From contig MFNE01000010.1 in NCBI GenBank assembly GCA_001783695.1, positions 126,223-164,576 of the forward strand: a DNA stretch of 38,354 bases, in the 5' to 3' direction. This stretch comes from Candidatus Lambdaproteobacteria bacterium RIFOXYD2_FULL_50_16. GTDB lineage: Bacteria > SAR324 > XYD2-FULL-50-16. The position numbers were made by a program, and so were the translations under genes. This document shows positions 1 to 38,354 of this stretch, in pieces; within the stretch, counting starts at the first letter, position 1, and each line of letters opens with the position of its first letter. A model generated the notes under the pieces. The model made no database searches and had not been told where the DNA came from. It was given only the letters and a program-made list of their open reading frames with translations.

Positions 1-585
1 TTTGATTTTGAAATTACGCTTTTAACGGTGCGCCACAAAGGAGGGGTCAGTTTTTGCGAACCCATCGGGCACCGGCAAGAGCGCGGCGACTACCGAGAAT
101 CATGGCAACCTCAACCGATGAATCATTTGGCTCTAGTCGAGGCCCACCGGGTAGCCAATCTAGTCACCCAAGAATTAGGCGGTTGGGGCCTATTTGGGGT
201 GGAGTTGTTTATCAAAGGCGAGGAGGTTTACTTTTCTGAAGTATCCCCAAGGCCCCATGACACGGGCATGGTCACCTTAATCAGCCAAGACCTTTCTGAA
301 TTTGCCCTACACGCTAGAGCGATATTGGGTCTGCCCATCCCTTCTATCCGACAATTCGGCCCCAGCGCGTCAGCCGCAATCTTGGTCGAAGGGCATTCGA
401 ATAAGGTTAGTTTTAGCGGACTAGAGGAAGCCCTTTCAGAACCAGACACCCAGCTTAGACTTTTTGGCAAACCTGAGGTTATGGGCGAGCGACGTATGGG
501 GGTTACCCTTGCTCGCGCGAATAGCATTGTTGAGGCTCGCGCCAAGGCAGAGCGAGCCGCCGGAGCGATTAAAGCGCAACTATAA
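1..585 (+). CDS. purT: Formate-dependent phosphoribosylglycinamide formyltransferase (GART 2), C-terminal half
   Basis: PurT uses formate and ATP to formylate GAR in purine synthesis, in the cytoplasm. The frame is open from base 1, so the gene starts upstream and only about 194 C-terminal residues of a protein usually near 390 residues are present. The sequence matches the E. coli protein as I remember it: [34 protein letters not shown], then [20 protein letters not shown], which is the metal/ATP-binding end of the ATP-grasp domain, and RLFGKPE in the final domain. The stop (583-585) lies one base from the stop of the converging minus-strand TPR gene. The gene is not part of the minus-strand cassette. 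A Val codon at 28 could be misread as a start, but the conserved residues before it rule that out. Confidence 0.95.
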
Positions 586-586
586 T

Positions 587-1213
587 TTAGTGCAATTGGG
601 CAGAGGGGGCCAAGGCCTTGATCGCTGACTGTGCCTCTAAGTTATCCGGTTGCAACACCAACAAATCCGTAAAGACTCGCAGCGCTGCATCAGCCTCACC
701 TAACGAATTTTGAGCCTCTCCCAATTCTTGCAGAAATTGGGTATTTGTCGGATAAAGGGCCAGCATCTTTAAAGATACTTTTTTGGCCAACTCAAACTTT
801 CCTTGCACCTGCAAACTGGTCACCAGATACAGATTTGCCCCATATTGATAATAATCGGTTTTGACCATTTCCAAGGCCAATTGTTCTAATTCAGCCCAGC
901 GTTTTTGGGTGTTTAACATACTCGCGTACAAAAGCCTATTTTCTATGGCCGTTGGACTGATTACCAAAGTCTTTTTAAAATGAAAATCTGCGTTGGCCAA
1001 GGCTCCTTGATTGTAAAAGAGCCAAGCCAAGCGGTAATTGAGGGTGTAGCCGTTTGGGTATTTCTGATAAAGCGGCATCACCGCCTTGATCGCCGACTCC
1101 AAGTTACCTAAGGCTTCGGCCTGATAAGAGGCTTTATAAGCCTCTTCGATAGGCCCCGCCAGCAGAAGGGAGGGGCAACTCAAAAAAAACAGCAATACCC
1201 AACGGCCTTTCAT
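587..1213 (-). CDS. Exported TPR-repeat protein
   Basis: A 208-residue protein of unknown specific function. Residues 1-19 form a signal peptide (MKGR, then a hydrophobic LLFFLSCPSLLLA run, AG cleavage). The rest is helical and reads as about four to five tetratricopeptide-like units, for example YTLNYRLAWLFYNQGALANA and the last unit LGEADAALRVFTDLLVLQPD. TPR proteins of this size act as periplasmic scaffolds. It starts 5 bases after the stop of the outer-membrane protein gene, so the two are very likely co-expressed and may act together at the envelope. It is the last gene of the minus-strand cassette that begins at 6905. The fold is clear; the role is not. Confidence 0.8.
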   Translation of the reverse strand: MKGRWVLLFFLSCPSLLLAGPIEEAYKASYQAEALGNLESAIKAVMPLYQKYPNGYTLNYRLAWLFYNQGALANADFHFKKTLVISPTAIENRLLYASMLNTQKRWAELEQLALEMVKTDYYQYGANLYLVTSLQVQGKFELAKKVSLKMLALYPTNTQFLQELGEAQNSLGEADAALRVFTDLLVLQPDNLEAQSAIKALAPSAQLH

Positions 1214-1218
1214 GTGCT

Positions 1219-2085
1219 TTAGAAGGCGTATTTAAACTTAAAGGTCGTAGCACTAGCCACCGCATCTGCCGCCGTTTCTTCGTAGGTCCGACTGGCTACG
1301 CTTAAGAAGAAGTGGGCTTGATAGCTATAATAAAAGGTTCCCTCTACTTTATATCCGCTTTTGTACACCGTAGGACTATTATAAAGCGTAAAGCCACTGT
1401 CGCGCACAGCGAAGGCTTCTTTGCCAGAATAGAGGTCTAAGGTTGTGGCCCAACGCATTCGATAGATTCCCGCATTTAACGTGGTCGAAGTGAAAGAGGT
1501 GTCACCTTTGTATGCCGGGGCGCTAAGGTTGATGAGGTTCATACTGGCACCTGCCGAGTATTTCCCATAGTCAAAGGGAAAAGAAATCTGCGGGGTCCAC
1601 TGGTTAACCACGAGGCCGCTACCCAAGGAAGACCAGGTGGAGGAGTATAAAGGGTAGTTACCATAAGAGGATCGATACCAGTCAATATCAGCCGAAAAAA
1701 CCCCATATTTACTGAAAGTGGTTCCTAGGCCAATCATTCGGCCCCCGTCAGAGTCGGAATCATCACCAGATACCCCATGGGTACCAATCCGATATTTATT
1801 GGAGTAACTTTTGTAATAGGTGTAATAAACGGCGGTGTTTTGCTGCCCTGTTTGAGTACCGGTCAGGCTGGTGAAGGAGGCTTTTTCAGCGCCGATCTCA
1901 AGTGAGTTAGAAAGTCCCATCCCCCAAAACAAATAAGCTCCAGTGATGCTACCTTTGTCTTTAGTAGCTGAATCCTTATATGCCAACGACGAAACATAAG
2001 GCATCAGAGTAAAAGCTTGGTCCGCTTTAACCATTGGAGCAAATAAACAGAGGGACAAGCTCAAAAAAGACAGGATTTTTTTCAT
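1219..2085 (-). CDS. Outer-membrane beta-barrel protein, unknown function
   Basis: A 288-residue protein with a signal peptide (residues 1-21, MKKILSFLSLSLCLFAPMVKA, probably cleaved before DQ). The mature part is rich in alternating polar/hydrophobic strands with many Tyr, Ser and Gly residues and no cysteine. It ends in FKFKYAF, where the terminal Phe is the usual recognition signal for outer-membrane barrel assembly. About 12 amphipathic strands seem possible by eye. It lies 98 bases after the urea-transporter/M23 fusion gene and 5 bases before the exported TPR gene. I cannot assign a family; a small porin or a barrel of the MetA-pathway/transporter type are options. No Shine-Dalgarno site precedes the ATG; the leader instead carries a CCTCCTT stretch. 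Confidence 0.75.
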   Translation of the reverse strand: MKKILSFLSLSLCLFAPMVKADQAFTLMPYVSSLAYKDSATKDKGSITGAYLFWGMGLSNSLEIGAEKASFTSLTGTQTGQQNTAVYYTYYKSYSNKYRIGTHGVSGDDSDSDGGRMIGLGTTFSKYGVFSADIDWYRSSYGNYPLYSSTWSSLGSGLVVNQWTPQISFPFDYGKYSAGASMNLINLSAPAYKGDTSFTSTTLNAGIYRMRWATTLDLYSGKEAFAVRDSGFTLYNSPTVYKSGYKVEGTFYYSYQAHFFLSVASRTYEETAADAVASATTFKFKYAF

Positions 2086-2183
2086 AGCAACCGAAGGAGG
2101 GAGTTAAAACGATTTTTTCATTAATAACCAATAACTCACGATTTTGGCAATGGTGAAATAAATATGGTTTTTAGGGGACTCAA

Positions 2184-4277
2184 TCAGGAGCCTTTTGTTT
2201 GAAACTTTTGACTAATTAACTTGCTTTCGATCAATTCTAAGCGAATGGCCCCAGCCTCAATAACTAAAAACCCCAGTTGCTGATCCAATTTAACGTAAGT
2301 GTCCATAGCCCATCCTCCCCACCCTGACTTCACTTGGCCCTTGACCAAACCGGGCCCATCAAACCGGTACCGCCCCTTGACCTCAGCGAGGGGGCCAAAA
2401 AAAGAACTGGCAAGGAGCAAAAGCCCCTTCGCCAGGGGGGCGAAAAAAGCCTCTAGGTCCAAGTGATCCTCAAACACAAGTTGATCCCCTTCTACGAGTG
2501 GCAATCGTGGCAGAGCTTGGTATAGGGCTTTCAAATAAGGATCTGTTCCCTCGACTGAATACACAAAAAAAACGTTTTGTTGCTTGCCAAAATACAACTT
2601 ACCCCGCTTGGAAACCAAGGCAGAACTCCCATCTTCGTTCATCTCCACCACCCAGGTGACCTCCTCGGATTTCCCACGACTTTTTGCTAAATAGGTAAAA
2701 CTCCGGTCTAATGAAAATGCGGTTTTCCTGGTTAAGGTGCGGCTTTTAATCAGGGATTCGAGTTGGTCTCCTGTAGCCGGGCGGCCTTGGTGAAAGTAGG
2801 TTCCTTGGGTGCGGTAATTACCTAAACAAAAGGGTCTTGTGGGCGAACCAATATTTGCATCAATTTGCACCTGTAAATGGATATGAGGTTCGGGCGAATA
2901 TCCCGAATTGCCACATTGAGCAATCAGGTAGCCCGCCATAACCCAATCCCCCGCTTTTACTTTAATTGAATTCTGCGCTAAGTGACTAAGTTCAACAAAA
3001 AACCCTTCCTCCGTTTTAATCACAAGGTAATTCCCCCAACTCCCTGGAGGCTCTGGCGAACCAATGGGAGTGTCTGGGCGGCTCTGGTCTAAGGCAACCA
3101 CTCGCCCGGTAACCGGGGCTAAAACCGGCTTTTTATAGGCATAATAATCAGTTAATCGGTCGCCAGCTCCTTGGAAGGTTTCACCTCTGCTATCGGTAAC
3201 CACAAAATCGTAGGCTTGCGCCCAGATTCCCTGGTGAGTCCAGGGGCCATCAAATCCCTGCCACACCTTCCACTGCCCCGAAAAAGGAAGTTCTACCATA
3301 GGTCCTAGGTTAGGAAAACGGCGCCTTTGGGTGAGGTGGAGGTCAAGGGTGCGTTCGGGGGACTCCTTGATTACACTAGGGATCAAGGGGAATTCAAGCA
3401 GGGTTAAAATATATAAAAACAGTAGCGTGACCAGCACAAAAGGCAAGGGAAAGGCGGGGATGCCAAAACTCGCCCAAATCAACTCCACCGCGTCCACAAA
3501 CAAGGTCGATACCGCCACCGCTACCAAGGCTAACAGATAACTCTTTGGCGAAGGGATCAAAAACACCCCTCCTAATGACATGGCAATTAAAATAAAATTA
3601 AAATGGTTGTAGTCAGCAAAAGAGAGCTGCATCGAGCCCGTCATCAGGCCGGTCACCAAACTACCGGAAAAATACCCGGCTAAACTAAGTAAAAACCAAA
3701 TTCTCGATACTAAAAAAATAGTCAGCGCCAAAATCATCCCCACCATCACTTGGGGCATAAAAAAAATGGCCCCAAGGCTTTTAAAATAACCTTCTAACCA
3801 AAAGGGCAGACCTAATTCCCAGACTGGTGTGCGGGTTGGGTATAGATATCCAACAAACAACCCCGAATATTTACGCGCCGCCAAAAACACCAAGGACCCT
3901 GAAATAACGAAGGGAAGGCTTAATATGGGCAGTTTAAACAAATGAGTAAAAAAGTGGTTTAAAGCGATGGTCAAGGCGAAGGTGACTACTGAGGCAATCA
4001 ACGTAAAAAAGAGACTAAGTAAACCAAGCTCAAACACCCGCCCGATGGCGAAACCCACTAGTAAAGGGTTGTACGTATAAAACCCAGAGTCTAAAAATCC
4101 TTTTTTAAGGCCAATTGCCCGGGCGAAGAGGTAACTGGCCAAGACCGCCACCAACCCCATCAAGGCCATGTTTGGATAAAGAAAACTAAGCCCCAGAAAC
4201 ACCACTCCCACCCAAGGGCGAGATATAAAAAGCACCTCGCCATAGCTATTGGCTATGGCGTTTAGGTACGCTTTCAT
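2184..4277 (-). CDS. Urea-transporter family membrane protein fused to an M23 metallopeptidase
   Basis: A 697-residue, two-part protein. Residues 1 to about 300 form roughly ten membrane segments with urea-transporter (UT) family marks: TYNPLLVG (68-75) and FNFILIAMSLGGVFLIPS (226-243), the pseudo-repeat motif lining the UT pore. Residues about 330-500 are an M23 (LytM/lysostaphin-like) zinc peptidase domain: H348 and D357, GNYLVI, SHL with H432, GNSG (456-459), and the HxH pair H465/H467, so the zinc and catalytic residues appear intact. Residues 500-697 are an extra beta-rich region I do not recognise. The start overlaps the stop of the decarboxylase gene by 4 bases (ATGA), so translation is coupled. 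Classical UTs pass urea; here the substrate may be another small amide or amine. The peptidase would be expected to face the periplasm and cut peptidoglycan or a peptide, which is inference. Confidence 0.88.
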   Translation of the reverse strand: MKAYLNAIANSYGEVLFISRPWVGVVFLGLSFLYPNMALMGLVAVLASYLFARAIGLKKGFLDSGFYTYNPLLVGFAIGRVFELGLLSLFFTLIASVVTFALTIALNHFFTHLFKLPILSLPFVISGSLVFLAARKYSGLFVGYLYPTRTPVWELGLPFWLEGYFKSLGAIFFMPQVMVGMILALTIFLVSRIWFLLSLAGYFSGSLVTGLMTGSMQLSFADYNHFNFILIAMSLGGVFLIPSPKSYLLALVAVAVSTLFVDAVELIWASFGIPAFPLPFVLVTLLFLYILTLLEFPLIPSVIKESPERTLDLHLTQRRRFPNLGPMVELPFSGQWKVWQGFDGPWTHQGIWAQAYDFVVTDSRGETFQGAGDRLTDYYAYKKPVLAPVTGRVVALDQSRPDTPIGSPEPPGSWGNYLVIKTEEGFFVELSHLAQNSIKVKAGDWVMAGYLIAQCGNSGYSPEPHIHLQVQIDANIGSPTRPFCLGNYRTQGTYFHQGRPATGDQLESLIKSRTLTRKTAFSLDRSFTYLAKSRGKSEEVTWVVEMNEDGSSALVSKRGKLYFGKQQNVFFVYSVEGTDPYLKALYQALPRLPLVEGDQLVFEDHLDLEAFFAPLAKGLLLLASSFFGPLAEVKGRYRFDGPGLVKGQVKSGWGGWAMDTYVKLDQQLGFLVIEAGAIRLELIESKLISQKFQTKGS

Positions 4278-5626
4278 CGGAGTTTTAATCGGTCAGGTAA
4301 GACCTCCCGCCGCTGGATATCGCTTAGGTCTTCTCGTTCCCTGATCAACTCACCTTGCCCTTGAGGTGTTACCAATACCGAGGCGGGGCGATATTCGATA
4401 AACTGCATAGATTGAGTGTGATTGTAAGCCCCAACCGGCGAAAGCACTAGTTTGGCCCCCCGCTCCAAACGGGGCAACAGACAAGCCTCATCCAGCACAT
4501 CTAGGTTCATACAAAGAGGTCCATAAACCACACTAGGCTCGTTGAGCCCTTCGGTTTCTTGCGCTAATTCTAAATTGTGGCGAAACCAATAAGTGGTGTA
4601 TAAAATATTGACCCCGGCGTCCACAATATAGGCGCGACGCCCATCGGGAAGACGTTTGGAAGAGGTGACACTGGTGATCAAATAACCGGCATCGTCAATC
4701 ATAGCCCGCCCGGTTTCTAGGATCAACTTGGGGAAATGACCGGGCTGTAGGGCCCCCAACAGGGCCTCGCAGATTGCTTCAGCGTAGCTGTCCAAGGTTG
4801 GCACCCCCACTTCAGGGGGCAAATAGACCCCTTTTAATCGCCCAGAGGAGGGAAAACCGCCGCCAATGTCATAATATTCAATTTCAAAACCCCATTCCTG
4901 CTCCAGGCGATATCCGAAGGCCACCATCTTGGTGATTTGGGTAGCATAGGCTTGGGGCTCCATGACGTAAGTACCAATATGGGCGTGAAGCCCCCTAATG
5001 GTTAACTTGCCCCCAGCTTGTATTCGTTTCACCGCCTCTTCGGCCATGCCCTTTTCCAGATCAAAACCAAACTTGGACCATTGGGGATAAATTCCACAGT
5101 CCATACTGATCCTTATGGCGACCGAGATTTGCTGGCCTCGTTCCTCGGCCAGGGCTTCTAGGTCGTAAACCTCATCTAGGTGATCTATTTGGATCATGGC
5201 CCCTTCATTAACCGCCAAACGAAGGTCTTCGATCCTTTTAAAAGGCCCATTAAAAATAATTTTATGTGCCGGTACACCCAAAGCTCGGGCTTTTTGGTAT
5301 TCAAAACCTGAAACCACTTCGGCTAGGGCCCCTTGAGCATGCATCACCGCGCAAATGGCGGATAAATAGTTAGTTTTATAAGACCAACCAAACTGCACGT
5401 TTGGATAACGGGTGGAAAAACTAGACTTTAATTTGTTGGCGCGCTCAATGATTTCAGCTTCAGAATACACAAATAGAGGCGAACCAAATTGCTCAATCAA
5501 ATCATCTATTTTTGCTCCCCCAATCTCTTTTCTGACCCGCTTTAAATAAAAAGGTTTCCCACCAAACTTATTCATTCCGCCCGTTTTTAAGCGGACTAAA
5601 TTGGGAGCTTCATAAGGTTTTTTCAT
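4274..5626 (-). CDS. PLP-dependent decarboxylase, DapDC/ornithine-lysine fold-III type
   Basis: A 450-residue fold-type III PLP enzyme, related to diaminopimelate decarboxylase (LysA) and its secondary-metabolism relatives. The Schiff-base lysine is K84 in WSYKTNY. HAHIGTY (214-220) and DIGGGFP (253-259) form the barrel's PLP phosphate-binding elements. LETGR (303-307) replaces the usual EPGR, and GPLCMNLDVL (about 369-378) matches the GPxCxSxD cysteine motif with Asn instead of Ser. These changes suggest a substrate other than free meso-DAP. The first 40 residues extend beyond the usual start. It overlaps both neighbours by 4 bases, the ATP-grasp gene upstream and the transporter/peptidase downstream, which argues for one pathway. 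A lysA housekeeping role is possible but the context disfavours it. Confidence 0.88.
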   Translation of the reverse strand: MKKPYEAPNLVRLKTGGMNKFGGKPFYLKRVRKEIGGAKIDDLIEQFGSPLFVYSEAEIIERANKLKSSFSTRYPNVQFGWSYKTNYLSAICAVMHAQGALAEVVSGFEYQKARALGVPAHKIIFNGPFKRIEDLRLAVNEGAMIQIDHLDEVYDLEALAEERGQQISVAIRISMDCGIYPQWSKFGFDLEKGMAEEAVKRIQAGGKLTIRGLHAHIGTYVMEPQAYATQITKMVAFGYRLEQEWGFEIEYYDIGGGFPSSGRLKGVYLPPEVGVPTLDSYAEAICEALLGALQPGHFPKLILETGRAMIDDAGYLITSVTSSKRLPDGRRAYIVDAGVNILYTTYWFRHNLELAQETEGLNEPSVVYGPLCMNLDVLDEACLLPRLERGAKLVLSPVGAYNHTQSMQFIEYRPASVLVTPQGQGELIREREDLSDIQRREVLPDRLKLR

Positions 5627-6660
5627 CGTTCCCCTTTTGTGGAAATGGCAGAGAGGGTTTCCATACCCATAATACGCTCCTCAACGTAGCGGATGTACAA
5701 CTGGCCGGCCTCAAATTGGCGCTGTTCTAAAAGGGGCAAACCCATTTGAGCGCGAATTAGATTCGCTGCCAAATTAACCCCTAACGCAGCCCCAAAATAG
5801 GACCAAGCAGGAAAACGGGGATTGATTTCAATTAGGTATAACTTATCACCGTCCACTAAACATTCTAACTCATAGGGCCCCAGCCACTTAGTGTAGTTAA
5901 CAAATTTTTCCCCCGCCTCCAGCAGTTGGGGATGCCGAATGCTAACTCCCGTCCAGATTTTTCCTTGGGTGGTGGTGCCCATTTTTTTAATAGCCACCAT
6001 CCCCAGCGAGTTCCCCTTGCCGTCGCCCACCCCGACCAGGTTAATCTCTTGGCCCGTTTTGTATTCTTGCACCAAAACCGGATAGCCCCACTCGGCCACC
6101 AAGACGTAGTACGCGCTCAAGGCTTCAGCCATATTGCTGGCGTAGATCGCCCGGTAATAAACCCCTTTAATCATCAATGGGAACTTGAGTTCTTTGGCTG
6201 CTTCAGCCAATTCTTCTTCGCTTGTGACTTTTTTGGTTTTGGGGAGCTTTAGGCCTAAGGACTCGGCCAAGGGTGCCAAATGTTCCTTGCCCCTTTGTTC
6301 AAACTGTTTTTTAGAAGGCAACAGCACCCCAACCCCGCCTTTGGCCAGTTCGTCGGCACAGGCGATATAAAGAGGTAATTCAACGTCTAAAGTAGGTAGC
6401 AAATAATCTAACCCACAGGTCTCTTTAATGTAAAAAATCCGTTCTAAAAAGGCTTGCTTCCCGGCGGAGGGGTAGGGCATTAAAAAGGCATGGTCAAACC
6501 ACTGGTCAAGGTAAACCCCTGATTCCATAGCATCATAAGCCAGACCCACAATACTTAAATCAAGCCCGTGATCCTCTTTTAACGCCTTCGCTACCCCTAT
6601 TCCAGGAGCAGGATTATCAATCGAATTTAGCCCTGATAGGCCAATGTAGGTCTTGGCCAT
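5623..6660 (-). CDS. ATP-grasp ligase, carbamoyl-phosphate-synthetase-like
   Basis: A 345-residue cytoplasmic ATP-grasp enzyme. The N-terminal pre-ATP-grasp region includes ISIDNPAPG-like LNSIDNPAPGIGVAKALKE. The ATP-binding core shows PLMIKG (K165), VQEY (E199) and ELECLVDGDKLYLIEINPRFP, where E266, E278 and N280 are the expected magnesium ligands. Such enzymes activate a carboxylate as an acyl phosphate and join it to an amine or thiol. The gene begins 5 bases after the pqqD-like gene and its stop overlaps the start of the PLP decarboxylase by 4 bases. The pairing of an ATP-grasp ligase with a LysA-like decarboxylase recalls BtrJ/BtrK of butirosin synthesis, where an amino acid is loaded on a carrier and then decarboxylated. 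The exact substrate cannot be read from the sequence. Confidence 0.88.
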   Translation of the reverse strand: MAKTYIGLSGLNSIDNPAPGIGVAKALKEDHGLDLSIVGLAYDAMESGVYLDQWFDHAFLMPYPSAGKQAFLERIFYIKETCGLDYLLPTLDVELPLYIACADELAKGGVGVLLPSKKQFEQRGKEHLAPLAESLGLKLPKTKKVTSEEELAEAAKELKFPLMIKGVYYRAIYASNMAEALSAYYVLVAEWGYPVLVQEYKTGQEINLVGVGDGKGNSLGMVAIKKMGTTTQGKIWTGVSIRHPQLLEAGEKFVNYTKWLGPYELECLVDGDKLYLIEINPRFPAWSYFGAALGVNLAANLIRAQMGLPLLEQRQFEAGQLYIRYVEERIMGMETLSAISTKGER

Positions 6661-6665
6661 TATAG

Positions 6666-6905
6666 CTACAAGAGTTGGTTTAATCGAAGTTGGGCCAAAA
6701 AGTCAGCCAGATCGCGCTCAATACGGGAGGTTGAGACCTCATAATTTTCGGCCAAATCCGCCTTGATCGCTTCGATACTTTTCCCCCCTTGCAACCCCCT
6801 GATCACCATCGCCGCAGAGCCATTGGCGGTATAGCTTTCTCCGCTGGTCGGGTCAAATAAAAACCCTTCACCGTTGATAGCCAGTTGTTTGATTCTATGA
6901 CTCAT
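6666..6905 (-). CDS. PqqD-family small protein (possible RiPP recognition element-like chaperone)
   Basis: A 79-residue protein with the PqqD pattern: FDPTSGESYTANGSAA (17-32), then a winged-helix half with GGKSIEAIKADLAENYEVS and RDLADFLAQL. PqqD domains bind leader peptides or partner proteins in PQQ and other RiPP pathways (RiPP recognition elements); stand-alone PqqD-like proteins also occur next to kinases and ATP-grasp enzymes. No pqqA, pqqC or radical-SAM pqqE gene is nearby, so this is not PQQ synthesis. It is the first gene of the minus-strand cassette. The ATG at 6905 has no Shine-Dalgarno site, and a good promoter ends about 10 bases before it, so the message may be nearly leaderless. 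Confidence 0.82.
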   Translation of the reverse strand: MSHRIKQLAINGEGFLFDPTSGESYTANGSAAMVIRGLQGGKSIEAIKADLAENYEVSTSRIERDLADFLAQLRLNQLL

Positions 6906-6915
6906 TGCATCTGAA

Positions 6916-6945
6916 ATTAAAAGGTGAGGGTAATGATTTGGTCAA
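6916..6945 (-). promoter_or_regulatory. Predicted sigma70 promoter of the pqqD-like cassette
   Basis: On the minus strand, TTGACC (6945-6940, 5 of 6 to the -35 consensus) is followed after 18 bases by TTTAAT (6921-6916, 5 of 6 to the -10 consensus). Transcription would start near 6910-6908, only about 3-5 bases before the pqqD-like ATG (6905-6903). The spacing and the missing ribosome site together suggest a leaderless or near-leaderless transcript. Confidence 0.45.
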
Positions 6946-6972
6946 AAGGGAAGAGCCAGAATTAGCGCAGCC

Positions 6973-6996
6973 CTATTGGCTTTGTCCAGCCAATAG
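6973..6996. promoter_or_regulatory. Perfect 9-base inverted repeat upstream of the pqqD-like gene
   Basis: CTATTGGCT (6973-6981) and AGCCAATAG (6988-6996) are exact reverse complements separated by 6 bases. The dyad lies about 28 bases upstream of the predicted -35 of the cassette promoter, a position typical for an activator or for an operator. It could also fold as an RNA hairpin if read through from valS. On the minus strand it includes a GG-N9-GC spacing as in sigma54 promoters, but the remaining consensus bases are weak. Confidence 0.5.
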
Positions 6997-7045
6997 TAAT
7001 TATGCCCCTTTCCCCAAGTAGAGGGGTTTAACCTTGGAATTTAGG

Positions 7046-7095
7046 AATGCAGGCAAATCATAGGGCCCGTCCCAGTCCGTTGATTTGCCTGTATT
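7046..7095 (-). terminator. 15-base imperfect inverted repeat after valS
   Basis: AATGCAGGCAAATCA (7046-7060) pairs with TGATTTGCCTGTATT (7081-7095); 14 Watson-Crick pairs and one G-T, with a 20-base loop. It begins 23 bases after the valS stop on the minus strand, so it fits a transcription barrier or a 3'-end stabilising hairpin for valS. There is no U tract on the minus strand, so intrinsic termination is uncertain. Confidence 0.45.
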
Positions 7096-7117
7096 ATAAA
7101 AGACTTGTAAAAAAGAT

Positions 7118-9589
7118 CTACTCTAAGCCTTTTACCTCGCATAAGAGGCTGGGGCCCTCGACCAAAACTAACTCCATCGCCCGCACGGCTGAGGCAATCT
7201 CAGATTGGAAGTCTTGGCAAGCGCCTAGCACCTCTGCCGGAGCGTTCAAGGTAACTTGCGCCACCTTGGTAGCAATACCGATTTTTTGCTCGATTTTTTG
7301 TTTGCGAATTAAGCTTAAGATTTCGGATACCCTTTCGCCATCTTTAAGCTGGGCTTGGTTCCAGCCCTCGTGGCTCGGCTTTGGCCAACTCGCGATATGG
7401 ATACTAACCGGTTCACCTTCGATTTGGTCTTTGAAAAATCCCTGGTACAAATGTTCTGTCACAAAGGGAATTACTGGGGCCAAAAGTTTGACAATCGAAT
7501 ATAACACCTCGACCGCAACCGCCTTGCCTGCCTGGATTTGAGCGTCGCTATAAGACTTCTCTTGTTCAGGATTTTCCCAAAGACGGAATTTGATCATTTC
7601 CAAATAATTGTCACAGTAGCTGTCCCAAAAAAAACGCTCTACCGTTCGCAACGCATTGGAATAATCATATTTTTCAAAAAAATCGGTAACCTGCTCGACA
7701 CACTTGGCATTAGCCGCCAACAACCATCGGTCCACTGGCATCAATGCCTCATTGTCCCAGTGGTGTTTATACCCATCCCCCACGGTTTGGGCTAAAAAAC
7801 GGGTCGAATTATAAAGTTTATTAAGCAACTTCTGCCCTGATTTTACCTCTTGTTCATTATACCTTAAATCATTGCCCAAGGTGCCCAAAGCCGACCAGTA
7901 TCTAAGGGCGTCTGCACTGAAATTTTTAACAATGTCGCTTGGGTCTTCGTAATTTCCTTTGGACTTGCTGATCTTTTGTCCCTGTTTATCAAGCCCCCAA
8001 CCAGAGACCACAATGTCTTTCCAAGGCAACCCTTGGTGATGGAAATGGGACTTAACCAAGGTATAAAAAGTCCAGGTACGGATGATCTCAAACCCTTGAA
8101 CCCTTACGGACATAGGAAAAAGCCCTGGTCGTTCGGCGGCCCAAGTATAGTCGTCATTAAGGGTCATCCCGGCGTTAATCTGCGGGGTCAAGCTGCTGGT
8201 CATCCAGGTGTCGAAAACGTCCCCTTCTGGTCGAAAAGCCTGGGAGCCACAAACCGGACAACGCTCCAACCCTGGGCCAGTGGTGGTGGGGTCCAAAGGC
8301 AATTGGTGGGGCTCCGCAAAATGCGTATAGGCGCAGTCTTCACAATACCAGACCGGAATGGGCACGCCGTAAAACCGCTGCCTAGAGATACACCAGTCCC
8401 ACTTAAGCCCCTCGACCCAATGGTCGTGGCGCTTTTGAAAATAATCAGGATACCAGTCTAGTTGATCGGCACGATTTAAGAAATCGTTTTGGTGGTCCAT
8501 CAGGCTGATAAACCACTGCAAATGGGGGATGTATTCGACCGGAGTCCCACTGCGTTCGGCTACGCTAACTCTTTGTAAGGTTTGGGTTTGCCCCTTTAGC
8601 TCACCCGTTTCTTTGAGCCGCGCTAAGACCGCCTCTCTAAGTTTATTAATATGCAACCCTTCAAACTCGCCAGCAAAATGGTTGGCCATTCCGCGCTCGT
8701 CGATAATCACCCTGGTGTCGAGTTTATATTTTTTCCATTTGGCTATATCTTCGGGGTCTCCAAAGGTACAAACCATCATCAAACCACTGCCAAATTCCGG
8801 GTCAACCGTGTCATCTGCTAAGATTGGGACCGAGTGCTTAAAGATGGGGGTCAGCGCATTTTTGCCTAAAAGAGACTGATATCTTTTATCATCAGGATGA
8901 CAAAACAGCGCCACACAGGCGGGAATCAATTCGGGGCGAGTGGTGGCGATAATCAATTCTTTTTCGTCTTCAGCAGATTTAAAGGCCACTGAATTAAGCA
9001 GACCATTGCGCTCTATGGTTTCGATATCGGCTTGCGCCAAAGCGGTTTGCATCGAAATGTCCCACATAATAGGGTCTTTTTTTCGCCTTGCCAGCCCCTT
9101 TTTAACCAAATCTAAAAAGCTGGATTGAGCAACCTTGACCGCTTTTGGGCCAATGGTGTTGTATTCCAAACTCCAGTCCACGCTAATCCCCAACATCCGC
9201 CAAAATTGGCGGTAGTTTTCGGTGACCAGCTTGGTTTCTTTCATACAAAGCGCCACAAATTCGGGGCGGGTAATTTTTTGTTTATTTATTTTATATTTGT
9301 TTTCGACATATCGCTCGGTCGGAAGTCCGTTGTCGTCAAAACCCATGGGGTAAAAAATATTAAACCCGGCCATCCGTTTTTGGCGCACTAGTATTTCTGC
9401 TTGTGAATAACTCATCGCATGCCCCACATGTAAATGGGCGGCAGAGGCATAAGGCGGGGGGGTGTCCACCGAAAAGAGGGGTTTGGTCGAATCGGGATCA
9501 TATTGATAAATCCCTTGTTCCTCCCAAAACTGGGACCAACGAGATTCGGCTTCTTGGTGTTCGTAACGTTTGGCTTCCAAAAGACTCAT
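7118..9589 (-). CDS. valS: Valyl-tRNA synthetase, archaeal/rickettsial-like type
   Basis: An 823-residue class I aminoacyl-tRNA synthetase that charges tRNA-Val. The HIGH signature is HVGH (54-57) preceded by PPPYASAAHL. The editing domain has ATTRPE (215-220). A zinc finger has CEDC (416-419) and CPVC (444-447). The KMSKS loop is KISKS (539-543) in GQKISKSKGNYEDPSD. The anticodon-binding domain (about 620-740) includes FFWDSYCDNYLEMIK. The PPPYAS and short length, without the long C-terminal coiled coil of E. coli ValS (951 residues), fit the archaeal-type ValRS also found in alphaproteobacteria and some others. The ATG at 9589 is followed by a typical SLLEAKRYEHQEAESRWSQF start. It stands alone, with 540 bases free of recognised genes upstream. 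Confidence 0.95.
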   Translation of the reverse strand: MSLLEAKRYEHQEAESRWSQFWEEQGIYQYDPDSTKPLFSVDTPPPYASAAHLHVGHAMSYSQAEILVRQKRMAGFNIFYPMGFDDNGLPTERYVENKYKINKQKITRPEFVALCMKETKLVTENYRQFWRMLGISVDWSLEYNTIGPKAVKVAQSSFLDLVKKGLARRKKDPIMWDISMQTALAQADIETIERNGLLNSVAFKSAEDEKELIIATTRPELIPACVALFCHPDDKRYQSLLGKNALTPIFKHSVPILADDTVDPEFGSGLMMVCTFGDPEDIAKWKKYKLDTRVIIDERGMANHFAGEFEGLHINKLREAVLARLKETGELKGQTQTLQRVSVAERSGTPVEYIPHLQWFISLMDHQNDFLNRADQLDWYPDYFQKRHDHWVEGLKWDWCISRQRFYGVPIPVWYCEDCAYTHFAEPHQLPLDPTTTGPGLERCPVCGSQAFRPEGDVFDTWMTSSLTPQINAGMTLNDDYTWAAERPGLFPMSVRVQGFEIIRTWTFYTLVKSHFHHQGLPWKDIVVSGWGLDKQGQKISKSKGNYEDPSDIVKNFSADALRYWSALGTLGNDLRYNEQEVKSGQKLLNKLYNSTRFLAQTVGDGYKHHWDNEALMPVDRWLLAANAKCVEQVTDFFEKYDYSNALRTVERFFWDSYCDNYLEMIKFRLWENPEQEKSYSDAQIQAGKAVAVEVLYSIVKLLAPVIPFVTEHLYQGFFKDQIEGEPVSIHIASWPKPSHEGWNQAQLKDGERVSEILSLIRKQKIEQKIGIATKVAQVTLNAPAEVLGACQDFQSEIASAVRAMELVLVEGPSLLCEVKGLE

Positions 9590-10128
9590 AACTTCCTGGC
9601 AGGCTGTTAGGTTGAGTGCCAGCTTGGCAAAATCAACCGGCCTTGTAAAGCCAAGTCCAGCCTATGCCTCCTCCGGCCAAAATCAACCTTCTGCCCAAAT
9701 TAATCGGGTTTAGATTCATTAAGGTTTTGGCTTTTATAGATAACAGATGGGAATATGGGTAATGCGGGCGCGCCCTTTACTTTCGGGCAGGACCGAAATT
9801 AGGCACCCGCCATTTTGATAGAGAAATTCCCAGGTTTGAAGGTAGCCAGCGGACAAAAAAAGGGCGACAAACCAAGGTACCCCAAGTTGACAAAGTCTGG
9901 TTACCAGGGGAATTAAGCACTTCGTTTGGCGTCTCAACAGAGCCGGTAGGTGGACCGGGGGATGGCCCCTTGAATGCCATTGGCAAATAAAAACAACCCA
10001 AAGAGGCAAATGAGGGATTTTAAAGAGATGTTTTTATTGAAGCACTGGCAAAATCTCTATAATAATCAGCAAAGAAAACTACAACCCAACCTGCCTTAAG
10101 TAAAACAGATTGGGGTTGCACAAAGAAC
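9590..10128. other. Stretch without a recognised gene; possible decayed exported protein
   Basis: This stretch should hold the valS promoter. On the minus strand, around 10020-9930, a peptide KSLICLFGLFLFANGIQG looks like a signal peptide but has no in-frame ATG and stops after about ten more residues. A second frame over 9734-10009 is open for 91 codons but shows no family resemblance. A small exported-protein gene broken by frameshifts is possible; I do not call it. Confidence 0.3.
10082..10117 (-). terminator. Likely terminator of the small membrane protein gene
   Basis: On the minus strand AACCCCAATCTG (10117-10106) pairs with CAGGTTGGGTT (10093-10083) with one bulge and one G-T, around a 12-base loop, and is followed by GTAGTTTTCTTTG. 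It begins 12 bases after the stop of the gene at 10129-10341. Confidence 0.5.
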
Positions 10129-10341
10129 CTATTTAGATTCTTCCCCGGTATTATGCTCCTCAGGAGCAGGTTCGGGGGTTTGGGCTAGGTTGGGGTCTGG
10201 ATATTCGCGGGGGTGCAACCGCTCCTTTTTGTTTGCTCTGATTGTTAAGTAGGGTACCAGCACAAAAAAGACCACGAGCCCTAAACCCCACCAATACATC
10301 AATTGTTCTTTGGCGGCTAGTTCGTTCGCAAATTGTTCCAT
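10129..10341 (-). CDS. Small single-pass membrane protein
   Basis: A 70-residue protein with a short N-terminal acidic helix (MEQFANELAAKE), one membrane segment (about residues 15-34, LMYWWGLGLVVFFVLVPYL), a basic stop-transfer RANKKER, and a Pro/Glu-rich cytoplasmic tail (PDPNLAQTPEPAPEEHNTGEE). The layout recalls small respiratory-oxidase accessory subunits such as CcoQ, but no oxidase gene is near and I cannot assign it. It lies 73 bases after the pyk stop on the same strand and is followed by a terminator-like hairpin, which supports it being a real gene and possibly the end of the pyk transcript. Confidence 0.6.
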   Translation of the reverse strand: MEQFANELAAKEQLMYWWGLGLVVFFVLVPYLTIRANKKERLHPREYPDPNLAQTPEPAPEEHNTGEESK

Positions 10342-10414
10342 TAGGGTCCAGGGGCAAAGGGTTAATAAACCAGTCCATAAAGACTAGCTGATTTGGCCAA
10401 AAGCGGCAAGGCCC

Positions 10415-11869
10415 TTAGTCATTCTGCTCCAAAACGTCCCCCACCCGCAAGATCGAGACCATGTTGGTTTGGGTGGCCAGTCGCATAAAGTCGCCAACCA
10501 CAATCACCCGGTCGGAGGCCTTAACATAACCTCTTTCACAGCAAGCCTGGATAGCCGTCTGCACTCGGGTCATGGTTTTAGCCGCTTCTTCTAATTCAGG
10601 TAAATATACAGACTCAACCCCCCACAAAAGCCGCATCTCTTGGCTGGCCCGCTGGTCTGGAGTAACGGCAAAAATCTGAAAAGGCGGACGGTATTTGGAA
10701 ATCATGCGCGCGGTGTAACCAGAACGGGTCAAACAGATGATTTTACCGGGCTGTTTAAACCGATCTTTTAGCTGCTGGCAGGCGTGATGAGTGAGGTGAC
10801 CAATGATCTCTGAAACCGTTTCCTCTTTAGAATCATACCAGTGGGGATCACGTTCAGGTAAATGTTCTTCTGAGTTGCGGATAATCCGCTCCATCACCCA
10901 AACCGCTTCGGTAGGAAATTCGCCCGAGGCGGTTTCAGCCGAAAGCATCACACAGTCAGCCCCATCTTCAATAGCGTTGTAAACATCTGAAACCTCAGCC
11001 CGAGTCGGAATAGGGGCCTTAACCATAGATTCGAGCATCTGGGTGGCCACAATCACCGGCTTGCCTTGAGTATTACATTTGCGGATCATCGACTTTTGCA
11101 GAGGTGGCACCTCTTCGGGCAACAATTCGACCCCTAGATCCCCACGCGCAACCATAATACCATCCGAAGCGGCAAGGATCTCGTCAAAATTATCCACCGC
11201 AATGGGTCGCTCAATTTTCGAGATAATTTTTATTCGATCATTGCCATAACTGGCCAGGATATGGCGGATGGTTTCCACATCTTCGGCGCTGCCCACAAAA
11301 CTAGCGGCTACGTAGGCCGGATCTAGTTTGGCGATTAGTTTGAGGTCTTCAATGTCCTTTTCGGTTGGGACTCTAAGTCCAATCTTGGTGGTGGGTAGGT
11401 TGACCCCTTTGCGTGAATAAATAAACCCCCCGGTCAAGACCCGACAGTGAACCTCTTCGCCTTTAATATTAAGCACTTCCAAACAAATAATGCCGTCGTT
11501 AATAAAGACCCGTTCACCAACCTTCACCTCTTTAGGAAAGGGTTTGTAACTAAAAGTAACCTTTTCGTCGTTACCCATCACCTTTTTGGTGGTCAAAATA
11601 AAGCGTTGCCCCCGCTTAAGGAGCGCCCCACCTTCCTGAACGTCGCCAATACGGATCTTAGGGCCTTGGATATCGCAGAGGATACCGATGTCTGGGCTAA
11701 CTGCCCTAACCATCTGGAATAGCTTTGTTTTTTCCTTTTCAGTGCCGTGCGAGAAGTTAATCCGCACCATATTCATCCCCAAATCACGCAGTTCCGCGAT
11801 ACTCTCTGGAGTATTGGTCGAGGGGCCCAAGGTGCATAATATCTTTGATTTGGTTAACTTATCCTTCAT
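10415..11869 (-). CDS. pyk: Pyruvate kinase
   Basis: A 484-residue protein that converts PEP and ADP to pyruvate and ATP at the end of glycolysis. The N-terminus KSKILCTLGPSTNTPESIAEL and RINFSHG are the nucleotide/PEP-binding start of the barrel. The family signature is IKIISKIERP with the catalytic lysine, followed by MVARGDLGVELLPEEVP and KPVIVATQMLESM. The B domain (about 70-170) and the C-terminal allosteric domain are present. The length is usual for bacterial Pyk. It begins 13 bases after the stop of the response regulator gene, which itself starts 1 base after the hybrid kinase gene, so the three are probably co-transcribed. Linking pyk to a sensory pair is unusual. Confidence 0.96.
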   Translation of the reverse strand: MKDKLTKSKILCTLGPSTNTPESIAELRDLGMNMVRINFSHGTEKEKTKLFQMVRAVSPDIGILCDIQGPKIRIGDVQEGGALLKRGQRFILTTKKVMGNDEKVTFSYKPFPKEVKVGERVFINDGIICLEVLNIKGEEVHCRVLTGGFIYSRKGVNLPTTKIGLRVPTEKDIEDLKLIAKLDPAYVAASFVGSAEDVETIRHILASYGNDRIKIISKIERPIAVDNFDEILAASDGIMVARGDLGVELLPEEVPPLQKSMIRKCNTQGKPVIVATQMLESMVKAPIPTRAEVSDVYNAIEDGADCVMLSAETASGEFPTEAVWVMERIIRNSEEHLPERDPHWYDSKEETVSEIIGHLTHHACQQLKDRFKQPGKIICLTRSGYTARMISKYRPPFQIFAVTPDQRASQEMRLLWGVESVYLPELEEAAKTMTRVQTAIQACCERGYVKASDRVIVVGDFMRLATQTNMVSILRVGDVLEQND

Positions 11870-11882
11870 GTCGAGGAACCTT

Positions 11883-12248
11883 TCAGGTGTTTGCTTTGAT
11901 ACAGCTTAAAAGCTCTTCTGTATCGATCGGTTTATAAAAGCATTGAATCGCGCCCATTGCTTCGGCGTATTCGAGGTAATCGTATTCGTTAACCAACGCC
12001 CCACCGCCGCTAATGGCGATAACTTTAAGGCTAGGCTGGGATTTTTTAAGCTCCATGATGGTCGCAATTCCATCCTGAATGGGCATAAAAATATCGATGA
12101 TCGCTAAGTCGAATTGCCCGCTTGCGGCGAGTCTAGAACCATCGGAACCGTCTAAGGCCAAGGTAACCTGATGCCCGGCGCTTTCTAGAGAATCCTTTAA
12201 AGCACGGCAAACCAGTACCTCATCCTCCATGATCAACAAATTAGCCAT
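11883..12248 (-). CDS. Single-domain response regulator (CheY-like receiver)
   Basis: A 121-residue receiver with no output domain. The acidic pocket is MEDE (7-10), the phospho-acceptor is D52 in LAIIDIFMP, and the conserved lysine is in CFYKPID near residue 107. Such proteins act as phosphorelay shuttles or bind partner proteins. The start lies 1 base after the stop of the hybrid histidine kinase gene, so this kinase is the obvious partner. The pyruvate kinase gene follows 13 bases later. Confidence 0.9.
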   Translation of the reverse strand: MANLLIMEDEVLVCRALKDSLESAGHQVTLALDGSDGSRLAASGQFDLAIIDIFMPIQDGIATIMELKKSQPSLKVIAISGGGALVNEYDYLEYAEAMGAIQCFYKPIDTEELLSCIKANT

Positions 12249-12249
12249 C

Positions 12250-14304
12250 TTAATCCAAAGTCGCTCGTATTTTCATAACCAATTCTCCCATATTAAGGGG
12301 TTTCGAGTAAAGCGCCATAGCACCAGCAGCCAAGGCCTTAGCTTCATTGAGACCTTGGCTAAATCCCGAGTAAAGAATCACCGGTTGGTTGGGTTCTATC
12401 TCAGTGATTGATCGGGTCAGCTCAAGCCCGGTAAGCCCCGGCATGTTTTGATCGGTTAAAACCAAGTCGTAATCAAGGGGCGCTTTTCGAAAGCGCCCCA
12501 GGGCTTCTGTAGGGTTTTTGCAGGCGTCCACCTCAAAACCCTCGGCCACTAGTAATTCTTTTTGCGCTTGCAACACCAAATCTTCATCATCTACCAAAAG
12601 GATACGATGCCCCTTTCTCTCGGAAACTTTTGGTTTTTCAAACCCTATCTGGTTAACCGTCCCCTTGCCAAGGGCCTTTTCCACCCTAGGTAAATAGATG
12701 GTAAATTCGGTACCCTTGCCTACGGTGGAGGAGCATAATATTAACCCCCGATGTCGATGCAAAACGCCGTGAACCACTGACAACCCGAGCCCGGAGCCCT
12801 CTTCAGCAGGTTTGGTCGTAAAAAAGGGATCAAAAATCCGGGGCAATATCTCTTCAGGAATCCCTTCTCCATTATCGGCGATAACCAGCCTAACATAAGC
12901 ACCCGGCCTAATTTGCAAGGCCAAATGTTCACCAGGGGCCACTAGGTGGGTTTCTAGGGTCATGGTTAAAAGCCCACCCGATTTGGACATGGCGTAAGCC
13001 GCATTATTGGCAAGGTTCATCACCACCTGGTGCAACTGGGTAGGGTCTGCCTTAACCAAGGCTTCTTCACATAAGTAAAATCGCTCAATCGCTATCTGCG
13101 CTGGGATCGAGGCCCGGATCAAGCCAAAGGCGTCGTCCAGAATATCCCTTAGGTCTAGGACCTCGAAATGTTGTTCAGATTGGGCAGAAAAGGTAAGGAT
13201 CTGGCGAATCAAACCTTTGGCTCGGTGCCCCGCTTCTTCGGCGCGTTCGGTCAATCGCAAAACCTTGGGGTCTTGGGGAGCGGCCTTTTTGATCAATTCT
13301 AGGTTGAGCAGAATGGCATAAAGTAGGTTATTAAAATCATGCGCGATTCCCCCAGCCATGGTTCCCAACGCCTCTAGCTTTTGGGATTGACTAAGCCGCT
13401 CTTCTAACTTTTTCCGGTTCGAAATATCCAAAGCAAAACCAATCAAATAGCCCGATTCTAACCCCGTCATTTGCAGGGGAATCTTGCCTAAATACAGATC
13501 ATAGCGAGTTCCGTTTAGGGTCAAAGATTCTTCAAGCTGAACCTGTTCCCCATGGCGGCGAGCCCTTTGATCCGTGTCTTCATCACGTTCAGCGTCTTCT
13601 GCGTCAAAAATAGCCAAGCTCCGGCGGCCCAAGATCTGATCTCGGTCCCGACCTAAGAGGTGCCCATAAGCTTGGTTAGAGAGGACATAACGCCCGGCAG
13701 GGTCCTTTAGATAAACCGCGATGGGCAAGGCGTCCAGAAGCTTTTCTAAAAACCGCTCGTCCACAAAATGTTGGGTTCCCTGCCCTACCTTTACGTTACT
13801 TTCTTCGATCTTGCGGAACAATTCTCGGGTGCGCTCGGCCACCTGTATTTCAATTCGTTGGCTTATGGACTCAAGGTTTTTCTTCGCCCAATCCCCTTGG
13901 GATTTAACCTCAGCAAGATCGTGACGTAGTTGTTCTAATTGGGTTTCTTGAGAGCAAATGGTAAGCAGTAATTGAGCCTGCCCCAAAAAGTGTGTGGAAG
14001 AAACAGGTTCTTGAGCCCAGCCGGTTTGGGGCCATTCGGCAATAAAGGGAGGTTCGTTTTCGCCGATTAACAGTAACGCAGGTCGATGTCGCCAGCGTTT
14101 TTCGTGTAATTGTTGGGCGAGCACGACTGCACCTGGAAGGTCTAAATCGAGGATAACCAAACGGGGGGACTGATTTTTAAGGGCCTCTTTGAAAACCCTT
14201 TCCTGGTCTGTGGCCCAAAAATCCACTTCTAAGACGCTTAAAGTCCCGCGCCATTGGTCTTGGTGTTTTTGACCGGCTAACCCCCAAACCAATTGGCGGC
14301 TCAT
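12250..14304 (-). CDS. PAS-containing hybrid sensor histidine kinase
   Basis: A 684-residue soluble kinase with no clear membrane segment. Residues 1 to about 115 form a receiver-like domain (RLVILDLDLPGAV, D53/D55). A coiled coil runs through about 118-170 (VAERTRELFRKIEE). A PAS domain lies at about 185-297 (LDALPIAVYLKDPAGRYVLSN). The dimerisation helix holds H322 in AGGIAHDFNNLL, followed by the ATPase domain with NLANNAAYAM (N box), DNGEGI, FDPFFTTK and GSGLGLSVV. The C-terminal receiver (567-684) has LLVDDED and D618 in VLTDQNMP. The PAS domain should sense a cytoplasmic signal. Phosphate can pass to the CheY-like protein encoded next to it. Confidence 0.93.
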   Translation of the reverse strand: MSRQLVWGLAGQKHQDQWRGTLSVLEVDFWATDQERVFKEALKNQSPRLVILDLDLPGAVVLAQQLHEKRWRHRPALLLIGENEPPFIAEWPQTGWAQEPVSSTHFLGQAQLLLTICSQETQLEQLRHDLAEVKSQGDWAKKNLESISQRIEIQVAERTRELFRKIEESNVKVGQGTQHFVDERFLEKLLDALPIAVYLKDPAGRYVLSNQAYGHLLGRDRDQILGRRSLAIFDAEDAERDEDTDQRARRHGEQVQLEESLTLNGTRYDLYLGKIPLQMTGLESGYLIGFALDISNRKKLEERLSQSQKLEALGTMAGGIAHDFNNLLYAILLNLELIKKAAPQDPKVLRLTERAEEAGHRAKGLIRQILTFSAQSEQHFEVLDLRDILDDAFGLIRASIPAQIAIERFYLCEEALVKADPTQLHQVVMNLANNAAYAMSKSGGLLTMTLETHLVAPGEHLALQIRPGAYVRLVIADNGEGIPEEILPRIFDPFFTTKPAEEGSGLGLSVVHGVLHRHRGLILCSSTVGKGTEFTIYLPRVEKALGKGTVNQIGFEKPKVSERKGHRILLVDDEDLVLQAQKELLVAEGFEVDACKNPTEALGRFRKAPLDYDLVLTDQNMPGLTGLELTRSITEIEPNQPVILYSGFSQGLNEAKALAAGAMALYSKPLNMGELVMKIRATLD

Positions 14305-14499
14305 GGTAGGTCCCGTATCTTTTCAGACCCGCGATGATTTTGATAAGAAACCATACTCATCTCCAGAGGGGTGGCCCTATTGTGGCAGGTATGTTAGGTC
14401 GATTCAACCCCAGAGTTAAATTCCAACTATAAAAGACATACCCAGGTAAGTTAGAGCCTATATTAATCTTCTGCTTGAAGATAAGGGCAAATTTTAGGC

Positions 14500-14524
14500 A
14501 AAAAAAAAGCCGCCCGAAGGCGGC
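14500..14524 (-). terminator. Rho-independent terminator of the cytochrome c4 gene
   Basis: Read on the minus strand, GCCGCC-TTCG-GGCGGC (14524-14509) is a perfect 6-base stem closed by a UUCG tetraloop and followed by nine T residues. It lies 25 bases beyond the cytochrome stop. The sequence also has a short T run on the plus strand, so it may work in both directions and shield the kinase promoter. Confidence 0.93.
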
Positions 14525-14549
14525 CTCTTTTTAACGACTAGAAACCAGA

Positions 14550-15167
14550 CTACTGCAAGCTACCTAAGTAGTTAGCAATTGCTTTAGCTTCTTCAGTGGA
14601 AATACTGTTAGCCATGCCGCCCATTAGGTTGGCGTTATCAGTCCCTTTGCGGTTGCCTTTTTGGAAAGCTAGGATCTGTAGCTCGATGTAAGCGGGGCTC
14701 AAACCAGCCAACTTAGGATAGTTTGGCATAATCGGGCTTTTAGCATCTGCTCCGTGGCAGCTGTTACAAGTTTTTTCTTCATACAAAGTCTTACCTTGAG
14801 CGGCTAAGGCCGAATCAAAGTCAAACTTTGCTTTTGAGGTGCTGCCAGCTAAATAAGAAGCAACCCCATCCACATCGGCTTCCGAGTGGTTAGAGGGGTT
14901 CAAAAGGCTGTTAGCAAAGGGGGTCATCTGACGAGTCGAGATGGTTCCATCGCGATGTTTGTCTTTAAACGCGTGGAGCTGGGCAACAATGTAATCCTTG
15001 TTTTGGCCAGCCAACACGGGGTATGCCGGAGAAATCGGCGAGGCACCAGCCGACCCATGGCAGGTCGGACAGCCTCGGCGTTTGAAAATTCGTTCTCCGT
15101 CTTCAGCATAAGCCGAAACGATACCCATGGTCAAAAGGGCCAAGATAAGGATGGCTGATTTCTTCAT
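14550..15167 (-). CDS. Dihaem cytochrome c, c4 type
   Basis: A 205-residue periplasmic electron carrier. Residues 1-21 are a signal peptide (MKKSAILILALLTMGIVSAYA). Two similar halves each carry a haem site: CPTCH (33-37) and CNSCH (134-138). Each half has the c4 features PAYPVLAGQ / PNYPKLAG, QL/QILAFK/QKG..R and a later Met ligand, MTPFANSL (M81) and NLMGGMANSI. Cytochromes c4 pass electrons from the bc1 complex to terminal oxidases. A GGGAAAG ribosome site precedes the ATG, and a strong terminator follows, so it is a single-gene unit. Confidence 0.93.
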   Translation of the reverse strand: MKKSAILILALLTMGIVSAYAEDGERIFKRRGCPTCHGSAGASPISPAYPVLAGQNKDYIVAQLHAFKDKHRDGTISTRQMTPFANSLLNPSNHSEADVDGVASYLAGSTSKAKFDFDSALAAQGKTLYEEKTCNSCHGADAKSPIMPNYPKLAGLSPAYIELQILAFQKGNRKGTDNANLMGGMANSISTEEAKAIANYLGSLQ

Positions 15168-15426
15168 GTCTTTCCCTGAAAGAATGTTGCTAAGGCGAAG
15201 TTTCTACCTTTGTGTAATAGACTTTACCTTCGTGGAAAAAAGGATACTTGTTGAATAATGAATTTGAGGGGGTTTGTCTAATTTTTTTTCACCCCCACCT
15301 AGCGTTTTTTTTGCGAATTTCTTTAACCTGTTAAAATAACAAGATTATTCACAACTTCGCAAGTACTGAGCGCAGCCCGCTAATCAGCTATCGCTCCCTC
15401 GTCTCTCACAAATGAAACGAGTAAAC

Positions 15427-17028
15427 TTATTTCGCACCTTTAGAAACCAAATGGCTCGAATACGCCATATCCTCTTTTAGGATGTGGTTTGCCAGCCATC
15501 CTCGCAGAATTTCTAGTAACTGGTCCAGAGTTTTTCTTCCTGCCTTAAACTCCCCTAGGAACTGCTCTACCTGCGAGATAAACTCAATATGTTGTGGCTG
15601 GTGCCTTTCAAAACCAGGATAGCCGAATCTTTCCATCTGGTATTCTTCATACACAAAATGAGAAATCGCATAGTTAGCCAACGAATCGACCAAGTCCATA
15701 TATGACTTGGGAGGTTCGTTTTTAAGTTTGGCTTTGTATAACATGTTGATTAGCTGCACCAACACCTTGTGCTGGTCATCTAGCGAGTCCACCTTGACAC
15801 TATATTCTTGCCTCCAGGGCATATAATCTTCAACCCGTTCTCCTGAATCATATTTGTCGAGTTTCTCAATGATTAGGTTGAGATTGTCTGAGGCCTTTTT
15901 TAGGGTTGCTGTACCCGCAGCCGAGGAATCGACCACTTTGCTCATCTCTGAAAGTAAGACCAAGGTCCGGCTACTGGAGGCCTTTAACTCGTCTGAACGT
16001 TGACTAATTCGGTTTAAACCCTGTGCCTGCGAGGAAACCGATTGGCTTAGTCCGAGCATCTTAGTGGAAACCTCGTCAACCTGGGCAACAATCACTTTTA
16101 GGTCCTCACCTACCTTTGTAACCATTTGACCGCCCTGCTTCACCTCTTGCTGGCTCTTCTCGATCAATTGATTAATCTCAACGGCGCTCGCATTAACCCT
16201 TGTCGCCAGATTGCGAACCTCTTCGGCAACCACTCCAAAACCCTTACCTTGCTCCCCGGCTTTGGCGGATTCGATGGCAGCGTTTAAGGACAACAAATTG
16301 GTTTGATTGGCAATTTGGGATATAGTCACCACAATCCGACTGATTTTTTTACTCGACTCCTCAATCCCGGTCATGGTGCTTATCGCTTCCGCAACCGAGC
16401 GGCTTCCGGCATTGGTTTTTTGTTTAGCCGCTGAAGTTTGTTGTTCCAAGACCAACAACAAATCGGTGATTGATTGACTAGTTTTGGTGAGGCCCTCCAG
16501 CGCTTCGGCAGATTCGCCAATAGTCCGAAAGTCTTCTTGAGCAGTCTGACTGATCTTTTGGGTGGAGTTAAGCACACATTTGGCGTTGATCTGAAAAATC
16601 TCGGCAGAAAGACCTAAACGTACGGACTGCTCCTTAAGCAGGCGAATCATACTTGAGATCTGCTCCACAAAGGTATTAAAGGTGTGAATGGCTCGGGCGA
16701 ACTCTCCCTTTTCGGCTTGAACCAGCTTGTCCTTATTAAGTTTGAGGTCCCCGTTGGTGAGATCACTAATCAGGGTCTGGTAATGGTTCATAGGTTGAAA
16801 AAAAACCTTAATCACCAAAAATCCAATCACCCCCAAACCAAAGGCCGAGGCCAACAAGGAACCCATTATATACTGACGGACCGATTTAATTAATTCCAAC
16901 CCTCCAGGTGCGCCTCCGGCTAGCAGTTCTAAAGCCTCAGACAACATCCCCAGCACCAACATTGCAGGTAAAGCTAGTAGGATAAGGACTACGCAACTTA
17001 TAAGGGCCAATCTAGTTTTTGGAGTCAC
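15427..17028 (-). CDS. Methyl-accepting chemotaxis protein with C-terminal haemerythrin domain
   Basis: About 533 residues. Two membrane segments (about 7-29 and 53-75) flank only a short periplasmic loop, so sensing is probably not periplasmic. A HAMP-like linker is followed by the methyl-accepting coiled coil, with the tip [20 protein letters not shown] and [15 protein letters not shown]. The last 135 residues are a bacteriohaemerythrin domain with ligands in order: DDQHK, SHFVYEE, RHQPQH and NHILKED, a full di-iron set. Binding of O2 to the di-iron centre would control chemotaxis, as in DcrH-type receptors. The start is GTG at 17028, 4 bases after GGAGG; a TTG directly before it at 17031 is too close to the ribosome site. 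Confidence 0.92.
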
Positions 17029-17221
17029 CAATCCTCCGTTGGTATTTTATTTTACGCTCCTCAGAACCCTAGCCGAACATCCAAGGATCTGCAAGACAAA
17101 ATAAGTTTCATAAAACTTGTCCTGCTTTACCCCTAGGTATTTTACCCGGTTTTTATGAGAAGGGAGGAATGGCCATTGGGAGGATAACCGATCTAACCTG
17201 ATACCCCTACTAGGGGAAACC

Positions 17222-18604
17222 TTAGCTATAAAAATGATGGGGAAGCCAGAGGATTAATTGCGGGAAAAACCAAAGGATAACCAAGAGCACCAATTGAATC
17301 CCAATAAAGGGCACCACCCCTCGATATATCTCCAAAGTGGTAACCTCTTTAGGGGCAACGCCACGCAGATAAAACAGGGCAAAACCAAAGGGGGGGGTCA
17401 AGAAACTGGTTTGCAGGTTAATGGCAATCATCACCCCCAACCAAATCGGGTCAAGCCCTAGGGTTAACAAAATCGGCCCAACAATAGGGACCACCACAAA
17501 GGTAATCTCGAAGAAGTCTAAAAAGAAGCCCAGCACAAACATAACCGCCATGACCATCAAAAAGGCTCCCGTCACCCCGCCGGGCAAGCCCACCAAAAAT
17601 CGACCAACAATCTCATCGCCCGCAAATCCCCTAAAAACCAAAGAAAACAAGCTGGAGCCAAGTAGAATCACAAAAACCATGCCGTTTATTTCGGCGACTG
17701 CTTTGAGCACGGCCCTTAGGTTTTCTCCGGTTAGTTGGCCCTTTTTATAGGCCATTAAAATCGCCCCGACCGAACCCACTGAGGCCGCTTCAGTAGGAGT
17801 GGCGATTCCCGCCAAGATACTGCCCAAGACCCCAATAATCAGCAAAATTGGGGGTATCAAAACTTGGATCACCTTAAGGCGTAACTCTCCTTTGACCAGA
17901 ACATCTAACTCTACTTGAGGCACTGCCGGGGCCAAATCAGGAACCAGTTGGGCTGCGACAAAGGCCCAGATCATATACATCAAGACTAAAACCAAACCTG
18001 GGACCAGAGCCCCTAAAAACAAATCGCCAACACTCACTGCAGAGGGGGCAAAGTTGCCTATGGCCAATTGAGCTTGCTGGTGCGCCGAGCCGATCACGTC
18101 GCCTAATAACACTAATATAATGGAAGGGGGAATGATCTGCCCTAAGGTGCCAGAGGCGGCGATAATCCCGCAGGCGAAGCTGGGTCTATATTTATAGCGC
18201 AACATCACAGGCAAACTAATCAGTCCCATGGTGACTACTGTCGCCCCCACAATTCCGGTCGAGGCGGCCAGCAGCGCTCCAACTACACAAATCGAAATCC
18301 CAATCCCGCCCCTGGTCCGGCCAAAAAGCAGGCCTAAGGTTTCTAATAAATCTTCAGATATTTTTGAGCGTTCGAGCATCACCCCCATAAAAATAAACAG
18401 GGGTACCGCGACCAAGGTTTGGTTGGACATGATACCAAAGATACGCTCTGGCAAGGCCCCTAAAAAGGCGGCGTCAAACTGGCCTAAAAAATACCCGCCT
18501 AAGCCAAACAGCAAAGCACTGCCACCAAGACTAAAGGCGACGGGGTACCCCATAATCAAAATCAAAAGGGTAAAACCAAACATTGCCGGAGGAAGCCAAG
18601 CCAT
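17222..18604 (-). CDS. dctM: TRAP transporter large membrane subunit
   Basis: A 460-residue inner-membrane protein with about 12 hydrophobic segments, of the DctM/SiaM family that carries the solute across the membrane with sodium. Marks include LVAVPLFIFMGVMLERSKISEDLLE, GIVGATVVTMGLISLPVMLRYKY, AASGTLGQIIPPSIILVLLGD and IATPTEAASVGSVGA. The late segment LGFFLDFFEITFVVVPI and NLQTSFLTPPFGFALFY are also typical. Its ATG overlaps the stop of the dctQ gene by one base. It closes the dctP-dctQ-dctM operon. Confidence 0.95.
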   Translation of the reverse strand: MAWLPPAMFGFTLLILIMGYPVAFSLGGSALLFGLGGYFLGQFDAAFLGALPERIFGIMSNQTLVAVPLFIFMGVMLERSKISEDLLETLGLLFGRTRGGIGISICVVGALLAASTGIVGATVVTMGLISLPVMLRYKYRPSFACGIIAASGTLGQIIPPSIILVLLGDVIGSAHQQAQLAIGNFAPSAVSVGDLFLGALVPGLVLVLMYMIWAFVAAQLVPDLAPAVPQVELDVLVKGELRLKVIQVLIPPILLIIGVLGSILAGIATPTEAASVGSVGAILMAYKKGQLTGENLRAVLKAVAEINGMVFVILLGSSLFSLVFRGFAGDEIVGRFLVGLPGGVTGAFLMVMAVMFVLGFFLDFFEITFVVVPIVGPILLTLGLDPIWLGVMIAINLQTSFLTPPFGFALFYLRGVAPKEVTTLEIYRGVVPFIGIQLVLLVILWFFPQLILWLPHHFYS

Positions 18605-19107
18605 CAGGGATTCTCCACCATACGAATCAGGCTACGAATCATTTGCGATAGGCCTTGGATTAATAGCAGCGTTGGTAAAGCCAAGACTAGGGACTTAAAC
18701 AGGTAAGTCGCCGGAATACCGCCACTTTCGGCACTGCCTTCAAAAACCGACCAACTTTGCCCGACAAACTCCCAACCTTGCCAGAGGATCAAACCACAAA
18801 AGGGGGTGAGCAAAAAAAGCGCCCCTAGGAAATCGACCAGACCTTGTTGTCTTGGGGAAAATTTTTGGTAAAGCAGGTCCACCCGGACGTGAGAACCATG
18901 TAACAAACCATATCCGGCGGTTAGCATAAACAGGGCTCCGTGCAGATAGATTACCGACTCCTGCATCCAAACCCAACCTAAATTAAACAAATAGCGTAAC
19001 ACCACCACCAAAAAAGTGATTCCCACCATCAACAAGATCGACCAAGAAACAATCCGCCCTAAGAAATCGGTAAAACGATCGATTTGGTCAGCCAGCGTCC
19101 TTAACAT
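18604..19107 (-). CDS. dctQ: TRAP transporter small membrane subunit
   Basis: A 167-residue inner-membrane protein with four hydrophobic segments and the DctQ pattern LRYLFNLGWVWMQESVIYLHGALFML followed by YGLLHGSHVRVDLLYQKF. DctQ forms the complex with DctM. It begins 2 bases after the dctP stop and its own stop overlaps dctM, so all three are translated together. Confidence 0.94.
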   Translation of the reverse strand: MLRTLADQIDRFTDFLGRIVSWSILLMVGITFLVVVLRYLFNLGWVWMQESVIYLHGALFMLTAGYGLLHGSHVRVDLLYQKFSPRQQGLVDFLGALFLLTPFCGLILWQGWEFVGQSWSVFEGSAESGGIPATYLFKSLVLALPTLLLIQGLSQMIRSLIRMVENP

Positions 19108-19109
19108 GG

Positions 19110-20243
19110 TTAGGTGAAGGTCAAGGCGCGAGCGAGGCTATAGCCTTCTTCGCCGATTTTGTCCCAGCTAATCGCCCCTTTGCGGAATTGGTCAAAGGAC
19201 TGATAAACCTTGGCCGATAGCGGGTCTCTGGCGGCGGTTTCGGCCACCACTATTTGCGAGACCCGACCCAGCTCTCTAAGGACTGGGTCAGAGAATCGTT
19301 TAAATTGTACCTTGTGTTCGTTGATTAGGGTCATAAGGGCTAGGTTGTTACGCGCCGAATATTCAGCCAGCATGTTGTCGTAAGCCGCGCGGCAACTGAC
19401 CTCGACAATCGCTTGCAGATCTTTGGGTAATTCGTCTAAGGCTTTTTGATTTACAAAACACTCAAGCACCGTTCCTGGCTCATGCCAACCGGGCCAGTAA
19501 TAGTACTTCGCTACCTTATAAAACCCAAAGGCTAGGTCGTTGTAAGGCCCTACCCACTCGGTTGCGTCAATGGCGCCAGATTGCAACGACTGAAATATCT
19601 CTCCACCGGGCAGACTCACCGAAGTGGCGCCCAGTTTATTTAAAACCTCGCCACCCAAGCCAGGCATCCGCATCTTAAGGCCTTTAAAGTCCTCAACCTT
19701 ATTAATCTCTTTATTAAACCATCCCCCCATCTGCACCCCGGTGTTGCCCGCAGGAAAGGGTTTGAGGCCAAACGGGCGGTAAACCTCATCCCAAAGCTCT
19801 TGGCCACCGCCATGGCGAATCCAGCCTATCATCTCTTGGGCATTTAGCCCAAAGGGAACTGCCGAAAAAAATTGGGCCGCTTCGGCCTTGCCTTTCCAAT
19901 AATAAGCCCCGGCGTGTCCCATCTGGGCGGTGCCTTTAGAAACCGCGTCAAAGACCTCTAAGGGTGGCACCAACTCGCCTCCCCCATAGACCTTAACCTT
20001 AAGCCGTCCGCCGGAAAGTTCGCCTATGAGTTGCGCTAGGTAATTGGCTCCAGTACCCAGGCCAGGGAAGTTTTTGGGCCAAGCGGTGACCATCTTCCAT
20101 TCAAAATTTTTCCCCAGACTAATCGCCGGAGCCCCTTCTATGGCTTTAGGAGCAGCGTCCTTTTTTTCGCAACCCGCCAGAATCCCGGCAGCGGTCAAGA
20201 GTGCGCCGGCCCCGGCGGCTTTTACTAAATCTCTTCGTTTCAT
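19110..20243 (-). CDS. dctP: TRAP transporter solute-binding lipoprotein, TakP/LctP-like
   Basis: A 377-residue periplasmic binding protein. The ATG at 20243 is chosen because GGAG lies 5 bases before it and because it starts the Tat signal MKRRDLVKAAGAG, ending in the lipobox ILAGC. A longer frame to 20312 lacks support. The mature protein has FEWKMVTAWPKNFPGLGTGA, MRMPGLGG with the conserved substrate-binding Arg, and DATEWVGPYND. These fit the TakP/LctP group, which binds 2-oxo acids, lactate or similar carboxylates together with a cation. A Tat lipoprotein is less common than a Sec-exported soluble form. The exact ligand cannot be read from sequence. Confidence 0.92.
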   Translation of the reverse strand: MKRRDLVKAAGAGALLTAAGILAGCEKKDAAPKAIEGAPAISLGKNFEWKMVTAWPKNFPGLGTGANYLAQLIGELSGGRLKVKVYGGGELVPPLEVFDAVSKGTAQMGHAGAYYWKGKAEAAQFFSAVPFGLNAQEMIGWIRHGGGQELWDEVYRPFGLKPFPAGNTGVQMGGWFNKEINKVEDFKGLKMRMPGLGGEVLNKLGATSVSLPGGEIFQSLQSGAIDATEWVGPYNDLAFGFYKVAKYYYWPGWHEPGTVLECFVNQKALDELPKDLQAIVEVSCRAAYDNMLAEYSARNNLALMTLINEHKVQFKRFSDPVLRELGRVSQIVVAETAARDPLSAKVYQSFDQFRKGAISWDKIGEEGYSLARALTFT

Positions 20244-20645
20244 CTGGGCTCCATGACTTAGGGTTATCGGGCACCAGCTTAACGAGTTGGCCCCGACTTT
20301 GAAAAGGGGCAACTTGCGTTAGGTTTTTAAGGGTGAAGGATTTAGCTTTCAGCATCGCAACTTTCTTTTTTGAATATTTACTCTAGTTGATTAAACCTTT
20401 ACTAGCGAACTATTCAGGGTATTTTTCGCAGCAAAACTCAAAAACTTTTTAGTTATTTTACCGATTTTGCCCCATTTTGCCGGAAAAGATGTTAGTCAAA
20501 AGCCCTTGGCTTTGAATAGTCTCGGCAAAGGTACTTTGAATTAACTGGTTTTTTGGCTTTTTGCAAAAATCTCCTGGTCAAAGGGTCCGCTATTGATGGG
20601 GTTTAACCTTAACCTAATTCTCATAAAAACTATTCTTTTATTTCA
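20244..20645. other. Divergent intergenic region between dctP and the hybrid kinase
   Basis: This stretch of about 400 bases is AT-rich with T runs and should carry the promoters of the TRAP operon (-) and the hybrid kinase (+). I see no convincing gene, no clear dyad operator and no confident -35/-10 pair. Confidence 0.5.
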
Positions 20646-22400
20646 ATGAAGAGTAAAAAGCACCTTTTCGAATTGACCCTTTGTCTCACCCTGGGATTAG
20701 TCGTTTTTCTCCTTGCCAGCAGTTTAGAGTTTTTTGAGTCTAAAAATAGGGCGGCTGAAACTGGGTTTTGGGAGGCAGAAGAGTTCGTTTTGCTTTTGTT
20801 GAGTTTACTTGGCGGTTTTGGGCTGTTTAATTGGCACCGGTTACGCGCGCTTTTAGCCCAAAGCCAGCTCACCCAACAAAATGAAGTCCAAATTCTCTTA
20901 GACAGACAGAAGACAGATCACGCAAAAAACCTTTTTTTTAACACTTTAGGCCATAGCCTTCGCTCTCCTTTAGGTGCGGTCAACAGTATCACCCAATTGC
21001 TTCAACAACCGCAATCCTTAGATGCCGATGGTCCGGCGATGGTCGAGGCGCTTGCCCGCAATACAGGGGAATTAAATGAGGTTGTTGCTAACCTGCTGGA
21101 ATATGTAGAACTCGAATCGACCCCGATCGTTTTGGTTCAAGAGCCCTTTGGGTTAATCGAGTTGTTAAACAATCAGGTCAATCCCTTTGCCAACCTAGCC
21201 GCAGCCAAGGGACTGTTATTTTATTTTGACGTTCCCACCCTCCCTAAATCTCTGTTATTAGGGGATCCACAACGGCTGGCGCTGGTACTACGAAACCTCT
21301 TGAGTAACGCCCTTAATTTTACCGAAGACGGCCAGATTTGCCTAGCTGTAGCACCACCCCCCCACTCACTCGAAGGCCAGATTAGCTATGAATTTAAGAT
21401 TATTGATTCAGGGATGGGAGTTAACCAAAGGGGCCCCCTCTTTGACTCGGCCCATTTGTCTCCCCCCTCGACTAGTGGAACCGGATTGGGGATATTGATT
21501 GCCCGCCAGATTATTCAGGCCATGGGGGGTAAACTTAAGGTTGAACCGGCCCCCCAAGGTGGATCAATCTTTAGTTTTACCCTTTCCTTTGCCAAAGGTC
21601 CAAACTACCCAACTCCCCCCTTGAATGTCTTGAGAACCCTGGTTTACGAGCCTAACCCTGGCCTGGCGTCAGTAGCTCACAAGGCCTTAACCTTTGGGGT
21701 TTGCTGCCAGCAGGAGCAAACGTTTTTAAACTTAGCCACTCAAGGCAACTTTGACCAATTGGTAATAGAAGGTTTTTTTGACCCAGAAAAGGGCCTAGAC
21801 CTAGCTCGCCAACTGGCAGAGCGTATCCCACATAAACCGCGTCTGTTCCTCAAATCCCCGCGATTTGTCTTAGCGCCAGAGGAAGCCCACTGGATCACCA
21901 GTGCTCAAAATCACCCTCTACCCGTCGGATTTTTTAACGACTTAAACTTAGATGCTAAAGAGCAAAAATCAGCAACCCCGCAAGGCCCCCGTGTGCTTCT
22001 CGTGGACAGCAACCCAACAGACCGAACTATTTTGGGGAGGCACTTACAAGCCTTAGGCGCCCAAGTGACCTTGGCTAACTCTGGTAGTAGAGCCATCATC
22101 GAGCTAGAAGACCGGCCTTACGATCTGATGTTAATTGATTTAGACCTGCCTGAAATGAATGGGCGCGAGACCTTGGCTATGATCAAAAAAAGAATATCCG
22201 CACCAATGCCTAAAACCGTGGGGATTAGCAAACTATCTGAAGCAGAAGGGAAATTTTTAGCTAAAAGTATGGCGATTGACGGTTTTTTGGCTAAGCCGGT
22301 CACTTTGTCTGGGATCACGGAACTTTTAATTCGTTTAAATCTGCAATCACCTCCAAAAAACTCAACTAGTCCACTCGGCGCTGGTAACCTAGTTGGTTAA
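20646..22400 (+). CDS. Membrane-anchored hybrid sensor histidine kinase
   Basis: A 584-residue protein. Two hydrophobic segments (about 9-28 and 45-62) with only a short outside loop anchor it. The dimerisation domain has H103 in NTLGHSLRSPLGAV, and the ATPase domain has NLLSNALNFTEDG, DSGMGV and GTGLGILIARQI. Residues about 345-430 look like a degenerate receiver without a clear phospho-acceptor. A full receiver follows from about 448 (VLLVDSN) with D498 in LMLIDLDLPEMNG and the lysine in FLAKPVT. The last 35 bases overlap the 3' end of a receiver-only gene on the other strand. No Shine-Dalgarno site is seen before the ATG. Confidence 0.9.
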   Translation: MKSKKHLFELTLCLTLGLVVFLLASSLEFFESKNRAAETGFWEAEEFVLLLLSLLGGFGLFNWHRLRALLAQSQLTQQNEVQILLDRQKTDHAKNLFFNTLGHSLRSPLGAVNSITQLLQQPQSLDADGPAMVEALARNTGELNEVVANLLEYVELESTPIVLVQEPFGLIELLNNQVNPFANLAAAKGLLFYFDVPTLPKSLLLGDPQRLALVLRNLLSNALNFTEDGQICLAVAPPPHSLEGQISYEFKIIDSGMGVNQRGPLFDSAHLSPPSTSGTGLGILIARQIIQAMGGKLKVEPAPQGGSIFSFTLSFAKGPNYPTPPLNVLRTLVYEPNPGLASVAHKALTFGVCCQQEQTFLNLATQGNFDQLVIEGFFDPEKGLDLARQLAERIPHKPRLFLKSPRFVLAPEEAHWITSAQNHPLPVGFFNDLNLDAKEQKSATPQGPRVLLVDSNPTDRTILGRHLQALGAQVTLANSGSRAIIELEDRPYDLMLIDLDLPEMNGRETLAMIKKRISAPMPKTVGISKLSEAEGKFLAKSMAIDGFLAKPVTLSGITELLIRLNLQSPPKNSTSPLGAGNLVG

Positions 22401-22773
22401 GTAGTTCGTATATCGACTTTTCTTTAACAGGTTTGGCCAAATAAAGACTGGCTCCCGCCGCCCGACTGGCCTCGATATCTTCACCTTCATGAAGCGCTGA
22501 AATCATCACGACTTCAACCGGGTGCAACCCCGAATCGCGCTCGGTCTGGCGAATCTTGGCCACCGCCATGTTGCCGTCCATCACCGGCATCACCACATCC
22601 ATAAAGATCAAATCGTAAAGCCGATTTTCCCCTTTTGCCTGCTCGTAACAATCCACCGCCTCTTGTCCGTTAACCGCTTCTTGGCACTGACCAAAGGGTG
22701 ACAACAGGTGACCCAGCATGGAGCGGTTCATCCGGTTGTCATCTACGATCAAAAACTGCGGTTTAGCCTTCAT
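22366..22773 (-). CDS. Receiver-only response regulator
   Basis: A 135-residue receiver with IVDDN (acidic pocket D11/D12), D59 in LIFMDVVMPVMDG, ISALHEG and the conserved lysine in YLAKPVK. The domain resembles receivers of hybrid kinases such as the one encoded by the overlapping plus-strand gene, and it may be its partner in a phosphorelay. The ATG at 22773 follows GAGGGG; a TTG at 22806 would add 11 residues and has AGGA 10 bases upstream, so the start is not certain. The 3' end overlaps the kinase gene by 35 bases, tail to tail. Confidence 0.85.
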   Translation of the reverse strand: MKAKPQFLIVDDNRMNRSMLGHLLSPFGQCQEAVNGQEAVDCYEQAKGENRLYDLIFMDVVMPVMDGNMAVAKIRQTERDSGLHPVEVVMISALHEGEDIEASRAAGASLYLAKPVKEKSIYELLNQLGYQRRVD

Positions 22774-22895
22774 TTCCCCTCGGGTGAATATAGAATTTAG
22801 GTCCAAGTGGGCGGATCCTAGCTGAATTTAACCCGTTTGTTAAGGAAAATATTCCCTTAGGTATATTTCCTTACTTTGAGTTTTTAACAAAGGGC

Positions 22896-23870
22896 TTACC
22901 CCCGCTCCAGGGCGTAAAAAAGCTCTGCTTCGTCCTTGGCCGCGGCTAGGGCAAAGCGGTTTTTTTCTTTAGAGATAAATTTGGCGACCTTAGAGATTTG
23001 CTCTAGGTGAACCTCAGGTTGGTCTTTGGGGCTAATAATCATAAAAATGGTCGAAATCGGCTCTCCACCCACGGGCGAAGCCAGATGGCCCATGGCTTTG
23101 GCTACAATCATCAAGGGTTCTCGGGTCTCCTTGCAATAAACGTGAGGGAGCGAGATTTGGTAGCCAATTAAACTCGAAAACTCGGCCTCTCGCTGATCCA
23201 ACGCGGCCAATAGTTTAAGCTTGTTTAAGGCTGGATGTTCAGCGCAGACCAGATCAAGCATATCTGAAAATAAATCATGTAGGTTTTCTTGTTCACTTAA
23301 AATCACCCACTCGGGCTTTGTGGGTCCTAAAAGTTCGTTTTTAGGGGGTTGCAAATAAAACACTCTGGCGGGCCCACTTTTTTCAGAGGGCGGATCTAAA
23401 AATATTTCGCCATCGATCTCTAAAAGCAGATGGTGACTAGGGACCAGATCGCCCCCTAAAACAATTTGGTCTTCACAGAAGTAGATCAAGGCCGCCGTCG
23501 CAAGCCAAGTCACCAGCATCCCCCCAGGTAAGCAGTCGGGTAATCTCTTTGGCCGCTTAGCGGTAACCTTTGATATCTAAGGTCAGCCCCCCTCACCCAC
23601 CGCGATAGAAATAATCGTGGTCAACCCCTCACCCAACGCCTCTGGATGCACCAAACCCAACTGTTCTGGGCCTAACAAATTGCCACCAATCAGCAAGGGC
23701 ACAATCGCCGTGATCCGTAAACGCTGCGCCAAGACCACCAAAAACACCCCAAAGAAAGAGGCGAAAACAAAGGTGGAAAGCAGGGTATGGCTATTTATCG
23801 GGTCTCGGATTTTTTTTAAAATTGGGCTATAATAATTAGCTTTATAGCGGCAAAGTGACTTATGGGGCAA
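22896..23870 (-). pseudogene. Broken CPA-family cation:proton antiporter with C-terminal PTS-EIIA-like domain
   Basis: The 5' part (23870-23583) encodes the first membrane helices of a CPA antiporter: LSTFVFASFFGVFLVVLAQR, LLIGGNLLGPEQLG and IISIAVG. The frame then ends at TGA. The next frame goes on as GGLTLDIKGYR, stop, AAKEITRLLTWGMLVTWLATAAL, the expected second/third helix. After this a jump leads straight to the cytoplasmic tail (LVPSHHLLLEIDG) and a PtsN/fructose-type EIIA-like domain with GYQISLPHVYC, where the His fits the phospho-site. So a LILF-like stretch is lost, a frameshift and a stop are present, and most of the membrane domain is deleted. It cannot make a working antiporter; the 207-residue tail might still be translated. 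Confidence 0.85.
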
Positions 23871-23956
23871 TGTAAATCGAAAGTTTTGCTCTACTCTTGC
23901 TTGTCGCTTTGCAACCTTGTAGGTTACTCAAAAGCTATTACCCTATAGAGAACCTT

Positions 23957-24415
23957 ATGTCCAAAACCGACGATTTTTTCAACGCCACCGGCGGCAAGCT
24001 TTTGACCTTTTTGTTAGGCGAGCAGGAATATGGCATTCGTATCGACCATGCGCGCGAGGTGGTGGGCCAGATGGCGATTGATAAGGTCCCCCAAACCCCG
24101 AACTATTTGATGGGGGTGACCAACCTGCGTGGCAAGATTGTGCCGGTCCTTAATTTGCGGCTTAAGCTAGGCATGGAAGCGGTGCCCCCCACCGGGGAGA
24201 CCTGTATTATTGTCGTGAGTTTAGGCGGCGCGGAGACGGGCATCTTGGTTGATTTCTTAGTCGGGGTGGTCACCATCGGCCAAGCAGAGTTCACCGAAGG
24301 CCTCGACCTGGGCGAACAGATCGACACCCAATTTATCTACGGCATGGGCAAGATCGACAAACGAGTCATCGCTATTTTGGAGGTTGGGTCGCTGGTGGAG
24401 AGTCTGGATTTGTAG
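23957..24415 (+). CDS. cheW: CheW chemotaxis coupling protein
   Basis: A 152-residue scaffold that joins chemoreceptors to the CheA kinase. It shows the two-barrel CheW fold: LLTFLLGEQEYGIRIDHAREVV, NYLMGVTNLRGKIVPVLNLR with the receptor-contact NLRG(K), and ETGILVDFLVGVVTI. The ATG at 23957 is the start of the conserved part; a longer frame from 23897 has no support. No cheA or cheY lies in the window. It would serve receptors such as the haemerythrin chemoreceptor, which is inference. Confidence 0.93.
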   Translation: MSKTDDFFNATGGKLLTFLLGEQEYGIRIDHAREVVGQMAIDKVPQTPNYLMGVTNLRGKIVPVLNLRLKLGMEAVPPTGETCIIVVSLGGAETGILVDFLVGVVTIGQAEFTEGLDLGEQIDTQFIYGMGKIDKRVIAILEVGSLVESLDL

Positions 24416-24508
24416 GGTTGGGCGGGTTTTAAAAAAATAGCGGCTTAGCCCCCTGTTTTGTTGGTGAATGTTGGGAGGCGGAGTAAGTTTCTTTAAATTG
24501 GGAGGAAA

Positions 24509-26107
24509 ATGTCTATCTGGGGAATCAACTTTTTTGAATCTGAAAACGCCATCTATGCCTTTATAACTGCGCTGCTGGCTTTACTCACGATCCTAGGCCT
24601 CCTCTTCAAAGGGTTTCAGTGGGTTTACCGATTGGTGAAGCCGACCCCTCCTACGATAAACGAATTAGAACGCAAAGCGGTGGTAGAGTCTCATTCTACC
24701 CTTAATGAAACCGTAAAAAAGCAAAATCAGGAGATTGAGGCGCTGAGTCAACGAATCAAGGAGTTAACTAGCCAACAAGAACGGGCGGAACTTAGCACCG
24801 AGAATAAGGCGGAGTTGCACCGGTTGCTTGGGGAGAAAGAGGTCTTAATCGCCCAGCGGGATCGGGAGTTGGCTGAACAGGCCGACAGGTTAGCCGAAAA
24901 AGAGCAGGAAGCCGAAGCTTATAAAGTAGCGGCGGAGGAAAAAGGGGCTCTGGTGGAGCGGCAGGGGGCGGAGCTTTGGGGGCAGAGGGAGCGTATCGCG
25001 CTTTTAGAAGCGCAGATCGCCCAGTTTATCAAAGAGACGGCGGCCCGGCCTACGGAAAACCCCTATACAGAGGATGCGCGGGCGTTGGTTAAGGAGCAGA
25101 AATTAGACCAAGCGATCCAAACCTACGACCAAGCGATTGCGCAGGAGCAAGTGGCCTACGATCAAGCCGAAGCCAACACCCAAGCCCGCAAACAAGCCCT
25201 AGCCGAGGCCTACTTCGAAAAGGCGAAGGTCCATTTCATGAAATTCGAGTGGACCCAAGCGGAAGCCGCTTACCAGGCCGCCCTCGAACTGGAACCCAAT
25301 AATAGCCTGTTTCTTAACCAGTTAGGCGAGTTGTACTGGCAGCTACAACGCAATCAAGACGCGATTGGTTTGTTTAACCAAGCCTTGGAGATCGACCGCC
25401 AAACCCTGGGAGAGGAAAGCGAAATGGTCGCTAGGGGCCTAAACAATCTGGGAAACTCTTGGAACGATTTAGGAGTTCATCAAAAAGCCATTGATTATTA
25501 TAAACAAGCCCTCAAAATTTGCCGGAAGGTTTTGGGGGAGGAGCATCCCGATGTCGCCACCGCTCTAAACAATCTGGGAGAGGCTCTGAGACAGTTGGGC
25601 GAACCCCAAAAGGCCTTGGACTATTACCAACAAGCCCTCAAAATTGACCGGCAGGTTTTGGGCGAGGAGCACCCCTCGGTCGCCAGGTACCTAAACAATC
25701 TGGGCTTGGCTTGGAACGCTTTAGGAGATCCCCAGCAAGCGATTGATTATTTTAAACAAGCCCTCAAAATTTTCCGGCAGGTTTATGGAGAGGAGCATCC
25801 CTCGGTCGCCACCACCCTAAACAATCTCGGCTTGGCTTGGAGAGATTTAGGAGATCCCCAGCAAGCCGTTGATTATTATGAACAAGCCCTCAAAATTAAC
25901 CGGCAGGTTTATGGGGAGGAGCACCCCTCGGTCGCCAGGAACCTAAACAATCTGGGAGAGGCTTGGAATGACCTAGGCGATCACTCCAAAGCCCGCGAAT
26001 ACCTGGAAAAGGCCTATCAAATCAGGCTCAAGGCCTACGGCCCTGACCACCCACACACCCAAGCCGCGCTTAATAACCTAAACCAAACCCCCACCGAAAG
26101 CGGCTAG
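24509..26107 (+). CDS. Membrane-anchored coiled-coil protein with kinesin-light-chain-type TPR repeats
   Basis: A 532-residue protein with a strong GGAGG ribosome site. One membrane segment (about 12-36, IYAFITALLALLTILGLLF) is followed by a long charged coiled coil (about 50-185, rich in Glu, Gln, Arg, with ERAELSTENKAELHRLL). From about 200 on it is tetratricopeptide: one TPR pair, then 42-residue units of the TPR_12/KLC type with the core SVA..LNNLG.AW..LGD and QALKI.RQVYGEEHP. Such arrays bind proteins, as in NLR-like or clustering scaffolds. The units are nearly identical in DNA over 126 bases, so recent duplication is likely. It has no obvious partner gene. Confidence 0.9.
   Translation: MSIWGINFFESENAIYAFITALLALLTILGLLFKGFQWVYRLVKPTPPTINELERKAVVESHSTLNETVKKQNQEIEALSQRIKELTSQQERAELSTENKAELHRLLGEKEVLIAQRDRELAEQADRLAEKEQEAEAYKVAAEEKGALVERQGAELWGQRERIALLEAQIAQFIKETAARPTENPYTEDARALVKEQKLDQAIQTYDQAIAQEQVAYDQAEANTQARKQALAEAYFEKAKVHFMKFEWTQAEAAYQAALELEPNNSLFLNQLGELYWQLQRNQDAIGLFNQALEIDRQTLGEESEMVARGLNNLGNSWNDLGVHQKAIDYYKQALKICRKVLGEEHPDVATALNNLGEALRQLGEPQKALDYYQQALKIDRQVLGEEHPSVARYLNNLGLAWNALGDPQQAIDYFKQALKIFRQVYGEEHPSVATTLNNLGLAWRDLGDPQQAVDYYEQALKINRQVYGEEHPSVARNLNNLGEAWNDLGDHSKAREYLEKAYQIRLKAYGPDHPHTQAALNNLNQTPTESG
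25397..26026 (+). repeat. Five tandem 126-base repeats coding for TPR units
   Basis: The block CTAAACAATCT/C recurs at 25439, 25565, 25691, 25817 and 25943, exactly 126 bases apart, each coding for one 42-residue TPR unit. Alternate units share more bases (GGTCGCCAGG at the second and fourth spacing, GTCGCCAC at others), so the array may have grown by duplication of pairs. Outer limits are approximate. Confidence 0.88.
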
Positions 26108-26188
26108 ACCGAGTAGGTCCGGTTTGCTAGCATCTGAAACCCATATCCGATCCTGGCCGGTCCCCGTGGCTGGGAGGTTGTTTTTTGG

Positions 26189-26213
26189 GGCCCTGCTGGT
26201 TGGGGGGCCTTTT
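26189..26213 (+). terminator. Possible weak terminator between the TPR gene and glnK
   Basis: GGCCC (26189-26193) and GGGCC (26205-26209) can form a 5-base stem with an 11-base loop, followed by TTTT. It lies after a G/T-rich run about 80 bases after the TPR stop. The T run is short, so confidence is low. Confidence 0.35.
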
Positions 26214-26236
26214 AACCGTCCTTTTTGGACCTGTAG

Positions 26237-26587
<351 letters not shown>

Positions 26588-26614
26588 TCCCAATAACACT
26601 AAATCGGAGTTAGC

Positions 26615-27901
26615 ATGAAAAGGGGGCTCACCTTTTTATCACTCTTAGTCGCCCTTCCCTGGGCGGCTTACGCGGGACCGGCGGATTCGGGCGATACCGC
26701 CTGGATTTTGACCTCCACCGCCTTGGTATTATTTATGACCCTGCCGGGCTTGGCGCTGTTTTACGGCGGGCTGGTGGGCAGTAAAAACGTGCTTTCGGTC
26801 TTGATGCAGTGTTTTGCCATTACCTCCTTGGTCTCGCTTTTGTGGCTGGCCGGGCTTTATTCGGTTGCTTTTGCCGAAGGCAACGGGTTTATGGGCGGAT
26901 TTTCTAAAGCGATGTTTGCCGGAATGGGGACCCAATCCCTAACCGGGACTATTCCCGAAGCGGCCTTTGCCCTCTTCCAACTGACCTTCGCCGTGATCAC
27001 CCCCGCCTTGATTGTCGGGGCCTTCGCCGAACGGATGAAGTTTTCGGCAATGTTGATCTTCTCGGGTCTATGGGTGGCGGTGGTTTACGCCCCGGTGACC
27101 CACTGGGTTTGGGGCGGTGGCTGGTTGGGGGAGATGGGGCTCTTAGACTTTGCCGGTGGCACCGTGGTCCATATCACCGCTGGGGTCGCCGCCTTGGTCG
27201 CCGCCCTCGTGGTCGGCCCTCGGCGCACCTTTCCTCGCACCTCCACCCCGCCGCACAACATGACCATGACCGTCACCGGCGCGGGGATGCTCTGGGTCGG
27301 TTGGTTTGGCTTTAACGGGGGCAGTGCCCTTGGCGCCAACGGTTCGTCGGCCATGGCCATGTTGGTCACCCATATCTCGGCCGCCGCCGGAAGCCTCGCA
27401 TGGATGGCCTTAGAGTGGCGCAAGTTTGGCAAACCCTCGGTGTTGGGGATTGTCACGGGCATGGTCGCGGGCCTGGGGACCATCACCCCGGCTTGCGGGT
27501 TTGTAGGCCCTGGCGGGGCGCTCTTAATTGGCCTTATCGCCGGGGTGGTCTGCTTTAACGCGACCAACCTAATCAAGGTCCGCCTCAAGATCGACGACAG
27601 CCTAGACGTATTCCCGGTCCACGGGGTCGGCGGGATCATTGGCACTTTAATGGCCGGTTTTTTTGCCTCCACCGAACTAGGGGTCTTCTCGGGCTTTGGC
27701 TTTGGTAAAGGGATTGAGAGCCTAGGCCAGCAGCTAATGGTCCAGGCGACCGGGGTCTTGGCGACTGGAGTTTACGCCGGGGTGGTTAGCTTTGGGTTGT
27801 TTAAACTGACCGACGCCTTGGTGGGCCTGCGAGTTGATGAAGAGCAAGAAGTGATGGGCCTCGATTTGACCCAACACGAAGAGCGGGGTTACATCCTCTA
27901 G
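26615..27901 (+). CDS. amtB: Ammonium transporter
   Basis: A 428-residue inner-membrane channel for ammonium. It has an N-terminal cleavable signal-like segment (ending AAYAGP), eleven membrane segments, and the pore twin-histidines H186 (GGTVVHITAG) and H336 (DVFPVHGVGG). GALLIGLIAGVVCF and FGFNGGSALGANG are family marks. The tail ends with EEQEVMGLDLTQHEERGY, the conserved cytoplasmic motif where GlnK docks. The gene starts 27 bases after glnK. Confidence 0.97.
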   Translation: MKRGLTFLSLLVALPWAAYAGPADSGDTAWILTSTALVLFMTLPGLALFYGGLVGSKNVLSVLMQCFAITSLVSLLWLAGLYSVAFAEGNGFMGGFSKAMFAGMGTQSLTGTIPEAAFALFQLTFAVITPALIVGAFAERMKFSAMLIFSGLWVAVVYAPVTHWVWGGGWLGEMGLLDFAGGTVVHITAGVAALVAALVVGPRRTFPRTSTPPHNMTMTVTGAGMLWVGWFGFNGGSALGANGSSAMAMLVTHISAAAGSLAWMALEWRKFGKPSVLGIVTGMVAGLGTITPACGFVGPGGALLIGLIAGVVCFNATNLIKVRLKIDDSLDVFPVHGVGGIIGTLMAGFFASTELGVFSGFGFGKGIESLGQQLMVQATGVLATGVYAGVVSFGLFKLTDALVGLRVDEEQEVMGLDLTQHEERGYIL

Positions 27902-28442
27902 CCAATTGGGTTTGGAAGGCCTAACTTGGGGTCCCTGTTTCCCTTGCTGGGCCTTCTCTAAACCACCCACTTAAGCCCTTTGGTTTGGCCCAAGCCGTCA
28001 AGCAACCAAAAGGTAAAATAAGCCTTGTGGGTCTTGCTGACCACGGGTTTCTAGCCAGTTTCCTTATTCGGGCGGGCTTGGTATTTTTTTAAAAAAGAGG
28101 GCCAACCCTAACAGTCTATTTTTATTCCCTTCCGCAATTTACAAAACCGGATCAAAAGAGATTTCTGGCGGGCTATTAAGAAATTGGATGAGTGGGGAGA
28201 CCTATTCTAAGGAAAGGCGTCCTACCAAAGTTTAAGCACTTGATCCAACTGCGCCCGCTCTTGGGGACCGGGGATTTTACCAACCTTCCAATTTGCGTTA
28301 TAAATTCACCCTTTTTAAAGATTGCCCCAACCCCCGAATAGGTTGTTTTTTAGAATAAAGGTAGGTACGATAGGAAGCATGTTATTATTTTGTTGGCCAT
28401 TGGTTGCCCTCTTTTTGAAAATGGCCCCCTCCAGGATCTGGT
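27902..28442 (+). other. Stretch between amtB and the haem-binding gene
   Basis: A GAAGGCC/GGCCTTC arm pair (27915-27921, 27950-27956) with a long loop may be a weak terminator after amtB. Around 28115-28210 the plus strand reads IFIPFRNLQNRIKRDFWRAI and goes on KKLDEWGDLF before a stop. This looks protein-like but has no start and matches no family I recognise, so it may be a gene scrap. The rest holds no recognised gene; the region just before 28443 should contain the next promoter. Confidence 0.3.
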
Positions 28443-28940
28443 ATGAAAAAGATTGGATTTTTGGTTATAGTGGCCATTTGGGCGGGGGTTCTTGTGGCAC
28501 ATCAAGGACGTGAACATACCAAGCCTGATACGCCAATCAGTCTGCTCCCTGCCCCAGAAATGGACGCCCAGATAAATCTGGATTATGTAAACCAAATCAG
28601 GCCCATTTGGGAAAAAAAGTGTTTTGCCTGTCACGCCAAGAACCAAGAACTGCCTTGGTATGCGGTCATTCCAGGGATCAGGCAGATTATTTTGTGGGAT
28701 ATTTGGAAAGCACAAGAACATTTGGACTTAAGCGACAACTTTCCCTTTGGCGGGCACGGCACCCCGGCTGAAGACCTAGAAGCTATTTTAGAGATGTTAG
28801 CCCAATCTAACATGCCCCCCCTGCGCTACCAGATTTTCCATTGGGATTCGGGGCTAACACCCAACGAAAAGGCCCAGGTTCATCGCTGGGCCCTAGACAG
28901 CCTTTTAAGCATAAAACCAAAATTTCAAGAAACCCATTAA
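28443..28940 (+). CDS. Haem-binding domain protein (Haem_bd type, single CxxCH)
   Basis: A 165-residue exported protein. A signal or anchor segment covers residues 4-19 (IGFLVIVAIWAGVLVA). A single c-type haem site is CFACH (60-64), followed by NQELPWYAVIPGIRQII, LDLSDNFPF and NMPPLRYQIFHWDSGLTPNEK. The order CxxCH, PWY, LxxSDxxPF and MPPxxY...LTxxE is that of the Haem_bd (cytochrome-like) family found in exported proteins. An AGGA site lies about 8 bases before the ATG. Its role is likely periplasmic electron transfer or haem-based sensing; no partner gene is adjacent. Confidence 0.88.
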   Translation: MKKIGFLVIVAIWAGVLVAHQGREHTKPDTPISLLPAPEMDAQINLDYVNQIRPIWEKKCFACHAKNQELPWYAVIPGIRQIILWDIWKAQEHLDLSDNFPFGGHGTPAEDLEAILEMLAQSNMPPLRYQIFHWDSGLTPNEKAQVHRWALDSLLSIKPKFQETH

Positions 28941-28949
28941 GACAGACTG

Positions 28950-29110
28950 ATCCCGTTTTCTTTTCTGCAAAATCAATAATCGCATTTCGTATATGGGCGG
29001 GCAGCAATGGTTTGGGGATGTAGGCGTTGAAATGGGAGTTTAAGTATTTTTCTTTGTCCCCCCTAACACTTTGGCAGTCACACCCCAATATGGGGTTTAG
29101 GGTTAACCTC
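28950..29110 (-). pseudogene. Relic of a hybrid-kinase receiver domain
   Basis: On the minus strand the peptide GDKEKYLNSHFNAYIPKPLL followed by PAHIRNAIIDFAEKKTG matches the last third of receiver domains (the ...KPL... lysine segment). The part before it, GVTAKVLGG, fits the expected ALTAN-like strand but sits in another frame, so at least one frameshift is present. No phospho-acceptor part is found upstream. It is a remnant between the haem-binding gene and 29437. Confidence 0.6.
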
Positions 29111-29436
29111 AAGCTGTCCCAAAATTTTCACAACCCTAACCCCACTTAACTTGGACATCTGAATATCCTTAGAAACTAAGTCTTAGGACTGATTTTGTGT
29201 TAAGCGTAACGCCTGATTCCCGTCTTCGGGCAAATCGGACCAAAAACCAAAACTAGGCACCACCTTTTAAATATAAATATACGCCACACTTTTTACAGAT
29301 TTTCTGGTTTTAAAAACACCACATTCAAGCAGGGTAACATTTCTATTGATCTAATGTAATCATTTGTTTCCATAAAATATTGCGCCCTCGCGCGCCTTGG
29401 CCTAGGTTCTACCTGGGATTGGAGTCAAATTACCAT
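29111..29436. other. AT-rich stretch without a recognised gene
   Basis: This part holds A/T-rich blocks (for example around 29266-29290 and 29350-29380) and no coding frame I recognise. It lies beyond the TerB-like gene's 3' end, so it is probably decayed or spacer DNA. Confidence 0.5.
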
Positions 29437-29853
29437 TTAGGAGACTAAAAAGGTCCCCTCCATCAACTGGTCGCCACGGTCTAAAATGGCCCAGTAGTCC
29501 GAAAGCCAATCCTCCCATTTGATCACTTCTTCAGGGCCTAGGCCTAGGTCTCGGGCGATTTCTAAAATACGCTCCCGCTCGGAGGCTGCGTAATCTTTGT
29601 CCATATGGGCCATAGAGATGCAGTCGCGAATGATAATCATCTTGGTTTTGGGGGAGAGCCGGTGAGCTTGTGCTTTAAGGCTTTGGCCGGGCTCTTGGAG
29701 GAGGTGGTCTAGGTCTTGAGCCAAGAGTTTGGCTTGGACCTCAATAAAATTAAGCTCCTCTGGGGCCATCCCTCCGTCGGCTAAGGCAACCGCGATTAGG
29801 GCCTTCAGATAAGCTGTGGCGTCGAAACTTTTTTGTAATTCTTTAGTTTCCAT
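29437..29853 (-). CDS. TerB-like protein
   Basis: A 138-residue, all-helical cytoplasmic protein with the TerB/DjlA-N pattern: AYLKALIAVALADGGMAPEE near residue 15 and a second half ISMAHMDKDYAASERERILEI, where acidic residues in ADG and DKD may bind metal. TerB domains occur with membrane stress and tellurite systems. The ATG shares a base with the stop of the MscS-like gene (TAATG), so both proteins are made together. Confidence 0.82.
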   Translation of the reverse strand: METKELQKSFDATAYLKALIAVALADGGMAPEELNFIEVQAKLLAQDLDHLLQEPGQSLKAQAHRLSPKTKMIIIRDCISMAHMDKDYAASERERILEIARDLGLGPEEVIKWEDWLSDYWAILDRGDQLMEGTFLVS

Positions 29854-31472
29854 TAAACCTGTTCCTTTTTTGGGGGTCTGGGGGTGCCGATCCCTAAGAT
29901 CACGGCGCTTCTAGCCAAGTCGCGTTGGTCGATGTTCCCGATTTTGGCCATTAAAAGCCCCATATGGGCGGCGTTGTCGGGGGTCAGGCGCGGCTCTGAA
30001 GAAGGCTCCACCAGAAATAATCCACCCGTGATTTCTTGAAAATAGCGTTTGATCTTGTGAAAGGTGGTGCGGGTCAATTGTTGTTGTTCCCGCTCGTGCT
30101 GTGCTTGGCTTTTGTCCTTTTTTTTAAGCATCTGCGCTTGCCGAACCGCGATTTCATGGAACAATCGCCTCGACAAGCTGGGATTTTTCTCAAGCAGATA
30201 ACTCAAGGTCTCTTGGGTAATTTCGTATAATATGACAGAGGAAACCGCTTCCACATCTGCCGAGCGGGGGGCCCCGGTAAAAAGCGACATTTCGCCTACA
30301 TAACTTCCTGGGGTCAATTCCGCAATCTCCACCCGGCGGCCCTGCCCCTCAATCTCTACCTTCACCCGAATTAACCCTTCCATCACTACAAACATACTTT
30401 TGGCCGGATCCCCTTGTGCGAAGATCAGTTCTCCTTTGGCGTATTGTCGCTCTTTGAGGTTTACGGCCATCACGGCCCGGTCGTTCTCGCTTAATCCCCC
30501 AAAGAGGTCCACTTGGCCTAAAAGTTCAATCCGTTGGCCCAACAGGTCCTTCTTTTCTCTGGCAAGCCTAGTTAGCCAAAGCTCTTGGGCAGGCTTTGCG
30601 ACGGCAATACCTGCCTGCCTAAGGTGTTGGTGGATACTGGTCATCAAAGCCGAGCGGGCATCTTTCTCGCGCACCTTCCCCTGGACAAACCACGCCTCGA
30701 TTAACACCTCCTGGCCGCGCTCATTAATATCGCCGACCAAGGCTTTGGGGCTGGGCAATCGGAGGATTTCTCGGGTTGAAAGGGCGGCGGCTTCTAAGAT
30801 TCGGGTCAGCCGCTCTAAAGGCTCTTGAGAGTCAAAATAGAGGGAGATTTCTAAGGCTCGCTCTAGTCCTAACACACTTAAATTACTTATAATAGTGGTG
30901 TTAAAGAGGTTGTTGGGCATCAAAATCAGATTACCCTCGCTGGTTTTGATCCGGGTTGAGTGCCAATTTATATCCACCACCTTGCCCGTGAGCAGCTTGG
31001 GTGCCAGACGGGTGTTGTTGATCTGGATATAATCGCCCACCTTAAAGGCCCCTTCGGCGTTAATGGTGATCCCCGCAAAAAAGTTGGCCAGCAACCCTTG
31101 CAGCGCGATACCAATAATCAACCCCACTCCGCCGGACATGGCCCAAAGCCCAGTAATCTCTTTGTGAAACACCAAGGACAAAATCCCTGAAGAAACAAAC
31201 AAAAACACCACCACAAACACCAGCGAGCGGATCAATGCTGGAGCCACTTGGCGGTGCCGGCGTCTTATCCAAAAGTCCACCAACAACCGGTTGATGGTGA
31301 CCGTTGCCACCCATCCCCCCGTTAGCCACACCAAACTTGCCCAAAACCTAGCGCCTGATTCGGCCACACCGGCAGGCAGAGTCAGGGGTAACCATTGATG
31401 CGCCTGTTGTCCGGCTAGCACCAGCAGCAAGAGACTGGTGGGCCAAAAAAGAGGGCTTAATTTTTTATACAT
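29853..31472 (-). CDS. MscS-type channel with C-terminal cyclic-nucleotide-binding domain
   Basis: A 539-residue membrane protein. Four hydrophobic segments (about 8-25, 41-62, 82-103, 109-135) end in the MscS pore helix, GGVGLIIGIALQGLLANFFA. The beta domain follows: GDYIQINN, GKVVDINWHSTRIKT and LILMPNN. Residues about 321-450 form a cNMP-binding domain, with YAKGELIFAQGDPAKSMFVV and the phosphate cassette GEMSLFTGAPRSA (393-405). The SynCaK/MscS-cNMP family gates on cyclic nucleotides rather than tension alone. The C-terminal 80 residues are a helical tail. It is coupled to a TerB-like protein. Confidence 0.93.
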   Translation of the reverse strand: MYKKLSPLFWPTSLLLLVLAGQQAHQWLPLTLPAGVAESGARFWASLVWLTGGWVATVTINRLLVDFWIRRRHRQVAPALIRSLVFVVVFLFVSSGILSLVFHKEITGLWAMSGGVGLIIGIALQGLLANFFAGITINAEGAFKVGDYIQINNTRLAPKLLTGKVVDINWHSTRIKTSEGNLILMPNNLFNTTIISNLSVLGLERALEISLYFDSQEPLERLTRILEAAALSTREILRLPSPKALVGDINERGQEVLIEAWFVQGKVREKDARSALMTSIHQHLRQAGIAVAKPAQELWLTRLAREKKDLLGQRIELLGQVDLFGGLSENDRAVMAVNLKERQYAKGELIFAQGDPAKSMFVVMEGLIRVKVEIEGQGRRVEIAELTPGSYVGEMSLFTGAPRSADVEAVSSVILYEITQETLSYLLEKNPSLSRRLFHEIAVRQAQMLKKKDKSQAQHEREQQQLTRTTFHKIKRYFQEITGGLFLVEPSSEPRLTPDNAAHMGLLMAKIGNIDQRDLARSAVILGIGTPRPPKKEQV

Positions 31473-31859
31473 AATTTTCCTTTTGCTTCAGCGCAGAGGA
31501 TGAGCAAGGAGCGGGCCAAAGGAAAAAACTTGTATAAAGTGAACAGATGTTTTATATTAATACCAGAACCAGGAACAAAACCAATTGACAGGTAGAAAAC
31601 TCCAGGTGCCATTGCCCAGGTAGGTGAAAATCGCCAAAATTTTCCGTGGTAACTACCACTCTAATGGCGCGGCAAGGTTACCCTAGGTGATCCCACTCAA
31701 TGTCTTTGGTCTAGGGGTCTTGCAACCTGGTTAGCTGTGTCACCACCGGGGTCGAGAGGACCACAAAGGACTAGGCGCAACTTCCCAACGGATTTCATGA
31801 AAGTGCCGGTGGTATTTGGAGTAACCAAAGCGGACTTAAGTAGAGGGTTTATTAATCGG
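31473..31859. other. Stretch without a recognised gene
   Basis: It carries the promoter region of the MscS gene (minus strand, near 31473-31600). I see no recognisable coding remnant, strong hairpin or repeat in the rest. Confidence 0.5.
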
Positions 31860-32837
31860 CTAAGGCTCTCGCTCGTCGCTCAACAGCCACAATAACCAGG
31901 GAATCCAGCGGACCCAAAAGATTACAGTCGCCCCAAGCGTCAAGAGATACAAGGGGAACCAGAACCACCAAGCCCAGGTGGGGGTTTTAAACCAAGGTCC
32001 GGCAGATCCGCCTTCTAGGTAGTTTGGCGCGGCCCATTCGACCAGGGGGTTAGAATACCGATACCAGTGGTTGCGAAGGTTTGAAAATTGGCTTTTTGCT
32101 TCGTCTGGACTCAATCCCCGCTCCCAAAACGTTAACTCCGAAATGGTAAATCTTCCGCCTGGAAGGTGCCCTTCGGAAAGCATAGCAAAGTCGATGGGAT
32201 GCTCTGAGGGGTTTTGTGGGATCAAAAGTTCTTGCGCTAATTGCCCATTCAAATAAACCTCTACCTTTTCTGCGGAACGTACGACTACCCAATGCGCAGC
32301 GTATTGCTGCTCTAAAAAATCATATTTTATATCCGCACGTTCCCACTCAGCCATGTGGGCCGTTTGAACTCCAAAGGCACCAGAAATATTGTTAAATGAA
32401 AGCTCTAGGGTTGGATTTTGGGCAAATAACTTGTTACCAACAAATAAAATTCCATAGACATTGTTTCCGTTCCAGGGCCTGCTGTCTTCAACAAAATGCT
32501 CCCTAGAAACCTGCATCCAAAAGGATAAGGTATAAGAACGATCAAAAGCGTCTAAAGGGAATTCAACCAATCGGGCGGTAGAGTAGGTCAAGAGACTCAC
32601 TGCCAACCCCCCATCACGCCAAAGAGGTGGAAATTCCGACACTAATTTGGCGTTACTTCCCCCTTTGTTTTCAAGGCTCCCATGCAAAGGGAAATAAAAG
32701 GCCAGCCCTTCTTGTGGTGAAGGTTGGTATTGCGGAGCCGCCCATTTGTCCAGCAGTTGATGTCCCAGCAGGCTAAAGGCCCAGCCTAAGATAACCAAAA
32801 TGCTCCAGACCCAAAGCCTGTCAATTTTCTGAATCAT
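31860..32837 (-). CDS. Membrane-anchored LamG/concanavalin-like protein
   Basis: About 325 residues. An N-terminal membrane segment (LWVWSILVILGWAFSLLG) and two C-terminal ones (WWFWFPLYLLTLGATVIFWV and WIPWLLWLL) hold an extracytoplasmic domain of the LamG/laminin-G-like jelly-roll type: GLAFYFPLHGSLENKGG, RSYTLSFWMQVS, WVVVRSAEKVEVYLNGQLAQ and FTISELTFWERGLSPDEA. Such domains bind carbohydrates. The ATG at 32837 overlaps the stop of the GT-C-like gene by 4 bases; a longer frame to 32879 is not needed. The two genes probably act together at the cell surface. Confidence 0.82.
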   Translation of the reverse strand: MIQKIDRLWVWSILVILGWAFSLLGHQLLDKWAAPQYQPSPQEGLAFYFPLHGSLENKGGSNAKLVSEFPPLWRDGGLAVSLLTYSTARLVEFPLDAFDRSYTLSFWMQVSREHFVEDSRPWNGNNVYGILFVGNKLFAQNPTLELSFNNISGAFGVQTAHMAEWERADIKYDFLEQQYAAHWVVVRSAEKVEVYLNGQLAQELLIPQNPSEHPIDFAMLSEGHLPGGRFTISELTFWERGLSPDEAKSQFSNLRNHWYRYSNPLVEWAAPNYLEGGSAGPWFKTPTWAWWFWFPLYLLTLGATVIFWVRWIPWLLWLLSDEREP

Positions 32838-34996
32838 AACGCCTCTTGACGACGCAGCCAAAAACACTTCGCCACCCAACCCAAAAAAACTGCGATTAAA
32901 TTGAGCTTGAACAATGAGTCGTAGGCGTCCTGATAATGGAATTCCAGATCATACGCTCCAGCGGGTAATTCCACATATTGCATATTGTACGCAGCCCTAT
33001 GGATCGCCAACTCCTTGCCCCCGGCCCGAGCCTTCCAATGGGCATCCCAATTGACCAAGCGTAGTAATAAAGCTGGTTGTTCTAAATTGACTTGCATCCG
33101 TCTTAGGTTCGGATCGGGACGCTCAGGCAAGTAATAACAGAGCCCTGTTTGAGGACAATATTTCCCGTCGCCCTCCCCTTCCCTCCGCAACTCTGCCCAA
33201 TCCCCCCGATTGCCTTCAAGTTCTTGAAAGACTACTTTGTATATGGCTTCGGGGGACTCCAATTGCTCACGTTGTTCTAAGTCAAAAAGATGAAATATCG
33301 GTGCCATTTTATCTGCCAACACCCCTGCATCCGCCTCCAACTCTTTTAACAACGGGAAAAAATCTTTTTGGACCATGAAGAGTTCTTCAGGAAACCGGTG
33401 GTACCATTGGTTGTATTTCTCTTCTATTGGCAAAATAAAAAAGGGAAGGGCCAAAGGTAAGGTACGGGAATAGGCAAACCACTCATTGTTGACAAAGCCT
33501 GCAATATTAGGCCTTGGGGCTCTGACCGCGGCATTGCGAATCTGTTGGTCGTACTGTCCTGCCAGCAGAACAAATTGAATCCCCAACACCACAAGCAACA
33601 TGGGCGCTTTAAAACGGCCTTTTCCAAAAATAGCCAACAGCACCCCCAAAACTCCAAAAACCCAAACAATTTGCCAAACCACTTCCGGCCATTTTTGGTC
33701 GGGCGTTAGATCCATAAGTTGCTTTACCAACAATAACCCCAGGGCCAAAAGCCCCAGCTTTACCCAAGCCGGGCGACTGCCCCGCACCTGAACCAGCCCC
33801 TCCAATCCCACCAAAAGAAGAAAAAATCCCGAATAGGCCCCAAAATGAAAGGCGTGCCGGGCGTAATTCATCAGTGGCAAGCTAACAAATAGATCCCACA
33901 GGGGCGTAGCGCGCCCCAGCGACAACCACCAAAGCATCAGGGCCGGTGCCATTAAAAACCAGCCCCGTCGGCTAAGCAAAGCCAGGGGAGCCAAAAGAAC
34001 GATAAACGCGCCTAGGTAAAAGCTGTTGTGATTTGCTAATTCTGGATTAACCCATTGGGCACTATACTTCAGCTCCGCACTTACTACCGCTTGCTGCCCT
34101 GTATTCCCGGCGCTGACGGTCCCGGCAATACTCCCCCGAGTTGGACTAAAGTAGTCCCCCAAGACGGTATAGCTATATCCCACCGGCCCCAAGACAACAA
34201 AGAGTGTTGGCAGCAACAAAAGCCAAGCCACCTTGCTTTGAACCAGCGGCAACCACTGATTCCAGGGTGCCAGGCGGCGACCATAAAAAACCAGTCCCGA
34301 AAGGGCACACAAGGCAAAGGCGGTCAACGCGTAGCTGGGGACATAATAGTTTAGCATCGTTGACATCGCCAAAATGCCTAAAATAAGCGCCCCAGGTTTC
34401 TTAGTTTTGATGGCTAGCAACAAAAAGACAGCGACCCACACAAAACCAAATAGAACAGCATGCAATTTAGGTTGCGCCAGCTCAACCCAGATGGCTCCAC
34501 TCAGACAAAGGGTGACCATCCCAAACAGGGCGACACTACGCTGTTCGAAAAGCAGCAAAAATAAAAATCCCGAGCCGGTCACAAACCCTAAAAAAGCAGT
34601 AAAAAAAGCTAGGCTAAACACCTGGGAGGACGAAAGATGAAACCCCCAGAGGGTGGCAAACTTGCCAAATAAAATGGCTTCGGGGAAGTTGATCAAATTA
34701 TTGTAGAGCACAAAGGGCTGACCACCTGACTGGTAGGGTATCCAACCGAAGGTACGTCCCCAAGAGAACCACTGGTTTGCCAGGGTCATCCAGCCTTGAA
34801 GATTTTGTTCCGTATCATGGTTGGGGCCCTTGATTCCCAACACCAGCTCCCAATTGAGCAGCAAAAACACGCTATATAAGCCCACCACAGGCCAAAACAG
34901 GGCTTTTGTGGGCCGCCAAAAGAAAAGCGGTGCTGCGCAAAACAGGGCCAGCACCACACCGATCAATAAGATGTGTTGGTGTAAAATATCCATCAA
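32834..34996 (-). CDS. YfhO/GT-C-like multi-pass membrane protein
   Basis: A 720-residue protein with about 12 membrane segments. The first outside loop has NHDTEQNLQGW, an acidic spot as in the active site of GT-C glycosyltransferases, then ARHAFHFGAYSGFF mid-protein. The C-terminal outside domain has WDAHWKARAGGKELAIHRAAYN and VELPAGAYDLEFHYQ, the pattern that follows the membrane part in YfhO-type proteins. It ends in one more membrane helix. YfhO-type enzymes transfer sugars from lipid carriers, for example onto teichoic acids or glycans. The substrate is unknown. It is coupled to the LamG-like gene. Confidence 0.82.
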   Translation of the reverse strand: MMDILHQHILLIGVVLALFCAAPLFFWRPTKALFWPVVGLYSVFLLLNWELVLGIKGPNHDTEQNLQGWMTLANQWFSWGRTFGWIPYQSGGQPFVLYNNLINFPEAILFGKFATLWGFHLSSSQVFSLAFFTAFLGFVTGSGFLFLLLFEQRSVALFGMVTLCLSGAIWVELAQPKLHAVLFGFVWVAVFLLLAIKTKKPGALILGILAMSTMLNYYVPSYALTAFALCALSGLVFYGRRLAPWNQWLPLVQSKVAWLLLLPTLFVVLGPVGYSYTVLGDYFSPTRGSIAGTVSAGNTGQQAVVSAELKYSAQWVNPELANHNSFYLGAFIVLLAPLALLSRRGWFLMAPALMLWWLSLGRATPLWDLFVSLPLMNYARHAFHFGAYSGFFLLLVGLEGLVQVRGSRPAWVKLGLLALGLLLVKQLMDLTPDQKWPEVVWQIVWVFGVLGVLLAIFGKGRFKAPMLLVVLGIQFVLLAGQYDQQIRNAAVRAPRPNIAGFVNNEWFAYSRTLPLALPFFILPIEEKYNQWYHRFPEELFMVQKDFFPLLKELEADAGVLADKMAPIFHLFDLEQREQLESPEAIYKVVFQELEGNRGDWAELRREGEGDGKYCPQTGLCYYLPERPDPNLRRMQVNLEQPALLLRLVNWDAHWKARAGGKELAIHRAAYNMQYVELPAGAYDLEFHYQDAYDSLFKLNLIAVFLGWVAKCFWLRRQEAL

Positions 34997-35132
34997 TTCT
35001 CAAGATAGAGTGTTCAAGCGACAGCTATAACCTAAGCCCCTATCTGATGGCAAGTCGGTCTGTTTCCTGGCGTTCTGCTCTTTTTTGTGGGTCTTTACCT
35101 CCTGTAGGCTTTCCATTAGGACGCCTTTTTGA

Positions 35133-35165
35133 CTGCCGCCGGATGGTTCCGGCAGGCCCGTCCTT
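35133..35165 (+). terminator. Possible hairpin/terminator before the tRNA relic
   Basis: CTGCCG (35133-35138) and CGGCAG (35150-35155) are perfect complements around an 11-base loop, followed by GCCCGTCCTTTTT. No plus-strand gene lies upstream, so this may be a left-over from a lost gene, or part of the leader of the GT-C-like gene on the minus strand. Confidence 0.3.
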
Positions 35166-35184
35166 TTTGGCCGGTCCACCCTAT

Positions 35185-35256
35185 ACACCCGTAGTTTAGC
35201 TGGATAGAGCGTCGGCTTGTGGAGCCTTAGGCCAGTGGTTCCAAATTGAATCCGCT
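35185..35256 (+). pseudogene. tRNA relic (Arg/His-like)
   Basis: ACACCCG-TA-GTTTAGCTGGATAGAGC (35185-35210) is a near-normal acceptor half and D arm, similar to tRNA-Arg genes. The anticodon loop TTGTGGA would read GTG (His codons), but the stem has only three pairs. The T stem AGTGG/CCGCT pairs, yet the loop is 13 bases (TTCCAAATTGAAT) instead of 7. The 3' acceptor arm is missing: the bases after CCGCT do not pair with ACACCCG. It cannot be a working tRNA. Confidence 0.7.
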
Positions 35257-35282
35257 GCCCAAAGGGCTAGCCTCCCCAGTCT

Positions 35283-36510
35283 TTTGCTTACTATTTTTTA
35301 CGATCTTGTCGTCCAAGTGGTCCTCATCCGCCCAGGCCCTATCTTAGCCGGGGTCAAGCACCCTTACCGCAAAAGGCGTCGGGGTTGGAGCCAGTGACCT
35401 ATCCCCATCCGGCGCTCGAACCAATACTCAAGCGCACCTATGGCACTATCATCTTCCAGGAACAGTTGATGCGGGTGGCCCGGTGGGCGGCTTTACCCCA
35501 GGCGAGGCGGATCAGGTCCGCTAAAACATCAGTGGATTTGCCACTCATGGCGATTTAACTCGTTGGATTCACAAACTGGTCGAAGGCATGGCCGCCGGTG
35601 GGATCGAGCCCCGGTTTATTGAGGAGGTGATTTTGCAGATCAAAGGATTCTCTCGTTACGGTTTCCCCGAGTCTCACGCGGCCAGCTTTGCCCTGATTGC
35701 CTATGCCAGTTGGTGACTCAAGCGGCACCATCTGGCGGCTTTTTTTGCGAGTTTGTTAAACTCCCAGCCCATGGGCTTTTACACCCCCGACAGCCTGATC
35801 AAGGCGGCTCGGCACGATGGGGTGGTGTTGCCGGTTTGTGTGATCCATTCCAAATGGGAGGCCGACTTAGAAACAGGGGCGATTTGGCTGGGTTTTACCC
35901 AAGTGGTGGGCTTAGGCGAGGAGACTGGGCGCTTGATCGAAAGCCGAGGCCCTTGGTGGCGTTTGGAAGATTTTTTAAAAGACCTCACCTTAGCCCGCGA
36001 GAAGGTCTCGCTTTTGGCTTCCGCCAACGCCAATTGAGAGCTTAGCCAAAAAGCGCCGCCCTGCCTTGGGGCGCGCCGAGGGCGAACTAGAGGCGGTCGA
36101 GCTAGACCGCCACGGGCACCAGTTTGGGACGGCATCCAGTGGCTATATTAAAAGAGGAGGCCTGGGTCTATCCAGTGCCACCTAGCGGACTTGTCTCTAG
36201 CGAGCGACTGACCGAGGTGCCTGCTGGGCGGTTTATTGCCTTTTTTGGTAGGGTGCTGGCCAAACAGTCCCCAGGGACGGCCAAGGGGAGGTTGGTTGTC
36301 ACCCTAGAGGACGAAGCGGGCAGCCTACAACTAGTCATCGACCCCAAAACCTACGGTCACTTGGGCGGGATTATGGATAGCCAGTCCTTTTTGTGTGTCT
36401 TCGGACGGCTCGACCGGCGGGAGGGGGCACCCGCCTTGAAGGTCACCCAGGTTTTTCGACTATCGCTTAGCCCAGGTTTTCCCCCTCAAACAGGCTGCAA
36501 ACCCCAATAA
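35283..36510 (+). pseudogene. dnaE2: Decayed error-prone DNA polymerase III alpha subunit, C-terminal part
   Basis: Broken frames together match the second half of DnaE2 (ImuC), the translesion polymerase that acts with ImuA/ImuB. In order: [16 protein letters not shown], then [43 protein letters not shown], stop, [33 protein letters not shown], stop, LKRHHLAAFFASLLNSQP, MGFYTPDSLIKAARHDG, and after another shift TSLGRHPVAILKEEA and an OB-fold (PGTAKGRLVVTLEDEAG). At least four frameshifts and two in-frame stops are present. The thumb/palm part and the PHP half are missing. A stretch of 128 codons at 36124-36510 is open but lacks a real start. imuA/imuB are not in the window. Confidence 0.88.
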
Positions 36511-36574
36511 ACAGGTCCTTCAGCCTCTATCTAAGGTGCGTAATATGTCTAAGCACCCTGGCAATAGAGCCTAA

Positions 36575-38354
36575 GTGATTGGAACGGTCCCTACCCCTTT
36601 GGACCGATTGCCAAAGCAAATAGAAATAGGGCACAATTGGCCCTCAGGCAAACCCGAGGGGGACTCTTTGGCCAAAAAACTGACTCAAAACCTAAGTGCC
36701 AAACGCAAAGGCGAGCAGCTGGTAATGCAGGGGCTGGTACTACTTGATGACCGTAACAACGATCAGGCGGTGGAGCATTTCCGCCAAGCGATCTTGGTGG
36801 GGCGCGAGGCAATAACCCCTTATATGAAAAACCTGTTTACCGGTTTTGTGCTTAACCGGCGCCACCATGAAGCGGTCACCATTGGCCGCCCGCTCACCGC
36901 CTTTTTCCCCAAAGACTATGCCCTTTTCAATGATTTAGGCAATCAATTCCGTCATTTAGGAAAAGCTGAACTCGCGCAAAAATGTTATAAAAAAGCGATT
37001 GAACTAAATCAGGACTGGGACATCCCCTACCTCAATATGGCGGCCCTCTCGGCCAAGGTCGAAAAATATGACGACGAAATCATTCCCCTACTTCACCGGT
37101 TTGATAATATTCGTGATTTTGTGTTGCCCCCCTACAATGGTCGCCCCGATTTTTTAGACCGGATTGAGGCCGAGCTAGCTGTTGAATCAGGTGGGTCCAA
37201 GATCGAGGGGGCCCCTAAGCGTCCGGTTTCGCCCGCCGAAATCATTGACTATTTTAAAAAGAAGGCCCTAGACGCCATTGATCTCGCCCGCGAACGCAAC
37301 CCCAAGGCAGTCGAAAGCGCAGAAAAACACCTAATTAATCTGACACTCTATAGTATTGAGCAACAGGAATTTGCTCAAGCGATGGATGGGGCCTCGCAGT
37401 TTGCAAAACTGGGCAGTCATTATCCCTACGCCGAGATGATGCAGGCGGTTATCTTAGGTCGCCAAGGCAAACTAGAAGAAGCAATCGAGATCCTCAAGGT
37501 AAGCGTCCGTCGCTATCCGCAAGACCGCTATGTGAACGCCAATCTGGGTTTGGCCCTAAGGGCAATAGGGAAAAATCGACTGGCCAAGGTCTATTTTGTA
37601 AGGGCTGGATTTCTGCTAGAACAGTCGTTTGGTTTTTTTTCAAGTCAAGAGATTGAGATTAAGGCACAGGAACATTACCAAGCTCGCCACTTTAGCGAGG
37701 CCGAAAAGCTTTACCAATTAGTCATCGACACTGACCCTCGTGCAGACGCCTGGTATTTAATGGCCCGCTGCCAACATCACCAACAAAATCATAGCCTTGC
37801 ATTCCAGACCCTCAAAAAAGGCCTCGACGTCGCCAATGGGGAACTGGCCAAGCGCGATTACGCGGCCCAGGCCCAAGAATTTTTGATTGAAGAGGCCAAT
37901 AAATCGGTAGAGACAAAACGATTAGAAAAAGCCCTTTCGCTGATGGAATATGCGCTTTATTTTGGCCGCAAACCTGAATTATTAGACCGGGCCAGCCAGG
38001 TTGCCTACCAGTTAGGTGACACCTTTAAATCGGGGCAATATCAGCAGGAATACAACCAAGTAATGGGCCTAGACCGAGACTCACAACAAGAAGCAAAACG
38101 GCAAAAATATATCGCCCAAGGCAAAGAGGCCCTCTCTAAAAAGGACTTTCAAACGGCGATCCACCTCTTCGAGCAAGCCTTCGACCTGAAACTCGACAAA
38201 GACGTGTTTGTTTTCCTCGCCTCGATCTATAAAAAGTTAAAATACCAACGCGCCCTTACTGCCCTGATCAGCCGCTGGAAGTGGATGCAAGAACGCGAAG
38301 ACAAACGAAACCTCGGCCAAACCCGCCAACCCCCCGCCACCCCAGAAGCCACCC
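36575..38354 (+). CDS. Large TPR-repeat protein, 3' end outside the window
   Basis: A frame of 593 codons is open from the stop at 36572 to the window end. The first usable start is GTG at 36575 (then IGTVPTPLDRLPKQIEIG); an ATG comes only about 50 residues later, so GTG is chosen. There is no signal peptide or membrane segment in this part. TPR units are clear: LLDDRNNDQAVEHFRQAILV, LFNDLGNQFRHLGKAELAQK, LGRQGKLEEAIEILKVSVRR, HYQARHFSEAEKLYQLVIDT and LSKKDFQTAIHLFEQAFDLK. It is probably a soluble protein-binding scaffold. It lies 65 bases after the dnaE2 relic. Confidence 0.8.
   Translation, partial: MIGTVPTPLDRLPKQIEIGHNWPSGKPEGDSLAKKLTQNLSAKRKGEQLVMQGLVLLDDRNNDQAVEHFRQAILVGREAITPYMKNLFTGFVLNRRHHEAVTIGRPLTAFFPKDYALFNDLGNQFRHLGKAELAQKCYKKAIELNQDWDIPYLNMAALSAKVEKYDDEIIPLLHRFDNIRDFVLPPYNGRPDFLDRIEAELAVESGGSKIEGAPKRPVSPAEIIDYFKKKALDAIDLARERNPKAVESAEKHLINLTLYSIEQQEFAQAMDGASQFAKLGSHYPYAEMMQAVILGRQGKLEEAIEILKVSVRRYPQDRYVNANLGLALRAIGKNRLAKVYFVRAGFLLEQSFGFFSSQEIEIKAQEHYQARHFSEAEKLYQLVIDTDPRADAWYLMARCQHHQQNHSLAFQTLKKGLDVANGELAKRDYAAQAQEFLIEEANKSVETKRLEKALSLMEYALYFGRKPELLDRASQVAYQLGDTFKSGQYQQEYNQVMGLDRDSQQEAKRQKYIAQGKEALSKKDFQTAIHLFEQAFDLKLDKDVFVFLASIYKKLKYQRALTALISRWKWMQEREDKRNLGQTRQPPATPEAT

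Follow-up and report, generated by a model that had tools for sequence, protein, structure and literature searches.

What single task could bring together RRE-type recruiters, ATP-grasp ligases, adduct decarboxylases, UT channels and M23 peptidases, families that are seldom treated jointly? An operon in a 38,354-nucleotide stretch of the genome of Candidatus Lambdaproteobacteria bacterium RIFOXYD2_FULL_50_16 (hereafter the window) ties them to one another, and a search of the open-access literature for this gene combination found no description of it.

Results

Operon layout and conservation

The original prediction described four tightly packed genes of these families on one strand and expected them to be coexpressed. 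The open reading frames and family matches bear this out (Table 1), and coexpression is supported by the shared minus strand and by spacings of +5, -4 and -4 between the pqqD, ATP-grasp, decarboxylase and UT-M23 genes. The proposal of a conserved functional unit also stands, but its end at position 2184 does not, as two further conserved genes (587-2085) had been missed. A promoter scan gave a result no better than shuffled sequences, and an Rfam search returned no match.

Table 1. Genes of the operon, with positions in the window
Product	Position	Strand	Basis
PqqD-like (RRE-fold) protein	6666-6905	minus	79 aa ORF, Pfam match
ATP-grasp ligase	5623-6660	minus	345 aa ORF, structural relative and conserved residues
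PLP-dependent alanine-racemase-fold decarboxylase	4274-5626	minus	450 aa ORF
UT-M23 fusion	2184-4277	minus	697 aa ORF, Pfam matches
Outer-membrane beta-barrel protein	1219-2085	minus	288 aa, AF2 model
Exported TPR protein	587-1213	minus	208 aa, TPR_14 match

Neighbour conservation, on which the four-gene proposal depended, extends across several phyla: the gene order is seen again in Aquificota, Desulfobacterota-like, Hippea-like, Verrucomicrobia, gammaproteobacterial and Lambdaproteobacteria loci, and all three large genes are present in 46 of the loci retrieved. The pqqD-like gene adjoins the ATP-grasp gene in every locus showing both (with a 317-base gap in L131), and in most loci barrel homologues occupy the same position and TPR homologues the same operon end, the two being fused in L041. 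The gene trees are interspersed across phyla, and the branch patterns of the ATP-grasp, decarboxylase and UT-M23 proteins match one another (r 0.94-0.97). Co-occurrence within genomes also holds where the genes lie apart: full-length UT-M23 was present in 20/20 ATP-grasp-positive Aquificota genomes tested (in one case split over contigs), PqqD and ATP-grasp genes were found elsewhere in 3/3 genomes with an isolated UT-M23 gene, and a decarboxylase orthologue was found in 8/8 genomes tested. Viral contigs gave no match, and plasmids carried only partial or distant matches and not the full system. The six-gene unit very likely performs one job. Its order is kept in distantly related bacteria, many of which are probably chemolithotrophs of hydrothermal settings.

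The putative recruiter and the ligase

Profile searches for the five expected domains confirmed PqqD, Orn_Arg_deC_N, UT and M23, but left the ATP-grasp domain below the cut-offs. The small protein fits the Pfam PqqD profile as predicted (PF05402, 51.9 bits; cut-off 23.4), which supports the idea of a PqqD-type recruiter, and its closest solved relatives are the lasso-peptide RREs TfuB1/TbiB1. It falls below all NCBIfam PqqD cut-offs and is not assigned to the PqqD of PQQ synthesis by TIGR03859 (28.5 bits; cut-off 46). Like PqqD and the lasso-peptide B1 proteins, it is a small stand-alone PF05402 protein encoded beside its enzyme; unlike those systems, the operon lacks pqqA, a lasso precursor, a cyclase and a radical SAM gene. 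A role as a LysW-like carrier is unlikely, because the C-terminus of the protein varies and no attachment residue is invariant there.

The ATP-grasp protein scores 24.0 against a cut-off of 29.1 for the Pfam model ATPgrasp_Ter and matches the NCBIfam PRK12767 models (E=4.5e-19), also under their cut-offs. Its best solved relative is the CPSase-like ATP-grasp protein 2pn1 (E=6e-14). K165, E266, E278, N280 and R282 are invariant in 52/52 relatives, and the predicted nucleotide- and metal-binding residues of the ligase are thus intact.

The decarboxylase

Judged by its sequence, the decarboxylase (Orn_Arg_deC_N, 108.7 bits; cut-off 23.4) is not LysA. It shares the fold, PLP lysine and catalytic Cys of LysA, and K84, C372 and Y401 are invariant in 48/48 relatives; however, its score on TIGR01048 (232.1 bits) lies under the family cut-off of 297.9, and both substrate anchors are replaced. 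T/S344 stands at the position of the distal-carboxylate Arg of LysA, and M373 at that of the acidic residue (Glu) after the catalytic Cys, in all 48 of these relatives. Nor is the gene the only lysA of its genome, a point on which the original prediction had hinged: a canonical lysA that keeps the R and E anchors lies on contig 33.

The best solved relative of the decarboxylase is N-citrylornithine decarboxylase 7kh2 (E=3e-52), BtrK structures match at E=1e-22, and of FigC and BtrK the former is the nearer relative. The two anchor changes have been described for FigC, which acts on acylated ornithine and was placed in one clade with SbnH, AcsE, MccE, BtrK and DAPDC (PMC7857480). Like FigC/FslC of rhizoferrin synthesis, the decarboxylase has the GPxCM and GAYN motifs and lacks the Arg and acidic anchors of LysA, with Met after the catalytic Cys (48/48) and Thr or Ser at the DAPDC Arg position (48/48). 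It is nevertheless not assigned to FigC/FslC by NCBIfam NF041039 (209.3 bits; cut-off 500), and the FigC citrate contacts H357, R387 and N389 are absent, the aligned residues being I/L, Q and M/L. This absence implies an acyl partner other than citrate, and the lack of conservation at these contacts means that the partner cannot be named. The rhizoferrin system also differs in its ligase, an NIS synthetase, and in having no PqqD, UT or M23.

A second comparison is butirosin synthesis, in which the ATP-grasp enzyme BtrJ and the PLP decarboxylase BtrK, of the same superfamilies as the pair encoded here, act on the carrier BtrI. BtrK decarboxylates an amino acid in place after it has been attached (PMC7857480). 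The idea of a BtrJ/BtrK-like logic gains support from the present decarboxylase, whose clade acts on already attached amino acids. However, the PqqD-like protein takes the place of the acyl carrier, no ACP gene was found among the conserved neighbours, and the envelope genes have no counterpart in butirosin synthesis.

The envelope proteins

The UT-M23 protein comprises a urea-transporter-like domain (about residues 6-290; PF03253, 204.8 bits, cut-off 25), an M23 domain (about 330-490; PF01551, 46.3 bits, cut-off 28.7) and a C-terminal beta-rich region, and its AF2 model matches dvUT and M23 structures. The UT domain resembles the urea channels dvUT and UT-B in its PF03253 match and dvUT-like model, but differs from them in being fused to M23 and a further domain and in its replaced urea-site Gln residues, and it scores far under the NCBIfam yut cut-off (113.8 of 274.6). 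The two urea-site Gln positions, one in each UT repeat, are not conserved among 43 sequences (E/G/A at 14, A/T at 170), and the proposed use of the domain as an exporter gains no clear support. To our knowledge, the UT fold in known members passes small solutes only, a limit that makes it ill-suited to the export of a modified peptide and that weighs against delivery through it. These observations on the decarboxylase and the channel suggest that 'diaminopimelate decarboxylase' or 'urea transporter' is the wrong name for some of the genes that bear it.

In the M23 domain, H348, D357, H432, H465, H467 and C455 are invariant in 43/43 UT-M23 sequences; the His/Asp/His ligands are kept, with an H-to-D spacing longer than usual. 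The domain had been predicted to be periplasmic. The termini of human UT-B are intracellular (PMC5700210), and loop charges, with transmembrane boundaries placed by eye, amount to 5.3 K+R in 49 residues on side A and 3.8 in 82 on side B, which would put the N- and C-termini inside. UT family topology and these charges suggest instead that M23 faces the cytoplasm. Membrane orientation was not taken from the AF2 model, which has low confidence at 117-152 and 268-303 in the UT domain.

The beta-barrel protein has a signal peptide, a C-terminal Phe and a 14-stranded AF2 model (pLDDT 90.6). Foldseek matched it non-specifically to porins, FadL and AlgE, the porin/FadL matches being generic. The TPR protein matches TPR_14 in Pfam (39.1 bits).

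Search for a precursor

No precursor peptide gene had been seen before pqqD, and none that is credible lies between pqqD and valS either. When the short ORFs surrounding 37 loci were clustered, no general precursor candidate emerged, and the conserved precursor near an RRE that would mark a RiPP locus was not found across the loci; in most lineages, neither a precursor nor another substrate was detected near the operon. Three Desulfurobacteriaceae-type operons (L100, L101, L103) are the only ones to carry a Cys-rich signal-peptide ORF of 43-44 aa between the ATP-grasp and decarboxylase genes, and two of these ORFs lack Asp or Glu for side-chain ligation.

Discussion

Gene content, order and co-occurrence, the intact catalytic signatures and the replaced LysA-type specificity residues are the observed basis on which we tentatively favour, at somewhat less than an even chance, an envelope-spanning biosynthesis-and-delivery system made up of a recruiter, a ligase, an adduct decarboxylase and an envelope route. 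In the cytoplasm, the PqqD-like protein would bring the ATP-grasp enzyme its substrate, probably a peptide or the tail of a protein. This enzyme would spend ATP on an amide between a carboxylate and the side chain of an amino acid, whose alpha-amino and alpha-carboxyl groups would stay free. The alpha-carboxylate would then be stripped by the decarboxylase to give an aminoalkyl amide, or a GABA-type group where Glu is joined through its side-chain acid. The inner-membrane UT-M23 protein may process or move this compound, and the route outward would be completed by the exported TPR protein and the outer-membrane barrel. Three findings speak against the scheme: the lack of a precursor or other substrate beside the operon in most lineages, the small-solute range of known UT members, and the unconserved FigC citrate contacts. 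We infer three elements of this scheme: peptide recruitment by the PqqD-like protein, ligation before decarboxylation, and outward transport. That the operon encodes a novel pathway, in which PqqD recruiter, ATP-grasp enzyme and adduct decarboxylase make the aminoalkyl amide and a repurposed urea-channel fold with cytoplasmic M23 leads to TPR/barrel delivery, is a more doubtful claim. The analysis supplies defined residues and genomes for tests.

An unlikely alternative is metal handling, in which the enzymes would make a chelator for export or for use together with small Cys-rich lipoproteins. The closest characterized decarboxylase is a siderophore enzyme, and rhizoferrin, made by a synthetase and FigC, offers a precedent. 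In Persephonella-type loci, the operon is immediately preceded by CusBA/Czc-type RND efflux genes, DUF2231 and a VIT-like protein (a weak match, 23.3 of 28.1 bits); one locus follows a FeoB-like gene and another a CzcD-like gene, as read from sequence, and the Cys-rich ORFs of the three Desulfurobacteriaceae-type operons would also fit. However, these ORFs are limited to one lineage, the unit has no siderophore receptor or TonB-type gene, and the FigC citrate contacts are missing. The metal link does not serve as our main explanation because most lineages, the window included, have no metal genes beside the operon.

Slightly less probable again is an ordinary RiPP cluster with its precursor elsewhere in the genome, the PqqD-like protein binding the leader and M23 removing it. 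The kinship with lasso-peptide RREs, the small Cys-rich candidates and a cytoplasmic peptidase would all suit such a cluster, but the 37 loci share no conserved precursor, genes for a lasso cyclase, YcaO or radical SAM enzyme are missing from the standard operon, and two of the candidates lack the acidic residues that side-chain ligation would need.

We give still less weight to cell-wall tailoring, in which the ligase and decarboxylase would put a diamine-like group on the peptidoglycan stem and M23 would trim the wall there. Diamine-bearing peptidoglycan in some Negativicutes is a precedent, the NCBIfam M23 matches are murein endopeptidases, and the M23 active-site residues are invariant. 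Against this, the same M23 subtype is found at about 38-43% identity in the murein-free haloarchaea, UT topology and loop charges would place M23 inside the cell, and the unit contains no Mur or PBP gene; the peptidoglycan link of the original prediction gains no clear support.

An export apparatus for an amino-acid-derived polymer, in which the TPR protein and barrel would act like the PgaA, BcsC or AlgK/AlgE pairs, is improbable: TPR and barrel are present (fused in L041), the TPR protein weakly matches PgaA and BcsC, and AlgE is among the barrel matches, but the barrel matches point generically to porins and FadL, UT channels are not polymer conduits, and a polymerase is absent. Chance adjacency of unrelated housekeeping genes such as lysA can be dismissed, for the 232-bit score on the lysA model misses its cut-off, the canonical lysA lies elsewhere, and the gene order is conserved in several phyla.

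Composition and conservation of the operon

The four minus-strand ORFs that the original prediction had grouped into one tight operon were found as described, with spacings of +5, -4 and -4 bases. The PqqD, Orn/DAP/Arg decarboxylase, UT and M23 domains each scored above their curated Pfam cut-offs, which upholds the small protein as PqqD; the ATP-grasp protein is recognizable by family and divergent in sequence. The unit also includes two further genes, encoding an outer-membrane barrel and a TPR protein. At L041:5203-6600 (+), in another genome, TPR and barrel form one 465-aa fusion, followed by a separate TPR protein.

Features of the operon in the window and of small ORFs in three Desulfurobacteriaceae-type loci
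Locus	Feature	Coordinates	Strand	Remarks
Window	PqqD-like protein	6666-6905	-	
Window	ATP-grasp ligase	5623-6660	-	
Window	Decarboxylase	4274-5626	-	
Window	UT-M23 fusion	2184-4277	-	
Window	Beta-barrel	1219-2085	-	exported; 14 strands; last residue Phe; AF2 pLDDT 90.6
Window	TPR protein	587-1213	-	exported
L100	Cys-rich signal-peptide ORFs	9216-9347 and 9091-9246	-	
L101	Cys-rich signal-peptide ORF	10455-10589	+	
L103	Cys-rich signal-peptide ORF	10624-10758	+	

Homologous loci, many of them MAG contigs, were gathered with UT-M23 and ATP-grasp alignments and mapped mechanically in six frames. The order PqqD, ATP-grasp, decarboxylase, UT-M23, barrel, TPR recurs in other lineages, as expected of conserved neighbours, and intergenic distances are mostly overlaps or below 40 bases. 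ATP-grasp orthologues (E < 1e-40) occur in 3/52 genomes of the window's phylum, 16/395 of a deltaproteobacterial phylum, 4/25 of a phylum to which a Hippea genome belongs, 4/392 of an order that contains a Cellvibrionaceae genome and 8/388 of a verrucomicrobial phylum; at the stricter E < 1e-100, 42/136 Aquificota carry one (counted from the result table). Full-length UT-M23 was present in 20/20 genomes picked for ATP-grasp, one copy being split over contigs, and a decarboxylase orthologue above 750 bits in 8/8 genomes tested. A few Aquificota have the gene set scattered but still retain the partners: all three genomes with isolated UT-M23 loci (L038, L046, L047) encode PqqD and ATP-grasp elsewhere.

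Across the 46 loci with all three large proteins, tree distances correlated at r = 0.94-0.97, a value that partly reflects shared descent inside lineages, and the decarboxylase tree intermingles members of different phyla. Together, these patterns fit joint horizontal transfer of the genes. Against a verrucomicrobial homologue the window decarboxylase shows 62.6% identity, and against those of its own phylum 56-61%.

The decarboxylase is distinct from LysA

The operon decarboxylase, originally read as LysA-like, is not the lysA of its genome: it scored 232 bits against the lysA model (cut-off 297.9), and a canonical gene lies on contig 33. The latter is identified as the true lysA by its CES..D and RPxxY motifs and its DapD- and MurB-like neighbours. 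Six of the eight decarboxylase-orthologue genomes also gave a second, LysA-like match, at less than 175 bits.

Crystallography of FigC, the N-citrylornithine decarboxylase of rhizoferrin synthesis, accounts for substrate choice in alanine-racemase-fold decarboxylases: Arg343 of diaminopimelate decarboxylase binds the distal carboxylate and an acidic residue beside the catalytic Cys binds the free side-chain amine, whereas FigC, whose ornithine substrate is already acylated on its side chain, has Thr and Met there (PMC7857480). These positions are Thr/Ser and Met in 48/48 operon relatives. Mainly from these anchor residues, we infer that the operon enzyme would act on an adduct; FigC's citrate contacts are not shared, so the acyl group should differ.

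The ATP-grasp ligase is probably active, since K165, E266, E278, N280 and R282 are invariant. At L127:8460-9498 (-), an in-frame stop breaks this gene and the remaining operon is intact.

PqqD and candidate partners

The closest relatives of the PqqD-like protein are lasso RREs, and at loci L057 and L058 PqqD still adjoins the ATP-grasp gene though the others have moved off. Its alignment lacks an invariant attachment residue, be it at the C-terminus or a Cys or Lys, which makes a carrier role unlikely. Between ligase and decarboxylase, three Desulfurobacteriaceae-type loci have 43-44 aa Cys-rich ORFs (example C-terminal end, SCCPCYKNCGCYPHRCCPCPPARR), whose products may serve as partner or substrate in these operons; no counterpart was seen in the other loci examined.

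The UT-M23 fusion

The AF2 model of UT-M23 (mean pLDDT 77) matches dvUT and M23 enzymes, and the full expected set of M23 catalytic residues shows no variation across 43 sequences; conservation does not extend to the two glutamines of the urea site. The periplasmic location first proposed for the peptidase is doubtful, because both termini of UT proteins lie on the same side, intracellular in human UT-B (PMC5700210), and loop K+R counts, with TM borders set by eye, favour the cytoplasm. Haloarchaea and Thermus have M23 domains ~38-43% identical to this one, suggesting that its substrate need not be murein. At L106:1661-3790 (+), UT-M23 keeps its position but is encoded on the other strand from the five remaining genes, through either a genuine inversion or misassembly.

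Genomic context and divergent variants

Flanking genes vary by lineage. Persephonella-type loci lie downstream of RND metal efflux genes and DUF2231, and metal handling is accordingly retained as a rival role for the operon, albeit a less likely one, as most lineages lack such neighbours. By sequence reading, ECF-sigma-like and kinase-like genes precede the verrucomicrobial loci. Desulfurobacteriaceae-type and two deltaproteobacterial-phylum loci have in common an upstream two-component system and DUF4405 membrane protein; in L100-L104, L122 and L123, from distant lineages, this block (histidine kinase, response regulator, DUF4405) precedes pqqD and also holds OB-like or DUF2202 exported proteins.

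Two divergent variants carry tandem ATP-grasp pairs. L111:1413-4769 (+), on a short contig, encodes TPR, PqqD, both ATP-grasps and a decarboxylase. L137:3618-11582 (-), in which no UT-M23 was found, encodes its two ATP-grasps along with a divergent PqqD and a decarboxylase whose motif reads GPICT. Next in this locus come a radical SAM protein resembling RaSEA, scoring 197 bits against a cut-off of 212, and a pentapeptide-repeat/ion-channel protein. Elsewhere in the window, 26249-27901 (+) reads as a GlnB-like PII and AmtB-like ammonium transporter pair.
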